Shown piece by piece: positions 1 through 64,000 of a stretch of 64,000 bases of DNA. The stretch is taken from contig JABFGG010000006.1 of the NCBI GenBank assembly GCA_013112575.1, positions 62,001 through 126,000 on the forward strand. Reading direction: 5' to 3'. A model generated the notes under the pieces. It was not told the origin of the DNA, did no database searches, and saw only the letters and a program-made list of their open reading frames with translations. How positions within the stretch are numbered: the stretch's first letter is position 1; each line of letters begins with the position of its first letter. Source of the DNA: Chloroflexota bacterium. GTDB taxonomy: Bacteria > Chloroflexota > Anaerolineae > Anaerolineales > UBA11579. A program made the position numbers and the translations under genes.

Positions 1-1391
1 CTGTAAATCTCCTTGGTCTAGACCTGGTGCAGGCAGAGCGTGAAGGGCGCATCATCATGCTCTACCACACCATTGCCATGACCATCATTGCCATAGAGGT
101 CTACTTTATGACAGATATGCTGCCAATGAAACGGCATGAGCAGGTCACGATCAATGCCACCATTACAGTGGGTTATCTAACCGCGTTGATCTTTGGAATG
201 CTATTTGGATATTTCGGGCACAATTTTGTTTTCCACGGGTTATTCATCCTGGGGCAGTCATTGGTTTTTTTCTCCGGGATTCTACTGGCAGCGGCTCTCT
301 GGCCCTGGAAAAAGGAATACCTTTTGGAAGCGGATTCCCCTTACGCGCATACGAAAAAGGGCGTGGACCTGGAACGATTGGCCTTCTTTGTAATGGTTAT
401 CGCCACGCTACTCTCCGCCACCTTCGGTGCAGTCACTGGTTCTTACTGGGGCAACGGCCATGAAACCTTTCTGGGAGAGGACCTGATCCGCGCCCCGCAC
501 AAGACCGCACTGCAAAAAGCCATCATCGGCCACCTCCATATCATGCTTACATTGGTTGCTGTGGCGCTTACGCTGATCGTTGGGCGCTGGATGAAGTTCA
601 AGGGTCTTCTTCATCGCATAGCCATGCCACTGATGATCGTGGGTACGATCATCATTACCGCAGGCGCATTATCTGTCGTGTGGTTGCCCTGGGCACATAC
701 GACCATTTACGTTGGCTCTGTCTTTGTCATGTTTGCGGCGTTACTTTTTGTGATCTTCTCCTGGGATAAGTTGATCAAAGAGGGGACGGCACATATCGAG
801 AAGCCTGGCTTTTTCCAGAAAATGGGCGCATTGCTACGCGATCCCCTAAAGTTTGGCCCGGGTTGGCAAATGGTATTCATGAACTTTACCGTCAGTGGTG
901 TAGGCATCTTCATGGCGGTCAAATTAGATGAGATCTTCCGGGTTTGGCCACACCGCGAAGAACGAATTACGCTCACTGGTCATTGGCACATTTTAGCCTC
1001 ATTGATCGCTACGATTATCCTGTTTTATTTCGCGGACCTTATGGGCCTCAAAGGAAAAGCCCGCAAATGGTTTGGCTGGCTTGTGATCATCATGTCCGAT
1101 CTGGCTTTTGCTTCTGCCACGATCTTTTCCATGAAACGTTTATTCGTGGCCGAAAGTGAACAGCAAGCGCTCGTTAATACACTTATGCTGCTAATGGATG
1201 TTGGTTTGGCCCTGGTATTGATCGCCCTGGCGATCTTTATGGGCTGGCGTTTGTACGATTTGTTCAGGAAAGATGGCCGTTGGTCAAAAGAGTTGGCCGC
1301 AGAAAAGAAAACAAGTGCACAAAGTCAAATCGAAGAACAACAACAAAGATTAAAAGAACTCCAGGCAACCCTTGAGGAGACATCACAATGA
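1..1391 (+). CDS. His-rich polytopic membrane protein, 5'-truncated by window edge (possibly heme-copper-oxidase/NO-metabolism related)
   Basis: Frame of ORF 27..1391 stays open to the window edge (VNLLGLDLVQAEREGRIIMLYH...); many TM segments with paired His motifs GHLHI and GHWHI. Confidence 0.6.
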   Translation, partial: VNLLGLDLVQAEREGRIIMLYHTIAMTIIAIEVYFMTDMLPMKRHEQVTINATITVGYLTALIFGMLFGYFGHNFVFHGLFILGQSLVFFSGILLAAALWPWKKEYLLEADSPYAHTKKGVDLERLAFFVMVIATLLSATFGAVTGSYWGNGHETFLGEDLIRAPHKTALQKAIIGHLHIMLTLVAVALTLIVGRWMKFKGLLHRIAMPLMIVGTIIITAGALSVVWLPWAHTTIYVGSVFVMFAALLFVIFSWDKLIKEGTAHIEKPGFFQKMGALLRDPLKFGPGWQMVFMNFTVSGVGIFMAVKLDEIFRVWPHREERITLTGHWHILASLIATIILFYFADLMGLKGKARKWFGWLVIIMSDLAFASATIFSMKRLFVAESEQQALVNTLMLLMDVGLALVLIALAIFMGWRLYDLFRKDGRWSKELAAEKKTSAQSQIEEQQQRLKELQATLEETSQ

Positions 1392-2356
1392 AACCCTTAT
1401 CGGTATTCGTTTGCCTTACCACCTTATTACTTGGCTCATGCGCGCCGGCCCCCAGTGTCAGCGCCATCACACCCCCTTACGTAGATACTGGCATTGATCC
1501 CAATTCCTGGGTAACCATCCCGGCAGGTTCATTTCCCTATGGGCAGCACGATCATATGACCGATGTGGATTATGACTACGAGATCATGGTCACAGATGTT
1601 ACGGTTGAACAATATGCAAACTTCTTGAATGAGGCATTAGCCACTGGAGTTATCAGCGTTGGTGAGTATGATGTAGAAGAAGGTGAAACTATCCGGCAGG
1701 AAGAGGGTGTTGGTGGCTTTCATCCAGGTGATCCATTTGATGGCTACAAACACGAAGAGGAAATTCAAGCCGGGCAATATCTTTATATGCCATTTACCGA
1801 TGGCCTGCGCTTATCTTATGAAGGCGGTGTCTTCACAGCCTTACCATCCTATGTCAATCACCCCATGACCCTCATGACCTGGTTTGGCGCAAATGCCTAT
1901 TGCGAATTTCAAGGCGGACGCTTACCAACAGAGATCGAATGGGAAAAAGCGGCTCGTGGCACAGAGATCATCAATGGGCATGGCTTGCCCTTCCCCTGGG
2001 GAGAGGAGATCCACGGCAACAATGCCAACTACTACTCGTCATTCGATCTTTTTGAAAAGATGTTTGGCAAGTTGGGGAACACAACTCCTGTCGGGTTTTA
2101 TAATGGCCAGACATATCTTATTGGGGACAGTAGTTATACAACATTGGATTCTGCCAGCCCGTACGGGCTGTATGATATGGGCGGCAATGTCTGGCAATGG
2201 ATGGGGGACGACTATCCTGACCAACATTATCGTTACATGCGCGGTGGCAGCTTCTATAGTTATGAAGTGGATCTACGTGTGTGGAAAAACAACAGTGCGG
2301 CGCCTACTTATTACAGCCCTAGCGTCGGTTTCCGCTGTGTGCAGGACGGAGACTGA
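1388..2356 (+). CDS. Lipoprotein with formylglycine-generating-enzyme/sulfatase-modifying-factor domain
   Basis: Lipobox LLGSC; motifs WVTIPAGSF, GGRLPTEIEWEKAARG, GLYDMGGNVWQW, RGGSF, VGFRC; 4-nt overlap with upstream ORF. Confidence 0.85.
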   Translation: MKPLSVFVCLTTLLLGSCAPAPSVSAITPPYVDTGIDPNSWVTIPAGSFPYGQHDHMTDVDYDYEIMVTDVTVEQYANFLNEALATGVISVGEYDVEEGETIRQEEGVGGFHPGDPFDGYKHEEEIQAGQYLYMPFTDGLRLSYEGGVFTALPSYVNHPMTLMTWFGANAYCEFQGGRLPTEIEWEKAARGTEIINGHGLPFPWGEEIHGNNANYYSSFDLFEKMFGKLGNTTPVGFYNGQTYLIGDSSYTTLDSASPYGLYDMGGNVWQWMGDDYPDQHYRYMRGGSFYSYEVDLRVWKNNSAAPTYYSPSVGFRCVQDGD

Positions 2357-2415
2357 TCCTCTCACCTACACGAGCGCTCTCCGGACCCAGGAGAGCGCTC
2401 GCGAGGAGTAACACT

Positions 2416-3288
2416 ATGGTCTTCGCGCAAAGAATTCACTCCAAGATCAAGCAATACTGGTCACTGATCAAAAGCCTGCAAACTGGGCTACTTTTGCTTA
2501 CTGGTCTGGCAGGATTTATCACTTCACGTTGTCCCTGGTCAAACTGGCAAGTCTTGTTGGGCGTCTTCGGTAGCCTGTTTCTGGCCATCAGCGGCAGCAC
2601 GGTGCTGAACATGTGGTATGACCGGGACATTGATGCCAGGATGAAGCGTACCAGCCAGCGTCCGCTTCCCTCCGGGCAGGTTTCCTCACGAGAGGCCTTG
2701 ACTCTGGGAATAGCATTGTCCGGGTTTGGTATTTTGTGGGCCTTTGGTATGGACCTGCTGTATGGAGCTATAGTCTTTGCCGGCCTTTTTTTTGATGTGC
2801 TGGTCTACACGATATGGCTTAAACGCCGCACGGCCTGGTCGATTGTATGGGGAGGAATATCTGGGGGCATGCCTGTGCTGGCCGGACGCGCTCTTGGAAC
2901 TGGACACATTGATTGGGTCGGACTTGTGCTTATGGCCGCCATCCTCTTCTGGATTCCCACACATATACTTACCTTCAGCATGCGTTATTATGATGACTAT
3001 CAACATGCTGGTATACCGACATTTCCAAGTACTTATGGTTTCGATACTACCCGTAGGATCATCGCCGTCTCCAGCATGCTCGCTTCCGGTGCAATGGTTG
3101 CAGCCGCTTTGGGAATTGGACTAAGTGTTGGCTATTTGCGGTTGATTGCTGTGCTTTCGGTTGGCTTGCTAGTCCTGGCCATCAGTATTTGGCTGAAACC
3201 CATTGAGAAAGGTAATTTCGGTCTCTTCAAGTATGCCTCGTTATATATGTTGTGCGCAATGCTCCTCATGGCGGCAGATGTGATGTAA
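2416..3288 (+). CDS. ctaB: Protoheme IX farnesyltransferase (heme O synthase, UbiA family)
   Basis: NMWYDRDIDARMKRTSQRPLPSG and YTIWLKRRTAWSIVWGGISGGMPVLAG motifs. Confidence 0.9.
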   Translation: MVFAQRIHSKIKQYWSLIKSLQTGLLLLTGLAGFITSRCPWSNWQVLLGVFGSLFLAISGSTVLNMWYDRDIDARMKRTSQRPLPSGQVSSREALTLGIALSGFGILWAFGMDLLYGAIVFAGLFFDVLVYTIWLKRRTAWSIVWGGISGGMPVLAGRALGTGHIDWVGLVLMAAILFWIPTHILTFSMRYYDDYQHAGIPTFPSTYGFDTTRRIIAVSSMLASGAMVAAALGIGLSVGYLRLIAVLSVGLLVLAISIWLKPIEKGNFGLFKYASLYMLCAMLLMAADVM

Positions 3289-3290
3289 CT

Positions 3291-3899
3291 ATGACGCGGA
3301 AGATCACAATACTTGATCGAGTGCTGTTATTAATTACTGTTTTATTATGCGCTTATCATATTGTCATTGGAATTGACGATCTCGCCACAGTGTCGATCAT
3401 CAGCTATACAATAGCATTTGGGGTGCTGCTGGTTGCAAGTTTGCTCATCCTGATCCTTGGGTTTGAAATATTGGAAAGCCCCGTAGTCGTGATCGTATCG
3501 ACGTTGCTTCCACTAAGCCTGTCAACCGGGTTGATTACACAATTCTATCCAACGCTTTCCTCTGTGTACATATTTTTTGCAATTATAAGTTTGTTGGCTG
3601 TATCCTATACGCGTCTTCTTACAAGGGGGCGTTGGGCGATCACCGCATTGATCTTCGTTCACACTGTTGCTGGACTGATCATATTTGCACTGCCGATCTA
3701 TCTCAGCCTGCAAGACCTTGCGGGGCCAGACTTTGCATTGGTGGGTTTAGGAGGGGCTCTGATCGGAGTGGGGGGAATATTGTTTTCCTTCCTGAGAGTT
3801 GGAAAACAGACCCTATCTCAAGATGTAGTTTTGTCCGCACTGCCCGCCTTATTGCTGGCAACAACAGTGGCATTTGTAGCCGGATTCGCCAATGTGTAG
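3291..3899 (+). CDS. Polytopic membrane protein, unknown function
   Basis: Hydrophobic ORF; start chosen at MTRKITIL just after ctaB stop. Confidence 0.6.
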   Translation: MTRKITILDRVLLLITVLLCAYHIVIGIDDLATVSIISYTIAFGVLLVASLLILILGFEILESPVVVIVSTLLPLSLSTGLITQFYPTLSSVYIFFAIISLLAVSYTRLLTRGRWAITALIFVHTVAGLIIFALPIYLSLQDLAGPDFALVGLGGALIGVGGILFSFLRVGKQTLSQDVVLSALPALLLATTVAFVAGFANV

Positions 3900-3904
3900 T
3901 TGTT

Positions 3905-4396
3905 ATGATAGATTTTTGTAATAAGCTAAAACCGGCTGTTTCCAAAAAAACCTTATTTTTAACCGCGGGCTTGATGTGGTCCGGCGTTGGAATTCTGTTG
4001 GGCCGCTATGTTTATCACTGGATGTTGCCTTTATCAGCCTGGCAAATATCTTTGATCCTCTTGGCGGGTGGTGTTCTCGGACTACTTATTAACCGCTTTG
4101 GTTTTACAGTGATGGCGAAGAAGAATATACATCGAATCACTCAAATAAAAAATGCTCGCGTTTGCATATTTGCATTTCAGGAGTGGCATAGTTACCCCCT
4201 CGTCCTGGTCATGGTATCTCTGGGAGTGTTTCTACGCTTATACTCCTCGTTACCGAATACGCTGCTTGCCGTGGTATATCTCGGGATAGGTGGTGGTTTA
4301 ATGCTTGCCAGCCTGCAATACTATCAATTCCTCAAGGAAATGCCGGTAGAGGAAAAAATTCACCCAGGGAAAGGAATAGAGAAGCAAATCGAATAG
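3905..4396 (+). CDS. Polytopic membrane protein, unknown function
   Basis: Start chosen at MIDFCNKL; several hydrophobic segments; directly downstream of previous ORF. Confidence 0.55.
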   Translation: MIDFCNKLKPAVSKKTLFLTAGLMWSGVGILLGRYVYHWMLPLSAWQISLILLAGGVLGLLINRFGFTVMAKKNIHRITQIKNARVCIFAFQEWHSYPLVLVMVSLGVFLRLYSSLPNTLLAVVYLGIGGGLMLASLQYYQFLKEMPVEEKIHPGKGIEKQIE

Positions 4397-4451
4397 GAAA
4401 AGCATTTCTTTCCTAGGTGACATGACCCCAATATTAGTACCAGTAGCTATG

Positions 4452-5774
4452 TTAGTCGAAGCTGCTCAAACTGTGAAGGCTGCTGGATGAGAATAGCAGC
4501 CGGAAACGCCTTAACCGATGGAAGTCTTTGGCCTCACCGAATAATGGCTCGCCCCAGAAAGCACGTTTACTCATCGCTTTCTGATATTCAGGGGTTGGGT
4601 GATAAGCTTTTACTGTCTCGACATATTCTTGATGGAAAGACCGGAAAATATGTCTGCCGCTTTTGCTTTTAGTACATTCTGATTTGACCGGGCAGGCATT
4701 GCACAGCTTTTTATCTGCTCGATAAACATACATCTCCTCGCTTTTCCTGCGTGATAACAGCGGTAAAGGGTGACTCTGAGGACAGATATATTGATTGTGT
4801 TCAGGATCATAGTGAAAATCTTCTGCGGGATAGAAAGCATTCCGCTTTCTCAAATCTGGGATAGGAACATAGGCTTTGATGCCAGCCTGCTCTAATCCGG
4901 TCATGTTTTTCACAGTGCCGTATTTCGAATCTCCAACCGCAATTTGCGGTTTGATTTTCCAGCGCTCACAAACCCAGTCGGTTAGATCAAGCATCGGAGT
5001 ATTGTCCATAATCGATGCAGGCGTGACCAGCGCACTCAAAATAATCCTGGCCTTACCGCCATCGACAACATAATGATCTCGATACCCCAACACCGCTGCA
5101 CCGCCTTTCGTGGCAGGCATCGGACTGGCGAACGGATCAACGGGACTGATTTTTTGATCGGCTACTCGTTTGTAATGCGGCTTCCGAATGCCTACAAGTC
5201 GTTTTCCATCATATTAATCCACCAGTTTGTTGAACGATAGCGCATCTTGATTTGAGGGGAATAACTGCTCAAGGTGGTGTTCTGCCTCAAATTCAGCCTG
5301 GGGAATCATGTTGCTGATTGCGGCATTCGCCAGCACCTTGGTGCTGTCAAAATACAACTCTTCTCCCCACACAAGTCCAGCCTGCATACATTTCTCTATG
5401 ATTTCCTCAAAGAATGCTTGGAAAATACTGAATCTGTAGCGTTCTCGGATTTTCGTCAAGGAACTGTGATCCGGGATAGGCTCATCTAGGTCGTATCACA
5501 GATACCAGCGGTGGGCTAAATTGAGATTGACCTGTTCCATCAACTGCCGATCAGAACGAATAACTTCAAAGAAGGCAATCAGTTGCAATTTGAAGAACAC
5601 AACCGGATCAATCGAAGATCTACCAATTGGCGAATATAGATCTTGAACAAGTTCTCTGACAAAGCCCAGGTCAATATGCGCTTCAAGTTGGCGGTAGAAG
5701 TTATCCTCTGGCACTAAATCTTCGAGAGAAAATTGAGAATGTGTTTTGAATGCCCGTTCCTTCTTTCCGATCAT
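4452..5774 (-). pseudogene. IS1182-type transposase interrupted by two in-frame stops
   Basis: ORFs 5496..5786, 5214..5459 and 4452..5120 share one frame, separated by TGA (5496-5498) and TAA (5214-5216); MIGKKERAFKTHSQFSLEDLVPEDNFYRQLE, RWYL*YDLDEPIPDHSSLTKIRERY, DGGKARIILSALVTPA. Confidence 0.85.
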
Positions 5775-5782
5775 GCTGCACC

Positions 5783-6360
5783 TCAAAGATTGAGTTTTTG
5801 AGCAATTGCTTGAAGTTCATCATCGGTGATCCCCAGATAGCGTTTTGTGTAGGCAATGCTGTTGTGATTGAGCTTGTACATAATCAAAGCCAGATCAACG
5901 CCCTGCATCCGGGCGTGATAGCCCCAGGTCTTTCGGAGGCTGTGCATGCCGAAGTTCCCCGTAGACCGACGTCTTTACATATCTTGGTGATGAACTTCCA
6001 TGCCTGACCTCTTTTTAGGGACTGCATGGTTCTGGGATTGAAAAAGAGGAAATTATTGGATACTTTTGCTCGAAACGGATAGGCCTCTATATATTCGAGC
6101 AAAGCCGCTTTCATGCTTTGATTGTTCGCAATTTCATGCCGCTTCCCCCGTTTCCGCTCTTTGATCCAGAATTTGCTTTTGATATTTCCTGCTTCATCCA
6201 AAAACTGACTGAGTTGGAGTTGAAGCAGGTCGGAGATTCGCAAAGCAGTATTGATGCCGATGACAAACAACAGCTAGTCGCAGTAGCGTTGCTGTCCCCG
6301 TAGTACATTTTTGATCTGAGCGATTTTCTTTCGATCTCGGATAGGTTCTACAAATTTCAT
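5783..6360 (-). pseudogene. Small tyrosine recombinase/integrase, inactivated
   Basis: MKFVEPIRDRKKIAQIKNVLRGQQRYCD*LLFVIGINTALRISDLLQLQLSQF...; TAG at 6274-6276 and a -1 frameshift near 5955; other frame restores GMHSLRKTWGYHARMQGVDLALIMYKLNHNSIAYTKRYLGI. Confidence 0.85.
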
Positions 6361-6443
6361 ACGCCTCAAAAGCAGTAAACATAATGGTCACTAACTGAAA
6401 TATGTTTACTGAAAACACCATAGCATTTTTAGGGAATGAAAAC

Positions 6444-6465
6444 AAGGGCCGATTTGACGGCCCTT
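6444..6465. terminator. Short GC hairpin, candidate terminator
   Basis: aagggcc-gatttgac-ggccctt. Confidence 0.4.
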
Positions 6466-6559
6466 TCTTAGGATTTGTGAACTCGATAGTTATTATGTTC
6501 ATCAAATGAGATTGTTGGTTCCAATACCTACTGTTTGTTGTGTGACTACAGACAAAGTT

Positions 6560-8422
6560 TTATTTTCTCAACAACCTCATCCCGTTTAGGATCACAACCA
6601 GCACCGAAGCCTCGTGGATAAGCATCCCGCCGGACATGTGCACTGCACCCAAGATTACCCCCAACAGTAACCCAGTCACAGTAACAAGGGCGACGACTAC
6701 GTTCTGGCGGATGTTGCCTAAGGTTGCCTTAGAGAGCTTTACCGCTTCAGGCAGTTTCATTAGGTCATCTGCCATCAGGGCAATGTCAGCGGTCTCGATA
6801 GCGATGTCGGTGCCCGCTGCACCCATAGCAATACCGATATCAGCGGCTGCCAGGGCGGGGGCATCGTTGATGCCGTCGCCAACCATGGCAACTACATGTC
6901 CATCGGCCTGTAAGGCGCGGATGGCTTGAAGTTTGTCCTCGGGGAGCAGCTCGGCACGCACATCATCGATGCCAGCTTCGGCGGCAATCGCCTGGGCTGT
7001 GCGGCGGTCGTCACCAGTCAGCATAACTACCTGTTTCAATCCGATTTCTTTGAGGCGCTTGATCATCTTTGGTGCGTCCGCCCGCAGCGTGTCAGCGATT
7101 CCTAAAATGCCTACAGCAAGATCGTTTAGTGAGACCAGTACGGCTGTTTTTCCAGCTGATTTCAGGCGGGTTAATTGCTCTTCCCCTTCAAGGGGGATGT
7201 CCACGCCCAATTCGGCCATCAATTCTTTGCTGCCCACACCAATTTCGTCTCCATTGAGAGTGGCGCGCACGCCGCGCCCGGTGCAAGTATCGAATTTTTC
7301 GGCAGAGGGGATGGTATCCAGATGCTCAGTGGCTTTCATAATCGCGCGCGCCAGGGGGTGTTCAGAACCGGCTTCAGCGATTGCTGCCCAACGCAGGATT
7401 TGGTCCTGATGGTGGCCGTTTAGGGCAACCACATCGGTCAATTCTGGCTTTCCTTGCGTGAGTGTGCCAGTTTTGTCGAGAGCCAAAGCAGAGATCTTCC
7501 CAGCGTTCTCCAAGTACTCGCCACCTTTGATCAAGATGCCGCTCTTGGCTGCCCGGCCAATGCCCGCCACCACAGATACAGGTGTGGAGATTACCAGCGC
7601 ACCTGGGCAACCAATCACCAGCAGAGTCAAAGCCAGTTCGATATCACGCGTGATCAAATAAGCTAGCCCGCTCAACCCAATGATGAAGGGAGTGTACCAT
7701 TGAGAAAATTGCTCAATGAAACGCTGCGTAGGTGCTTTTTCTTCCTGGGCTTCTTCCACCCTGCGGATTATGCGGGCCAGGGTGGTGTCCGCACCGACAC
7801 CCGTGGCACGTACCTTCAGTAGGCCAGCCTGATTGACCGTCCCAGCGTAAACTTGCGCTCCCTCCGATTTTTCTTCGGGCATAGGTTCGCCAGTAATGGC
7901 GCTCTCGTCAACCGAGGAATGCCCGTCAATGACCTCACCATCTACGGCAATCTTAGCGCCAGGTTTTACCATAACCATCTCATTGGTGAGCACTTCATGG
8001 GGCGAAACTTCCACCTGGCGATTATCTCTGATCACGATGGCAGTAGCTGGGGTCAGATCCAGCAAACCTTCCAGTACCTGACGGGTCTGGCTTAGTGTGC
8101 GCGCTTCAAGATACGCACCCAGGATGAACAGGAAGGTCACAGCCGCGGCCTCCCAATATTCACCGATGATCAGCGCGCCGACGGTTGCAATGGTCACCAG
8201 TAATTCGATACTGATGTGACGGTTTCGTAGGCTGGTGACAGCCCGCACGGCGATATCCCAGCCAGCGATCAAAGTGGCTAGGATCATAAACCCATTCCGC
8301 CATTGTTCTGCTCCGAGAAATTTCCCGACTCCCAATGCCATCATGATCAAAGCCCCGCTGGAGATCACCAGAAACTGGCGGCGGGTCCTAGGATTTTGGA
8401 ATTTTTGAATAATTGTGTTCAT
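6560..8422 (-). CDS. Heavy-metal-translocating P1B-type ATPase with atypical CPG transmembrane motif
   Basis: DKTGTLTQG, TGEPMPEEK, GDGINDAPALAAADIGIAMG, LLVIGCPGALVISTPVS. Confidence 0.93.
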   Translation of the reverse strand: MNTIIQKFQNPRTRRQFLVISSGALIMMALGVGKFLGAEQWRNGFMILATLIAGWDIAVRAVTSLRNRHISIELLVTIATVGALIIGEYWEAAAVTFLFILGAYLEARTLSQTRQVLEGLLDLTPATAIVIRDNRQVEVSPHEVLTNEMVMVKPGAKIAVDGEVIDGHSSVDESAITGEPMPEEKSEGAQVYAGTVNQAGLLKVRATGVGADTTLARIIRRVEEAQEEKAPTQRFIEQFSQWYTPFIIGLSGLAYLITRDIELALTLLVIGCPGALVISTPVSVVAGIGRAAKSGILIKGGEYLENAGKISALALDKTGTLTQGKPELTDVVALNGHHQDQILRWAAIAEAGSEHPLARAIMKATEHLDTIPSAEKFDTCTGRGVRATLNGDEIGVGSKELMAELGVDIPLEGEEQLTRLKSAGKTAVLVSLNDLAVGILGIADTLRADAPKMIKRLKEIGLKQVVMLTGDDRRTAQAIAAEAGIDDVRAELLPEDKLQAIRALQADGHVVAMVGDGINDAPALAAADIGIAMGAAGTDIAIETADIALMADDLMKLPEAVKLSKATLGNIRQNVVVALVTVTGLLLGVILGAVHMSGGMLIHEASVLVVILNGMRLLRK

Positions 8423-8436
8423 ATTTCCTCCAAAGG

Positions 8437-8475
8437 ATCAAACCTGCGAGGTCTCAAAAACCTCGCAGGTTTGAT
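8437..8475. repeat. Perfect 16-bp inverted repeat between the HMA and ATPase genes
   Basis: atcaaacctgcgaggt-ctcaaaa-acctcgcaggtttgat. Confidence 0.85.
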
Positions 8476-8479
8476 GAAT

Positions 8480-8695
8480 TTAGAGAGGTGATACTTGTGA
8501 TTTGTAACCGACTGATTGGACAACATCAACCAGCTTGTCGCTTCCGACCTTCGAGAGATCATGCTCGACCTCGATGCGCCCGGTGTTGAAGTGCACCTTG
8601 GCCTCTTGAACGCCGTCCACGGACTTGAGGGCCTTTTCGATCTTGGCAACACAGGATGGGCAGGAAAACTCCTGGCTTCGCAATATGGTTTTCAT
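8480..8695 (-). CDS. Heavy-metal-associated (HMA) domain metallochaperone-like protein
   Basis: 71 aa, FSCPSCVAKIEKALKSVDGVQEAKVHFNTGRIEVEHD; directly upstream of P1B ATPase. Confidence 0.9.
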   Translation of the reverse strand: MKTILRSQEFSCPSCVAKIEKALKSVDGVQEAKVHFNTGRIEVEHDLSKVGSDKLVDVVQSVGYKSQVSPL

Positions 8696-8768
8696 AAGAA
8701 TTTCTCCTTTCGCAAATGAATTCTGCCTGTACTATATGCCATTGGAGAGAATCCTTCCATGAGCTATA

Positions 8769-8831
8769 TCAATTAACCGCTAAAGCCTTCCAGAATTGGG
8801 CAAATTCTGGAAGGCTTTAGCGGTTAATTGA
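8769..8831. repeat. 29-bp perfect inverted repeat with 5-nt loop
   Basis: tcaattaaccgctaaagccttccagaatt-gggca-aattctggaaggctttagcggttaattga. Confidence 0.95.
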
Positions 8832-8845
8832 AACATAAGAGGAGT

Positions 8846-9589
8846 TTAGATTTCTGTGAGCGCTGCCAAACCAGGTTTGTTCGTGATCGCGACCCAGCGG
8901 CGGCCAGTTTGAATCAGCCCCTCTTTCTGGAGCTGGCTCATCACCCGACTGGCGGTTTCGGTGGTAGTGCCGGTCAACTCGGCCAGATCGCTGCGACCTA
9001 AAGGCAGTTGGATCAGCAGGCCGACATCATCTGCCTCGCCGAGTTTATCCCCTAATTTCAACAGAACATGAGCGAGGCGCTGCTCGATGGATGACACGCT
9101 CAGGAGGCGCACCATCTCATGGGCTTCTCTAAGCCGGTGTGCCATAATATCCATAACCTTGATCGCCACCGGCGGGTGACGACTGAGTATCTGGCGGAAA
9201 TCATTCCCCTCGATGCTGAGGGTACAAACTGGCGTGTGGGCGTGAGCGGTCTCGGAATAGTTGTCATCCTGTGCATGCGTCAGACTACCGAAGAATTCCC
9301 CCTGATTGAGGACATTAAGCATAACATCCTTACCGCTGACGGTATGTCGCATCAATTTTACATGGCCATCCGCAACAGCGTACAATCGCTTGGCAGGGCT
9401 TTTTTCGAAGTAAATTATTTCGCCCATAGCATAACCGCGTTCGCTGAACAATGCGTTAATATCACGTATCTTGGAATCAGGCAGCCCGCTGAAAAAGGGA
9501 AGCCGTCCCAAAATGTATAGGCGCAGCTTAAGATCGCACATGTGCGGCTCGATATGTTCATGATCTAGTGGCGTTTTTCTTCGACCCAT
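8846..9589 (-). CDS. Crp/Fnr-family transcriptional regulator
   Basis: cNMP-binding-like domain; C-terminal HTH DLAELTGTTTETASRVMSQLQKEGLI. Confidence 0.9.
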   Translation of the reverse strand: MGRRKTPLDHEHIEPHMCDLKLRLYILGRLPFFSGLPDSKIRDINALFSERGYAMGEIIYFEKSPAKRLYAVADGHVKLMRHTVSGKDVMLNVLNQGEFFGSLTHAQDDNYSETAHAHTPVCTLSIEGNDFRQILSRHPPVAIKVMDIMAHRLREAHEMVRLLSVSSIEQRLAHVLLKLGDKLGEADDVGLLIQLPLGRSDLAELTGTTTETASRVMSQLQKEGLIQTGRRWVAITNKPGLAALTEI

Positions 9590-9741
9590 AATTTTAATAT
9601 TTCGGCATTCTCAGCATCTAGATCTTATTTCATAGTTTTATAATTCAAAAGTGCTGAGATAACTGTAATTATTACATCTACTAAGCCAACTACCAGATCA
9701 TCTGGAATCCAGACCCTTCCAATTGTTTTCTGTCTCCTTAT

Positions 9742-10470
9742 TCAACAACCTGCTGAGTTTTGCGATCCTATGTTCTTGTGCATATTTGCGTGCCGCAGCA
9801 ATGCATCGGGTTCAATAAATGTAAATTCTGTCCGGTTGATTTGAATAGCGCCTTCATCAGAAAATTTGTACAGGATGCGGCACACCATTTCGCGTGTCGT
9901 CCCAATTCTTGATGCCATCTCGTCAAGGGTGAATTCTCGTGTGACCTGGTCGCCGGCCGTAGGCTTAAATTGATCTAATAATAACCTTGCGAGTCGACTG
10001 GTTACGGGCTGAAAAGCCAATTCTGCAACAATTTTTCGTGCTGTCAGCATTTGGTGCACCAGTAAGCGATTTAGTTCCCACGACATATGGCCATTTTCTA
10101 ATAGTACTGGCAATAATGCCTCCCGTCCCCACAAGTGAATATGGCTTTCCACCGTCGCTTCTAGTGCAACCGGCATGGGAGCAGCATCCTGGAAAAAAGC
10201 AAGTCCCCAAAAAATATCACCAGGCTCGAATGTAGCAACAACAAAACTTCTGCCTTCATCAGAATCTATGGTGGCTATGATTTCACCTTGCTGGACCATA
10301 AAAAGGAAAGGCCATGCATCTCCAAGATGAGTAATAAATTCTCCCTTGGAAAAACTGCTTTGGATGGCTTGATTAGCAACCAAGGAACGTTGCTGATCAT
10401 CTAAGCACTTAAATACAATATTCTGTGCCAGCAATTGTTCAAACTGCTCATTAGCTTTCTCTTTTTCCAT
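9742..10470 (-). CDS. Crp/Fnr-family transcriptional regulator
   Basis: cNMP-like domain; HTH DEMASRIGTTREMVCRILYKFSDEGAI. Confidence 0.9.
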   Translation of the reverse strand: MEKEKANEQFEQLLAQNIVFKCLDDQQRSLVANQAIQSSFSKGEFITHLGDAWPFLFMVQQGEIIATIDSDEGRSFVVATFEPGDIFWGLAFFQDAAPMPVALEATVESHIHLWGREALLPVLLENGHMSWELNRLLVHQMLTARKIVAELAFQPVTSRLARLLLDQFKPTAGDQVTREFTLDEMASRIGTTREMVCRILYKFSDEGAIQINRTEFTFIEPDALLRHANMHKNIGSQNSAGC

Positions 10471-10661
10471 TATATGCTCCTACATTTCCTGGGTTCAAAA
10501 AACATGTTGTTCCCAGCTGATGGGTCCACAATATTATAGCCGGATAGATAACTTGGAAATCTGTATGGTATGAGGTAATACCAAAGCAATTTTGATCCGT
10601 TATCGCCCCCTAAACACGTATCGCAATTGTATGTTGCGTTAAAGCAAAGACTCCAGCCCTC

Positions 10662-10683
10662 ACATGTGATAGATTTCACATGT
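10662..10683. promoter_or_regulatory. Perfect Crp-type palindrome ACATGTGA-N6-TCACATGT upstream of 10725 operon
   Basis: acatgtga tagatt tcacatgt; contains TGTGA-N6-TCACA. Confidence 0.75.
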
Positions 10684-10724
10684 AGTGATCGCTTTGCTTG
10701 TATTTCTAACAATACGGAGAAAAA

Positions 10725-11552
10725 ATGACTGGCATTTCTAATCAAAACAGAACGGCAATGATCGGAGTTGCTGTCTTAGTTGGCTTGTTTATGATCTTGG
10801 CAGTACCCATCATAGTTCAGGTTTCATTGGAGCGCGTACTGTCAGAATTAGTAATTGTCGCTGAGGAACAAGTGAAGTTTGCCAGTGGCATCAAGCTTTT
10901 CAATTTCTTCTACCCTTTCTGGCGAGCGTTAATCTTTGTTGGGGGCGTCGTTCTTCTAGCCATTACTCCAGCTATCTACAATAGGGAAGAGTGGACTTAT
11001 CCCGTCTCCATGACCGCGTATGCGCTCCCCTCAATCGGCGGGATGTTCATGTTTTTGCCTTATATCAGTTGGGTGGGGGGATTTCCTCTTCCAATGGTAA
11101 TTTCATGGATTGGCATGGCCGGTTTCTGGACCACGATTTTCCTTCGCAATCGAGACAAGATGGAAAAATGGGCACAAGTCCTTGCGCTAACATTTATTGG
11201 TATGTTAGCAACCCATGCCTTTACGATTGGCATTGGTGCTCAACGTATGCTGTGGACGCGCCCCGGACAACCTCTTTACGAGGGTTTGCAATGGTGGATA
11301 CTCACTGTTGCTGGAGAAGTTAACTGGATCGCTACGATCCTATTGGTTATTTCGATTTCCCTTCTGGCCATGCGCAAGCGCAGTGGCTGGTGGTTAGCAA
11401 TTATTGGTGCTTTCGCAATTTTACTGATTGATGCACCTACTCAGATCATTCGTACAAATACGCTGGATTATTTATATGGGTCATTGCTAGCCCTGGGAGT
11501 CTTGGTCTTCACATTGCCCCCTTATTTCAAGAGGCATTTGATTGGAGAATAA
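10725..11552 (+). CDS. Polytopic membrane protein
   Basis: 275 aa hydrophobic ORF, operon-like placement; general resemblance to next ORF (GEVNW vs QQVNW region). Confidence 0.65.
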   Translation: MTGISNQNRTAMIGVAVLVGLFMILAVPIIVQVSLERVLSELVIVAEEQVKFASGIKLFNFFYPFWRALIFVGGVVLLAITPAIYNREEWTYPVSMTAYALPSIGGMFMFLPYISWVGGFPLPMVISWIGMAGFWTTIFLRNRDKMEKWAQVLALTFIGMLATHAFTIGIGAQRMLWTRPGQPLYEGLQWWILTVAGEVNWIATILLVISISLLAMRKRSGWWLAIIGAFAILLIDAPTQIIRTNTLDYLYGSLLALGVLVFTLPPYFKRHLIGE

Positions 11553-11668
11553 CTCATTTTTGGAAAAGTCATTAGCCAGCAGATCACAGTACTAGCCGCA
11601 CCTTGGCAGAATGTATTGTTTGCAACACCAATAAAATTTGTGCTGCCAATATTAAGGAGAAATAGAAT

Positions 11669-12493
11669 ATGAAAAACAATTATAGACTTGGCGCATTGTT
11701 ATCCTTCGTTGGGATCTTGGCAGGGGTGCTGTTGTTGTATTTCCTGGCCGAAACCTATAACACAGTCATACACACTCATTTTGCTGCCGGAGAATGGGAA
11801 GAAAGCAACACAGTTCGTTTCGTTTACGCAATACTTGGTTGGTTGGGTATATCAGCCGGCGCGCTTAGTGCTGCTGTGTTGTGGGGCTTCATCAAGAAAC
11901 AATCCTGGGCGTGGTTCTGGGGCGCAGTCGCTGCAACTATACTGCTGCTGGCCGGATTCTTTCCCATGATCCCTGCCGCTGATAGTGGACTTCCTGTTCC
12001 CACTCTCTGGGTGTTTTTCCTGGCAGCGATTATGTGGTTTGGGATGTTGCTTATTGGCAACGTAGACAAAAAGGTCATTGCGCTGACCTTCACTGCCGGG
12101 TTGGCCTATGTGTTGACCTTTATTGACGGTGTAGCACCGATTTCCAAATTCCAGAGCACATTCCAATCGCCAGAAATGTTTGTTCAGAATACAGATGCAT
12201 TCTGGAATGGGATGTACGTGATGTCACAGCAGGTTAATTGGTGGGGCGCAGTAGCATGGGCAATCTTTATTTTCGCAGCGATCAAGCGAAAGTCCTGGGC
12301 AGTGCCGGTAGGCATCTTTGCCGGGACAATGTCCATGATCGGTGGTTATCCTATGGGCATCCACAATGTATTTGAAGTCAATCGTTTCTCTATGTTCCTG
12401 CCAGCTCCGATACTGAGCACTATCCTGGTGATTATCCTGTGTTTACCTAACACGCACAAGCTGATTGTAAAACAGGATGGACATGAAGATTAA
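11669..12493 (+). CDS. Polytopic membrane protein
   Basis: 274 aa, multiple TM; SD-like aaggag upstream of ATG. Confidence 0.65.
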   Translation: MKNNYRLGALLSFVGILAGVLLLYFLAETYNTVIHTHFAAGEWEESNTVRFVYAILGWLGISAGALSAAVLWGFIKKQSWAWFWGAVAATILLLAGFFPMIPAADSGLPVPTLWVFFLAAIMWFGMLLIGNVDKKVIALTFTAGLAYVLTFIDGVAPISKFQSTFQSPEMFVQNTDAFWNGMYVMSQQVNWWGAVAWAIFIFAAIKRKSWAVPVGIFAGTMSMIGGYPMGIHNVFEVNRFSMFLPAPILSTILVIILCLPNTHKLIVKQDGHED

Positions 12494-12581
12494 CAGAGAG
12501 AAGTTCCCATATATTCTGCTTGTCACGATGGCTGCCTTTTTTGTCCTTGGTATCGCATTAGGTTTTACACCGGCACATTGA
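12483..12581 (+). CDS. 32-aa single-TM small protein overlapping the upstream gene
   Basis: MKINREKFPYILLVTMAAFFVLGIALGFTPAH*; overlaps end of 11669..12493 and abuts the next ORF; absent from ORF track due to size. Confidence 0.6.
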   Translation: MKINREKFPYILLVTMAAFFVLGIALGFTPAH

Positions 12582-12582
12582 T

Positions 12583-13428
12583 TTGAATACTGTTAATAAA
12601 AAGGCGATAAAGAATAGACATATTCTTTCGAGAACGCGCATCTGGATGCAAAGTAGCTTTTTATTATTTGCATTCTTGATTGGTCTACGCCACATTCTGC
12701 CTGGAGAGTCATCTAGAGGGGGTGGCTTTGATTCTTTTTGCCCTTTCGGAGGAATCGAGACCTTGTGGGTATATCTCACAACCGGGCATACGCTCAAAAC
12801 CACTAACCTTCTGAACTTTTCTGTTCTATTAAGTGTGCTCGGTGTAAGCCTAGTTGCTGGCCGGGCGTTCTGTGGATGGATTTGTCCGCTTGGCACTATC
12901 CAGGAATATCTGGCCAGGTTGGCAGAACGTATAAGCGGTGGCAAACGAAGAATCCGTGGCAAAAGATCGACGGCTCTGCTTCCCATTCATCTGCCTCCCA
13001 AAGTTGATGCCTGGCTACGCTATCTGAAATACGGGGTACTAGCCCTGATCCTCTTTACGAGCATCACTGCCATCTACCCTCCGCTACATTCACTATGCCC
13101 AGCCAGGGCCATCTTCGCTTTTGACCTGAGCACACCATTGATGTGGTTCGTCTTGATTGTTTTTATCGCAACATCCATGCTGGTGGAACGATTTTCATGC
13201 AAATATCTATGTCCCTTAGGAGCGGTATTGGCAATAAGTAACAAAATATCTCCAATGCGTATGGTAATAGATCCGGCTAAATGCGCTGCATGTGGGCGTG
13301 GGGATGCAGATTGTCCTATGGACATCAAAGACATTCCCCAGAATACGCGTCATAGTGAATGTATTCGCTGCCTGGAATGCCTGGAAACTTGTGCAAAACC
13401 AGGAGCGTCATCACTACAGATAGGCTAA
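12583..13428 (+). CDS. NapH/NosR-type 4Fe-4S membrane ferredoxin
   Basis: CPFGGIETLW, AFCGWICPLGTIQEY, KYLCPLGAV, CAACGRGDADCPMDI, CIRCLECLETCAKPGA; TTG start. Confidence 0.85.
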   Translation: MNTVNKKAIKNRHILSRTRIWMQSSFLLFAFLIGLRHILPGESSRGGGFDSFCPFGGIETLWVYLTTGHTLKTTNLLNFSVLLSVLGVSLVAGRAFCGWICPLGTIQEYLARLAERISGGKRRIRGKRSTALLPIHLPPKVDAWLRYLKYGVLALILFTSITAIYPPLHSLCPARAIFAFDLSTPLMWFVLIVFIATSMLVERFSCKYLCPLGAVLAISNKISPMRMVIDPAKCAACGRGDADCPMDIKDIPQNTRHSECIRCLECLETCAKPGASSLQIG

Positions 13429-13919
13429 TTTTGTAGCGAAGCTGAGCATTTCAATCTCAAACAAATCTAATCCTCGGACCTCCAATGTGCATGTGGGATG
13501 TAATGTATATTGACGGTGAGTGCCGACTAAATACATTTAATACGTAGACAAATTGGCGCCGGGAATTCACATAAATTGGTACTGGCCTCATTGTGAGCTA
13601 CCTGTTACTTTAGTCGTTGGTAGCTCCACAAACAGCAGTTCTGGCGAATTCGTCTAACGAGTCAGTATCAAGCTCCTCGATGTATGAGACGGATTGCAGG
13701 AGCGCCAACACAATTGTTTTTCGATTTTTGGGGAACAATTTATTCAGAAAGCTTGATGGAAGTTGGTGCTCTTGTCATAGAGCAATCCTCAGTGGATGGA
13801 CAGTTATCTGGAACTCTCGAATCAGACTTAAGTCGTTGTAAAGGGGCAAAGAAAACAGTATCCTTTGCACGTAAATAAGAAAATCGTCTACGAATGATAC
13901 TAAAAGAGGAAGGACCATT

Positions 13920-14276
13920 ATGAATAAGATGCTTCGAGATGAAGGTAAGCTTATACAAACTAATACAGTAGCAGGCGGGCTCATCGGGGCAGCTTTGGGT
14001 GCGGTGATCGGACTGCTGGCTGGATGGAGCACCACATCAGTATATGATGATAACCTGGCAATTATTGTGGGGTCGCTTCTAGTATTTACGGTTGCCCTGG
14101 GCTTCATAGGTGCTATCCTTGGCATATTTCTTGATCAGGACCAACACGATAGAAATGCATACGCTCATGTTGGTGTAATCGTTGAACAGCAAGCAATCCC
14201 CGCGCCGGACTGGCCACGACAAGCCACTCTTCTGGTAGACCATGCATCTATGCCAGCCGATCGGGTAGAGCCGTAG
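13920..14276 (+). CDS. Small membrane protein with glycine-rich TM helices
   Basis: AGGLIGAALGAVIGLLAGW... plus second TM segment. Confidence 0.55.
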   Translation: MNKMLRDEGKLIQTNTVAGGLIGAALGAVIGLLAGWSTTSVYDDNLAIIVGSLLVFTVALGFIGAILGIFLDQDQHDRNAYAHVGVIVEQQAIPAPDWPRQATLLVDHASMPADRVEP

Positions 14277-14452
14277 CAATGCATCGTACTTGTTGATGGA
14301 TGAAATTGGAGGTAACCAGAACGGCAAAAAACTATCCCGGAGACCGGGCTCATATTCAGTCTTTATTTAGATAGCTCGGCGGTGAAATATCATAAACTAC
14401 GACAGGTTTCCAGGCACTACACAAGGGGCCTCCAGCGATGAGGCCCTAAATA

Positions 14453-14661
14453 TGAATACAAAAGAATTGATAGCCCTGGCAATTGCCATCACCGTACGTT
14501 GTGATGGCAATTGCCTATCATGTCCATGATGCCCTAGAAGCAGGTGCTATCCACAAGAGATTGTGGAGGCGATTGGCGCGGCGGGTGGTGGGCCAGCACT
14601 GATGTCTGGTGCGGAGGCGCTTAAAGCCCTGGAGCAGTTGGAAGCTGTACCTGCGAACTAA
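14453..14661 (+). pseudogene. Degenerate remnant of AhpD/carboxymuconolactone-decarboxylase-like gene
   Basis: NTKELIALAIAITVRCDGN...QEIVEAIGAAGGGPALMSGAEALKALEQLEA matches intact copy at 26179..26523; CxxxH region disrupted. Confidence 0.8.
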
Positions 14662-14755
14662 GCAGGCGTGAGCAGAAAGCACAAAATTATTATTTGAGAT
14701 TGTATTTGTATTAACTACTGCTAAAAAGAAATTACTTAGCGTAAGGAGTATTACC

Positions 14756-15145
14756 ATGACAACAGGCTACAACATCAATATTGAGGAAAAAACGCTGGAG
14801 AACACGAATTTTCGCGAGGTTCTATTTACCGCCCCACACAGCCAATTGGTTGTGATGACCTTGCGGCCTGGCGAAGAGATCGGCCTTGAGAAACACGAAG
14901 ATCGCGACCAGTTCATCCGTGTCGAATCAGGGGTAGGTGAAGCCTTCCTGGATAAGCATAAGGTTTTGCTTGAAGATGGTGTCGCGGTTGTGATCCCAGG
15001 GGGAGTGGAGCATAACGTCGTGAACACTTCGGCGAGTGAGCCTCTCAAACTCTATACGATCTATTCCCCTCCCGAACACCCCAAAGATACTATCCACATC
15101 ACAAAAGAAGCTGCAGACGAGGATGAGCACAGCCATCATCACTAA
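14756..15145 (+). CDS. Cupin-domain protein with His-rich C-terminus
   Basis: PHSQLVVMTLRPGEEIGLEKHEDRDQFIRVESG...VIPGGVEHNVVNTS; paralog of 27001..27387. Confidence 0.88.
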   Translation: MTTGYNINIEEKTLENTNFREVLFTAPHSQLVVMTLRPGEEIGLEKHEDRDQFIRVESGVGEAFLDKHKVLLEDGVAVVIPGGVEHNVVNTSASEPLKLYTIYSPPEHPKDTIHITKEAADEDEHSHHH

Positions 15146-15345
15146 ACTCTCCAGAACAGGATAAAACGTCAAGAGGACAAGGAGATAAAAAGCGCACAAT
15201 ACTTTGTGCGCTCTTTATGAATATGTATCTGTTATCCCATCTACGGTGCGCTCACGAGTATTTCATAGTTATGAGATCAGTGAATACTCCATCGATGCTT
15301 TTTCGCACTCGTGCTAACGATTGCCTCATAGCGTTGAAATGTTGG
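15143..15345 (+). repeat. About 200-bp diverged direct repeat, copy 1 (includes terminator hairpin)
   Basis: taaactctccagaacaggataaaacg...agcgcacaatactttgtgcgct...gtgctaacgatt...gcgttgaaatgttgg; matches 18045..18242. Confidence 0.85.
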
Positions 15346-15511
15346 AACCGGGAAAAATAGCCTTACTGCACCCGCAATTTCTACTACCAAACTAGAGGGT
15401 TGATCGTCGAAAGACCAGTTGAATTGGGGGCCAGAGCTAAATTTGAACAGTTATGGCAAATTAGACAAAAGTCGTAGAACTATTTTGGGGGCCGCTATAG
15501 AATGGAATGAA

Positions 15512-15745
15512 ATGGACATTTTTTATGAAAGACTGGCCCCAATTATCGATTTTTCATTATGCGGTGAATGCGGGCTATATGTACAAGCCTGTCCTCATCT
15601 TGCTCTCACGCTGAAGGAAGGCAAAGCTGTAGTTAGCAACCCGAAATTATGTGAATACAGGGGCCATTGTGAGTTGACCTGCCCGGTTCGAGCAATTAGT
15701 CGTCCAATCCAAATCTTTTTTCCCAAAAGAGGAGCACAAACATGA
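15512..15745 (+). CDS. Ferredoxin-like 4Fe-4S protein
   Basis: CGECGLYVQACP and CEYRGHCELTCP. Confidence 0.8.
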   Translation: MDIFYERLAPIIDFSLCGECGLYVQACPHLALTLKEGKAVVSNPKLCEYRGHCELTCPVRAISRPIQIFFPKRGAQT

Positions 15746-16008
15746 CAAAAGTTTTCAACAAATGGACACGCATATTCCATCGCTGGATAGCCTTGCCCAC
15801 GATCATCTTGATCCCCCTTGCAGTGATAGCAAAGTTTACCGGGGATGGCGCTGAACATTTGCCACCCCAAATAGAACAGTTTCAATCTATCTTGATGTTG
15901 CTGCTGGCTATCAGCGGGGCTTATCTTTACCTGATTCCATATATCGTCAAATGGCAGCGCAACCAACGCAAGAAACTAAAAAAAGCAGCCATCACTCAAG
16001 GACAATAG
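15742..16008 (+). CDS. Small two-TM membrane protein
   Basis: 88 aa; 4-nt overlap with ferredoxin gene. Confidence 0.65.
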   Translation: MTKVFNKWTRIFHRWIALPTIILIPLAVIAKFTGDGAEHLPPQIEQFQSILMLLLAISGAYLYLIPYIVKWQRNQRKKLKKAAITQGQ

Positions 16009-16032
16009 GAATAACCCTGGAGGGCCTGAACA

Positions 16033-16218
16033 ATGAAACTTGTTGACCAGTTCGTAGAAGCAACAAAGAATCGGTTCTCCCCCAAGAATCAATTCATGGC
16101 CAGGGCACTCCCGGTTCAGGAATTTGAGAAAAGATATGGGATTGATTATCTAGTATACAAAAACGCAACACCTTTACGTATTCCCAGACTTCTGCTTTTA
16201 AGGAGAGACAGGAAATGA
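16033..16218 (+). CDS. Small basic protein of unknown function
   Basis: 61 aa; between co-directional ORFs, overlaps next start. Confidence 0.5.
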   Translation: MKLVDQFVEATKNRFSPKNQFMARALPVQEFEKRYGIDYLVYKNATPLRIPRLLLLRRDRK

Positions 16219-16610
16219 ATACCAAACTATCAAAAACTGCTGCAGGGCTCGCATTTATTATTGGTGCGATGGCGATCTTTGCTGGTGGCCAGGTAGTGCT
16301 GGGAAAGATCATGGATTATTACGTGATAGATTGGCTTCCGATCTACAATCTCATTGTTGGCTTGATATCCGTCTTCTTTACTGCGGTGACCATCTGGAAA
16401 GACAGCAAGATCGCGATGCCAGCTGCGATCGCCACATTCATCAGCCACACCACGGTGATGTTGGTTTTGCAAACTGCCTATCGAGATGTGGTTGCCCCGG
16501 ATAGCATCATAGCAATGACCGTCAGGATGATTGTCTGGTTGTCGATTTTAATTCTGCTGACCTTCCAAAGAACCAGGATCAAAAACCTTAGTAACAAGGA
16601 AACACAATGA
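16215..16610 (+). CDS. Multi-TM membrane protein
   Basis: 131 aa hydrophobic; aggaga SD-like before ATG. Confidence 0.65.
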   Translation: MNTKLSKTAAGLAFIIGAMAIFAGGQVVLGKIMDYYVIDWLPIYNLIVGLISVFFTAVTIWKDSKIAMPAAIATFISHTTVMLVLQTAYRDVVAPDSIIAMTVRMIVWLSILILLTFQRTRIKNLSNKETQ

Positions 16611-16955
16611 TAAACCCCGACTTGCCCCAAAATCAATGGCCCCCTTCGTGATTTTGGGTGTGCATGGGGTTTCTGGTTCAGTGGTGGAGGCGATTGCCCT
16701 GCTCCCGTATTTTTCCGGCGGGCAATGCGCTCCAACCCAACGACCCATCAATTGGGGGATAGCTGGGTCAGCCTGTGGACGGTCAACCTGGGGGCATATT
16801 CCTTTGGGCAAGTATTTTCATCCAACCTGCTAGTGCTTTGTTGCATGGAACTGCCTATCTATTATGGGTGCTTTCAATGTTGCCATTCGCAAAACAATTA
16901 TGGCAAGCCCTTCCCAAAGAACTGTCTAGCAAGCTTGTTAAAGAAGAAATGTGAA
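16608..16955 (+). pseudogene. Probable decayed membrane-protein gene
   Basis: Protein-like segments split across frames (e.g. HGTAYLLWVLSMLPFAKQLWQALPKELSSKLVKEEM*) with internal stops. Confidence 0.35.
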
Positions 16956-16974
16956 CTACCCTAAGGAAACACAA

Positions 16975-17772
16975 ATGAAAAAACCACTTTGGATTTCGGT
17001 AAGTATACTTCTCATAGCTTTTATTTTAGGTGCATGCGGTACACAAAACAACGCTGACCCAAGCACAAACTCATCTAACGACACGGACACGGGCATGATG
17101 AACAATGAAGGGATGATGCGCTTCCATATGGCAACCATTCCAGATCCCTATGCAGGCTTAGAAAACCCGATCCCCCCTGACGAAGAGTCAATTGCGCGTG
17201 GGCAAGATATTTATGCGGTCAATTGTGCAACCTGTCATGGAGACGGCGGCATGGGCGATGGCCCGGCAGGCGCAGCCTTGGATCCTCCGCCTGCCCCGGT
17301 TGCACACACCAGTCAGATGATGAGCGATGCTTATATGTTTTGGCGCATCTCCGAAGGTGGCCGCGACTTTGGTACTACAATGATCTCTTTCGCGGGCACA
17401 CTTACAGAACAGGACCGTTGGGATGTGGTTAACTACATCCGAGCTCTTGGCAGCAACGAAGTCATGCCCATTGAACAATTTGGAGGTCAAGTTAATGATC
17501 CAGCAATTCAAGCAACCCAACAAGCTGAGATGTTATCTGCTGCAGTAACTCAAGAGATTCTCACTCAGGAAGAAGCTGACTTTTTTGCTACCATGCACCC
17601 CACGATCGATGAATTCATTCAAAATAACCGTGCTGAACTCAGCGATACAAATAAACCCATAATGGAAAGTGGGTTGGACGCAATGATCGCACAAAGCATC
17701 ATCACAGACGAAGAGGGTAGCCAATTCCTGGATATCCACAACCGGCTTCTAGATGCAGGCCTGATGCGATAA
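16975..17772 (+). CDS. c-type cytochrome lipoprotein
   Basis: Lipobox LGAC; GQDIYAVNCATCHGDGGMGDGPAGAALDPPPAP; DRWDVVNYIRALG. Confidence 0.9.
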   Translation: MKKPLWISVSILLIAFILGACGTQNNADPSTNSSNDTDTGMMNNEGMMRFHMATIPDPYAGLENPIPPDEESIARGQDIYAVNCATCHGDGGMGDGPAGAALDPPPAPVAHTSQMMSDAYMFWRISEGGRDFGTTMISFAGTLTEQDRWDVVNYIRALGSNEVMPIEQFGGQVNDPAIQATQQAEMLSAAVTQEILTQEEADFFATMHPTIDEFIQNNRAELSDTNKPIMESGLDAMIAQSIITDEEGSQFLDIHNRLLDAGLMR

Positions 17773-18044
17773 TAATTTTGGGAGGCAGTAATTGTATACA
17801 GATTAGAGTGGCTCTGCCCCAATCGTCCGGAATTCGTCTCCAATAATCAGGGAACGTTTTCTAAATCCAAACACCTACTTTACTTTGTCAAAGGTAAAAA
17901 CCTGTTGCGTAAAAATGCCTACTGAGAAAGATGTTGAGATTGCCAACCTTGATAAAGTTTAAAGGGTTATATCAAATCTCACTCAACGAATTGTAGTGCT
18001 GGAAGGCAAAACACTAGATTTGTGTTTGATACTCATCTTCCTGT

Positions 18045-18242
18045 TTAAGCTCTCCAGAACAGGATAAAACGACAGGAAGATAAAGAGCGCACAATACTTT
18101 GTGCGCTCTTTTTGAAAATGAAATTATCATTTACATCTTCGTTGAACTCAACAACCTTTCTTGGTCATGGGATCAATGAATTCTCTGTTGATGGTCATTC
18201 GCAATTGTGCTAACGATTACCTCCACAGCGTTGAAATGCTGG
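18045..18242 (+). repeat. About 200-bp diverged direct repeat, copy 2
   Basis: taagctctccagaacaggataaaacgacagg...agcgcacaatactttgtgcgctcttttt...gtgctaacgattacctccacagcgttgaaatgctgg. Confidence 0.85.
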
Positions 18243-18429
18243 TAGGTTTTTATCATTCGATGATTTCTGCAAGGCTTCGTCACCATTAATGGCAAAAGCA
18301 AAAAAAGGGTAAGCTTCTAGGATAGCCAAGGCCAGGTAGCATCATTCTTAATTCTTGCTGATGAACAGGGTTTCAGGTACAGTAGGATTGGAGACAGCTC
18401 CTCCCAATAACCCAGGATGATATATAGCA

Positions 18430-19725
18430 ATGCCTGATTCAACAAAAACTCTACAGCGAGAACTCCATGTGATCACCGAAGTATCCAAAGCTTTGACTTC
18501 TGCTCTTGAGTTGTCCGAACTTCTCAAGCAGGTAATGGGGCGAATCGAGGATTTGTTGGAGCCTACCGAATTCGGTGTTGTCGTTCTGTGGGATTCTTTG
18601 GAGGGAAGACTCCGTCCTACGGCAGCATGTGGAAAACGGCCCATGGATCTAGCCGCCCTATTTGAAATGCGTCTATTACCTGGGGAGTCCATTACTGGAA
18701 AGACCTACTCCACTAGAAAGATGATCTTCCTGAAATCTCAAGAGGTAGTAGAGCGAGAAAGTACAAACTTGAGTACCAGCAATCGAGATCTGTTGACCCA
18801 AGTCCTTGGGCCAGAGTCACAATTGAGTAGCGTAATTGCCGCACCACTTTTAGTTGGGCAGAATAACTATGGTGTGTTACTTCTTGCCTCGCTACATGTC
18901 GAGTCCTCCTTTTCGGAAAGAGAACTACAAATTGTTCGAATCCTGGCAGACCTGATTGCGCTGGCGATACATCGATCCCAATTAGAATTAGAGATGGCTG
19001 CTGCCCGCGAGGAAGAGCAAGTAGACCGTATGAGAGCAGAAGCGCTTGCAACCCTGTCCCACGAATTGCGCACGCCCCTTTCAGCCATTAAAGGATATTC
19101 CACAGCATTGCTCTTGGAGGATATTAATTGGCCTGAGGATAAGCGGCTAGAGTTCCTGAAGTTAGTAGACGCTGAAACGGATCATCTTGAAACGATGATC
19201 ACCGATATCCTCGATTCTGCACTGATCGACGTGGGTCAACTTGCCCTGGAGTTACAGCCCGTTCGTCTCGAGCATCTGACTAGAGAAGTGTGCGACGAAA
19301 TGCGCAGACAAACAGAGAGCCATAAGATCATTTCCGATTTTCCTTCATCCTTTCCAATAGTCGATGTTGACCCTCGCCGTATAAAGCAAGTCATGCGCAA
19401 TATCGTGGATAATTCCATTAAATATTCTCCTAAAGGCGGTCTCATCGTGGTGCGCGGAGAAGAACGCAAAAATGATATTGTGATCGGCATTTCTGATCAA
19501 GGTGTGGGCATCTCTCCGGAAGATCTGATCCCGCTGTTCGAAAAATACTTTCGCGTGAAATCCCCTACGGGAGCGTACGTTGCCGGCACAGGTTTGGGTT
19601 TGCCTGTTGCCCGTTCTATCGTGGAGGCACATGGTGGACGTATCTGGGCGGAAAGCAGGGTGGGGGAGGGGACATCCCTGTATTTTTCAATACCGTGTTC
19701 TGGCCTCAGTGCTGAGTTAAAATGA
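18430..19725 (+). CDS. GAF-domain sensor histidine kinase
   Basis: LSHELRTPLSAIKGYS (H box), NIVDNSIKYSPKGG (N box), GTGLGLPVARSIVEAHGGRIW. Confidence 0.92.
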   Translation: MPDSTKTLQRELHVITEVSKALTSALELSELLKQVMGRIEDLLEPTEFGVVVLWDSLEGRLRPTAACGKRPMDLAALFEMRLLPGESITGKTYSTRKMIFLKSQEVVERESTNLSTSNRDLLTQVLGPESQLSSVIAAPLLVGQNNYGVLLLASLHVESSFSERELQIVRILADLIALAIHRSQLELEMAAAREEEQVDRMRAEALATLSHELRTPLSAIKGYSTALLLEDINWPEDKRLEFLKLVDAETDHLETMITDILDSALIDVGQLALELQPVRLEHLTREVCDEMRRQTESHKIISDFPSSFPIVDVDPRRIKQVMRNIVDNSIKYSPKGGLIVVRGEERKNDIVIGISDQGVGISPEDLIPLFEKYFRVKSPTGAYVAGTGLGLPVARSIVEAHGGRIWAESRVGEGTSLYFSIPCSGLSAELK

Positions 19726-19734
19726 GCTAATCGC

Positions 19735-20451
19735 ATGACACCAAATACAGAAATATCTGACGCTCGAATACTTGTGGTTGATGATGAGCCTAAACTTCAA
19801 AGGCTGGTGCGTGAAGTCTTAATAGCTAGTGGCTACACGGTGCTCGCTGCGAATACTGGTGCAAAGGCTATCGAGATGATCGCAGTTCAGAACCCTGACC
19901 TGGTTTTGTTGGATATCGTTTTAGCAGATGGCGTAGATGGCTATGAGGTCGCTCGGCAGACACGCGGTTTTTCTGATGTGCCTATAATTATGTTGACGGC
20001 AAAAGCGCGAGAATCAGATTTGATCAAAGGCTTTGATACAGGGGCTGATGATTACTTGACTAAACCATTCAGTGCCAAAGAACTATTGGTTCGTATTCGG
20101 GCCGTGCTATCACGCGCAAGAACAGCTGCTGCAGATATAGGCAATGCCGAAATCCATTGCGGGTCACTTCATATCGATCTTGCCCGGCGACTGGTTACGC
20201 GTGAGGGAGCGGAGCTTCAACTAACAAGGACGGAATTCGAATTACTGTGCGAACTCGCTGACCATTCCAACCAAGTTGTCCAGCACGAACAACTCCTCTC
20301 CGCTGTTTGGGGACCTGAATATCGAGACGATATTGATTATTTGCGATCCTACATTCGCTATCTACGCAAAAAGATCGAAGCCAATCCCGCTGAGCCAGAA
20401 TATATCGTCACATATCAGGGAGTCGGGTACATGCTAGCGTGTCCGGATTAG
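19735..20451 (+). CDS. OmpR-family response regulator
   Basis: ILVVDDEPKLQRLV; LVLLDIVLADGVDGYEV; winged-helix LTRTEFELLCELADHSNQVV. Confidence 0.93.
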   Translation: MTPNTEISDARILVVDDEPKLQRLVREVLIASGYTVLAANTGAKAIEMIAVQNPDLVLLDIVLADGVDGYEVARQTRGFSDVPIIMLTAKARESDLIKGFDTGADDYLTKPFSAKELLVRIRAVLSRARTAAADIGNAEIHCGSLHIDLARRLVTREGAELQLTRTEFELLCELADHSNQVVQHEQLLSAVWGPEYRDDIDYLRSYIRYLRKKIEANPAEPEYIVTYQGVGYMLACPD

Positions 20452-20488
20452 TTACAACGATCCATTAGCACCCAGCAATAATATAAGT

Positions 20489-20521
20489 GAAAAAGACTGC
20501 GTAACTTACGCAGTCTTTTTC
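20489..20521 (+). terminator. Rho-independent terminator-like hairpin
   Basis: gaaaaagactgcgtaa-c-ttacgcagtctttttc. Confidence 0.85.
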
Positions 20522-20619
20522 ATGGGATTTTCATCCCCATAACTAGAATTTCTATGAGTTTTTCATGACCTACGTGCTACAGTGCCAAAGTGTGAAACTG
20601 CTGAAGCAAGGATATCGGT

Positions 20620-21930
20620 ATGGCAATAAAGGCACAACCCCTCTCAAATGATATCGCTCAATCAGGCTCTAATCAAAGCAGCATGCTTGTTGCAGCAATG
20701 GCGCAACTGGAGAATGCATTTGAGTGGTTGGAGTTGGAGGAAGGCGTACGGGAGATCATTCGCCAATCTGAACGCGAGTTGACTGTTTCTATTCCCATTC
20801 AACGTGACGATGGGAGAATCAATGTATTTACCGGATACAGAGTGCAACATTCGTCGGCACGGGGACCTTGTAAAGGTGGCATTCGGTACCATGTGAATGT
20901 TGATCTTGATGAAGTTCGCGCCCTTGCTTTGCTGATGAGCTTAAAATCTGCAGTTGCAAGGCTGCCATTTGGAGGTGCGAAAGGTGGTATAGCAGTCGAT
21001 CCTACCAGCCTTTCTGCCGCAGAGCTAGAACGCCTCACACGACGCTATGCTGCAATGATTCGTCCGATCCTGGGAGCCAAACGCGACATCCCAGCACCAG
21101 ATGTAAATACCAATCCCCAAACGATGGCCTGGTTGATGGATACGCTGGCGATGTTTCAAGGTCATAACTTACCGGAAATCACCACTGGCAAACCGCTCAG
21201 CCTGGGGGGCAGCCATGGACGCACAGAAGCCACGGGACGAGGTGTGGCGATCGCAACTATTGAAATACTGAAGAGACTTGGGCGAAATCCAAAAGGAACT
21301 GAGATTGCGATCCAGGGATTTGGAAATGTGGGATCCCATGCCGCGTCGATTCTCTCGGAAGAATTTCAGTGCAAGATTGTAGCGATCAGCGATGAAAGTG
21401 GGGGGATTTATAGTCAGAGCGGTCTGGATGTTACAAAAATCGTACAACAATTCAAGGCCCACCCAGGTTTGCTGCTTTCAGATTATCAAATTGACGGGTT
21501 TGACCGGATCAGCAATGATGAGCTATTGGTGCTTGATGTGGACGTGCTCATTCCGGCGGCTATGGAAGACCAGATCACTGTACGAAATGCAGATCAAATT
21601 GTGGCACAGATCATCGTTGAGGGAGCCAATGGCCCCACCACTCTGGAGGCGGACCGTATCTTGCGGGAACGCAGCGTGCATGTGGTGCCGGATGTTCTGG
21701 CAAATGCTGGCGGGGTGATCTGTTCGTATTTTGAATGGGTGCAGGATCGACAGATGTATTTTTGGGATCTTGAGGAGGTTCGTAGCAAGCTTCTCATGGC
21801 GATGCAAAAGGCATTTGAGGAAGTCTGGGCGATGGCAGATGAAAACAAACTTGATATGCGAACAGCTGCTTATTCACTTGCTGTACAGCGAGTCGCGGAG
21901 GCGATTCAACAACGCGGCTTATTTCCGTAA
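20620..21930 (+). CDS. gdhA: Glutamate dehydrogenase
   Basis: GPCKGGIRYH, PFGGAKGGI, PAPDVNTNPQTMAWLMD, GFGNVGSHAA, EGANGPTT. Confidence 0.92.
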   Translation: MAIKAQPLSNDIAQSGSNQSSMLVAAMAQLENAFEWLELEEGVREIIRQSERELTVSIPIQRDDGRINVFTGYRVQHSSARGPCKGGIRYHVNVDLDEVRALALLMSLKSAVARLPFGGAKGGIAVDPTSLSAAELERLTRRYAAMIRPILGAKRDIPAPDVNTNPQTMAWLMDTLAMFQGHNLPEITTGKPLSLGGSHGRTEATGRGVAIATIEILKRLGRNPKGTEIAIQGFGNVGSHAASILSEEFQCKIVAISDESGGIYSQSGLDVTKIVQQFKAHPGLLLSDYQIDGFDRISNDELLVLDVDVLIPAAMEDQITVRNADQIVAQIIVEGANGPTTLEADRILRERSVHVVPDVLANAGGVICSYFEWVQDRQMYFWDLEEVRSKLLMAMQKAFEEVWAMADENKLDMRTAAYSLAVQRVAEAIQQRGLFP

Positions 21931-21960
21931 ACTAACTGGACAATTTTAGAGGCAAAAAAC

Positions 21961-22518
21961 ATGACTACAATAAAAGCAGATAAAAAAGGCAAATCGAAAT
22001 GCGCGGGCGAGAATATCCTTGAAATGGCAGAATTGGCTGAGGGCATCATTGAAGATGCCGTTCAGCTCGCAAATACTCGCCAAAACATTTCGCTTGAAGA
22101 TGAGAAAATAGATACCTTGCTAGACCGGCGCGAATATCTGGGCACATTCCGCTATGGACTTGCAAAAGGGATTACTGAAGCACTTGTTGAAAATGATGCA
22201 GGTGTTGTTGCAGTATACAGCTTTGAGCCCAATGCAAACCCAGACGCGGAAACTGAAGATTATTTGTCCTTGGACGGCAATGTTGACATGATCGCACTTG
22301 TGGAAAAGAGATCAGCTGGATTAGTTGCCTTCACTGATTCGTTGGATCGCGCATTGACGGAGCGGATCAATGAATTTTCCACACCTGTGTATGCAAAATG
22401 TAGTTCGCTTCTTGATGTTAAATTTGTCACACAGGAAGATGTCGACGAGGGGAGAGGCTTTGCTGTATTGCTACAGTCATTATTCTCGCCACCGATGAGG
22501 ATTTGGCAGCGGGAATAG
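21961..22518 (+). CDS. Hypothetical protein with probable C-terminal frameshift
   Basis: 185 aa; alternative frame continues as ATVIILATDEDLAAGIAVLLMEGPGFFVLPAPLQREG* to about 22582; partial copy at 28782..29027. Confidence 0.6.
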   Translation: MTTIKADKKGKSKCAGENILEMAELAEGIIEDAVQLANTRQNISLEDEKIDTLLDRREYLGTFRYGLAKGITEALVENDAGVVAVYSFEPNANPDAETEDYLSLDGNVDMIALVEKRSAGLVAFTDSLDRALTERINEFSTPVYAKCSSLLDVKFVTQEDVDEGRGFAVLLQSLFSPPMRIWQRE

Positions 22519-22659
22519 CTGTACTCCTAATGGAGGGGCCTGGCTTTTTTGTATTGCCAGCGCCTCTCCAGAGAGAAGGTTGAATAATTATTGGAAAATC
22601 TGAGGGCGATCTTTCAGAGTTGCTGTGTACCTGAGTGGATCGCTTTCCACAATTTGGAC

Positions 22660-22691
22660 ATAGGCCGGCTTCATACGTGAAGACGGCCTAT
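22660..22691. repeat. 14-bp stem hairpin with TACG loop, one mismatch
   Basis: ataggccggcttca-tacg-tgaagacggcctat. Confidence 0.7.
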
Positions 22692-22814
22692 ATGCCAATC
22701 TGATTATCTTACTTGTGAGTTCTGTTATTTTTAATCTGGGCAACAAGATGGGGAAAGCGGGAGAACCACTATACCCGGGTAACTCCACCATCATCAAGGA
22801 AGTGTTGGGGTTTC

Positions 22815-22965
22815 GTTAGTTCTCTTTGAGCGGTCTGACTCGGCCGCAGGCCAATGGTCTCTCGTTTGCCTGGCTTATAATCTGAAACGGCTGTATCTTT
22901 GCAGATGGGTTAGCGGGGACGTCGTGACCCCCTGCCCGATGCCCAAAAACGGGACGTAAAATAGT
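22815..22965 (+). pseudogene. Possible C-terminal transposase fragment
   Basis: RSDSAAGQWSLVCLAYNLKRLYLCRW resembles transposase C-termini (WSLVCLAYNLKRL). Confidence 0.45.
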
Positions 22966-23099
22966 ATTTAATTCATGATTTTTTACTGAGAGGCGTTACC
23001 AATGGCTCGTTTTGATTTTTTGAATTCGACATTTATCTGTTAATATGCAGTTAGAGACTATTTCTCCGACAGCCTACGAGTGACTTACAATTCCTTCAA

Positions 23100-24890
23100 A
23101 TGAGAAACTCAATCATACATAGAGCGGCGCTACACATAAGTTTGATTTACATGGCCGTTGCTGCCCTCTGGGTTCTTTTTTCTGATTACTTGTTGGCAAC
23201 ACTCCTTCCCGATCTGGAGCAATTAACAGGCTGGCAAACGCTCAAAGGGTGGGGCTTTGTCATCGTTACTACATTGCTCATCTATTATTTGCTGCGTCAG
23301 GAATTGCTGCGCCACGAACAGACAGAGGTTGCCTTAGAAGCAACCCAACGACGCTTGTCCACGCTGATGGCTAATTTACCGGGCATGGCTTACCGCTCAC
23401 GAAATGACCGGGACTGGACAATGACCTTTGTTAGTGAAGGCTGTGCTGCCTTAACTGGCTACCAACCTGAAGATCTGATCGACAATAAAACAATTGCCTG
23501 GGCGCAGCTGATCCATCCCTCCGAGCGAGATGAGATATGGACCCAGGTGCAGCATGCTTTGCAAGCGGGGGATCCCTTTCGCCTGACTTATCGTATTACA
23601 ACGGCCGTTCGCCAGGAAAAGTGGGTCTGGGAACAAGGACAAGGAGTATATTCAGAGGAAGGGGTGCTGCAAGCTGTAGAAGGGTTTATTACCGACGTCA
23701 CTGATCGCGTGATGACTCAACAATTGCTGGAACAACGTGTGGCCGAGCGAACCGATGAACTAACAACACTACGGGAAGTGTCGTCCAGTATTATCTCCAC
23801 GCTCGATCTGGAGCCGCTTTTACTATTGATTCTGGATCAGTTAAAAAAAGTGGTCGATTACAGCGGCGCAGCTATCCAGATATTAGAGCATGATGTCATG
23901 GTCATGCGCGCCAGCCGCCGCCCAGATACGCTAGCGGCCAGAGTAAAGGTCAATTATGAACCGGCACGCATCGCCACTATTCAAAAAATGATCGAGACGC
24001 AGCAGCCGGTTTACATAGACGATCTGCGCCAGGAAGGGGCGTTGGCTGAGGCGTATGAGTCAGCAAGTGGTGCATCACTAGACAAGACATTCCCTTATAT
24101 TCGTTCCTGGATGGGCGTGCCGCTCATCATACATGGCCGGGTATTGGGCATGTTGAGCCTGGCCCATATTAGGGTTGGTTATTATGAAAAAAAAGATGCG
24201 CAGTTAGCCCAGGCATTTACCAATCAGGCGGCCATCGCCATACATAATGCCGAATTGCATCAGCAGGTACAGACAATGGCCGTTGCCGCTGAACGCAGCC
24301 GCATCGCCCGAGAATTACACGACTCCGTGACGCAGGCTATCTATAGCGTCACCCTCTATGCCGACGCCACCCGCCTGGCCCTAAAAGATGGAGAATTAGA
24401 TATTGTATCTGAGAATCTTAATGAACTGCGGGCGATGGCCCGTGAAGCGATGCTCGATATGCGGCTGCTTATTTTTGAGTTACGACCGCCTGTATTAGAG
24501 GAAGAAGGGTTGGTGACTGCCCTGCAAACGCGCCTGGATGCAGTTGAAGCCCGTTCTGGCGTCCAAGCCGATTTACAGGTGCATGGTGAAAGACGCTTAC
24601 CGCTGCCGCTGGAGACAGAACTGTATCGCATCGCCCAGGAAGCTCTAACGAACGTGGTCAAACATGCCCGCGCCAGACAGGTCAACGTCTCATTGCGCGT
24701 TGATACGGCTCAGATACGTCTGGAAATACAAGATGATGGCGTAGGCTTTGATACGGCTGTTGGTTATAGTGGCGGCATGGGTCTGCGTGGCATCCAGGAA
24801 CGGGTAGAGAAAATTGGCGGCCACTTGCTTGTCCAGAGCACACCTGGGCAGGGTACAATACTGCGTATCACTGTAAACAGTAAACAGTGA
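23100..24890 (+). CDS. PAS/GAF sensor histidine kinase (HisKA_3, NarX/NreB-like)
   Basis: TM N-terminus, PAS, GAF; RIARELHDSVTQAIYSVTLYADA; DDGVGFD...GGMGLRGIQERVEKIGG. Confidence 0.92.
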   Translation: MRNSIIHRAALHISLIYMAVAALWVLFSDYLLATLLPDLEQLTGWQTLKGWGFVIVTTLLIYYLLRQELLRHEQTEVALEATQRRLSTLMANLPGMAYRSRNDRDWTMTFVSEGCAALTGYQPEDLIDNKTIAWAQLIHPSERDEIWTQVQHALQAGDPFRLTYRITTAVRQEKWVWEQGQGVYSEEGVLQAVEGFITDVTDRVMTQQLLEQRVAERTDELTTLREVSSSIISTLDLEPLLLLILDQLKKVVDYSGAAIQILEHDVMVMRASRRPDTLAARVKVNYEPARIATIQKMIETQQPVYIDDLRQEGALAEAYESASGASLDKTFPYIRSWMGVPLIIHGRVLGMLSLAHIRVGYYEKKDAQLAQAFTNQAAIAIHNAELHQQVQTMAVAAERSRIARELHDSVTQAIYSVTLYADATRLALKDGELDIVSENLNELRAMAREAMLDMRLLIFELRPPVLEEEGLVTALQTRLDAVEARSGVQADLQVHGERRLPLPLETELYRIAQEALTNVVKHARARQVNVSLRVDTAQIRLEIQDDGVGFDTAVGYSGGMGLRGIQERVEKIGGHLLVQSTPGQGTILRITVNSKQ

Positions 24891-24924
24891 GCACTGTTCA
24901 GAAATCAGTGCAGAAGGTAAAAGA

Positions 24925-25614
24925 GTGACCCAAATACCCATTCGGATTTTGATCGTAGACGACCACGGCATTGTCCGTAAAGGTACCCGCGCTTTATTAG
25001 ATCGGATACCCGATTTTGCCGTCGTGGGTGAAGCCAGCGATGGGAAGGAAGCGGTGGCTCAGGCAGAAAGCTTACAGCCGGACGTGATTTTGATGGACTT
25101 GATGATGCCGGAGATGGATGGGATTGAAGCCATTGGCCTGATTTCCACCAGCTGGCCTGACAGCCGCATCCTGGCGCTGACCAGCTTTGCCGCCGACGAC
25201 AAACTATTTCCAGCGATTAAAGCGGGGGCGTTGGGCTACATGTTGAAGGATGCCGATCCAGAAGATCTAATAGAGGCCATTCGCCAAATATATCGCGGCG
25301 AACCATCCCTGCATCCCAGCATTGCCCGCAAAGTGCTGCAAGAATTGAGCCGTCCTCCCACGCCGCCGCCAGCAGTCGGCCCAGATCCACTGACTGAGCG
25401 CGAGTTACAAGTGCTAAAACTGGTTGCTAAAGGGCTAACTAACCAACAAATGGCTGAGCAGCTCACGGTAGCTGAAGTGACCATCCGCACGCATATCAGC
25501 AATATATTGAGCAAGCTGCACCTGTCCAACCGCGTTCAGGCTACGTTATACGCCCTGCGCGAGGGACTGACTACATTGGAAAACGATGCTGATTCGGGTG
25601 TTGAGGAAGGATAG
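24925..25614 (+). CDS. NarL/LuxR-family response regulator
   Basis: ILIVDDHGIVRKGTRALL; LTERELQVLKLVAKGLTNQQMAEQLTVAEVTIRTHISNIL. Confidence 0.94.
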   Translation: MTQIPIRILIVDDHGIVRKGTRALLDRIPDFAVVGEASDGKEAVAQAESLQPDVILMDLMMPEMDGIEAIGLISTSWPDSRILALTSFAADDKLFPAIKAGALGYMLKDADPEDLIEAIRQIYRGEPSLHPSIARKVLQELSRPPTPPPAVGPDPLTERELQVLKLVAKGLTNQQMAEQLTVAEVTIRTHISNILSKLHLSNRVQATLYALREGLTTLENDADSGVEEG

Positions 25615-25676
25615 ATAACTACCCCATTCCATTATAGTCCTAGTACAAATATTTTTTCCTTTCTCCACATTTGTTG

Positions 25677-25742
25677 ATAAAGACCGCCTTAGGCGGTCTT
25701 TATTGTTGGAGCTAAGATCAACATCTGGCCGACGACAAGCGT
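25677..25742 (+). promoter_or_regulatory. Terminator-dyad-GCCGACGAC module, copy A
   Basis: ataaagaccgcct-t-aggcggtctttat; GTTGG-N8-TCAAC (25705-25722); 5 nt; GCCGACGAC (25728-25736). Confidence 0.8.
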
Positions 25743-25801
25743 TCTATACCCGAGTAAGCTTAGGACATGATGTTTACATTTGCAACAATAAGAGATAAAT
25801 A

Positions 25802-26182
25802 ATGAGCAGCAATAAGGTGCGGGTGCTGATCACAGACGATCAGTCAGCAGCGCGGCAAGGTCTTAAGGCATTACTGGCCCGTATTCAGGATATTGAAGTT
25901 GTGGGGGAAGCGACCAATGGACAGGAAGCGGTGGATTTAGCAGCAGTTTACCAGCCTGATGTAGTTCTGATGGATATAAAAATGCCCAAGATGGATGGTC
26001 TGGAAGCCACGCAGCGTATCAAGAGCAAATGCCCAGCAGTCAATGTCGTCATCTTAACGCTTCACTCTAAATACCGTCAACAAGCGTTGGCCGCCGGGGC
26101 CGATGCGTTTCTGTTGAAGGGCGGCAACACCGAATTATTATGGAATACTATGTTTCAAGCAAAAAGGAGATCAAAAACATGA
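25802..26182 (+). CDS. Stand-alone response regulator receiver protein
   Basis: VLITDDQSAARQGLKALL; VVLMDIKMPKMDGLEAT; no output domain. Confidence 0.9.
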   Translation: MSSNKVRVLITDDQSAARQGLKALLARIQDIEVVGEATNGQEAVDLAAVYQPDVVLMDIKMPKMDGLEATQRIKSKCPAVNVVILTLHSKYRQQALAAGADAFLLKGGNTELLWNTMFQAKRRSKT

Positions 26183-26523
26183 AAAATTATCCTGAGTATT
26201 ACGAACATCTGAAACAATATATGGGCAAGTTAGGTGCCGAGATTCCTGGCCCAATGGGCGCTTTCGGCCGTTTGCATCAGAATGCTGTGGCCGACAGCGT
26301 CTTGAGTGCCAAGGTAAAAGAGTTGATCGCCCTGGGCATTGCTATCACCGTGCGCTGTGACGGCTGTATTGCCTTCCACGTGCATGATTCCTTAAAAGCT
26401 GGCGCCGATCATCAAGAAATTATGGAGACCATTGGCGTGGCTGTGCTGATGGGCGGTGGCCCTTCAGTCATGTACGGCTGCGAAGCGCTAGAAGCGTTAG
26501 AGCAGTTTGAAGCTGAGGCATAG
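26179..26523 (+). CDS. AhpD-like/carboxymuconolactone decarboxylase family protein
   Basis: VKELIALGIAITVRCDGCIAFHVHDSLKAGADHQEIMETIGVAVLMGGGPSVMYG; start chosen after aaaaggag SD. Confidence 0.88.
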   Translation: MKNYPEYYEHLKQYMGKLGAEIPGPMGAFGRLHQNAVADSVLSAKVKELIALGIAITVRCDGCIAFHVHDSLKAGADHQEIMETIGVAVLMGGGPSVMYGCEALEALEQFEAEA

Positions 26524-26605
26524 TCGCAGACCAGCAGGAAAGCCGGAAACGGTAGCAGAGCACTGGAAACAGAAGCAAAGCTTGCAAGCATCTAGCGATT
26601 TTCAA

Positions 26606-26634
26606 ATTGGTTCAATCTCCAAGATTGAACCAAT
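26606..26634. terminator. 13-bp perfect hairpin upstream of the amphi-Trp gene
   Basis: attggttcaatct-cca-agattgaaccaat. Confidence 0.55.
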
Positions 26635-26664
26635 CTTATCAACAACCATAAAGGAGATTGTAAA

Positions 26665-26940
26665 ATGGGTAGAGAAACCAGGTTATTCAAAAGTGAAGAA
26701 CGGCGCAGCCGCTCTGAGGTAAGCCAATTCTTGCATCAAGTTGCCGATAAGATCGAAGATGGGCAAGTTGTTTTACGGCAAGGACAGGAAGAGCTTACGT
26801 TGGCAATTCCAACCAACCTCATACTTGAAGTTCAGGTAGAGGATGAAGACAAAAAGACGAAAGGTGTTCAACACAGCCTCGAAATTGAACTAAAATGGTT
26901 TGATGAGGATGGAACGAGCGGTCCCTTAGAATTGGGCTAA
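26665..26940 (+). CDS. amphi-Trp domain protein
   Basis: RSRSEVSQFLHQVADKIEDGQVVLRQGQEELTLAIPTNLILEVQVEDEDKK...LEIELKWFD. Confidence 0.8.
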   Translation: MGRETRLFKSEERRSRSEVSQFLHQVADKIEDGQVVLRQGQEELTLAIPTNLILEVQVEDEDKKTKGVQHSLEIELKWFDEDGTSGPLELG

Positions 26941-27000
26941 ACGGCTCCAAAATTAGAAGATAAGATCAAGTCTGTAACACCATAGAGAAGGAGACAACAC

Positions 27001-27387
27001 GTGTCTGGATATCACACAAACATTGAGAAAAAAACCGAAGAGAACAATTATTTCCGTGAAGTTCTGTTCACCGGTCCGCACAGTCAGCTGGTGGTTATGG
27101 CGCTCAAGCCAGGCGAAGATATTGGCCTTGAGACCCATCCCGATACCGACCAGTTTATCCGCGTCGAAGAAGGTACAGGCAGGGCAATGATCGGCGGGCA
27201 AGTATATCCGTTAGAAGATGGCTCCGCCATCGTCATCCCGGCCGGCGCCGAACACAATGTGACCAACACAGCGACAGATGAGACATTGAAACTCTATACA
27301 GTGTACACACCACCGGAGCATCCCGATAGCACCGTGCATAAGACGAAGGCCGAAGCCGAAGCCTACGAGCAGGAGCATCATCATTGA
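27001..27387 (+). CDS. Cupin-domain protein (paralog of 14756..15145)
   Basis: FREVLFTGPHSQLVVMALKPGEDIGLETHPDTDQFIRVEEG; GTG start. Confidence 0.9.
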   Translation: MSGYHTNIEKKTEENNYFREVLFTGPHSQLVVMALKPGEDIGLETHPDTDQFIRVEEGTGRAMIGGQVYPLEDGSAIVIPAGAEHNVTNTATDETLKLYTVYTPPEHPDSTVHKTKAEAEAYEQEHHH

Positions 27388-27447
27388 GGATGGCGGGCAT
27401 GATCTAGTCCAGCACAGATTCAGTCTTGGTCAAGCTCATCAAATGTC

Positions 27448-27512
27448 AAGAAGACCACCATCCAGTGGTCTTCTTTGTTGACCCAGAAATCAACAGGCTG
27501 CCGACGACGAAA
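27448..27512 (+). promoter_or_regulatory. Terminator-dyad-GCCGACGAC module, copy B
   Basis: aagaagaccac..gtggtcttctt; GTTGA-N8-TCAAC (27477-27494); 5 nt; GCCGACGAC (27500-27508). Confidence 0.8.
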
Positions 27513-27559
27513 CAGCCGTTTCCCACTATCCTATAAGCACCATAGAAAAGGAGTTTGAG

Positions 27560-27751
27560 ATGACATTTGCCGAAGTATTATTCTGGGTATGTGGCCTGCT
27601 CGCTCTAAATAACACCTTGTTCTTGTTATTGAGCCTGGCACCCCTATTGTGGAAGTGGCATCAGGAAGTCCAAACCAGGACCAAACTAACGCCTGTTCCA
27701 CTCGCGGTAGAGCCAAATAGGTCTAGAACACCACAGCCAAGGGTGTTCTAA
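27560..27751 (+). CDS. Small single-TM protein
   Basis: 63 aa, hydrophobic N-terminus; aaaaggag SD. Confidence 0.6.
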   Translation: MTFAEVLFWVCGLLALNNTLFLLLSLAPLLWKWHQEVQTRTKLTPVPLAVEPNRSRTPQPRVF

Positions 27752-27770
27752 ACAGGTAAATGAGGGAAAT

Positions 27771-28196
27771 ATGTACCAAAGAATCCTTGTTCCATTAGAT
27801 GGATCGTCAGTGGCCGAAGAGGCCATCCCTTATGCGCTAGAACTGGGTCGTCTCTCCGGCGGCACGCTTACGTTGGTCCGTGTCATACCCCATAGCATGA
27901 CTGCTGCTGAACTGTGGCATGTTCGCCAAAACCAGTTGCATGAAGAGGCAGAACTGTATCTGGCTGAAATAGCTGCCCAGCCGGAGGTTGCAGCAGCTAA
28001 TCCCCACCGCGTGGTCATATCTGGTGAGGTGGGCCCATCGCTCCTAAATTTGACCCAGCAGGAAACGTATGACATCTTGATGATGACAACCCGTGATCGG
28101 CGAGACCCGGTGCGTTGGATACTGGGCAGCGTCGCAGATTATTTGGTACAGCGTGCGCCCATACCGGTGCTGCTGGTGCGACAGCGGGAAGCTTGA
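27771..28196 (+). CDS. Universal stress protein (UspA family)
   Basis: MYQRILVPLDGSSVAEEAIPYAL; GSVADYLVQRAPIPVLLVR. Confidence 0.92.
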   Translation: MYQRILVPLDGSSVAEEAIPYALELGRLSGGTLTLVRVIPHSMTAAELWHVRQNQLHEEAELYLAEIAAQPEVAAANPHRVVISGEVGPSLLNLTQQETYDILMMTTRDRRDPVRWILGSVADYLVQRAPIPVLLVRQREA

Positions 28197-28326
28197 TCAG
28201 ACAGGCTGCCAATATATGCTAACCAATGATCATCAATTCTAACAATCGCAATTCGGATTCCGATACAATTTACAGGGGAAAATAAAATGTCTATAAATGT
28301 TAATTCAATCTTTGAACGAAGGTCTG

Positions 28327-28461
28327 ATGGCCGAATACGGTACCCTCATTCGTTATAATCATCAAGTTGAAGCGATTATGCTTAATATCTCCAATCAGCA
28401 GGGCATCTCTCTGGCCAGCCTTGGTCGTGTTATCAACCAAATTGCGTCACAGGACCAATAG
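28327..28461 (+). pseudogene. Short fragment, possibly from a ferritin-like-domain gene
   Basis: QSLNEGLMAEYGTLIRYNHQVEAIMLNISNQQGISLASLGRVINQIASQDQ*. Confidence 0.3.
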
Positions 28462-28496
28462 GGGCCATTAAGTATTGTCAAATCATCAAATGTTGA

Positions 28497-28557
28497 GAAG
28501 GCCACCCAGGTGGTCTTTTTTGTTGAGCCAGTATTCAACATTTTGCCGACGACAAGC
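28497..28557 (+). promoter_or_regulatory. Terminator-dyad-GCCGACGAC module, copy C
   Basis: gaaggccacc-c-aggtggtctttttt; GTTGA-N8-TCAAC (28522-28539); 5 nt; GCCGACGAC (28545-28553). Confidence 0.8.
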
Positions 28558-28622
28558 AAAGTGGTTTCTGATACGCTATGCTTAATAAAATAAGTCACAA
28601 ATTATGAAGCTAGGAGGTCGCA

Positions 28623-28730
28623 ATGACAAATATCGTTTTATTAGAAATATTGCTCGTTTTGGGAGTGATTGTTGTAACGGCTGTTCTTCTTGTTGCCTTC
28701 ATGTTATGGCGGACACGGCTCATGAGATAA
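28623..28730 (+). CDS. 35-aa single-TM small protein
   Basis: MTNIVLLEILLVLGVIVVTAVLLVAFMLWRTRLMR*; perfect aggagg SD. Confidence 0.6.
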   Translation: MTNIVLLEILLVLGVIVVTAVLLVAFMLWRTRLMR

Positions 28731-28781
28731 GGTGTCTCCATTGCCATTTAACAAAAATTCCACTACCCTGTATGGCTATGA

Positions 28782-29027
28782 GTTGAGCCCAATACAAACC
28801 CAGACACGGAGACTGAAGATTATCCGCCCTTGGATGGCAACATTGACTTGATCGCACTTGTGGAAGAGCGATCAGCTGCATTAGTTGCCTTCACTGATTC
28901 GTTGGATCGCGCATTGACCGAGCGGATCAACGCGGATTTAGCAGCAGGAATAGCTGTACTCCTAATGGAGGGGTCGGGCTTTTTGTAATGCCAGCACCTC
29001 TCCAGAGAGAAGGTTGAATAACTATTG
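28782..29027 (+). pseudogene. Truncated, internally deleted copy of 22222..22597
   Basis: tgagcccaatacaaacccagacacgg...gatcgcgcattgaccgagcggatcaa|cgcggatttagcagcaggaatagctgtactcctaatggaggg...ctctccagagagaaggttgaata. Confidence 0.85.
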
Positions 29028-29341
29028 GAATCACAAGTTTAGCAGGAGATTGGGGGAAAGAGAACTGCAGATATAGGAGGGCTGACACCGAAGAGCAATT
29101 TGCATGAAATCGATTGCTGCAAAAATTTAGCTGACTATCTCAATAAAGCATTTTCCACTACTATACTGCTACGTCATCGCGGTCTACCTATCGTTTTGTA
29201 TTGCCTGCCAGTAGAGACCTCGCCTTCCTTCAAGATCTCCTTGAACTGGTGAGGACTTGGTTAAAATGCTGGACCATGAGTAAACTCAGTTACCTTTTTT
29301 TATTCCCTGTGACGTAACAAGGGACTGGAAAATTATTTTTC

Positions 29342-30454
29342 CTATTTCCTTTTAATTACCAAAAAAATGAGAAGAGAAATGAACATAATAATTGCCACTT
29401 CATTCATCATGCCGCCCCATTGACGTAAAATTTGATTCAATTTTAGATCTCCAATTACTCGCAATACCAACGCTGCATGCAACAGCCCCAGAGGAAGGTA
29501 AACGACGGATGAATATCGTACCTGTACTCCCATAACGCCTGGGACAATAACAAGTGCGTGCCCGAAGATCATTGAGAAGGTAAACCCAATGAATATGGTG
29601 TGCAGCATAGCATCATAGATCGGCCCAGCCAGATAGCGTCCCCCAAACATCATCCAGAGTATCCCTCCTACCAATAACCAGATATAGCCTAGCAGCAAGC
29701 AAGCGGCAATGTATCGCGTTTGTCCCTTCTGCTGAATCGTGTATCTTGCAATATCGAAGCGTAACAACCACAAAGCTAATCCGACGAAACTCAGCCCGGT
29801 GATAAATGTCCCAAGCTTAAAGGCTATAAGGGACATAACAAATCCAAACAGGAGTATCCCGACGATAAGAAGAAAAATACGGCGAGGCAATTGCTTAACT
29901 ATTGAAATGCGAGCTAACTCTAGCCGTTCTCCAGCAATAGTGAGGATTAGGAAACCGGCCCACCAGGGCACAACCTCAAAGAAGGGATTCCCCATCAACC
30001 ACAGTACATTGCCAATTAACCAGAGCAATGAGGCAAGTCCCATGATGATATGTTCAGTCGATGGCTGTAGCCGATAGATGATCATAAAAATCAAGAACAA
30101 TCCTACAGCTCCAAGGAGAGCTAATATCCGTGAAAAAATGGGATCTACCGGAAAAACCAAAGCAATTGCCCCCAGCCCAGATAGTAGGGGTGAGATGTAG
30201 GTGATGCGATATTTTCTATTGAAATGGCTTATGGCCACTGCTCGCTCTATAGCAATTAGCGTTCCCAGAAAGCCGGAAATCATCAACGGTCCATGATTAA
30301 CAACTAAAGTTGTTGATAATTGTGGAATTTGCCATCCCAGCCGGACCAATCCTGCCCATAGACCTGCAAATAGTGCAAATACAGCCAGAAGCAGTAAAGG
30401 AATCCGACACCAGAAACGAAAAGATGGTGGCGATAGAAATAGGTTAAGTTTCAT
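29342..30454 (-). CDS. NnrS-like polytopic membrane protein
   Basis: VVNHGPLMISGFLGTLIAIERAVA; LHTIFIGFTFSMIFGHALVIVPGVMG; many TMs. Confidence 0.7.
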   Translation of the reverse strand: MKLNLFLSPPSFRFWCRIPLLLLAVFALFAGLWAGLVRLGWQIPQLSTTLVVNHGPLMISGFLGTLIAIERAVAISHFNRKYRITYISPLLSGLGAIALVFPVDPIFSRILALLGAVGLFLIFMIIYRLQPSTEHIIMGLASLLWLIGNVLWLMGNPFFEVVPWWAGFLILTIAGERLELARISIVKQLPRRIFLLIVGILLFGFVMSLIAFKLGTFITGLSFVGLALWLLRFDIARYTIQQKGQTRYIAACLLLGYIWLLVGGILWMMFGGRYLAGPIYDAMLHTIFIGFTFSMIFGHALVIVPGVMGVQVRYSSVVYLPLGLLHAALVLRVIGDLKLNQILRQWGGMMNEVAIIMFISLLIFLVIKRK

Positions 30455-30774
30455 TACGACATCGTGTGGTCTAGAAGATTAGTCATGTTTCATAAGTTGA
30501 AGAATTGCCCGGACTTACTAATCGCGTACTTCGCTGGTCAATTACTGTAAGGCATACTTGCAAGTGAAAACCACTTGATCAAATGACGAAACTATCTCAA
30601 TCCCGGTCGTATGGGTTGTTTTGAAACCACTATTATGTCCTGGGCAACTCTATCCCTATGAACTTGTCGCTACTCGATTTCTTTTGGTTCATCTTCTGTA
30701 CATAGGCGAGCTGAGTGGATAGTGAGCATCAAGAAATCCATCGAACAGGTCGCATCGGGTATGAACCAAATATA

Positions 30775-31005
30775 TCATTTGCGTCCTATCTGTACCCGCC
30801 ACGCTGAGGGACCCTCCTCCAGGTATTCCCATGTGAACATGTTCTTTCGCTCTGCCTCAAATTGATAGTAGAGAGGTTTTGGGTCATGATCATTTACTAG
30901 AACAAAAGCATCGCCAACTTCCAAGCCATCAAATTTTTCAAAAATTAGAGGATGGCGCTTTGCTGGGGGGGTCTCACGGATGTCCAGGACTGTATCTTGA
31001 TCCAT
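30775..31005 (-). CDS. DUF2249-domain protein
   Basis: LDIRETPPAKRHPLIFEKFDGLEVGDAFVLVNDHDPKPLYYQFEAE; paralog of 48051..48281. Confidence 0.85.
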   Translation of the reverse strand: MDQDTVLDIRETPPAKRHPLIFEKFDGLEVGDAFVLVNDHDPKPLYYQFEAERKNMFTWEYLEEGPSAWRVQIGRK

Positions 31006-31150
31006 TATTTTACTCCTTAGGATTTCGATTCGGGATAGATTTGAGGGCAACCCGAGTGGGGGATGATTGCGGCCAAAGCTTTATCACCATTCACTGATCT
31101 ACATAGTGGTGTCATATTTCTACATGTCTATACAAATAACCTTCACCAAC

Positions 31151-31195
31151 CAGCCTTCAGAATACATTCATCCATTCGAAGTATTCTGAAGGCTG
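31151..31195. terminator. 15-bp perfect inverted repeat downstream of nirK
   Basis: cagccttcagaatac...gtattctgaaggctg. Confidence 0.6.
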
Positions 31196-31205
31196 ATGAA
31201 TAGGG

Positions 31206-32648
31206 CTAGGGGGCAACTGGGCCTTCGGAGAATATCTCAGGATTATCTTCACCTTCAACAATTAAGTAGCCCACCAATCCGCGCTCTACTCGACTGAGGG
31301 CGTGATCAACTAAGATATAGGTTCCTGGTACGTCAACAGCAAACTCTACTACCCAAGCACCTCCGGGTGCAACACTGATGGTTTGCACATCGGTCAAGAT
31401 TTCTGAGGTCAATGAGCCGAACGGATAGACACGATCAAATATCTCACCGATCACGTGGAAGGAGGACGTGAAGTTGGGCCCGCCTACCCCCATGTAAATA
31501 CGGACCGTTTCCCCAACATTCGCTCGAAGGGCGTTTTCTTCGGTGGTCAGCGCGCTATGTGCCCCATTGAACATGAAGTACTCGGGCGTCTCGTTCAACA
31601 TCTTTTCGTGGCTGAACTCAACGAACCCTTTCTCACCATAAGGTTGAACTGTATAGATTTCGCCTTGCATTACATAAAACTCGCGGTCGACGATCGGCAA
31701 TCCACCTTCGGGTTCGATCAAGATCAATCCATACATGCCATTTGCAATATGGTGTGCAACGCTTGGTGTGGCACAGTGATAGACGTAAATACCAGGTGCT
31801 AGTGCCTTGAAATTAAATACTGTAGTTTCACCTGGGTCAGTTTGTGTGAACACAGCACCGCCACCGGGGCCATTCACAGCGTGCAGGTCGATCGAATGTA
31901 CAAAGGTGCTCTCTGTCGCATTGGTGACCGAAACCTCTACAGTATCACCCACACGTGCACGGATGAAGGGGCCGGGAACCGTCCCATTAAAAGTGAAGTA
32001 CGTCATGGCTGTACCATCAGCCAATTGCCCGACAACTTCCTGGCCGACAAGTTCAACTTTAACAAGCTCTGGTCCACGCGAACCTATGGGAGGTGGCAGA
32101 TCAGCAGGATTTTTTACAACAGAAACGCCTTGTTCTTCTAAGGCCACTGGATCCCCGACCACCAGCAAACCTTCCATACCGGCTGCCCGGTGGCCGGGGA
32201 TAGTGCAATAGTAGCTATACTTCCCTGACTCTTCTACCTGGAAAACGATCGTCCTTTCTTCATCCTGTTCGGTAAGCGATCCAGTAGCGACACCGATCTT
32301 ATCAATGAACAAGTCGTGCTCGACCGGATGCCCGTTTACCAGTGTGATTTCGACAACATCGCCTGGGTCAGCGGATAGAGTAGGATTGACCTCTCCATCG
32401 ATCTCTCCACCTACACCGTAAAAGACCAGCCTCCCGTCCGCTTCACCAGTAAGCAATGTATAACTGACATCAACAGGGCCAAGGTCTACCTCTACATTAC
32501 CGTCGATAGCATTTTGATCAGGTGTCTCCCCCTGTTCAAGTTGACGCACACGTTCATCCAAATTGGTAATGGCATTCATTACACTGGGTGATGTGTCGCA
32601 AGCTGCGAGCAAACTCACGATCACGAAAAATAATGCGAACCTACGCAT
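31206..32648 (-). CDS. nirK: Copper nitrite reductase with N-terminal cupredoxin domain, lipoprotein
   Basis: Lipobox LLAAC; cupredoxin SGKYSYYCTIPGHRAAGM; NirK HSIDLHAVNGPGGGA, YVYHCATPSVAHHIANGMYG, FHVIGEIFDRVYPFG; start at MRRFALF after aaaggag. Confidence 0.9.
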   Translation of the reverse strand: MRRFALFFVIVSLLAACDTSPSVMNAITNLDERVRQLEQGETPDQNAIDGNVEVDLGPVDVSYTLLTGEADGRLVFYGVGGEIDGEVNPTLSADPGDVVEITLVNGHPVEHDLFIDKIGVATGSLTEQDEERTIVFQVEESGKYSYYCTIPGHRAAGMEGLLVVGDPVALEEQGVSVVKNPADLPPPIGSRGPELVKVELVGQEVVGQLADGTAMTYFTFNGTVPGPFIRARVGDTVEVSVTNATESTFVHSIDLHAVNGPGGGAVFTQTDPGETTVFNFKALAPGIYVYHCATPSVAHHIANGMYGLILIEPEGGLPIVDREFYVMQGEIYTVQPYGEKGFVEFSHEKMLNETPEYFMFNGAHSALTTEENALRANVGETVRIYMGVGGPNFTSSFHVIGEIFDRVYPFGSLTSEILTDVQTISVAPGGAWVVEFAVDVPGTYILVDHALSRVERGLVGYLIVEGEDNPEIFSEGPVAP

Positions 32649-32712
32649 TTTGATACTCCTTTTGAGCAAGATGCTCTTTGAAAATTATCTCAACTATAAG
32701 GCTTGTGAAAAA

Positions 32713-32742
32713 TTTCTTCTTTGCGCTAGCACAAAGAAGAAA
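32713..32742. terminator. Inverted repeat upstream of nirK/downstream of Crp-family gene
   Basis: tttcttctttg-cgctagca-caaagaagaaa. Confidence 0.6.
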
Positions 32743-32769
32743 TAGCGCCGCTTTGGTACTATTTTTATA

Positions 32770-33450
32770 CTAATAATCTGCTATAGCTTTCAATGCCAAT
32801 ATATCTTTGATAAACACCTTGGCACGTCCAGATCTGACAATGGCGTTTTTCTCCCAACTACTTAACAAGCGACTAACCGTGGACAGGGTTGTGCCACACA
32901 TTTCAGCCAATTCTTGCCTTGTTAACGGCATATCAAGAAAAATCCCATCCTCGGTGTCTAAACCGATCAGATCATGCAGCCTCAACAGGATTCTGGCCAA
33001 GCGTTGCTCTACTCGTTCGGTGGCTAATTGGAGAAATAAGGTTTGGAAGTCTTGCAAATATCTTGCCATCAAATCCATAGCGTTTGAGGTAAATATGGGA
33101 TAAGCTGTAGAGATAATTTGGAGCTCATTTTGGCTCCAGCTTAAAGCTTCGCAGTCTTCGATTGCCTCCGCAGAGACAGGATATTCTTTAGCAGGCAGCA
33201 CGGCAACGATCGCAAATACCTGTACAGGAGCAGCGATGCGTAGAATGATCTTCTGCCCATCTGGGGTTAATTGCGACAGCTTTACGCGCCCCTTCAGCAA
33301 GACGAAGGCACGGTCGGCAGGGTCTTCCTGATGGTAAAAGTATGCGCCTTTTTCAACTCGAAAAAGGGATGCCTTTTTAATGACGTCCTTCAATTCATCA
33401 CTGGAGAACCCATTAAAAAGAGGGAGGTCATGTAGTACTGTATGATCCAT
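32770..33450 (-). CDS. Crp/Fnr-family transcriptional regulator
   Basis: MDHTVLHDLPLFNGFSSDELKDV...; HTH ELAEMCGTTLSTVSRLLSSWEK. Confidence 0.88.
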   Translation of the reverse strand: MDHTVLHDLPLFNGFSSDELKDVIKKASLFRVEKGAYFYHQEDPADRAFVLLKGRVKLSQLTPDGQKIILRIAAPVQVFAIVAVLPAKEYPVSAEAIEDCEALSWSQNELQIISTAYPIFTSNAMDLMARYLQDFQTLFLQLATERVEQRLARILLRLHDLIGLDTEDGIFLDMPLTRQELAEMCGTTLSTVSRLLSSWEKNAIVRSGRAKVFIKDILALKAIADY

Positions 33451-33616
33451 TCTTATTGAGGTGAAGCAGGAATTCAAAAATAAGTTCATTTAATCGACAT
33501 GAGTTGTTAATTTTGAATAGTCCGCTATTAAAAATTATAACATTGGTGTATGCTAGATACTGAGAGGCCTAGGATAGTTGGGCCAGCATAACTACACTTA
33601 TGAAAGGAGCAAGTTG

Positions 33617-33988
33617 ATGAAAAAATTTCCTTTGTTAGAGAAATTAGAATTTCGTGATGATGGACCCTATGCGCAACCGCTATGGGTAGATGAGCATAGT
33701 CGAATTCTACGGTTCATGTTGAAACCAGGTCAGTCTATCGACGAACACCGGTCGCCCAGGTCGCCTTTTTATGTTGTTGTCCTGCAAGGCCACGGCATCT
33801 TTACTGGGAGCGATGGTGTTGAACAAAAGGTTTCAACGAACACATTTCTTCGGTTTGAGCCAGGCGAAAACCATTCTGTACGGGCATTGGATAAAGAACT
33901 GGTTTTTATAGGCTTTTTGGAGGGGTTTGCAGATACACCGCCTACTCAACCCGGCGGCTTATTAGGGCGCTCAGAAGAGGAAGGATAA
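33617..33988 (+). CDS. Cupin-domain protein
   Basis: RFMLKPGQSIDEHRSPRSPFYVVVLQGHGIFTGSDG...FLRFEPGENHSVRAL. Confidence 0.85.
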   Translation: MKKFPLLEKLEFRDDGPYAQPLWVDEHSRILRFMLKPGQSIDEHRSPRSPFYVVVLQGHGIFTGSDGVEQKVSTNTFLRFEPGENHSVRALDKELVFIGFLEGFADTPPTQPGGLLGRSEEEG

Positions 33989-33993
33989 GTAAC

Positions 33994-34407
33994 ATGCCAG
34001 TTCTCACGCGCTGGTTCATCAAAGCATCATTTCTCTATTTAGTACTTGCCTTTCTGCTCGGGCTTTGGCTCCCCGCAGCATCATTGTGGGGCCTTTCCAG
34101 TGCAGGTGTTTCGCCGGTATTCTTTCACTTCTTTCTTGTAGGCTGGGTAACTCAGATCATCTTTGGTGTAGCTTATTGGATGCTTCCTAAATACACTCGT
34201 GAAAATCCGCGTCGAAATGAGACTTTGGCTTGGGCTGTATTTTGGATGCTTAATCTTGGACTCGTACTTCGTGGGATTCTTGAGCCTATAATTTCTTCCG
34301 GATCAAGTGCAATTATTGGCTGGCTGCTAGTTTTATCTGCGTTCCTGCAATGGTTAGGCGGCATGGGATTTGTTTTCAATACGTGGGGGCGGGTCAAGGA
34401 GCGTTAG
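33994..34407 (+). CDS. Small 4-TM membrane protein
   Basis: FFHFFLVGWVTQIIFGVAYWMLPKY; tandem with similar next ORF. Confidence 0.7.
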   Translation: MPVLTRWFIKASFLYLVLAFLLGLWLPAASLWGLSSAGVSPVFFHFFLVGWVTQIIFGVAYWMLPKYTRENPRRNETLAWAVFWMLNLGLVLRGILEPIISSGSSAIIGWLLVLSAFLQWLGGMGFVFNTWGRVKER

Positions 34408-34827
34408 ATGCCGCGTTTGAGCGTATGGGCGTTGAGGGCAGCTCTCCTCAATTTCTCAGTCGGCTTCACTTTTGGAGCATTGCTGTTAGCCAATAAAGCT
34501 ATGCCGGCCATGGGATCGCTGTGGCGCCTGCTTCCAGCACATATTGAATTATTGCTTATCGGTTGGATCGTGCAATTAGTTCTAGGCATTGCATTCTGGA
34601 TATTCCCGCGATTTAAATTCCCTCCAAAACGGGGTCGTAGTGAACCGGGGTGGATTGGCTGGTTATTGCTCAATCTTGGTGTGTTATTGGTTTCAATAGC
34701 GAGTATCTTGGGAAGGCAAGAACTAGTGGTTCTTGGGAGGATTTCTGAAGCAACAGCAGTTGTCTTATTTGCAAGTTCTCTCTGGCCACGCACAAAACCA
34801 ACTGAAATAGGGAAGCAAATAACTTAG
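34408..34827 (+). CDS. Small 4-TM membrane protein, paralog of 33994..34407
   Basis: LPAHIELLLIGWIVQLVLGIAFWIFPRF; starts at the base following the preceding stop. Confidence 0.7.
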   Translation: MPRLSVWALRAALLNFSVGFTFGALLLANKAMPAMGSLWRLLPAHIELLLIGWIVQLVLGIAFWIFPRFKFPPKRGRSEPGWIGWLLLNLGVLLVSIASILGRQELVVLGRISEATAVVLFASSLWPRTKPTEIGKQIT

Positions 34828-35699
34828 TGATTGGGAGAGGGCACATCGTCCGCCTTCCCTCTCGCTCTCAAGATGCCATCCAGCCCTATTTGAAAGCACA
34901 GGATTCTATTGATGTGGCCAGTTGAAAGAACTGGGCACCATCTCGATCTTTGTTGGTCATGATGGCCGCGATATCAAACACCAGAAGCCTATGAGTACCA
35001 ATGCGAGGAATCGGTTTTAACAGGGTTTTCTGATAACTTGTTTGGAAAAGGAGGTAAAGGCCAGGTTGTGCCATGCCACATTCACACGTATTCCGTGTCA
35101 TTCTTAATGTAAGTTGAGAATGATTCAAAGGAACGATGTTGAGAAATTGGATTGCTTTCCCGGCATAACTTGAGGGGAAGTCCCATTTTAGTTAATATTG
35201 TGCAATCAAGTTGGAGGAAGAATGGAGTATTCTTTTTTTCATTTGTTTCATTGAGAAAATGTGGCGTAGTAGGAAATTTGAATAAAGCGACGCATACAAA
35301 TCATCAAATTTTCGGGACACGTTTTGTCAAGGACGTGAGAAGAACACATCCGCAAGAATCAGATTGCCCAAAGCTTAATGACAGACTGGGGTAATAGCAA
35401 TTATCATCATGTTTCCATTAATCTAAGGTCTTAGAATTATTACCTCTTCTACTTCGTTTTGATTATCTAGATCTTTGAGTGGTTCAATGACTGGGTCAAT
35501 CATATCTATTGGATAGTTCTATGCCATTTCAATCGTTGTGCCGCCTTTTCTTTTTACAATAATCTTTCGATCATCACCTTCCTTTAAGATATCAACAATC
35601 CCTTGGAACAATAAATTTAGGTGAGTATCCCCTCTCATCAAGTAAGACTAGTTTCAAGCATCCATCCCAACTACAGAAGGCTAGCATCAAGACATTTAC

Positions 35700-36179
35700 G
35701 TGTCAATAAGGGATACTCACCACAGTTCCTTCACCGATGAGGCCATTCTTTTGCATCGCGCCATCAATGTTGGTGTCGCAGTAGCTTTAGAGGAGGGCCT
35801 GATCGTCCCTGTGGTGCATGATGCGGATAATAAGGGCGTCGCCCAGATTGGGGCAGAGGTCGGCGACCTGGCTACGCGCGCCCGTGCTGGGCAGTTGACC
35901 CCATCTGAAGTTGGAGGCGGCACCTTTACCATCTCCAACCTGGGCCCCTTTGGCGTCGAACAATTTGAGGCCATCATCAATCCCCCCCAGGCGGCTATCC
36001 TGGCGGTGGGTATGTCCCAGCAGGAAGCTGTGCCCCTGGAAAGTGGCGAGATCGTTTCCAGACCGGTCATGCGCATTACCCTGTCTGCTGATCACCGCGT
36101 TATTGATGGCGCCGTGGCCGCCAATTTCATGACTGACCTGAAATCTTTAATAGAAAGTCCTGTTTTGCTAACCTACTAG
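35700..36179 (+). pseudogene. C-terminal fragment of 2-oxoacid dehydrogenase E2 acyltransferase
   Basis: SFTDEAILLHRAINVGVAVALEEGLIVPVVHDADNK...GGTFTISNLGPFGVEQFEAIINPPQAAILAVG...LSADHRVIDGAVAANF; no lipoyl domain upstream. Confidence 0.85.
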
Positions 36180-36264
36180 GGAGTAGAAATGCTTGGTCAA
36201 TGTTGGCAGATATGGCCGTCTTTTCTAGCGTTTGACCTGACCCTGATTGTTGGCTCATCCGCAC

Positions 36265-36320
36265 TTTGGGGTCACGACACACATCTAATAAACTGTCAAG
36301 ATAAAAGCCACAAAATAGTG
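36265..36320 (+). repeat. Diverged repeat, copy 1 (other copy 62087..62142)
   Basis: tttggggtcacgacacacatctaataaactgtcaagataaaagccacaaaatag. Confidence 0.8.
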
Positions 36321-36430
36321 CTGGACGTGCCAACCCTCTTTGTAAGAACGCTCCCGCCTCCTTTTATCTGAGAAATGCAGCCTGCAGCCAGGCTCTCCGC
36401 AAAGCAGTGAGCTATTAGAGGTTGGATACC

Positions 36431-36736
36431 CTATTCTAGATCATCCTGAATCTCCACGAGCATTGCTCGTAATGGCTGGCTTTGCCATTGTAGATTTTTC
36501 AGGCGAAGCACCACTGCTGAGAGGAATTGCTCGTCATTCGGGTACAAGTACTTCCTATCATCGCGGGACCCATAAGGTACAGGGGCCTCAAGGAGGGTTC
36601 TTCGCAATCGAGATAGCTCCATTTCGAAAGCATCATTCAAGACGGTGACAACTAACTGTGCTTCCCTATCGATTTGCAGCCTCCCCACAGGCTTTTCGGC
36701 GATATAGAGTTCTACAGCTTCGTTTCTAATTTGCAT
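36431..36736 (-). CDS. Hypothetical protein
   Basis: 101 aa, MQIRNEAVELYIAEKPVGRLQIDREAQLVVTVLNDAF. Confidence 0.45.
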   Translation of the reverse strand: MQIRNEAVELYIAEKPVGRLQIDREAQLVVTVLNDAFEMELSRLRRTLLEAPVPYGSRDDRKYLYPNDEQFLSAVVLRLKNLQWQSQPLRAMLVEIQDDLE

Positions 36737-37161
36737 AAAGTGCCTGGATATTTAATTTCCTCTTGTTGAGATCACCCTTCTATATAGCGGATATCAAACA
36801 ACAATGGGAGTGCGATGATTTTTCAATCCCAAAACGTCATTGGATGATAGTAAAAGGCGTTTAATTGTAGTCGATAAAAGTTCCGATATGCAATAGGCAG
36901 CCCCATGGGGATATTCAACAGGGCAAATCGGGAGTGAATTGTGAATATAAAGCGGTGTATCTCCCGATCCTTGGCCGCGGAAAGTTCCCATTTCCCAGGC
37001 AAGGACAGCGCTGCCCGCCACCTGTCGGCATGTTACCAGAGGATCTGCATCAATGACAGGATGCAGAGGAGGCCTGTCTGTTCTTCGTCGCTCTTTCGCG
37101 AGCCCGCGACCAGCTATTTTTATCGCGTGCAACAAGTTATGGTAAGCAGGGAAGCAACCAT

Positions 37162-37890
37162 TTGCTTTTTTTAGATGCTCTGCGCGACTTGCTACCACCT
37201 GGTTATGATGCACCGGCTAAAAAACGGGTTTCTGCAGATACACCAATAGACAGTACAGCAGCAAAGAATGATGCACAGTATCATGTTCGTGAGCTAGAGA
37301 CTTACATGCGATGCCCCCGTAGGTGTCTATACCGCTTTGGCTTTCAGCTCGCCAGCAACAGCCAGGATTCAGCTTATGGGCAGATGCACTCAAGTGTGCG
37401 CGAGGTTCTTGCCTGGCATCAAACTAATTTAGAGCAGGGGAGCAAAGTGGACAAGAAAGAAATCGATGAGCATTTTGAGGCAGTCTGGGAAGAACATGGG
37501 CCTCAGGATCACGCTTTAGTGAACCAAAAACTTGGTCGATCAAACATCCAGCAGGCACTATCTTGATACGCCCTGATCAAGTCATCACTAAGACTGATGA
37601 CCGAAAAATCGTGCGTCGCATTTCGACAGGCAAGCTAAAAGAGGATGCAGACATTGATGCCCTCTATTCTATTGGTACAGCACAGGAGTTTGGTGAGGAT
37701 GTGACTGTTGAATTGCACTCACTATAGGCGAACGAAGCACTGTTAATCGACATGGGTACTAAAAAGATCCAAACTCGGATTTCAAGATATGGGAGTGCAA
37801 TTCAACACATTCAGAGCGGTCAATTTGGAGCCAATCCGTCCCCCTGGTGTCCAGATTGTCCCTACTACTTTATTGTCCCTCTCCTCAGGA
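37162..37890 (+). pseudogene. Fragment of PD-(D/E)XK nuclease/UvrD-type helicase C-terminal region
   Basis: VRELETYMRCPRRCLYRFGFQLA...; later segments VELHSL* and NPSPWCPDCPYYFIVP consistent with a Fe-S nuclease C-terminus; disrupted frames. Confidence 0.6.
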
Positions 37891-37944
37891 AGCAGCCTGA
37901 ATATTTGGGAGTGGTGAAGCTGCTGGATATGAGATAATCAGGGG

Positions 37945-38140
37945 ATGAAAAGATGTCCGAAATGCCAAAACGAAAGTAGGCAGCCAATGCTACAAGTGCC
38001 AACACTGCGCCACCCGCTACACTCCTAAACCCAAGGAAAGTGGGTACCCCACAGAACTCCGCAAACAGGTCCTGCGCATGTATGTGGAGCGGTCCCACTG
38101 TTTCGCCCAGGAAACTGAACAGGCTCCAGCCCGTGATGAG
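37945..38140 (+). pseudogene. IS1-family transposase N-terminal (InsA-like) fragment
   Basis: CPKCQNES...CYKCQHCATRYTPKPKESGYPTELRKQVLRMYVE, frame-disrupted. Confidence 0.7.
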
Positions 38141-38272
38141 GCCATACGGCGTGCCATCTACATTAACAACCGGAGCTACACTGCCCGTGCGGCTGGAGAT
38201 GACCCAGGCGTTTGTCGGGCGTGGTGGTGTCAAAACGGCGCGTCACCGACTCAAAACGCGGCGAGGCGTCCG

Positions 38273-38456
38273 TCAACAACTCTGGCGGGCCCGTTCCAGG
38301 CATTTGAGTACCCAACTGGTTTGCGGGTTGAGGGCCCCGGCGCGTGCGGCGATGGATTCCTCGCCGTCACGTTCGGCCAGCAGCCAGGCATAGCTCATGG
38401 CCGCCGCAATCGAATTGGTATCGAGGTTGGCGTGCCCTACGTAGAGCTTGCTTATC
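38273..38456 (-). pseudogene. N-terminal fragment of family II (DHH) inorganic pyrophosphatase
   Basis: SKLYVGHANLDTNSIAAAMSYAWLLAERDGEESIAARAGALNPQTSWVLKCLERARQSC*; stops abruptly. Confidence 0.65.
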
Positions 38457-39753
38457 CCTGCTCGCAGAGGATCTCGTCAGGATTGGGTTCGAGTGATTCG
38501 CTCCAACGTGCTTCGAATTCTTTGAGGTAGATGGCAGCCAGTTCAGCATTGTCGATGATGATCAGATTGGCGTCGTTATTCTGGTCGGCATTGCCAGTGA
38601 AATTAAATGAGCCGGTTATCAGGATCTGCTCATCGATGATGATGACTTTATGGTTGAGGGTGTTGGGGTTACCGTCCACACGGACGTTCAGTTTGTTGCA
38701 GAACATCTTGGGCAGTTCGCTCAACTCGGAAGTGCTGCCGCGCTCTTCAAAAATGCCCATCACATCCAGGCCAAATTCAGCGCGTTCGATCACGGCCGCA
38801 CCCATCTCATCATGCGTGAAGGAAAAAGCCATAAAACGGATGCTGGTTTCGGCCTCGGATAATAATGTCGCCAACAAGCTTCCTACGCCATCTTCCGGGG
38901 CGAACATGACCTGTATGGCTGAACCGTTCTCGCTGGTGGTTTGTAGGTTGGCAGTGCTGACGGAGTTGACGCCAAATTCACCCTCCCACAGCTCAGCGAA
39001 TTCACGCTCGTAAATCACCGCCAGGTTTTGGGATTCAATGAGGATAGCGTTGTTGTTATTGCCAAAGACTGCATTCAGGGTCGGGTTGAGAGAACCCGTC
39101 CAGACGAAGCGGCGGTCGAAAACCCAGAAGGCATTATCCATGACACCCGCACGCTGATCATCGCGCACCTCGATACCGGCATCTTGCATAAGGGCGAACT
39201 GGCCGTTCTCCGGCTTTTCATCGGCCAGCAGGCCCTGTTCGTCATCGGTGACCCACTGCACTTCAACGCCACGCTCCTGGGCCGCGATGAGGGCCTTGGC
39301 AACCTCAGGGAGGTTGAACTGGGCAGAGGCTACGTGGATGCTAACAGTGCTGCTGTCTATCAGGTCGATAAGCGCCTCAATGGGGGTGCCGCTGATGATC
39401 TCGGGGTCGTTGAGCAGGTTGGGTTGAGTGAAATAGACACGCGCCCATTCAGGGATGGGCAATACTTCTTCGGTAACCGCAGGTTGGGTGGGAGGGGTAT
39501 CGGTGGGCGGCAGGGGTGTAAAAGTGGGCTCCAGCGTGGGAGTGGGAGTAGGCGTTGGTTCAGGGATGTCGGTAGGTTCAGGGGTATCGGTGGGGTCGCT
39601 GATGGCAGTGGCGGTGGGAATCTCGGCAACCTGGGAGGCTTCGGCGCGCAGGGCTTCAGAAGTGGCCTGAAGCTCGACGGCTTGTGAATTACAGGCAGAG
39701 AGAAAGGCAAGCGAAATTATTAGAATTGCAGGGAGGATGGTTTTAGATCGCAT
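38452..39753 (-). CDS. Phospholipase D-like lipoprotein with Thr/Pro-rich linker
   Basis: Lipobox FLSAC; TPTPTPTLEPTFTPLPPTDTP linker; C-terminal HKVIIIDEQILITGSFNFTGNADQNND; first repeat MDNAFWVFDRRFVWTGSLNPT. Confidence 0.85.
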   Translation of the reverse strand: MRSKTILPAILIISLAFLSACNSQAVELQATSEALRAEASQVAEIPTATAISDPTDTPEPTDIPEPTPTPTPTLEPTFTPLPPTDTPPTQPAVTEEVLPIPEWARVYFTQPNLLNDPEIISGTPIEALIDLIDSSTVSIHVASAQFNLPEVAKALIAAQERGVEVQWVTDDEQGLLADEKPENGQFALMQDAGIEVRDDQRAGVMDNAFWVFDRRFVWTGSLNPTLNAVFGNNNNAILIESQNLAVIYEREFAELWEGEFGVNSVSTANLQTTSENGSAIQVMFAPEDGVGSLLATLLSEAETSIRFMAFSFTHDEMGAAVIERAEFGLDVMGIFEERGSTSELSELPKMFCNKLNVRVDGNPNTLNHKVIIIDEQILITGSFNFTGNADQNNDANLIIIDNAELAAIYLKEFEARWSESLEPNPDEILCEQG

Positions 39754-40016
39754 TATTGGAATTATACCGTTGGATGGGAATCCAGACTTGGGGGAGAGTG
39801 ATGTTATTGTGAATTTTGGGGTGAGGAAGGGTATGTCCAACATATGACCAAAAATAGGACAATTTAGCCAAACGTTCTATATTAAATTAGGCAGAAAATC
39901 TGTATTTTCATTGAAGTATTGACCTGTGCTGGCTACTTTAGTCATCCGCCCGGACCTCGGCTTAGATCTTGGGGTTTTGGCAGCTGATAGATGAAGTATG
40001 ATGATGTTCAATCACA

Positions 40017-41123
40017 TTGCATAATTCATCGGACCCGCATATGCCCTTCTCATTTCCTCCTCTTTGGCAATTTCTGAAACATCGACTACATCATTTTCTC
40101 AAATCACATACCAAACCAGCAACTTCTGCGCATACACGCGGCGCACTCGCGGACCTCACCCGCAGCAAGGCTGACCTGATAATAGAAAACGCGCTGATGC
40201 GCCAGGTCAAACGCCCGCAGTTGACGCCCGGTGATCGCTTCCGTCTGGTGGTGTTGGCAAGCTGGACACCGTTCTGGAAACAGGCGCTTCATATCGTCCA
40301 GCCAGACACCCTACTACGCTGGCACCGAGACCTTTTCGGGCAATAGTGGCGCAGAAGATCCAGGTCAAAAGGAAGGAAGCCGCGCATTGCCCAGGAGACG
40401 ATCGCCTTGATCAAGGAAATGGCCCAAGAGAACCGTACCTGGGGTGCCGAAGGCATCCGAGGAGAGCTGGGCATGCGGGTCAGCAAACGCAGCATCCAAC
40501 GTTATCTCCCCAAGAAGCGCTTGAAATCCAGTCAGAACTGGGCCAACTTCCTGAAAAACCATGCCGGTGAGATTTGGGCCTGCGATTTCACGGTCGTCCA
40601 TGATCTACTCTTTCGCCCCCTCTACATTTTCGTCATCGTCGAGCTGAAAACGCGGCGTATTCTTCATTATGCTGTAACTGCTCATCCCACTGATGCCTGG
40701 ACATCCCAGCAACTGAGAGAAGCCACGCCCTGGGGAAAGGCTCCCAGGTTTCTCATCCATGACCGTGACAGGAAGTTTGGTGCTCTGTTCTCAGCCCTGG
40801 CCGCTGCCTCGAACATCAAGCAGCTGGTGACGCCCTTTCAAGCGCCCAAGGCCAATGCCATTTGCGAACGTTTTATCGGCAGCTTGAAACGCGAGTGTTT
40901 GGACCACATGTTCATCCTGCACCAACGGCATTTACGGAAAGTTGTGGCGGAGTACATGGGCTACTACAATCGCTCAAGACCACATCAGGGTATTCAACAG
41001 CGTATTCCGGCCAGGCTTGAGAACAGCTTCTCGCTCTCCGGCCGGTCAGCAGGCAAAGTCATCACCAGGCCAGTGTTGGGCGGACTGCATCACACTTATG
41101 CTCGGGCAAGCTATGTGAACTAA
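40017..41123 (+). pseudogene. rve/DDE integrase-type transposase with one in-frame TAG
   Basis: ORFs 40017..40346 and 40407..41123 share frame; TAG 40344-40346; WACDFTVVHDLLFRPLYIFVIVELKTRRILH, FLIHDRDRKFG, APKANAICERFIGSLKRECLDH. Confidence 0.85.
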
Positions 41124-41447
41124 GTTCCTCCTGGTGGCATGCAACGGATCTAGAATGATCTGCCTTTGAGTGAAAAGTACCGTGCTTTTGCGATTTTTTT
41201 GCCAGAGTCTTCCTCTTGAAATGCTGCTCTGCTTCATTATATATTGAACGATTTCGCTCCACTCGAATGAGCCCGTCCTTGAGGTGTATTTGGTAGTTGC
41301 CAGAATCGCAGCGGATGCCTTATGTAGCTAGCACAGCGATCTGGAAGGCTTTTTGAGACTGCCTGTCTATCAACACAACCCTGGAGGGAAGCCCTTTATA
41401 ATGAAATCGTACTGTCGCTTCAAACATGTGAATGCTATACTATATCT

Positions 41448-41702
41448 ATGAGTGTGCTTTCCTCTGATACCCATCCAAAGATGGAAAAGCTACAGATTCA
41501 GTTGTGGAGACAGGCAAGTCCTACTCAAAAAATGCACATGGTGGCGCAACTGAATGCCTCCACTCGTTTACTGGCCCTGGAAGGTCTTCGGAAACAGCAT
41601 CCAGGATCTAGCGAAACCAATTTGCGACGCAGGCTTGCAGATCTTGTGCTGGGGGCAAATCTTGCAAGCAGGGTCTACGGTGACCCAATAGATGCAAAAT
41701 GA
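41448..41702 (+). CDS. Small protein, transposon cargo; partner of the nucleotidyltransferase-like gene
   Basis: 84 aa; overlaps next start by 11 nt; inside TIRs. Confidence 0.65.
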   Translation: MSVLSSDTHPKMEKLQIQLWRQASPTQKMHMVAQLNASTRLLALEGLRKQHPGSSETNLRRRLADLVLGANLASRVYGDPIDAK

Positions 41703-42276
41703 GCCCCTTGAAGTCACCCTGTTAGTAACTGGCACTCTAGAAAAACTCGACATCCCATATTTTATTACCGGGTCGCTGGGCAGCGCCTTATATGGCATGG
41801 TGCGATCCACCCAGGATGCGGATATAGTCGCAGCCATGCGCCCCGAACATACACAAGCTTTTTTGAATGCTCTGCAAGACGAATTTTTTCTTGATGAGGA
41901 AATGATCGCGAATGCGACTGAGCAAGGCACAAGCTTTAATATCATCCACCGTAACACGATGTTCAAAGTGGATGTTTTTATTCCACCACCCGATCCTTTT
42001 CAACAATCACAATTTGAGCGCACACAACAGCTGAGCTTCTCGCTTGAGCGAGAACGAAGCGCAAACTTTGCCAGTCCTGAAGATATCATTCTTTCAAAAC
42101 TTGACTGGTACCGCAGTGGTGGTGAGATTTCCGAGCGCCAGTGGCGCGATGTCCTGGGGGTGATCAAAACACGATCTGTCGATCTGGACAAGGAGTATTT
42201 AACGAGGTGGGCACACGAACTGAAAGTGCATGATCTGCTTGCGCGTGCACTTGGGGAAGCCGGGGAACAGACATGA
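41692..42276 (+). CDS. Nucleotidyltransferase-like protein
   Basis: YFITGSLGSALYGMVRSTQDADIVAAM (GS-x-DxD-like), ...SPEDIILSKLDWYRSGGEISERQWRDVLGVIKT. Confidence 0.75.
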   Translation: MQNEPLEVTLLVTGTLEKLDIPYFITGSLGSALYGMVRSTQDADIVAAMRPEHTQAFLNALQDEFFLDEEMIANATEQGTSFNIIHRNTMFKVDVFIPPPDPFQQSQFERTQQLSFSLERERSANFASPEDIILSKLDWYRSGGEISERQWRDVLGVIKTRSVDLDKEYLTRWAHELKVHDLLARALGEAGEQT

Positions 42277-42547
42277 TTGCCCATAAGATTATGGAATGTG
42301 ATCAGACTTCATCTAGCCGCTGCTAAAACCCAAAGATCTAAGGTGAGATCAGGGCGGATGACTAAAGTAGCCAGCACAACCGTAAAATTATTGAATCGCG
42401 ATTATTATAATCATGGTTATTAAAGTGGTTTCTCCATTCACTACTTCGGAGCTTGGATCGAATAATAAGAAAGGCTTTATGCCATGAGCGCAAGAAACTA
42501 AGCCTCTGCAAACTCCCACGTAGCAAGCTGTTTGTCCATTGAATCGA

Positions 42548-43144
42548 TCACCGTCCATCAATAAACTCCTGAGCCCAAACGCTATCCAGCCTTTTCGTAA
42601 CCAGCACCCGCAATCCACTGGGGCCCAGGGGCTCTTCATGGTACACGAAATCTATAATGTAAACTGGCACACCATTCATTTTTACTGCCGAAACGCTTTG
42701 CTCTGCTTCCGAGAATTCAGGGTAAATCGAATCAACATACGCCTGTGCCATTCCAACAGCCTCCTCGGACTGAACACCTATAAAAGGGAGCACCGGATCC
42801 AGGCTCTCGGCAAACATATCGCCGATAAAGAACAGAGCATAGACCGCTGCAAATCCAATGGCGAAGCGCGTACCAAACTTCCATAGCAGTGATGGTGTGT
42901 CTTCTTCCTTTTTACTACTTTCGGTTTGCAGAACCACCACTTGAGGAGCCTGGGCTTGTGTTGCTGGTTGTACCTGTTGTACGGCCTGAGTTGGTGGGGC
43001 GGGTGCAGGCGGCGGTGTTGTCGATTCTTGAATTAACTCTTCGGCAGTAGAGTGAGGCTTACCACAATTCGCGCAGAACTTCTTATCGATCTCAACTGGG
43101 CTGCCGCAGTGCATACAGAATTTGGGTTTCTTGTCGTCGCTCAT
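42548..43144 (-). CDS. Zinc-ribbon, single-TM protein
   Basis: FCMHCGSPVEIDKKFCANCGKP; Pro/Gln linker; TM segment. Confidence 0.8.
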   Translation of the reverse strand: MSDDKKPKFCMHCGSPVEIDKKFCANCGKPHSTAEELIQESTTPPPAPAPPTQAVQQVQPATQAQAPQVVVLQTESSKKEEDTPSLLWKFGTRFAIGFAAVYALFFIGDMFAESLDPVLPFIGVQSEEAVGMAQAYVDSIYPEFSEAEQSVSAVKMNGVPVYIIDFVYHEEPLGPSGLRVLVTKRLDSVWAQEFIDGR

Positions 43145-43153
43145 GGTTCCCTC

Positions 43154-44935
43154 TTAAGGCAGGTTGCAGGATGGCGGGGCTTCGCTGCCCGCACTCGGAT
43201 ATTGCAGCTCGCCGCCCATACACGAGCACCATCCTTCATACACGGGATAGGAATCGGGTTCACTGGGGTCGGGTGATGAGGGTTCGCTTCCACAAGCGGG
43301 GCCACCATATTCCACGCCTACGTCGTCTCCACTATCATCTGACCCGCTACTCGAATCGCCACCCGATCCTGTTTCCTCGCCGTTCTCACTGCTGCTGGAT
43401 GCGCTTTCCCCCTCATCTGGTCCGGCTAATTCTGCCCCGGCATCATCATCGTTATCGGGCGGTCCGCCCAGTTCTACACCAGGGGAATTGTCCTGCACCT
43501 GGACCGCACCCGGTAAGTTGATGGCAGTTCCCGCAATCTCACAGTTCTCGCCCGCTGGATACAGAGAAGCCCGCGAGGCGGTCACGTTCACCTGCGGGCC
43601 GGTGCAGATCAAGCGCGTCGCGTCCGTCAGTGTGCTGTTCACCCGCACGAACTGGCATGAAAAAGTCTCTCCTGGTGGGTCTAGCAGGAGCCGGTACTCA
43701 CCAGAATCAAAGGCATCTGCATTGTCAACGAAGATGGATAGTTGACCTTGCAATTGATCACCGCCTGGGTATATCGTCAGGCTGGTAAATTGTTCATCAC
43801 AAGCATCTCCTGATGCAGTTCCATACTCCACGCCAGCACCAAGGTTGCTGTTGAAAATAATGGAGCCTTTAATGATACGCTCTCCAGAGTTATCCAGTTC
43901 GGTCCAGTTGCAATAGCTAAAGTTCGCCCCGCTGCCACAAATATTTGTCGAAAGACCCTGATACGGGCTTTGGCATGGTGTCAGGATATCGTGTGTAGAA
44001 CTCGTTATGTCTCTTAGGCTGAATTTGAGCACATTACTGGTTTCAATCTCAAGTGTTGTCATGGACGCAGGTAATGCCGATGCCGGTAGTGCCGAGGAAG
44101 GCAACGCCGATGAGGGCAGTGCCGACGAAGGCAAAGCAGAGGCGGGTAATGCTTCGGCCGGTATTGCTTCTGCTGGGAGCGCAGACGATGGCAATGCTTC
44201 TGCAGGTATTGCCAGTTGTTTCCCGATCACATTTGATGGTATCGCGCTATCTGGCAACGCGTTGGATGGTATCGCCAGATCATTCATTAGCTGTTTCGCA
44301 CTCGCTGGAAGCGCATTGGAAGGTATTGCGAACTGCGCTTTTACATCCGGCGCGACACTTGCCGGAAGTGCATTGGCAGGAATGGCAGCTCTTGTGATTT
44401 CAAGCAGGTCAACCACTTGCTGCATGTCACTCAGGTAGGTGGGAGATAAACTCGCCAGCGTATTCGGTTCAATGAAGTTCGATGGGATGGCATAGTTCTG
44501 GATAATGACACTGATCACATTTGCAGGGATGGCATTCGATGGAATGGCAGCATTGGGCCTGAAATTGGAAGGTATGTAATTAGACGGGATCGCGTTTGCT
44601 GGGATCGCATTGGAGGGAATCGCATAAGATTGGCCACCCAATTGGATGATGAAGTGGCTTGGAGCATGTGTGGGTCGGCTCACAATATCCGGGCATATTT
44701 TTTCCACGTTGATCGTTTGGATCCCCACTGGGCTTGAGTTGTAGAAATCACTATCATCAGAGTCGGATCGAAAAGGGGAACTGACTGTTTGGACGACCTT
44801 ATTCGTCATTTTGGGTACCGGTGATTTCGGGTGTGTGGCTAACGCCACACCCACACCTAGCGTCCCTGCCACTGCCGTTGTAGCAGCCGCTTTTAGTACC
44901 TTTTTAGGATTTGGTAAAGATACGCCAAATGGCAT
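43154..44935 (-). CDS. A-[IL]-P-[SA]-[NSE] pentapeptide-repeat protein with acidic Ser-rich C-terminal region
   Basis: SYAIPSNAIPANAIPSNYIPSN...AIPAEALPSSALPAEAIPAEALPASALPSSALPSSALPSSALPASALPAS. Confidence 0.85.
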   Translation of the reverse strand: MPFGVSLPNPKKVLKAAATTAVAGTLGVGVALATHPKSPVPKMTNKVVQTVSSPFRSDSDDSDFYNSSPVGIQTINVEKICPDIVSRPTHAPSHFIIQLGGQSYAIPSNAIPANAIPSNYIPSNFRPNAAIPSNAIPANVISVIIQNYAIPSNFIEPNTLASLSPTYLSDMQQVVDLLEITRAAIPANALPASVAPDVKAQFAIPSNALPASAKQLMNDLAIPSNALPDSAIPSNVIGKQLAIPAEALPSSALPAEAIPAEALPASALPSSALPSSALPSSALPASALPASMTTLEIETSNVLKFSLRDITSSTHDILTPCQSPYQGLSTNICGSGANFSYCNWTELDNSGERIIKGSIIFNSNLGAGVEYGTASGDACDEQFTSLTIYPGGDQLQGQLSIFVDNADAFDSGEYRLLLDPPGETFSCQFVRVNSTLTDATRLICTGPQVNVTASRASLYPAGENCEIAGTAINLPGAVQVQDNSPGVELGGPPDNDDDAGAELAGPDEGESASSSSENGEETGSGGDSSSGSDDSGDDVGVEYGGPACGSEPSSPDPSEPDSYPVYEGWCSCMGGELQYPSAGSEAPPSCNLP

Positions 44936-44953
44936 TTTGCACTCCTTTCCAGG

Positions 44954-46042
44954 CTACCTTTCGCAGGCCACGAAATTATCGAAATATACATCACTGCCTG
45001 GCCCGCCTTCCAGTGCCACCCACTTCTTGAATCCAGTGGTTTCAAGGCGGTCTTGGATGACAGTTTCGCCATCGACAAGTATCATGAAGTCCCCGCCGTT
45101 GAAACTCATCTCCACGCTAAGGATATGCCAGCGCTTATCGGGACGTAATCCCATTGACTCGGAAGTAAAAAAATGGTCCTCAATAGCTAAATGGAAACTT
45201 CCTTCTTCGATATATACCGCGAAATGCAGTTTGAATACATTAGGCAGCAAAGCAAATCGCGAGGGATCGCTGGGCGATGCGCTTACGTGTAACAATTTCC
45301 CTCCTGCTTCATAATTCTCGATTACCCAACCTGAGGCCAACCCGCGACCCTCCCGCCAATCGTCGGCTATCCCATCCTCGAAATCCTCGTCGAACATAAC
45401 TTCTCCCGTATCACATTGTGCCCCTGGAGCTTGGCCCGGACCCTCTTCAGTAGCGCCTTGTGCTACCGCTGGTAGATCCTCATTTTGTGGCTCTGTGCCT
45501 GAGCTTGGACGCAGTTGCACGCTAGTGTTCACCCGCGCCTGCGTCATCTTCATTGTTCCCTGCCAGGTCTCGTGATCTGGGTGCGAAACCGTCATTGTGT
45601 AGCTGTTTTGCGGCAGGTCCGGGAAGCGCGCTTCTCCTTGCACATCGGTGTCTGCTTCCTGATCGATGTTCCCAAAATATAGCTGCACCTTCGCATTTGC
45701 CACAGGCTTTCCATCAGCGTCGCTCACCATTACCAGTAAACGCGCTCCTTCAAATGTTGCGACTGGTGTCGTGACTGGGACGCTGGCCAGTTGTGGTATA
45801 TACAACACATTTTCCGCAAATAGCAGTCCGGTCAAGCCTGCTGGGATCAGTATGCCCAGGAAGATCCAAATCCAGCCTGGCAGGCGGCGTCGTTTTCTTC
45901 TAGCTTTGGTCTCCGCTGTTTCAGCAGGTGTCGCCTCGACTTTTGAGACATCTTCCGCAACCTCATTGGCGAAATTGTGACCGCAATGCGTACAGTATTT
46001 GCTACCTTGGCTGATCTCAGAACTACAATTTGAACAGTGCAT
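44954..46042 (-). CDS. Zinc-ribbon/TM protein with carboxypeptidase-regulatory-like domain and C-terminal beta-rich domain
   Basis: CSNCSSEISQGSKYCTHCGH; TM; GARLLVMVSDADGKPVANAKVQLYFGNIDQEADTDVQGEARFPDLPQNSYTMTVSHPDHET; VMFDEDFEDGIADDWREGRG. Confidence 0.8.
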   Translation of the reverse strand: MHCSNCSSEISQGSKYCTHCGHNFANEVAEDVSKVEATPAETAETKARRKRRRLPGWIWIFLGILIPAGLTGLLFAENVLYIPQLASVPVTTPVATFEGARLLVMVSDADGKPVANAKVQLYFGNIDQEADTDVQGEARFPDLPQNSYTMTVSHPDHETWQGTMKMTQARVNTSVQLRPSSGTEPQNEDLPAVAQGATEEGPGQAPGAQCDTGEVMFDEDFEDGIADDWREGRGLASGWVIENYEAGGKLLHVSASPSDPSRFALLPNVFKLHFAVYIEEGSFHLAIEDHFFTSESMGLRPDKRWHILSVEMSFNGGDFMILVDGETVIQDRLETTGFKKWVALEGGPGSDVYFDNFVACER

Positions 46043-46063
46043 ATGAATATTCCAATAGATTTG

Positions 46064-47890
46064 CTATGGGCAATTATTCCAACAACCGGCTTCACTATCT
46101 CCTGGCAAGGTGCACCAGTAACCGTCAGTGCAGCAGCCTCCTGACCACCACACCGTCGGGCCATGGTACGATTCACCTGCCGGGCAGGCTAGCTCTTGGC
46201 CAGCTTCAGGTTCACGTGGTGGCTTCCTAGTCGGTGTGACGGTGGGTTCGAATGTGCGTAAGCCCAGCGGGGATTGGGCATGTAGTAGAGGGTCCGAGCA
46301 ACCGTTTACAAACAGGTCAATGGACAAGGTGCCGGCCTGGTTTAATCCTGGCAGCAGTTTACAATAAAGTTGATTTTCCTCGGCCGCGGGATCCTGGTAG
46401 CAATCCTCAAATGTGGGGACGGTCGCCCCATTTATAGTGGCTTCTACAGAATAATCATCCGGGCCAGTGGAACTGGGGATCCCACCTCCAAATGAGAAGC
46501 GTAGGTCAAATGGGGAAGAAGGCACCTGATATGGAAAACCTTCATAATAGCCTGAAACAAGGCTGATTTTCCCCTGGCCGAACTCTGGTAATGAACATAC
46601 ATTATCAGTTTGCTCACCACTCTCTTGTTCTGGGTTTGGATTATCCTGTGCAAGAGTCTCATCAAGCAAGATGGTACGAGTTTCGACACATGCAGAATTT
46701 TCAGCCGTGAGGATGAAGCCGGTTATGCCGCCACCGCCATTATATGGACACCATACTTCATTACAATCAGCCTCTGAGCACGGTGGCGAGCATTCATAAT
46801 TAAGTGATAGACTGTCAGTGTAATAATAAACTGAGAACGAGGCTTCTGGATCTCCTTCCAATCCTGTAAAAACTAATTGGTCGATATTTTCGTATTCCTG
46901 GTTATTGATTGCTTCGCGGATACTCTCTTCGAGTTCCAGACTTTGAATGCCTCCACAGAAACCACCGAAAGCAGGTTGGCCGTCGGCTTGGATGACCTTG
47001 GCCAAAGAAGCATCTTGAGCATTTTCGATTTCGATTTGGTCCGTTGCTAATACGCAGCCAGAATCCTCTCCATATTTCAATTCGATATTGATGACCGCAC
47101 TCTCTTCAACAAGCAAATCAAGATCTTCTGGCTCGTTTGTGTTCAGGAACTGGTAGGGTGTCTTGCAAACCACCTGGTGATCTCTGAACGGCTCAACTTC
47201 ACACTCATAAATGCCATTGAATTCGGATGAAGCGATTTCATTTCCAGTTTGTTGATCGCCCACAGAATAGCTTAGCAAATAAGTATCTGATTGATCCAGT
47301 GCGATATCTGCGCTTGCACCTTGAAAATCAAACATCCACCAGAGCATGATTTCGCCACTTTGGGCATCAAATTCCTGCAGCCCAAAGAAATAAGTCTCCC
47401 CATTTGGACTTATCCAATCCCCCTGGGGCCCGCAAAAGGCGGCTGCCCCACCGGGTTCATTCCCTCCACCATCACCATTCCTATTATTTGCATTGTCCAA
47501 GTCCTGCTGCCAGGCAGCCAACTGGTTGATCGTATTGGCCAAAAAAGGTGGAAGTTGACTGTTTGCCGGAACGGGCGAAACCTGGATTACTTGTGTGGTG
47601 GTGCCGCACACCAGCAAGCCTAAGACTAGAACCAGTCCCAAAAGGAACCATAGCCAGCCACGGCTCTTTTTCTCCTCTTCCCCTTCTTCGCCCTGCTGTA
47701 CTACCACGACAGTGGGTGGGCTAGCTGGAGATTGTGCGGTCGCTTCAGCGACAGGGGTTTCTTGCTTCTGCGATTGAGTTTGCGGTACCGGCATCGGCTG
47801 TCCGCAATTTTGGCAGAATTTTGCGCCTGGTGGGTTTTGGGTTCCGCATTCAGGGCAAAACAAACCCTTATGAACTGGGCTCTCGCTCAC
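46064..47890 (-). CDS. Zinc-ribbon/TM protein with large Cys-containing extracytoplasmic region
   Basis: FCPECGTQNPPGAKFCQNCGQPMP; TM WLWFLLGLVLVLGLLVCG; Cys-rich C-terminus CCTDGYWCTLPGDSEAGCWNNCP. Confidence 0.8.
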   Translation of the reverse strand: MSESPVHKGLFCPECGTQNPPGAKFCQNCGQPMPVPQTQSQKQETPVAEATAQSPASPPTVVVVQQGEEGEEEKKSRGWLWFLLGLVLVLGLLVCGTTTQVIQVSPVPANSQLPPFLANTINQLAAWQQDLDNANNRNGDGGGNEPGGAAAFCGPQGDWISPNGETYFFGLQEFDAQSGEIMLWWMFDFQGASADIALDQSDTYLLSYSVGDQQTGNEIASSEFNGIYECEVEPFRDHQVVCKTPYQFLNTNEPEDLDLLVEESAVINIELKYGEDSGCVLATDQIEIENAQDASLAKVIQADGQPAFGGFCGGIQSLELEESIREAINNQEYENIDQLVFTGLEGDPEASFSVYYYTDSLSLNYECSPPCSEADCNEVWCPYNGGGGITGFILTAENSACVETRTILLDETLAQDNPNPEQESGEQTDNVCSLPEFGQGKISLVSGYYEGFPYQVPSSPFDLRFSFGGGIPSSTGPDDYSVEATINGATVPTFEDCYQDPAAEENQLYCKLLPGLNQAGTLSIDLFVNGCSDPLLHAQSPLGLRTFEPTVTPTRKPPREPEAGQELACPAGESYHGPTVWWSGGCCTDGYWCTLPGDSEAGCWNNCP

Positions 47891-48050
47891 AATAATTCCT
47901 CCTTAGGATGCTTACTGCGTTGTTTGAAAATTATAGAACAAAAAAAATTTATGCCCAACTAATATCCGGCACTTTCCACTTACAATTAAGTTAGGAGAAT
48001 TTTGGCACCCTCACTTCCATATAGGAACCGCTACTATATTCCCAGGTAGT

Positions 48051-48281
48051 TTATTGGCGTCCTATCCGAACGCGCCACGCTGAGGGACCCTCCACCAGAT
48101 ATTCCCAAGAGAACTTTTTGTGTCGCTCTGCCTTAAATTGATAGTAGAGCGGATTTGGGTCATGATCATTTACAAGAATAAAAGAGTTACCAATTTCCAA
48201 GCCATCAAATTTATCAAAAATTAGGGGATGGCGCTTTGCTGGTGGGATTTCACGGATGTCCAAAACTGTATTTTGATCCAT
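48051..48281 (-). CDS. DUF2249-domain protein
   Basis: LDIREIPPAKRHPLIFDKFDGLEIGNSFILVNDHDPNPLYYQF. Confidence 0.85.
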   Translation of the reverse strand: MDQNTVLDIREIPPAKRHPLIFDKFDGLEIGNSFILVNDHDPNPLYYQFKAERHKKFSWEYLVEGPSAWRVRIGRQ

Positions 48282-48436
48282 TTTCTTATCCTTTGGATTT
48301 CTATTCAGGAAGGATTTGAGAGGAATCTGAGCGGATGATGGTTATAGCCAGAGTTATTGCCTTTCACCATTAAGCTTCCATCAATCAAGGCAACTTCTAA
48401 CTAAGTAATTATTCGTGCTGCTATTGATCAACAGGT

Positions 48437-49099
48437 CTAGTGAAGTGAGCCAAAATGAACATCCATATCCACATTACTAATTGCCGGAGACTTATGCAAA
48501 TATGTGTTATCCACTATCTGATCCAGCATAAAGGCTGCGAAATCAGCGCGTGAAAGCCGCATACCTAAACCTTTGCCTACCCAGGCCACTTTTACGTCGT
48601 CAGTCCTTGGCTCATCGGTCAACATCGGTACCCTCACAATCGTCCAATCAACATCTGATTCCCGTACGATTTTGACGGCTTTCATAATATCTTGGTATTT
48701 GTTCCGCGAGATTGATTTCGAAACCGCATTTACAAACTTGTCCACTAACGTTGGAGCATCATTGGGGTCTCCAACACCGACTCCAAAACTAACCACCAGC
48801 CTAGAGATACTATGCTGTTTCATCCCTGCGAGAATATTCTTCAATCCTGTACTAACGACAAATTGTGATTTGTTATCTGTTGGCCCAAGGGTGCTGATAA
48901 CAGCATCCACTCCTGAAATAGTCGAGGAAACCTTTTCTGGATCTTGAATATCTCCCTGAACAATCAACAATTCTTCATTTTTGAGAGATAGTTTCTTTGG
49001 GTTGCGCACAAAAGCAGATACTCGATATTGTTTACCAAGAGCTTGCTCGACAATCAGTCTGCCAGTCCCTCCTGTGGCCCCAAATACTGCTACTTTCAT
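48437..49099 (-). CDS. NAD(P)-binding (NmrA/SDR-like) oxidoreductase
   Basis: KVAVFGATGGTGRLIVEQAL; DAVISTLGP. Confidence 0.88.
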   Translation of the reverse strand: MKVAVFGATGGTGRLIVEQALGKQYRVSAFVRNPKKLSLKNEELLIVQGDIQDPEKVSSTISGVDAVISTLGPTDNKSQFVVSTGLKNILAGMKQHSISRLVVSFGVGVGDPNDAPTLVDKFVNAVSKSISRNKYQDIMKAVKIVRESDVDWTIVRVPMLTDEPRTDDVKVAWVGKGLGMRLSRADFAAFMLDQIVDNTYLHKSPAISNVDMDVHFGSLH

Positions 49100-49159
49100 C
49101 TCAATCTCCAGTACAAGGCTTAATCGGGGATTGCCTAATAATCAACAAGTTACCAATCC

Positions 49160-49615
49160 CTAAGTTGAAAGCACTTCCTGAACACACTTCGCGAAGCGAT
49201 CAAACATATATTTAGAAATACTCTGGATCATGCTACCCCCCAACTGTGCCAGACGGCCAGAAATTGAAATCTCAGAGTTAATTGTGACCAAAGTAGTTTG
49301 AGAGTCCGTCTCCTGGCAACTAAACCAGATTTCAGCCTCTGCCCTACTGGTAGCACCTTGCTGATCTCCTTTAGTTCGCAATGTCATTGTATGGTTTGTA
49401 TTATCCATTCCAGTGATTTCTGCAGTGCCGGAGAAGCGTGCATTAATTTGACCAAATCGAAACCCAACATCACCTTTATACATTCCGTCCCCAATTATTT
49501 CTGTCAATTCAGCCCCAGGTAAACAAGGGACAACCTTTGGTGGATCAGAAAAATACTTCCATACCTTCTCAATTGGAGCATCGATACTAAATTGATGTTC
49601 TGTTTGGATCGCCAA
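49160..49615 (-). CDS. CoxG/SRPBCC-family protein
   Basis: FSIDAPIEKVWKYFSDPPKVVPCLPGAEL; immediately downstream of Mo-hydroxylase genes. Confidence 0.82.
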   Translation of the reverse strand: MAIQTEHQFSIDAPIEKVWKYFSDPPKVVPCLPGAELTEIIGDGMYKGDVGFRFGQINARFSGTAEITGMDNTNHTMTLRTKGDQQGATSRAEAEIWFSCQETDSQTTLVTINSEISISGRLAQLGGSMIQSISKYMFDRFAKCVQEVLST

Positions 49616-49618
49616 AAG

Positions 49619-51925
49619 TCACTCCCCACCAATTTTTTTCTGTAGCGTATTGTCATCCTGCCTGGAATCATTCATTGCTTTCCAAACTCTCTCGGGAGTG
49701 GCGGGAAGTTCGTTAATTTCAATGCCCAATTCTCCGAGTGCGTTTACGATTGCAGCAGGCATTGCCGCAAGAATACCTTCCCCTACTCCTTTTAGGCCAT
49801 ATGGTCCAGGACCATCCTCGTTTTGAACAATCACAGACACAAACTCTTCCGCCATATCAAATAATTTGGGCACACGATAATCTGCCAAGTTGCCATTCAT
49901 TAGTTGGCCGTCTTCAAAATGCATTTCTTCAAAGATCGCATTTCCAAGGCCCTGTGCAGCTCCTCCCATTTCCTGGCCCTTAATCAGTGACGGGTTTACG
50001 GCAGTACCAACGTCAGCGACGCTGACAACCTTTCGCAGTTTGATCTCGCCAGTATCTCGATCCAGCTCGATTTCAACACCACCTGTGCATACTTCCCAAA
50101 AAACGGGGCCAGCCGAGTAAGTTCCCTGGCCTTCTTCAGGGCGGACAATCCCACGACCGAAAAGCTCTCCCCCTACAAATCCAAAGTGCCATTCTAAGCA
50201 TTCTGCAAAAGTCGCGGATTTGTCGCCACCCCAGACTTGCCCTTCACGAATTTCGATCGCCTCATCGGAAAGTTTCCACATTTTTACAGCTATATCTATA
50301 AGCTGCTCGCGAAGGTCCAAAGCGGCGAGATGAACTGCTCCTCCGGCGAGTGTAGTTGAACGGCTTGCGCCTGTTGAGCGATCATATGGGGTGATTTGAG
50401 TATCCCCATCAGGCACACGTATCTGGGAAAGCGGGACTTTCAACACCTCGGAGACGAGTTGGCTCATCGCGGTGCGGGCACCCTGGCCAAGTTCAGTTGT
50501 ACTAACCAAAACTGTAATGGTGCCATCTGCTTCAAGGCGCAGGAAAGAAGTTGAAACTGGCCGGGAACCTGCTGCAAGCAGTCCAATTCCAAATCCGCGG
50601 CCAATATTTTCCCCTCGCTTCTCTCCCCAATCCAGTCCGTCTGCTACTTTTTGAATATCTCCAATAAGATCAGCATCAAGTGGTTTGCCACCCTTTCGGA
50701 TTGTATCGCCGAATTTCAAGAGATTCTTTTTGCGCATTTCAAGGGCGTCAAGACCTACTCTTCTGCCAATTTCATTTATCTGGCTTTCCCCGATCCATTG
50801 AAGATGAGTGGCCCCAAAAGCCCTGTATGATCCGGACGGAGGCCGATTCGTGTACACGCCAAAAGCATCCACTTTTTGAGCTTGCCAGGCATACGGCCCG
50901 GCGGCAGCATCAGCGGCGGTGGCGACTACGCGTGGACCGTTGTCTGCATAGGCGCCCGTGTCAAGCCACAATTCAACTTTGCGCGCCAGCAACATCCCGT
51001 CCTTGTCAGCTGCCGTTTGCATCTTGCAAATCATATTATGGCGGCGACTAGTCCACATGGATTCTGTTACTGAATTCGCAATTCTCACTGGTCTGGCAGC
51101 CTTACGAGCAACAGCCGCAGCCATAGGCTCAAGGCGCGTATAGGATTTGCTACCAAAGCCTCCACCTAAATAAGGAACATGGATGCGAACATTTGCTTTA
51201 GACAGACTAAAGATATCTGCTACCTCAGCACGAACTAAATAGGGGTGCTGACAATTGGACCAAAGTTCTAATTGGTCATTGGCAATCCAGTGCGCAACAG
51301 TGAGATGTGGTTCCATCGAATACTGATATACGGATGGGAAACGATATTCACCTTCAACGATCTCATCAGCTTTAGAAAATAGCTTTTCAACATCACCATC
51401 TTCCAGGTGATGTTCATAACAAATGTTATTGTGTGGTTGAAAATCCCCCAAGCCATGGAAAAGACCAAGGCGTAGTTGTTCTGTATCATGAATTTGGGGA
51501 GCATTTGCAACCATAGCTTCTTCAATAGTAGTCGCATGAGGCAATTCTTCATAATCAACTACGATCAATTCAAGGGCCTGGTCCGCTATGCTTGCACTCT
51601 CTGCCGCCACGATGGCCACCGGATCTCCCGCAAACTTAGCGCGGTCTATGGCAACAATAGGACGATCCCGAACTGCATGGCCATAATATGGGTCAATATC
51701 ACCAAGGTCATTCCCTGTGAGAATACAAGCCACACCCGGCAAGGCTTCTGCACGGGATACATCGATCGAACGAATGCGTGCATGCGCAAATGGGCTGCGA
51801 AGTACTTTAGCTTCCAACATGCCCGCCAACTTTATATCGCCGGCAAATTTCGCCTGCCCTGTTATTTTTGCAGGACCATCTACCTGAGGGGCACGCTCGC
51901 CAACCCCGTAAGCTTTATCAAGCAT
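49619..51925 (-). CDS. Xanthine-dehydrogenase-family molybdenum hydroxylase large subunit
   Basis: GVGERAPQVDGPAKITGQAKFAGDI; YLGGGFGSKSY; PPSGSYRAFGATH; TELGQGARTAMSQ; GVGEG. Confidence 0.92.
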   Translation of the reverse strand: MLDKAYGVGERAPQVDGPAKITGQAKFAGDIKLAGMLEAKVLRSPFAHARIRSIDVSRAEALPGVACILTGNDLGDIDPYYGHAVRDRPIVAIDRAKFAGDPVAIVAAESASIADQALELIVVDYEELPHATTIEEAMVANAPQIHDTEQLRLGLFHGLGDFQPHNNICYEHHLEDGDVEKLFSKADEIVEGEYRFPSVYQYSMEPHLTVAHWIANDQLELWSNCQHPYLVRAEVADIFSLSKANVRIHVPYLGGGFGSKSYTRLEPMAAAVARKAARPVRIANSVTESMWTSRRHNMICKMQTAADKDGMLLARKVELWLDTGAYADNGPRVVATAADAAAGPYAWQAQKVDAFGVYTNRPPSGSYRAFGATHLQWIGESQINEIGRRVGLDALEMRKKNLLKFGDTIRKGGKPLDADLIGDIQKVADGLDWGEKRGENIGRGFGIGLLAAGSRPVSTSFLRLEADGTITVLVSTTELGQGARTAMSQLVSEVLKVPLSQIRVPDGDTQITPYDRSTGASRSTTLAGGAVHLAALDLREQLIDIAVKMWKLSDEAIEIREGQVWGGDKSATFAECLEWHFGFVGGELFGRGIVRPEEGQGTYSAGPVFWEVCTGGVEIELDRDTGEIKLRKVVSVADVGTAVNPSLIKGQEMGGAAQGLGNAIFEEMHFEDGQLMNGNLADYRVPKLFDMAEEFVSVIVQNEDGPGPYGLKGVGEGILAAMPAAIVNALGELGIEINELPATPERVWKAMNDSRQDDNTLQKKIGGE

Positions 51926-51927
51926 GA

Positions 51928-52422
51928 CTAGTCGCCTGGAGTATTGTTAGTTAGTTGAACCGATTTTTTTACAGCATTCACAATGGGATAATAGCCGGTG
52001 CAACGGCAGAGGTTGCTGCCAATATGTGCTCGGATCGTTTCCTCATCGGGGTTTGGATTCTCGGCTAAAAGTGAAAGTGTTGTGAGTACCATTCCGGGAG
52101 TGCAAAAACCACACTGCAGTCCATATTCCTGCAAAAAAGCAGTTTGTACTGGGTGGAGACTTCCATTCAAGCTAACACCCTCGATCGTCAATACCTGGCG
52201 GTCTTGTGTTTCATAAGCCAGTAGGGAACACGAACTCACAGGCTGCCCATCAAGGAGAACTGTGCAGCTTCCACAAATTTGCATGTCGCAAGATCGCTTC
52301 GTGCCGGTTAGATCAAGGTCATCTCGCAATAAATCGATCAGCAAGGTCTCAGCTGGCACCTCCGCCTGGATCGGTTTTCCATTAATCGTTGTTTGTAATT
52401 GCATTATCGATTGTTCTTCCAT
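51928..52422 (-). CDS. (2Fe-2S)-binding small subunit of molybdenum hydroxylase
   Basis: LTGTKRSCDMQICGSCTVLLDG; LQCGFCTPGMVL; LCRCTGYYPI. Confidence 0.93.
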   Translation of the reverse strand: MEEQSIMQLQTTINGKPIQAEVPAETLLIDLLRDDLDLTGTKRSCDMQICGSCTVLLDGQPVSSCSLLAYETQDRQVLTIEGVSLNGSLHPVQTAFLQEYGLQCGFCTPGMVLTTLSLLAENPNPDEETIRAHIGSNLCRCTGYYPIVNAVKKSVQLTNNTPGD

Positions 52423-52425
52423 ATT

Positions 52426-53304
52426 TTATTGAGAACGATCCGCTCTCGTTGCCGCCTGCTTCAGTGCGCGCCGAGTAAGCACACGCACAATCTGTTTTTT
52501 GTACTCTTTTGAGCCATACACGTCATCCACAGGATCAGTGGCCTCGGCGGCAGTCTCAGCTGCCCGCTCAAATAATTTTTCGTCTGGAAAACCTCCCAGC
52601 AGTGTGCCCTCTGCATCAATTGCTCGAACAGGGATGGGCCCTACACTTCCAACGGCTATGCGCGCACTATCGATTTTTCCATTTGCTAATCCAAGGAAAG
52701 CTGCAACATTAGCCGTGGGGCGCTCAAGGGTGACAAATTTCTTGTATGCTCCCCCCATGCGTTTCCCCAAAATGGGGAGGTGGATTTTGGACATGAGCTC
52801 ATTTTCTGCCCTAGCGGTAGTGAACAAATCAACAAAAAACTCATCAGGGGCAATCTGACGGACTCCAGCTGAAGAAACCAGCTCAAAGGTAGTTCCTGCC
52901 CAGGCCATAAAGAGTGTTGCTGGGTCACTATGCGGATCTGCAAAACACAGGTTTCCCCCGATCGTACCCACGGTCCTCACGCGGATATTGGCCACCATAC
53001 TCTCCACTTCAGCTAATAATGGCAACTGTTCTAAAACCAATGGAGAGGTTTCGATCGACCTGTGCGTGGCACCAGCTCCAATAGTCAGCATCCCTTCATC
53101 TTTATTAAATGAGATTTCATCAAATTGAGGAATCTTTTTTATATCGATCAAGTAAGGGAACGAAGCCAAACCTGAACGCATGGTTAGCAGCAACTCAGTT
53201 CCTCCCGCATACAAAGCAGCATTCCAGCCATGTTCCTCTATATGTTGAAAGGAATCCTGCAAAGTAGTTGGTGCAAGAATCGAAAAGGGTGTAAGCGTTC
53301 TCAT
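52426..53304 (-). CDS. FAD-binding medium subunit of molybdenum hydroxylase
   Basis: ALYAGGTELLLTM; VRTVGTIGGNLCFADPHSDPA. Confidence 0.92.
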   Translation of the reverse strand: MRTLTPFSILAPTTLQDSFQHIEEHGWNAALYAGGTELLLTMRSGLASFPYLIDIKKIPQFDEISFNKDEGMLTIGAGATHRSIETSPLVLEQLPLLAEVESMVANIRVRTVGTIGGNLCFADPHSDPATLFMAWAGTTFELVSSAGVRQIAPDEFFVDLFTTARAENELMSKIHLPILGKRMGGAYKKFVTLERPTANVAAFLGLANGKIDSARIAVGSVGPIPVRAIDAEGTLLGGFPDEKLFERAAETAAEATDPVDDVYGSKEYKKQIVRVLTRRALKQAATRADRSQ

Positions 53305-53313
53305 ACGGATCAG

Positions 53314-54036
53314 TTATTTTGGATCTTCCGGCAAATTGCTATCCATGCTGTAACGGCGTACTTTGCGAACTAAATAACGCCAATAGGATTCCACAAACTC
53401 TTCACGGTATTTATCAGCATACAAGCGTTCAGCAGTTTCCTTAGGTAATGGTTTTGGTAACCCAAAACCTGAACTTATGAATTGAATTTGCGCTGCTCTC
53501 TCAAGCGTGAGTGTGACATAGGTAAGCCAGGGTACAGACTTTCCCACGACTAATATTCCGTGATTGCGCATCAAGACTGCCTTACGCTGCCCCAATGCTT
53601 TTGCAACAGTCTGGCCTAATTTTTTACTTGTTATTAGTCCTGCCGTTTCATCAAATGACCCAATTCCTTCATAAAAGAGAAGTCCATCATGATTTAAGAG
53701 CTCAATTGAAGCGTCTGTGGCTGACAATGCGGTGGCATATGGAGGATGAGTATGTGCAATTGCGTGGGCATCTGGTCTGAGGCGGTATGCTTCAATGTGA
53801 AGTGCTGTTTCTAAATGCACCTGCCCCTCTCCTTCCAGCTTATTTCCTTCCATATCCACAGTGATGACATCTGAAGGATCTACCTCATCTAACCCAATAT
53901 CCTTGCGCTTAATCAGTACAGTTTCATTAGGGCCTCGCGCACTCACATGCCCAAGAGTTATATCAGCATGCCCATGCAATGCCATTATCCGGCAGGCCCA
54001 CGCAACTTGTGATTTCAGCTCCGCACTAGCGGTCAT
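53314..54036 (-). CDS. Class II aldolase/adducin-family protein
   Basis: HGHADITLGHVSARGP; AIAHTHPPYATALSA; MRNHGILVVG. Confidence 0.9.
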   Translation of the reverse strand: MTASAELKSQVAWACRIMALHGHADITLGHVSARGPNETVLIKRKDIGLDEVDPSDVITVDMEGNKLEGEGQVHLETALHIEAYRLRPDAHAIAHTHPPYATALSATDASIELLNHDGLLFYEGIGSFDETAGLITSKKLGQTVAKALGQRKAVLMRNHGILVVGKSVPWLTYVTLTLERAAQIQFISSGFGLPKPLPKETAERLYADKYREEFVESYWRYLVRKVRRYSMDSNLPEDPK

Positions 54037-54407
54037 TTTCTTTCGGTTGGAGGATAGTCAGGATATGCAAAAGTAAAAACCATAATGAGGTCTTCCTCAC
54101 CTGAATTGACGACTGCGTGCCAAGTTTCGGGGGGAATGAAGAGTGCATCCCCTGCATCACATGAGACCACAGTATCTTCTAACTTCAATTCGCCTTTCCC
54201 GGATATCACAATGGCCAATTCTTCGCATTCGTGAGATACAGCGCTTAGCTCCGTTCCAGGAGTAAAGATGGAATAGCCCATTGATGTTTTATTCGCTTCG
54301 AGCGTATCCTGATTAAGAACCATGCGGCTCCAAGATGCGTTCGGCAACTCGATCTTTTGCACATCTTCTAAATTAATTTTCCGTACAGATCCACTCACAG
54401 CACCCAC
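54033..54407 (-). CDS. Cupin-domain protein
   Basis: SHECEELAIVISGKGELKLEDTVVSCDAGDALFIPPETWHAVVNSG. Confidence 0.85.
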   Translation of the reverse strand: MGAVSGSVRKINLEDVQKIELPNASWSRMVLNQDTLEANKTSMGYSIFTPGTELSAVSHECEELAIVISGKGELKLEDTVVSCDAGDALFIPPETWHAVVNSGEEDLIMVFTFAYPDYPPTERK

Positions 54408-55411
54408 TCCCCGTCTTTCAAAATATATTGATCGTTATCAACAATTCGCATAGTGGCATTGAGGCAGACGCCATCTAAATGCAATTTGCTAACATTTTGT
54501 CCGCCGGGATAGGCGTTGTGGTTATCGCCCAGTGCAAAATGCACAGTTCCAACCCTTCCTTTTTCCGATGGCGTTCCAAAGGGGGCCTTATCACTCACCC
54601 CAAAAGCAAATTCGCCAATGTATTCGCTATTCTCAACCCCGGTAATAACCTTGAGAAGCTGTTCTGCTTCGGCTCCCCCTTCAATTTTTACCGCTCGCCC
54701 TTTTTCCATCGTCCAGGTTATAGGGCTCTTTACCTGGCCATCCAGGCCGATGCCGAGCATGACACCATCTACAACCACCGTGCCCTCACTTTGATCCTCC
54801 ACGGCAGCAAAGGCCACTTCTGCCCATAGGGGCGTTGGCCCCATCATCATGCCGCGCCCCCTAATTGGTGTAACCTGCAAAGCAGGCCTGCCTTCAATAG
54901 AAACCGTTATGTCTGTACCAAGCGGCGTAGTTACATGGACCCGGTTTTTGCCTTTTAGTACTTCAATAGCTTCCTTTGCACGTCTGATGGCTGCATGGAT
55001 ATCCTCCTCGCTTAGATCCCACGAGCCCATGCCATCTTCAATTGAACCGATCTTTACTTTGGCCTCCACTGTTTCTTTAACCGCTTTCACATGAGCAAAA
55101 CGGTTGGCCCATTCCAGGTTGGTAATGATAATTACTTCATCAGAAGCAAGCATTGCATGATGCAAGTTTTGTGGGGGATCCATGGGGAACAGCGTGTCAG
55201 CCATTCCACGTTGCACTTGTTGCTGATTGTTCATAAGCACAGGATATGCTCCTCGCTCTACGGCAATTTGAGCCAGGGCATCCGCCTGCTCCCGATGAGC
55301 ATCATCACAAATGATGGTAACAATATCATCAGGTTCCACGGTGAAGCATACGTCTAAAATTAGTTCAACGTCATTACGCATATTTTGGGATAGTTGCGAA
55401 ACCATCATCAC
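54395..55411 (-). CDS. M29 aminopeptidase-like/2,5-dihydroxypyridine-dioxygenase-like protein
   Basis: VHVTTPLGTDITVSIEGRPA; GVENSEYIGEFAFGVSDKA; HFALGDNHNAYPGGQNVSKLHLDGVCLNATM. Confidence 0.65.
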   Translation of the reverse strand: MMMVSQLSQNMRNDVELILDVCFTVEPDDIVTIICDDAHREQADALAQIAVERGAYPVLMNNQQQVQRGMADTLFPMDPPQNLHHAMLASDEVIIITNLEWANRFAHVKAVKETVEAKVKIGSIEDGMGSWDLSEEDIHAAIRRAKEAIEVLKGKNRVHVTTPLGTDITVSIEGRPALQVTPIRGRGMMMGPTPLWAEVAFAAVEDQSEGTVVVDGVMLGIGLDGQVKSPITWTMEKGRAVKIEGGAEAEQLLKVITGVENSEYIGEFAFGVSDKAPFGTPSEKGRVGTVHFALGDNHNAYPGGQNVSKLHLDGVCLNATMRIVDNDQYILKDGEWVL

Positions 55412-55416
55412 GCTCC

Positions 55417-56451
55417 TCAGGATTTTTCAGGGGCAAATTCAGGGAAAATCTCTTTGGCAAAGCGTTCGACCTGCCCAAATTGATCAAGTGAACCAAATCG
55501 ACAAATAAAATAATCAACACCCGCGTCGGCAAAGGTCGTGAGCCAATCCATGATATCGTCAGGAGTCCCCACTGGTCCCCACTCAGAGATATCCATTTTT
55601 TGGCTCAGTTCTGGATAGTACTCGCTGATATATGCTTGAATCCCCTCCTGAGCTTCTTTTTTTGAGTCAGCGATATTCATGGTGACTTGATAGCTCATAA
55701 CACAATCTTCGGGTTTGCCGCCAATTTCATCAATAGCTTCCAGGATCTGCTCGCGCTGTTCAATAAATTCCTGCGGCTGTGCGGCTCGGCAGCAGGTCAT
55801 CCAGCCATCTCCATACTTGGCAATGCGCTTGGCCGCTTTACTAATAACCTTCCCAGTTGTAGTTTCATCTCCTTTGCCACGCACCAGCCGCGGATTGCTC
55901 ACCACCCAAATTGGAGGGGGAGACTGTACAGGCATAAGGGGTCCCATCTCGGTGCCTGAGTAAAAGCTAACGCTATCGTATTGGAAATGGTTCCCTTGAA
56001 AACTGGTTTCACCCTTGATCCATAGCTCCCGCAATACAGCCATACCCTCTTCAAAAATTTCGGCTCGCTTTGTAAAATCAAGACCTAGTGCAGCATACTC
56101 GCGACGAACACCCTCTTCCGGGCTGCCCATACAAGCCCCTAATATGGTTCGGCCCTGTGCAAGTTGATCCAAGGTGGCCCACTCCAGCGCGAGATAGAGG
56201 GGATTTCGAGTGGCACTTACCAGACAAGCAGTTCCCAATCGTACCTGTTTCGTGATCTGTGAAATCGCCGCCATCAGCATCATTGGCTCGTAGCGAGGTT
56301 TAGAAAACAGACTGTCCCCCACCCACACGGAATCAAAACCAACTTCATCAACAACAACTGATAGATCAAGTAAGTCCTGAAGCGTATAACCAGGCGCGAT
56401 CAGAGGTTCACGGTTATTGACATTGACACCAAAGGTTGGGGTTTTGCTCAT
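55417..56451 (-). CDS. LLM-class flavin-dependent oxidoreductase
   Basis: GFDSVWVGDSLFSKPRYEPMMLMAAISQITKQVRLGTACLVSATRNPLYLALEWATLDQLAQGR. Confidence 0.9.
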   Translation of the reverse strand: MSKTPTFGVNVNNREPLIAPGYTLQDLLDLSVVVDEVGFDSVWVGDSLFSKPRYEPMMLMAAISQITKQVRLGTACLVSATRNPLYLALEWATLDQLAQGRTILGACMGSPEEGVRREYAALGLDFTKRAEIFEEGMAVLRELWIKGETSFQGNHFQYDSVSFYSGTEMGPLMPVQSPPPIWVVSNPRLVRGKGDETTTGKVISKAAKRIAKYGDGWMTCCRAAQPQEFIEQREQILEAIDEIGGKPEDCVMSYQVTMNIADSKKEAQEGIQAYISEYYPELSQKMDISEWGPVGTPDDIMDWLTTFADAGVDYFICRFGSLDQFGQVERFAKEIFPEFAPEKS

Positions 56452-56491
56452 ATCCTTATCACCTTTTCAGTAGTGAGTTTCACTACTAATA

Positions 56492-57205
56492 TTAATTCTG
56501 GGTTACCAATTCGAATTCTTTCTCTGCTTTCCCAGATTCCAATATCTGCTGAGGAACCTGGATGTGCTCGTGCATCAGCTGGGAAGCTTTTTCCGCGTCC
56601 CCAATATGCAAAGCGTCCAAGATGGCGCGATGCTCTTTACAAGATCGTTTTAAGCCACCCCGTAGGGAAAGAGAACGCATCCGATACCGACGCATCTGGT
56701 AAGCCAAAGGGAAATAGATTTCTGACAACTTTTGATTGGCAGCCAAATCCACTAAAGTGCTATGGAATTCATCATTACGAGAAAAGAATTCAGTGACCTT
56801 TTCAGCCTCCGCGAATTCCTCCATGTCGGTGTGAAGATCTTCCAACAGGGCAAGACTTTCTTCACTCATATTAGTAGCTGCCAGGCGGACAGCGAGGGCT
56901 TCAAGCATCTCTCGTACTCGATAGGCGTCCAAAAATTCTTTCCAGGTAAGCGAGCTTACAAAAGCACCTTTGTGCGGAGTGATTTCAACCAATCCCTCCG
57001 CAGCAAGTTTTTGGAGGGCTTCACGCACAGGACCACGGCTAATACCTAATTCTCGAGCAATAGCTGCTTCATGAATAGGAGCTTCCGGTAACAATGCCGT
57101 TGTCATTATGTCATTATGGAGCACATCGTATACTTCCTGCGTAAGTGTTTTGCGCTCCAGAAAACGTCCGGATCGTTTTTTTTCGTCTGATGTCATAATA
57201 TTCAT
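56492..57205 (-). CDS. GntR-family (FCD) transcriptional regulator
   Basis: AAIARELGISRGPVREALQKLAAEGLVEITPHKGAFV; start chosen at MNIMTSD (ORF track uses TTG at 57223). Confidence 0.92.
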   Translation of the reverse strand: MNIMTSDEKKRSGRFLERKTLTQEVYDVLHNDIMTTALLPEAPIHEAAIARELGISRGPVREALQKLAAEGLVEITPHKGAFVSSLTWKEFLDAYRVREMLEALAVRLAATNMSEESLALLEDLHTDMEEFAEAEKVTEFFSRNDEFHSTLVDLAANQKLSEIYFPLAYQMRRYRMRSLSLRGGLKRSCKEHRAILDALHIGDAEKASQLMHEHIQVPQQILESGKAEKEFELVTQN

Positions 57206-57214
57206 TTCCCTGTT

Positions 57215-57242
57215 ATTTGTCAACCGTCAACAGTTGACAGCG
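57215..57242. promoter_or_regulatory. Putative GntR operator 1
   Basis: atttgtcaaccgtcaacagttgacagcg; near-identical to reverse complement of 61920..61947. Confidence 0.75.
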
Positions 57243-57299
57243 TGATTCTATCATCTCGGCAAGGGAGTGTCAAGAATCCTTGATTGTGGAGCTTCCCTC

Positions 57300-58028
57300 T
57301 CATGCACTCCCCAGTATCATGTCGCTAAGAGCTTCGACATCTGTGATCTCTTCTCGAGGATATATATTGCCGATTTTTCCACGTTCCATTATGGCGATTG
57401 AATTGGCAACATCAAGTGCAAATTTCAGCTTTTGCTCAACAAGCAAGACAGTTACCCCCTGCTCGTTTAGATTATTAATCATTTCTGCAATCTGGTCCAC
57501 GAGTAAGGGCGCCAATCCCTCTGTAGGCTCATCCATAAGCAATATGTCCGGATTCAAGACCAATACGCGCGCAATGGCAAGCATTGATCGCTCTCCTCCA
57601 GAAAGTGTATTAGCATATGCTTTACGACGCTCGTATAACCTTGGAAACATGCCAAAAATGGTCTTGATTGTATTTGGGCCTTCTTCGATAGGGCGTACTA
57701 TCCTAAGGTGTTCCTCCACAGTAAGGCTGCCAAAAAGACGGCGTCCTTGAGGAACCAAAGCAATTCCTAAGTTCTTGCGCGAATAAGCAGGTAAACCTAC
57801 TAAATCCTTTTTTATATCGGCGTGTTGCAAGACGATGCTGCCCTGCCCAGGATGAAGTATGCCCATAACGCTATTGATCAAGGTTGTTTTTCCGACCCCG
57901 TTACGCCCAACGATCGTAGTCACTTCCCCACTTCTAACTTCAAGTGATACTCCTTGTAGGACGTGACTCAAACCATAATGTACATGTAGATCTGAAATCG
58001 ATATGGAGGCTTGACTAAGCTTCACCAA
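57300..58028 (-). CDS. Branched-chain-amino-acid-type ABC transporter ATP-binding protein (LivF-like)
   Basis: GRNGVGKTTLINSVMG; TLSGGERSMLAIARVLVLNPDILLMDEPTEGLAP. Confidence 0.93.
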   Translation of the reverse strand: MVKLSQASISISDLHVHYGLSHVLQGVSLEVRSGEVTTIVGRNGVGKTTLINSVMGILHPGQGSIVLQHADIKKDLVGLPAYSRKNLGIALVPQGRRLFGSLTVEEHLRIVRPIEEGPNTIKTIFGMFPRLYERRKAYANTLSGGERSMLAIARVLVLNPDILLMDEPTEGLAPLLVDQIAEMINNLNEQGVTVLLVEQKLKFALDVANSIAIMERGKIGNIYPREEITDVEALSDMILGSA

Positions 58029-58785
58029 GATAGACCTCCCTCACCAATGGATCTTCTCGAATCTGACTTGCCGGACCTTGTGCGATCATATTCCCAAAAT
58101 GAAGCACACTCAATTCTTCTGAAACATCGAAAACAACGTCCAAATCATGTTCAATCAAAACGATCGTGAGATCCTGCGGAAGTTTCAATATCAAATCTAC
58201 CACCGATCGCATTTCGGCTGCGGATAATCCTGCGGTGGGCTCATCCAACAATAACACAGATGGCTTGGAAGCGAGCGCGACAGCAATTTCGAGCAAGCGT
58301 TGTTCACCGTAGCTCAGGGCACTGACCGTACTCAACGCTAAACGGCTAAGATTTAGATCCACCAGTTGGGCTTCCACCCTTTGCATAACTTCTTTATGTG
58401 AATTGGCAGCTCTCCAAAAAACCTGATGCTTACCTGCATCCACCTGGGCGGCCATCAGCACATTTTCTAAAACAGAGAGCTCGGGAAAAAGGGTAGTTAT
58501 CTGAAAAGTTCTGGACAATCCCCTTAGTACACGCTCATGGGAAGGCAAACCATCTAGTTTTTTAGAATTCAACTTGATCTCACCTTTGCTTGGATCCACA
58601 AACCCGCTAATTGCATTAAAAAGGGTTGTTTTTCCTGCCCCATTTGGCCCCAATATACCGTAGCGTGCCCCGGCATTGACATCAAGGTTTACGGCATTTA
58701 AAGCCAGCAATCCGCCAAATTGTACGGATATATCCCTTATGCTAAGCAGAGAGACATGCTCCGACTGATGCGCATTTGCTATCAT
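58015..58785 (-). CDS. Branched-chain-amino-acid-type ABC transporter ATP-binding protein (LivG-like)
   Basis: GPNGAGKTTLFNAISGF; LSYGEQRLLEIAVALASKPSVLLLDEPTAGLS. Confidence 0.93.
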   Translation of the reverse strand: MIANAHQSEHVSLLSIRDISVQFGGLLALNAVNLDVNAGARYGILGPNGAGKTTLFNAISGFVDPSKGEIKLNSKKLDGLPSHERVLRGLSRTFQITTLFPELSVLENVLMAAQVDAGKHQVFWRAANSHKEVMQRVEAQLVDLNLSRLALSTVSALSYGEQRLLEIAVALASKPSVLLLDEPTAGLSAAEMRSVVDLILKLPQDLTIVLIEHDLDVVFDVSEELSVLHFGNMIAQGPASQIREDPLVREVYLGEA

Positions 58786-59732
58786 TCCGTAACTCTCCCC
58801 CGAAACATCTTCTCAAATCGAGCACGGACTTTGGGAAGCAGAGAAGCAATACCCCCGGGAAGAAAGACAACTGAAACAACATAAAGAAGCCCCAAGACCA
58901 TCGGCCATCTTTGCGTTGTACCGATCAGCATAGTCTTCAATATCACAATGCCTGAGCCAGCCAGAAAAGGGCCCCAAAGTGAAACAGGGCCTCCCACGAC
59001 AACGGATAGGAGCATCTGGGCCGAAAGTTGCCAACTCAAAGACCCTGGCCCAATGAATTTGTTGTAAAAAACATTCAGAATGCCATACATTGCTCCAACA
59101 GCCGCAGCTACAACAAAGGCAATTGTTCTTCGGGAGTGAATGTTGTACCCCAAAGCAGACATACGGGTGTCACTATTTCGGACTCCCAACAGACTTATTC
59201 CAACGGGGCTTTCTGCAAAAATGATGATGAATATAGATATGGCTATCGCTATTAAAAGAGTGAAATAAAAATAACCTACAACCGTTTCAATGTCCCACAA
59301 AAAGCTTGGTCGAGAAATACCAGGAATTCCGTTTTCGCCATTGGTGAAGCTAGACCATCTTGTGGTTAAACCCCAGGTTAGTTGGCCAAATGCGAGAGTG
59401 ATTGTCAGGAAGGCCAAACCCCTCATCCGCACCGCGAGCGGCCCAAAAAGTAACGCAGCGATAAGTGACAAAAGCAGACCGATGCCCACAGCCGGCCAGA
59501 TGGCAACATCAAAACGTGTAACAGCAAGTGCAACTCCATATCCTGAAAGACCAAAAAATGTTGAATGCCCTATGGATGGCATTCTAGCAAAACCCACAAG
59601 CAGATCCAGCCCCATTGCAAACCCACCCAAAATGACTGCTTGAGTGATGAGTCCTAACCAGTAGCCACTAACGATGAAAGGCAACACCGCAAGCAAAAAT
59701 CCAACAGCAATAACAATCAGCACCCGTTTCAT
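58782..59732 (-). CDS. ABC transporter permease (LivM-like)
   Basis: TM protein; GFARMPSIGHSTFFGLSGYGVA; operon overlap with LivG/LivH. Confidence 0.9.
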   Translation of the reverse strand: MKRVLIVIAVGFLLAVLPFIVSGYWLGLITQAVILGGFAMGLDLLVGFARMPSIGHSTFFGLSGYGVALAVTRFDVAIWPAVGIGLLLSLIAALLFGPLAVRMRGLAFLTITLAFGQLTWGLTTRWSSFTNGENGIPGISRPSFLWDIETVVGYFYFTLLIAIAISIFIIIFAESPVGISLLGVRNSDTRMSALGYNIHSRRTIAFVVAAAVGAMYGILNVFYNKFIGPGSLSWQLSAQMLLSVVVGGPVSLWGPFLAGSGIVILKTMLIGTTQRWPMVLGLLYVVSVVFLPGGIASLLPKVRARFEKMFRGRVTE

Positions 59733-60592
59733 TCTGGCAATATCCTCCCAAAAAGACCTAAAGGCCTAAGGAGCAGAATGAGTATGACTGGAGCAAAGAG
59801 CGTGAAATAGCTTATCTCTGGAAAAGAAGCTTTTCCAAAAGTATCTATCAAGCCAACCATCATACTGCCCACAAAAGCTCCATTAAGGCTTCCGATTCCC
59901 CCGATCACTACCACAACAACGGCCAGCAACAACACCTCAAAATCTAGTCCAATATAGACACCTAAAACAGGTCCGCCCAACACTCCCGTAAGGCCAGCCA
60001 TCGATGCACCAATTGCAAACACACTGGCAAAAACCAAATCTACACGAATCCCCATTGCTGCTGCCATTTCACGATCATCCACACAAGACCGGACCACAGC
60101 CCCTAATGTAGATCTTTCCCAAAAGACCCACAAGGCCAGGCCCGCAGCAAAGGCTAGAACGATCAGGAATAAACGGTAGGAGGGATAAGTAACCCCGAAT
60201 ACAGATATTGATTCGCTTAAAAAATCAGGGGTCTTAAGCTTTTGGGGAAGTCCTCCCCAAATTGCCAGCATCCCGTTATTAAGAATAAAAGCAATTCCAA
60301 GAGTAAGCAGTACCTGATTAAAGGTACTCCCCAGCAATGTTCGAGTAAATGTTTGCTGGAGCAGCAGTCCCATTAGTCCGGAAGTTGCTGCTCCAGCAAG
60401 CGCGGCAAGAAAGAAATTTCCAGTGAAGTGTTGTACAGATAGTCCCACATAGCCACCCAACAAAAACAATGCTCCATGACTAAGATTTAGAATTCGCATC
60501 AGGCCAAACACCACCGTGAGCCCACTTGCGACAAAGAACAAGAGGGCTCCGGTGGTAAGGCCATTAAGTAATTGGAATATCCAAAACCTCAT
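59729..60592 (-). CDS. ABC transporter permease (LivH-like)
   Basis: LLNGLTTGALLFFVASGLTVVFGLMRILNLSHGALFLLGGYVG; VVVVVIGGIGSLNGAFVG. Confidence 0.92.
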   Translation of the reverse strand: MRFWIFQLLNGLTTGALLFFVASGLTVVFGLMRILNLSHGALFLLGGYVGLSVQHFTGNFFLAALAGAATSGLMGLLLQQTFTRTLLGSTFNQVLLTLGIAFILNNGMLAIWGGLPQKLKTPDFLSESISVFGVTYPSYRLFLIVLAFAAGLALWVFWERSTLGAVVRSCVDDREMAAAMGIRVDLVFASVFAIGASMAGLTGVLGGPVLGVYIGLDFEVLLLAVVVVVIGGIGSLNGAFVGSMMVGLIDTFGKASFPEISYFTLFAPVILILLLRPLGLFGRILPE

Positions 60593-60621
60593 TAGCCTAG
60601 TTCCTCAAAAGTCAGCATTGC

Positions 60622-61893
60622 TTAGGGCGACCAATCCTGACTAACGTTTTCAATCACATCTAAAACTTCATGGGTATAGTTGCCATCATCATCCTGCACA
60701 ACCTGAATGATGTAAAGGCTGCGGACGGATTGACCACGTGCATCAAATCCAAATGGCCCGCTGGGGGAAGCAAGGTCAGTAGCTGCAAGGGCATCCAGAA
60801 ATGCTTGAACGTCGCTAAAGTCTCCTCCAACTTCTGCTATGGCCTCAGCCACAACCTGTGCTCCGAGATAACCAGATTCCAGATAGGTCCCTGGGGCTGC
60901 CCCACTATTCAGATCAACGAAATCTGCATTGGCCGGGAAATCCAAAACGGGTGCGTAGTGAGTGGCCGAAATAACCCCAAGGGCCGCATCACCCATTGCA
61001 GGTAACACTTCCGCCTCGGTTAAGAAGCCAGGCGATACAACAGGCTTATCTGGAGTAACACCGAATTCGTTCAACTGCTGCACAAATGCGATAGCTTCAG
61101 AGCCAAAGAAATAAGCATAAATGACGTCTACGTCATCTGGATTGAACTGCCCTATGAATGGGCCGTAATCAGTTGTGCCCCTGGGTGGGAAAATCTCCGC
61201 GACAACTTCGCCCCCAGCCGCAGTGAATGTTTCGGTGAAGGCTTCAGCACGAGCGTGCCCAGCAGAGAAATCAGGGGCTAGCACGACAGCTGTACTGTAA
61301 CCTAGTTCACTAGCTGTATACCAACCCAGGATAGGTTCAAGCTGACCGGTTGTTATCGAGGTGCGGAATACGTAAGGGCTGCGATCAGGTCCGGTTATAA
61401 CCGGAGTCCCGCCGGCCACTGTTACTACGAGGGGAACCTGAGCCTCATCTGCATATTGAGCCAACGGCACTGCTACAGATGAAGAGACAATACCGAGGAG
61501 GAAATCTACCTCTTCTTGTTCCACTAACCTGCGGGCTTGTTCGAGTGCTTGCTCAGGAGAAGCTGCAGTATCTGCAAAAGTGAGTTCAATCGTTAAATTG
61601 TCATTGATTGCATAGTCGATAGATTCGAAATAAAGCTGAATCCCTTTATCCACTTCAGCCCCAAAGGCTGCTAGACCTCCAGTTTGAGGGTTCAGAACGC
61701 CAATTTTCACATTGACTGCTTCAGCCATGGGTTCTTCAGTCGGCGCTGCTTCTTCAGTTGGGGCAGCCTCCTCTACCGCTTCAGTGGCGACCTCCTCAAC
61801 TTCAGGCACCGTAGCAGCCTCTTCAATGGCTGATCCGCTACAGGCGACCAGTACTAGACCAGTCAAGATTAATAAAACGAGCAGCTTTCGCAT
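60622..61893 (-). CDS. ABC transporter substrate-binding lipoprotein (LivK-like)
   Basis: Lipobox LVAC; IGVLNPQTGGLAAFGAEVDKGIQLYFE; Glu/Ala-rich linker. Confidence 0.92.
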   Translation of the reverse strand: MRKLLVLLILTGLVLVACSGSAIEEAATVPEVEEVATEAVEEAAPTEEAAPTEEPMAEAVNVKIGVLNPQTGGLAAFGAEVDKGIQLYFESIDYAINDNLTIELTFADTAASPEQALEQARRLVEQEEVDFLLGIVSSSVAVPLAQYADEAQVPLVVTVAGGTPVITGPDRSPYVFRTSITTGQLEPILGWYTASELGYSTAVVLAPDFSAGHARAEAFTETFTAAGGEVVAEIFPPRGTTDYGPFIGQFNPDDVDVIYAYFFGSEAIAFVQQLNEFGVTPDKPVVSPGFLTEAEVLPAMGDAALGVISATHYAPVLDFPANADFVDLNSGAAPGTYLESGYLGAQVVAEAIAEVGGDFSDVQAFLDALAATDLASPSGPFGFDARGQSVRSLYIIQVVQDDDGNYTHEVLDVIENVSQDWSP

Positions 61894-61919
61894 GTCAAGC
61901 CTCCTTCGCCTACATTGTT

Positions 61920-61947
61920 GACTGCCAACGGTTGACAGTTGACAAAT
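61920..61947. promoter_or_regulatory. Putative GntR operator 2, upstream of the transporter operon
   Basis: gactgccaacggttgacagttgacaaat region; reverse complement matches 57215..57242. Confidence 0.75.
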
Positions 61948-62086
61948 TGTATAGTCATTTCCTTATTTTGTCAATTCCCAGATATCCTTTGGGCAGATTC
62001 GATATTCATCCACCTCATATGAGACTTTTTGCTTTAGCAAAGTAATTGTATTTTGGGGGACTCTCATAGGCGTATTTGAAGTTGAG

Positions 62087-62142
62087 TTTTGGCGTCACGA
62101 TACACATCTAATAAGCTCTCAAGATAAAAGTAACAAAATAGC
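62087..62142 (+). repeat. Diverged repeat, copy 2
   Basis: ttttggcgtcacgatacacatctaataagctctcaagataaaagtaacaaaatag. Confidence 0.8.
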
Positions 62143-62157
62143 AGTGCAAGTCAGCCG

Positions 62158-62223
62158 AATGGTTAGATGTGCTGCGGGCAAGCCGCCCTGGCCCGCGCCG
62201 ATTACAACAAGATCATATTGGCT
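62158..62223 (-). pseudogene. Tiny N-terminal fragment of a FAD disulfide oxidoreductase (E3-like)
   Basis: SQYDLVVIGAGQGGLPAAHLTIR, dinucleotide-binding motif; ends next to repeat 62087..62142. Confidence 0.4.
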
Positions 62224-62323
62224 CTTGCAGGCATGTGCGATTGGGCGCGTAACATCTAATTCGTGAGCAGTTTGAATTAGGTGCAGGCCAGGGTAGATCA
62301 ATGAGCTTTCACTTTGAACCAGG

Positions 62324-62995
62324 TCAGTTAGAACTGATAATGACCTCGGAAGGCATGTTGCCAGATAAATAGTAGCGATGTGTATTTCTGAAGCCGGCGG
62401 CATTTACATATGGCTCCATCAATACGGGCCGGCAGCTCCCCATCAAATAAAGCACCAGCTTACGTGGCAATACTTGATACAAGAATTCTCTGGAACTAAA
62501 CGAGGATTGCATTTCTTTGCTCATATTGAGTAGCACAAGCTTTCCGCCCGGCTTGAGCACCCGGGCAAACTCCATCAGGACCTGACCCATTTCGTCAAAT
62601 GGGATCAAGTCAAGCATATACCCATTGTATAGTACGTCAAAACTATCATCAGGGAAAATAAGCTCCCTGGCATCGCTTTGTTTAAGGGAGATATTTTTGT
62701 ATCCTGCCTTGTTCACGTAATCTTTTGCTAGCTCCAGCATTTTCGCTGAAAGGTCGACACCATGCACTACATTGTCTCGGTGAACGCGTTTTACAAGTTC
62801 TAGCAGGGTATGACCTGGGCCAGTGGCGACTTCTAGAATCTGATCAGCCAATTGTATGTCCGCCAGTTCCAGTGCACGCAAATGATATTTGAATTCTGCA
62901 GGAGCAACGAACCAGCTGTATGCTCTACTGCGGCGGTCATAGGCCTTTCGCAGTTCACTACCCTCGTGGGGGATTGCATCGATCATTTGTAACAC
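62324..62995 (-). CDS. SAM-dependent methyltransferase (class I)
   Basis: ILEVATGPGHTLLELVKRV; VHGVDLSAKMLELAK; ARVLKPGGKLVLLNMS. Confidence 0.9.
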   Translation of the reverse strand: MLQMIDAIPHEGSELRKAYDRRSRAYSWFVAPAEFKYHLRALELADIQLADQILEVATGPGHTLLELVKRVHRDNVVHGVDLSAKMLELAKDYVNKAGYKNISLKQSDARELIFPDDSFDVLYNGYMLDLIPFDEMGQVLMEFARVLKPGGKLVLLNMSKEMQSSFSSREFLYQVLPRKLVLYLMGSCRPVLMEPYVNAAGFRNTHRYYLSGNMPSEVIISSN

Positions 62996-63011
62996 CTCAT
63001 GTAGTTGATGA

Positions 63012-63029
63012 TATACTCAGCACAGTATA
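63012..63029. promoter_or_regulatory. Dyad TATACT-CAGCAC-AGTATA in the divergent promoter region
   Basis: tatact cagcac agtata between divergent methyltransferase and MerR genes. Confidence 0.6.
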
Positions 63030-63063
63030 AAACTTCAAGTCAACTTTAAGTCAAGAGGCAATC

Positions 63064-63438
63064 ATGAAGATTGGTGCAATCACAGAACGAACGGATATAC
63101 CTGCATCCACTATTCGCTATTACGAATCCATAGAATTGATCCCTCTTGCCAAACGCGTGAATGGTCAACGCGATTATTCAGCAGAGATTGTTCCCCTCCT
63201 AAGGCTGATTCAATTCGCCAAAGCAGTGGGCTTCAATCTGGAGGAGATCCACCAATTGCTCAATCAGAACAATGATGAAAGCTGGCGCGAGCTTGCCCTA
63301 GATAAGATCAATGCACTTAATGATTCAATAAGAGCCTATAAATTGATGCGCGAGGCATTGCAGTCCGCGATAGAGTGCAAATGTCTGGATGAGGCCCTTG
63401 TGCTAATTGGAGATGACAGTAACGGAGACCTTCAATAG
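63064..63438 (+). CDS. MerR-family transcriptional regulator
   Basis: MKIGAITERTDIPASTIRYYESIELIPLAKRVNGQRDYSAEIVPLLRLIQFAKAVGFNLEEI. Confidence 0.93.
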   Translation: MKIGAITERTDIPASTIRYYESIELIPLAKRVNGQRDYSAEIVPLLRLIQFAKAVGFNLEEIHQLLNQNNDESWRELALDKINALNDSIRAYKLMREALQSAIECKCLDEALVLIGDDSNGDLQ

Positions 63439-64000
63439 TTACAAACTAGCTTCTTTGTGGTGAAGGGCTTTATTTCTCACAGGCATGGCAAAAAGCCTAC
63501 CATATCCCCTTATCCATGCAACAAAGCCACATTTAGGACAGCATCCTTTCATACTGATGACTTGTGACCCTGTTTATAAGGTCTAAATTCGGTAACTAGA
63601 ACAGCCCGCAGCTATCTCAGCCACTTCATCGGTTATTCCACGAAAGAATCACAACCCTACCTGCAACTATCGAGTTGTGGTTTTGTGTGTAGGCGATTCC
63701 ATGGTCGTGGCATCGCCTTTAAGTCTAATGTGTTGCTACATGGCAGCTACCTATGATGCATTTGTCAAATCAGCGGAAGTATGCGTATAGCCGATTTGCA
63801 TAACAATCAGTTGACAATTAGTTTGATAGCAATGGGAATAAAAAAATTTTAGCGATGTTTGAAGTGCTTAAGAAACCCGAATGTGGCGAGTTGCATGATA
63901 AATACTTGCACATTTAGAATTGCATTTTTGTTGAGGGCTATTCAGATGTTTGTCACAAGCAATAAGAACTAGTTCATCTGCAAAGCTTACAATCTATGAA

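Follow-up and report, generated by a model that had tools for sequence, protein, structure and literature searches.

Do four consecutive genes, three of them beginning with a zinc ribbon, encode a single coordinated envelope system, as was proposed in an initial annotation of this locus? The genes lie at positions 42548-47890 of a 64,000-nucleotide stretch of Chloroflexota DNA, hereafter the window. Chloroflexota envelopes are atypical, being considered monoderm and, in some members, multilayered, and to our knowledge few of their surface components have been named. The four open reading frames follow one another on the minus strand, as had been claimed, and are designated P1-P2-P3-P4 in the order of transcription (Table 1). 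They are separated by 21 bp (P1/P2), 18 bp (P2/P3) and 9 bp (P3/P4) and probably constitute a single operon. Direct reading revealed purine-rich stretches resembling ribosome-binding sites upstream of P1, P3 and P4. A promoter-like site precedes P1 by about 40 bp, the count of such sites in the region being not above chance when compared with shuffled sequences.

Table 1. Features of the four-gene locus in the window, and the gene order of related cassettes in other genomes (ZnR, zinc ribbon; TM, transmembrane helix; all cassettes are given in the direction of transcription).
Feature	Coordinates	Strand	Description
P1	46064..47890	(-)	608 aa, GTG start; zinc ribbon at residues 11-33, low-complexity linker, TM at 78-96
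P1 C-terminal part			Cys-rich ectodomain, then a 44-aa Cys-rich tail at residues 565-608 (CPAGESYH...GGCC...GCWNNCP)
P2	44954..46042	(-)	362 aa; zinc ribbon at 2-23, K/R-rich linker, TM at 58-76
P2 C-terminal part			CarboxypepD_reg domain at 105-168, then a beta-rich C-terminal domain
P3	43154..44935	(-)	593 aa; cationic N-terminus, hydrophobic signal-like segment at about 14-34, repeats at 105-291
P3 C-terminal part			Cys-containing beta domain at 374-482, Ser/Gly/Asp-rich linker, Cys-rich tail
P3 repeat array	44063..44623	(-)	Residues 105-291, five-residue units
P4	42548..43144	(-)	198 aa; zinc ribbon at 9-30, Pro/Gln-rich linker
P4 C-terminal part			TM at about 86-115, small alpha-beta4 ectodomain at 126-195
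Promoter-like site	47930..47957	(-)	TGGGCA-16-TATAAT
Window cassette			P1-P2-P3-P4
G131 cassette			P3-P4-P3-P4-TM/Cys
G069 cassette			P3-P4-TM/Cys
G108 cassette			beta-helix, ZnR-TM, beta-helix, P3, P4 fused to C-terminal domain, ZnR-TM
G606 cassette			P4-P3-P4-P3-ZnR-TM
G011 cassette			P4-P3 (transposase-split)-ZnR-TM-ZnR-TM

Three of the products had been described as zinc-ribbon-headed proteins with a linker, one TM helix and an ectodomain, and this architecture was borne out for P1, P2 and P4, which scored 36.2, 25.1 and 25.1 bits, respectively, against Zn_Ribbon_1 (PF13240), all above the Pfam cut-off of 25 bits. In each, a linker that is charged or rich in Pro/Gln is followed by a single hydrophobic segment; that of P4 (about residues 90-108) is marginal by hydropathy and appears as a helix at 86-115 in the AF2 model. 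Since lysine and arginine residues precede the TM segment in P1, P2 and P4 (EEEKKSRGW, KARRKRRRLPGW, SSKKEEDTPSLLWKFGTR), the positive-inside rule would place the zinc ribbons in the cytoplasm and give all three proteins an N-in/C-out topology. For P1, the K/R-rich stretch ahead of the TM helix and the location of 21 of its 25 cysteines beyond the head agree, and both would fit this predicted orientation. The initial annotation had also attributed a Cys-rich ectodomain to one protein, which is P1, and a carboxypeptidase-regulatory-like fold to another, which proved to be P2: its residues 105-168 matched CarboxypepD_reg (PF13620) at 41 bits, above the cut-off of 32.3 bits. The C-terminal domain of P2 had no match in Pfam or the PDB, and its comparison by hhalign with the C-terminal domains of other cassettes was not significant; it looks LamG/concanavalin-like by eye, and since it matches none of those domains this is a by-eye reading only. 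At least two further ZnR-TM-ectodomain proteins are encoded elsewhere in the same genome, one with repeats that look LysM-like by eye (C2) and another of 268 aa (C37), so the plan is not confined to the cluster.

P3 has no zinc ribbon, only a signal-like segment at its N-terminus. Its homologues share a KK-rich N-terminus followed by a hydrophobic stretch, with an AxA-like site in several, and given this combination of a Lys-rich start, a hydrophobic segment and an AxA-like site, P3 is likely to be exported through Sec. The array comprises 24 units of the form A-[I/L]-P-[S/A]-[N/S/E], the last ten of which (residues 242-291) are contiguous, while shuffles of the P3 composition contained a mean of 0.25 and a maximum of 3 such units. 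When pairs of repeats with identical peptides were compared (n=41), they differed on average at 3.83 positions per 15 nt and none was identical in DNA; units that are the same in peptide yet different in DNA suggest that selection, and not recent slippage, maintains the motif. P3 had originally been called a pentapeptide-repeat protein, a description of which the repeats stand and the family label does not. The five-residue period is shared with PF00805 proteins, and the minimum of eight contiguous repeats set for that family is reached both by P3 (10 units) and by the P3 of G606 (11 units). However, the PF00805 consensus, [ACSVTLI][DNSKEIR][LF][STREQKVD][GDENRQK], is centred on L/F and contains no Pro (PMC8145042), whereas every P3 unit contains one; neither this consensus nor the profile was matched, and five P3 homologues likewise gave no Pfam match. 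Since Pro is present in every unit and Pfam returned no match, we do not consider P3 a member of PF00805, and its low-confidence model contains no beta-helix. That AF2 model has a mean pLDDT of 42, with the array mostly in blocks at pLDDT 23-53, and shows a beta domain of moderate confidence around residues 386-471; the low confidence in the array is no proof of disorder, since the alignment held only seven sequences. Searches of Pfam, the PDB and Foldseek yielded no relative of P3, a Foldseek reading being rejected because the model was too poor to interpret. The C-terminal Cys domain is conserved across P3 copies.

The distribution of these genes bears on the question of coordination. A first search for P3, in 151 genomes of the order, identified G131, G069 and G108, and when the flanks were read a P4-like gene adjoined P3 in each. 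A profile of the P4 ectodomain then added G606 and G011, and in total matched 6 of 400 genomes of the order. A DNA pattern for the P3 repeats, defined as two consecutive AIPSN units, also matched six of the 400, of which five, each with multiple matches, were common to the P4 set and the other, G021, had a single match that was taken as chance. The P4 carrier that lacked a pattern match, G011, has a P3 split by a transposase. The probability of this overlap arising by chance is about 7e-11 under independence, an optimistic value since the sampled genomes are related. P3 adjoins all eight P4 copies, which come from six Anaerolineae genomes in three bacterial families, and the pair is duplicated in tandem in G131 and G606. 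P3 and P4 are a conserved, strictly linked pair that is new here. Homologues that always occurred singly and unlinked had been named beforehand as evidence against a common system, and the linkage in six genomes is the opposite of that pattern. Other P3-repeat-like matches were dismissed as chance: those in G023, G047, G053, G072 and G103 were short and restricted to the repeat, with no P3-P4 cassette in their flanks, and class-level matches in G233, G244 and G467 were similarly short and repeat-only.

Prevalence of the pair is low (3 of 24 genomes in its own family and 2 of 152 in family f11), most relatives lack it, and in 301 genomes sampled across the phylum no match fell outside the order. 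By gene names assigned by eye, mtnA and ahcY lie close to the cassettes of both G606 and G011, and gltX is the neighbour in both G131 and G069. These common positions suggest that the genes were mostly passed on vertically within each lineage and elsewhere were lost or, rarely, transferred. Seven comparisons covering P3, P4 and the TM/Cys protein all gave a pN well below pS (for example, pS 0.68 and pN 0.21 for P4 of G131b versus G069), indicating that these genes are protein-coding and under purifying selection. Strict pairing, tandem duplication and patchy distribution are also features that might be expected if P3 were exported as an antagonist or bacteriocin-like protein, with P4 in the membrane conferring immunity or acting as its release factor, and the variable C-terminal tails and the transposases near some copies are consistent with such an arrangement. 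However, the conservation of the P3 C-terminal Cys domain across copies and the lack of a Pfam toxin domain argue against it, as does the chromosomal position common within families, which is contrary to a mobile element. Moreover, no P4 relative was found in viral contigs or plasmids and P3 had no PHROG, and we regard an effector-immunity role as highly improbable.

Within the pair, all four zinc-ribbon cysteines of P4 are invariant in the eight copies, and its ectodomain is conserved in all of them. The AF2 model of this ectodomain comprises a helix (residues 126-140) followed by four strands, with block pLDDT values of 82-94, and it found no match in Pfam, among PDB sequences or by Foldseek (best E 0.13). 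Two candidate folds were rejected. PepSY (PF03413) fits by eye, being likewise a small domain of alpha and antiparallel beta structure, but 0 of 8 members matched the profile even at E 5; PepSY domains were also sought in the carrier genomes for profile comparison and gave one match only. Weak Foldseek matches to type II/IV pseudopilins, at the E value given above, were dismissed because the N-terminus of P4 is a zinc ribbon.

The place of P1 and P2 is less settled. Neither has a clear orthologue in the other cassettes, and two of these cassettes (G131 and G069) carry a TM/Cys protein without a zinc ribbon, leaving P4 as their sole ZnR member. Together with the occurrence of ZnR-TM-ectodomain proteins elsewhere in the same genome, this would be expected if P1 and P2 were ordinary neighbours, unrelated ZnR-TM proteins that happen to stand beside a P3-P4 pair, with no four-gene system at all. 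Against this, the spacing of the four genes is tight, one or two additional ZnR-TM-ectodomain genes recur beside the pair in G108, G606 and G011, and the tail of P1 is common to P3s of other genomes. Specifically, P1 residues 505-605 matched the P3 of G606 (39% over 102 aa, E 2e-14) and the P1 tail matched the P3 of G108 (49% over 47 aa), from which it follows that P1 and P3 use common C-terminal modules. We therefore consider mere adjacency unlikely. A Cys-domain profile built from P3s matched G011 (E 2e-11); an equivalence of P1 domain C with this P3 Cys domain was rejected, as the two showed no more than a weak similarity (E 2.6 by HMM, P 0.0016 by hhalign). Beta-helix proteins in the cassettes look CSLREA-type. 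The proposal of one coordinated envelope system is thus supported for P3 and P4 by the adjacency of every P4 copy to a P3 and by their co-occurrence in 400 genomes, while for P1 and P2 the recurring ZnR-TM genes and the common tail are suggestive only, as clear orthologues are lacking.

The explanation that we prefer, to which we give an even chance, is that the four genes make up a single operon encoding a modular assembly at the cell surface, likely a matrix or adhesion layer. P3 would leave the cell via Sec and probably be cleaved, and its array, with Pro at every fifth residue, would serve as an extended stalk or spacer bearing a disulfide-rich C-terminal module. P4 would be the dedicated membrane partner of P3, with a cytoplasmic zinc ribbon and one TM helix, and its alpha-beta4 domain, positioned just beyond the membrane, could hold, assemble or monitor P3. 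P1 and P2 may likewise be anchored at the surface and bear beta ectodomains of a ligand-binding type, P1 terminating in the Cys-rich module that is also present on some P3 homologues, and the whole would build up a surface matrix or adhesion layer. Surface-type domains do occur together in the cassettes, namely CarboxypepD_reg, CSLREA-like beta-helix proteins and the Cys-rich tail of P1 and P3s; inspection of the surroundings by eye revealed neither a sortase gene nor one dedicated to secretion. Since the P4 ectodomain has no fold match and the P3 model is poor, we infer, and do not observe, the P3-P4 contact and the adhesive role.

A pure anchor poorly explains a conserved cytoplasmic zinc ribbon, and by analogy the ectodomains of P1, P2 and P4 could instead sense envelope state or a ligand, with P3 being what is sensed and a signal passing through the zinc ribbons to a cytoplasmic partner, much as might be envisaged for TcaA-like proteins of Firmicutes. 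The order of ZnR, TM and ectodomain is the same as in TcaA, and the N-terminus of P2 (residues 2-66) gave a weak match of 21.5 bits to the NCBIfam TcaA model (NF053815). However, this score is far under the cut-off of 550 bits and covers the head and TM only, and no kinase, sigma factor or regulator was consistently linked in the cassettes read, leaving transmembrane sensing a rather doubtful alternative. A further reading can be offered tentatively, as a possibility: P3-P4 might be an undescribed two-component surface system in which an exported Pro-periodic fibre or stalk and its dedicated ZnR membrane partner are decorated by interchangeable ZnR-TM-ectodomain proteins. Some Anaerolineae would thereby gain a distinct layer or sheath of protein, connected with the cytoplasm either mechanically or through signalling.

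How does this locus compare with systems already known? Elastin-like pentapeptide polymers are built on VPGXG. P3 resembles them in having one Pro per five residues, in its small or aliphatic residues and in its predicted extracellular location, but it differs in lacking Gly, in having Asn/Ser/Glu at position 5, in being bacterial and in the Cys-rich modules that follow the array. PADLOC models of anti-phage defence matched none of P1-P4. Among Chloroflexota, the envelope of Litorilinea aerophila is described as multilayered, one layer being proteinaceous and a common outer one enclosing the filaments (PMC13319060), and cell aggregation in Anaerolineae has been attributed to pili (PMC4877987); genes of the P1-P4 type do not appear in the consulted passages of either paper. 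A cassette of this kind was not found described in the open-licence literature, and no named system fits its composition, in agreement with the initial annotation. The closest known plan is that of ZnR-TM-ectodomain proteins such as TcaA, the teicoplanin-associated membrane protein of Staphylococcus aureus, whose tcaA gene is described as encoding a zinc-ribbon-domain protein (PMC10611510). The likeness consists of the N-terminal zinc ribbon, the linker, the single TM and the ectodomain, whereas the P2 score places it outside the TcaA family and the gene context differs. Modular surface proteins are a known kind; for the families of P3 and P4, and for the pairing of the two, there appears to be no description in the databases and open-licence literature searched. 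As a self-contained conserved pair of two families outside Pfam, P3 and P4 are concrete candidates for surface-layer components, and their pairing links a zinc ribbon predicted to be cytoplasmic with a particular partner outside the cell, which could open to experiment what the widespread ZnR-TM proteins do.

On its downstream side, the probable four-gene operon of the window is closely followed by transposase-like ORFs, and its upstream flank carries a small ORF lying between an NmrA-type gene and P1, the gene for a zinc-ribbon membrane protein with a Cys-rich ectodomain.

Features beside the operon and in or near the related cassettes of the same order (families assigned by eye)
Location	Strand	Feature
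Window 40017-41123	+	Transposase-like ORFs, integrase-core type
Window 41448-42276	+	Two small, mutually overlapping ORFs, the second nucleotidyltransferase-like
Window 48051-48281	-	DUF2249-like ORF, ~76 aa
L052:7882-9057	+	IS4-like transposase ORF
L026:14266-15066	-	Probably exported protein
L028:3973-6309	-	CSLREA-type beta-helix surface protein
L028:7825-9000	-	CSLREA-type beta-helix surface protein

In genome G011, a transposase ORF interrupts the gene for P3, the probably exported repeat protein, and no AIPSN repeats are left at this split gene (L052). Near the G131 cassette (L026), the neighbouring protein contains three tandem copies of a Cys-containing beta unit. The beta-helix genes of the G108 cassette (L028) alternate with genes for zinc-ribbon, single-TM proteins, and sequence comparison revealed that one beta-helix protein has a domain in common with the P3 proteins of G606.

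Follow-up and report, generated by a model that had tools for sequence, protein, structure and literature searches.

A proline-phased pentapeptide array, apparently undescribed, in predicted surface proteins of Anaerolineae and other bacteria

The window, a stretch of 64,000 nucleotides of Anaerolineales DNA, holds between positions 42548 and 47890 what is probably a four-gene operon of membrane-anchored surface proteins, the third gene of which encodes an array of proline-containing pentapeptides (Table 1). The four genes lie on the same strand with gaps of 21, 18 and 9 nt, and the array gene has its Shine-Dalgarno sequence 6 nt upstream of the ATG. Before the first gene there is a promoter-like site (47930-47957), of a kind no commoner than chance. 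Three of the four gene products have, in this order, an N-terminal zinc ribbon of cytosolic type, a single transmembrane (TM) helix and an ectodomain; array genes of other Anaerolineae (L030, L063 and L064) also lie among similar zinc-ribbon TM genes. The ectodomain of the first gene resembles the C-termini of the relatives' array proteins (L063 and L030). Near the operon, at 40017-41123, are fragments of transposase that include an integrase core (rve), and an antisense open reading frame at 44007-44438 was taken as a by-product of the codon pattern.

Table 1 Features of the array locus, in window coordinates.
Feature	Position	Strand	Remarks
First operon gene: zinc ribbon, TM, Cys-rich ectodomain	46064..47890	(-)	
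Upstream operon gene: zinc ribbon, TM, carboxypeptidase-regulatory-like domain	44954..46042	(-)	18 nt before array gene
Array protein gene, 593 aa	43154..44935	(-)	Intact ORF, ATG start, Shine-Dalgarno AGGAG at 44942-44946
N-terminal basic and hydrophobic segment, KKVLKAAATTAVAGTLGVGVALATH	44834..44902	(-)	Predicted signal peptide or membrane anchor, read by eye
Beta-hairpin-like lead-in IIQLGGQSY, immediately before first pentad	44624..44653	(-)	Position and G..Y|AIPSN pattern alike in relatives
Pentad array, 24 [AY][IL]P[SAD][NSE] units and spacers, residues 105-291	44063..44623	(-)	
Ten uninterrupted pentads AIPAE ALPSS ALPAE AIPAE ALPAS ALPSS ALPSS ALPSS ALPAS ALPAS, residues 242-291	44063..44212	(-)	
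C-terminal Cys-containing beta-sandwich-like domain	43523..43942	(-)	From alignment with other Anaerolineae array proteins, which share the domain
Partner gene: zinc ribbon, one TM helix, ectodomain of about 85 aa	42548..43144	(-)	Begins 9 nt after array gene

The array protein is predicted to be exported and membrane-anchored, with signal peptides, membrane anchors and lipoboxes assigned by eye throughout, and the N-termini of its relatives (MGWFKKVVKK...VVGVVAGAIGGAFASS) have the same layout. The initial annotation had described an A-[IL]-P-[SA]-[NSE] array of about 25 pentads; we counted 24, the final ten of them uninterrupted, in an intact reading frame. These are AIPSN (7), ALPAS (5), ALPSS (4), AIPAN (3), AIPAE (2), ALPAE (1), ALPDS (1) and YIPSN (1), interrupted by spacers of 5, 9, 30, 9, 8 and 6 residues. 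When the protein was shuffled 300 times, at most 2 pentads arose, compared with the 23 strict pentads observed. In the AF2 model of the window protein the lead-in is a hairpin, at low confidence, and the C-terminal domain has strands at residues 332-471, with a block at pLDDT up to 76. A second short motif, G-[VA]-E-[LY]-[GA]-G-P-like, recurs in Anaerolineae array proteins (L067, L063 and the C-terminal part of the window protein); its copies in the window protein are AGVEYG, PGVELGGP, AGAELAGP and VGVEYGGP. A protein that is predicted to be exported and repeats one short peptide many times, almost unchanged, might also be a source of short peptides released from it, or a substrate cut by a protease at many sites. 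We regard this as highly unlikely, since no flanking cleavage motifs were seen, the pentads run head to tail within a multi-domain protein and the four-gene operon contains no peptidase domain in Pfam.

Next, we compared the array with known repeat families. The array protein had no Pfam family at E≤1 and a single, insignificant NCBIfam match (E 0.13), PDB sequence searches were empty or insignificant, and literature searches by pentad words and by topic returned no paper describing it. The repeat is thus apparently undescribed, matching no Pfam, NCBIfam or PDB family. The pentapeptide repeat PF00805 (A[DN]LXX, a quadrilateral beta-helix) shares the five-residue period and the small and hydrophobic positions, but the window array has an invariant proline at position 3, lacks the A[DN]L core and does not match in Pfam at E≤1; nor did any relative give a PF00805-type match. 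This agrees with the earlier proposal of a surface-type repeat apart from the classical family, the protein being predicted exported and membrane-anchored. The array may also form an extended surface fibre, as that proposal suggested. The likeness to elastin or collagen suggested at the same time was not borne out: VPGXG and GXY are also short-period and contain proline, but the pentads have no Gly, neither pattern occurs in the array, and the period or order differs. The PE/PPE-MPTR repeats of mycobacteria are of an Asn/Gly type. These pentapeptide-2 repeats (PMC4858275) likewise form long pentapeptide arrays in bacterial proteins; neither the window protein nor its relatives matched them in Pfam. 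Among PDB sequences the array consensus came closest, although insignificantly (E 0.71), to pertactin, a surface protein whose GGXXP repeat also places a proline every five residues; pertactin has Gly-Gly where the array has [SA][NSE], its copies are few, and we do not claim homology. The 3-10 turn motif of SH3 domains is [IVF]-P-[SA]-N-Y. The array resembles it in the local sequence I-P-S-N and in a similar predicted short turn, but the SH3 motif is single and lies in a barrel rather than an array, and Pfam gave no SH3 match for the array protein.

At the DNA level, the array could be a product of slippage, that is, a VNTR with phase-variable length. The gene had been annotated as carrying 15-bp DNA repeats; the 15-bp period stands, but the copies all differ, the 24 pentads being encoded by 24 distinct 15-mers. 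Codon identity at the same residue between window pentads was 0.287; codons drawn at random according to the codon usage of the gene itself gave 0.272 ± 0.019. Adjacent window pentads also stood at random codon identity (0.321 versus 0.265 ± 0.060, within one standard deviation), which contradicts slippage for the window, and Tandem Repeats Finder reported only two weak, overlapping arrays with 72-76% matches there. The near-identical DNA copies of a VNTR are therefore lacking in the window array, whose random synonymous codons exclude recent slippage. Codon sharing between adjacent pentads was likewise not above random in L063b, L064, L065, L106 and L111. On the other side, adjacent pentads in L066, L067 and L058b shared 0.71-0.73 of their codons against an expected 0.34-0.40, the result of recent tandem duplication, and the third array differs in length between the sister loci L117 and L119 (17 versus 13 pentads). 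Over longer periods arrays do change in length by duplication, and the array was likely born by duplication and then held by long selection on the peptide. Of the earlier proposal that length varies by slippage, the variation thus survives between relatives, some of them with recent tandem duplication, whereas slippage fails for the window, where the codons are scrambled, the array residues being under selection in relatives. We consider slippage a very improbable account of the repeat.

Selection was examined in four pairs of relatives, the window gene having none close enough for this comparison. For L117/L119, a pair of sister loci, dN was 0.016 in the array and 0.105 in the flanks, with dS of 0.458 and 0.476, respectively. 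An array dN about six times below that of the flanks at equal synonymous divergence indicates that selection acts on the peptide. In the three other pairs, array dN was about 3-4 times below flank dN by the same simple counting method, with dS saturated in some pairs and an uncertain repeat register in the MAFFT alignment, a problem that weighs least on the close pair L117/L119. The array is a real protein-level repeat under strong purifying selection. These data bear on the possibility that it is a flexible Pro/Ala/Ser-rich linker without a sequence-specific role. Pro, Ala and Ser are typical of disordered secreted linkers, and both this composition and the low AF2 confidence (below) would suit such a linker. 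However, the weak amino acid constraint relative to the flanks expected of an unconstrained linker was not seen in any of the four pairs, and an array dN about 3-6 times below the flanks largely contradicts the idea. Every residue position is fixed, and uniform pentads are written with different codons, as in L064, where 27 AIPAS pentads occur in 24 DNA versions. We therefore judge a plain linker improbable.

The pentads also follow a vocabulary. Over 15 array proteins the commonest were AIPSN (85), ALPAS (57), AIPAS (48), AIPAN (26), AIPAE (14) and ALPSS (14). In 27 array proteins (those other than L064, L065 and L116), we found AIPx[NE] 147 times, AIPxS 0 times, ALPxS 127 times and ALPx[NE] 31 times, so that Ile goes with Asn or Glu at position 5 and Leu mostly with Ser. 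This coupling was evident inside single proteins (P=2e-5 in the window protein, 2e-6 in L117 and 2.7e-6 in L118), while P values pooled over proteins are not to be taken literally because pentads are not independent. The rule is partial, since L064 and L065 break it with AIPAS throughout and ALPxN is common in several deltaproteobacterial array proteins.

To find relatives, we scanned 85,462 species genomes with a degenerate pattern and obtained 33 stretches; the scan needed three consecutive AIP pentads, so all-Leu arrays are under-counted. Array proteins were found in Anaerolineae/Chloroflexota (two in L058, two in L063, L067, L068 and, of another type, L064), Actinomycetota (L048, L052, L053 and L066), a deltaproteobacterium (L043 and L057) and an unplaced bacterium (L065). 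Proteins with the same vocabulary are thus sparse and occur in at least three bacterial groups. Among 200 sampled genomes of the window's order, four had a homologous array protein and one more (G195) a LysM-associated type. A real array was confined to G479 itself among 249 genomes of the order around it, and to the genome of the window among 399 sampled across the phylum. In the searched genome of the window the only real array was the window locus, with two further weak matches (E 0.25 and 0.62). A whole-protein search of genome contigs gave no close relative, and no array was found in a viral collection by pattern search or in plasmids and phages by tblastn with the low-complexity filter on. 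Outside the array, homology between bacterial groups received no support from hhalign, which aligned the lead-in regions at E 0.36 from shallow alignments. The shared vocabulary may reflect common origin, transfer or convergence.

The relatives combine the array with an N-terminal anchor or lipobox, as assigned by eye. The deltaproteobacterium G481 has 16 different proteins with at least 4 pentads; 15 of the 16 carry a lipobox-like Cys (by eye), the other having no N-terminus in the open frame, and those C-terminal domains that were scanned are of different kinds (FGE-sulfatase, FG-GAP). Two of the actinobacterial relatives have PASTA domains, and L064 has a borderline LysM. Together, the N-terminal anchors, lipobox-like Cys, PASTA and borderline LysM point to the envelope or cell wall. 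In G481 (L100-L114) the array often immediately precedes a [WFY][FWL]L strand-like segment. One actinomycetotal protein of 1094 aa (L116:3450-6731) has 39 pentads, nearly all ALPSS, and a PASTA domain. The 1117-aa AIPAS protein (L064:4377-7727) has many hydrophobic spacers of 7 or 12 residues between pentads, and tandem DILNRD hexapeptides in two blocks. On reading, several candidates proved to be different low-complexity repeats: L029 and L036 (PTTAV/PATAV type), L032 (LPSGS), L153-L154 (VPxDA/VPRDA type) and array-like matches in G555, G578, G603 and G655. Single-match pattern hits, for example AIPAR, AIPAT and AIPSK, were discarded as unrelated or in the wrong frame.

Short repeats are commonly written off as low-complexity linkers or slippage products. 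Scrambled DNA, a peptide that in relatives, across several bacterial groups, is more tightly kept than the rest of the protein, and two co-varying positions are instead the signature of a particular structure or binding code, one described in none of the searched libraries. On our best reading, to which we give a probability of about 0.42, the protein is anchored in the membrane, belongs to the surface or wall, and carries its pentads as a stalk of regularly repeated short turns. One pentad would correspond to one short turn opened by proline (P-[SA]-[NSE]-A), Ile or Leu would pack between successive turns, and the resulting stalk or spacer, regular and adjustable in length, would separate the membrane from the outer domain. 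This is supported by the randomised codons with a kept peptide, the low array dN and the I/L coupling, and also by the vocabulary common to several groups, the place of the array between strand-like segments in most relatives and the linkage to a partner gene (below). At low confidence, both AF2 models assign a helical turn of three residues to [SA][NS]A in many pentads, which agrees with the SH3 I-P-S-N-Y likeness, although this is only a hint; in the window model the ten-pentad uninterrupted block had no assignment. AF2 gave a mean pLDDT of 42.7 for the window protein (7 sequences) and 35.9 for the actinobacterial L066 array region (3 sequences). Within the arrays confidence was 25-45 pLDDT, at which no fold is supported, disorder is possible and no beta-helix was predicted. 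This range, an empty Foldseek search (nothing at E≤0.001) and the cross-group hhalign E of 0.36 speak against the stalk, and spacers of 5, 6, 8, 9 and 30 residues break the register that a regular one would keep. A stronger form, in which the array is a new solenoid or rod of single proline-started turns, with positions 2 and 5 coupled by a packing rule, and serves as an envelope stalk module common to distant bacteria, appears doubtful; should the array fold into a regular rod, it would represent a new and simple protein repeat.

The gene downstream of the array gene encodes a possible partner, whose ectodomain, at 42551-42817, had no credible Pfam match. A profile of this ectodomain matched in five of 200 genomes of the window's order, namely the four with a homologous array protein and G033, so that the partner gene is present in 4/4 genomes with such a protein and in 1/196 others. 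Within the order, each homologous array gene has it as a neighbour; G017 has two partner copies and two array genes, and in L027/L058 and L063 the array and partner genes form two tandem pairs. The array protein would work with this neighbouring zinc-ribbon TM partner, and the two may interact physically. The linkage also suits a multivalent docking array, in which a disordered tail would display the pentads as short linear motifs and each of them would be bound by a partner such as the partner ectodomain, a logic comparable by analogy to that of the RNA polymerase II CTD heptads. The short fixed vocabulary with randomised codons and the low AF2 confidence are consistent with docking, and the 16 array proteins of G481 resemble carriers of a shared address tag; in that case the linked zinc-ribbon partner would be a candidate reader. 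However, the search for the partner ectodomain covered the window's order, no relative of it appeared next to the array gene of the actinobacterial L117, and the coupling of I/L to position 5 and the place between strand-like segments fit folding better. We favour the stalk of short turns; docking comes second and is somewhat unlikely. In G033 (L159:6822-9680), the partner homologue is followed by a gene for an MGFWKK-type surface protein that is split by a transposase gene and has no visible pentad array, its C-terminal domain lying beyond the insertion. In the actinomycetotal L118, a zinc-ribbon gene lies directly upstream of the array gene, but it has several TM segments.
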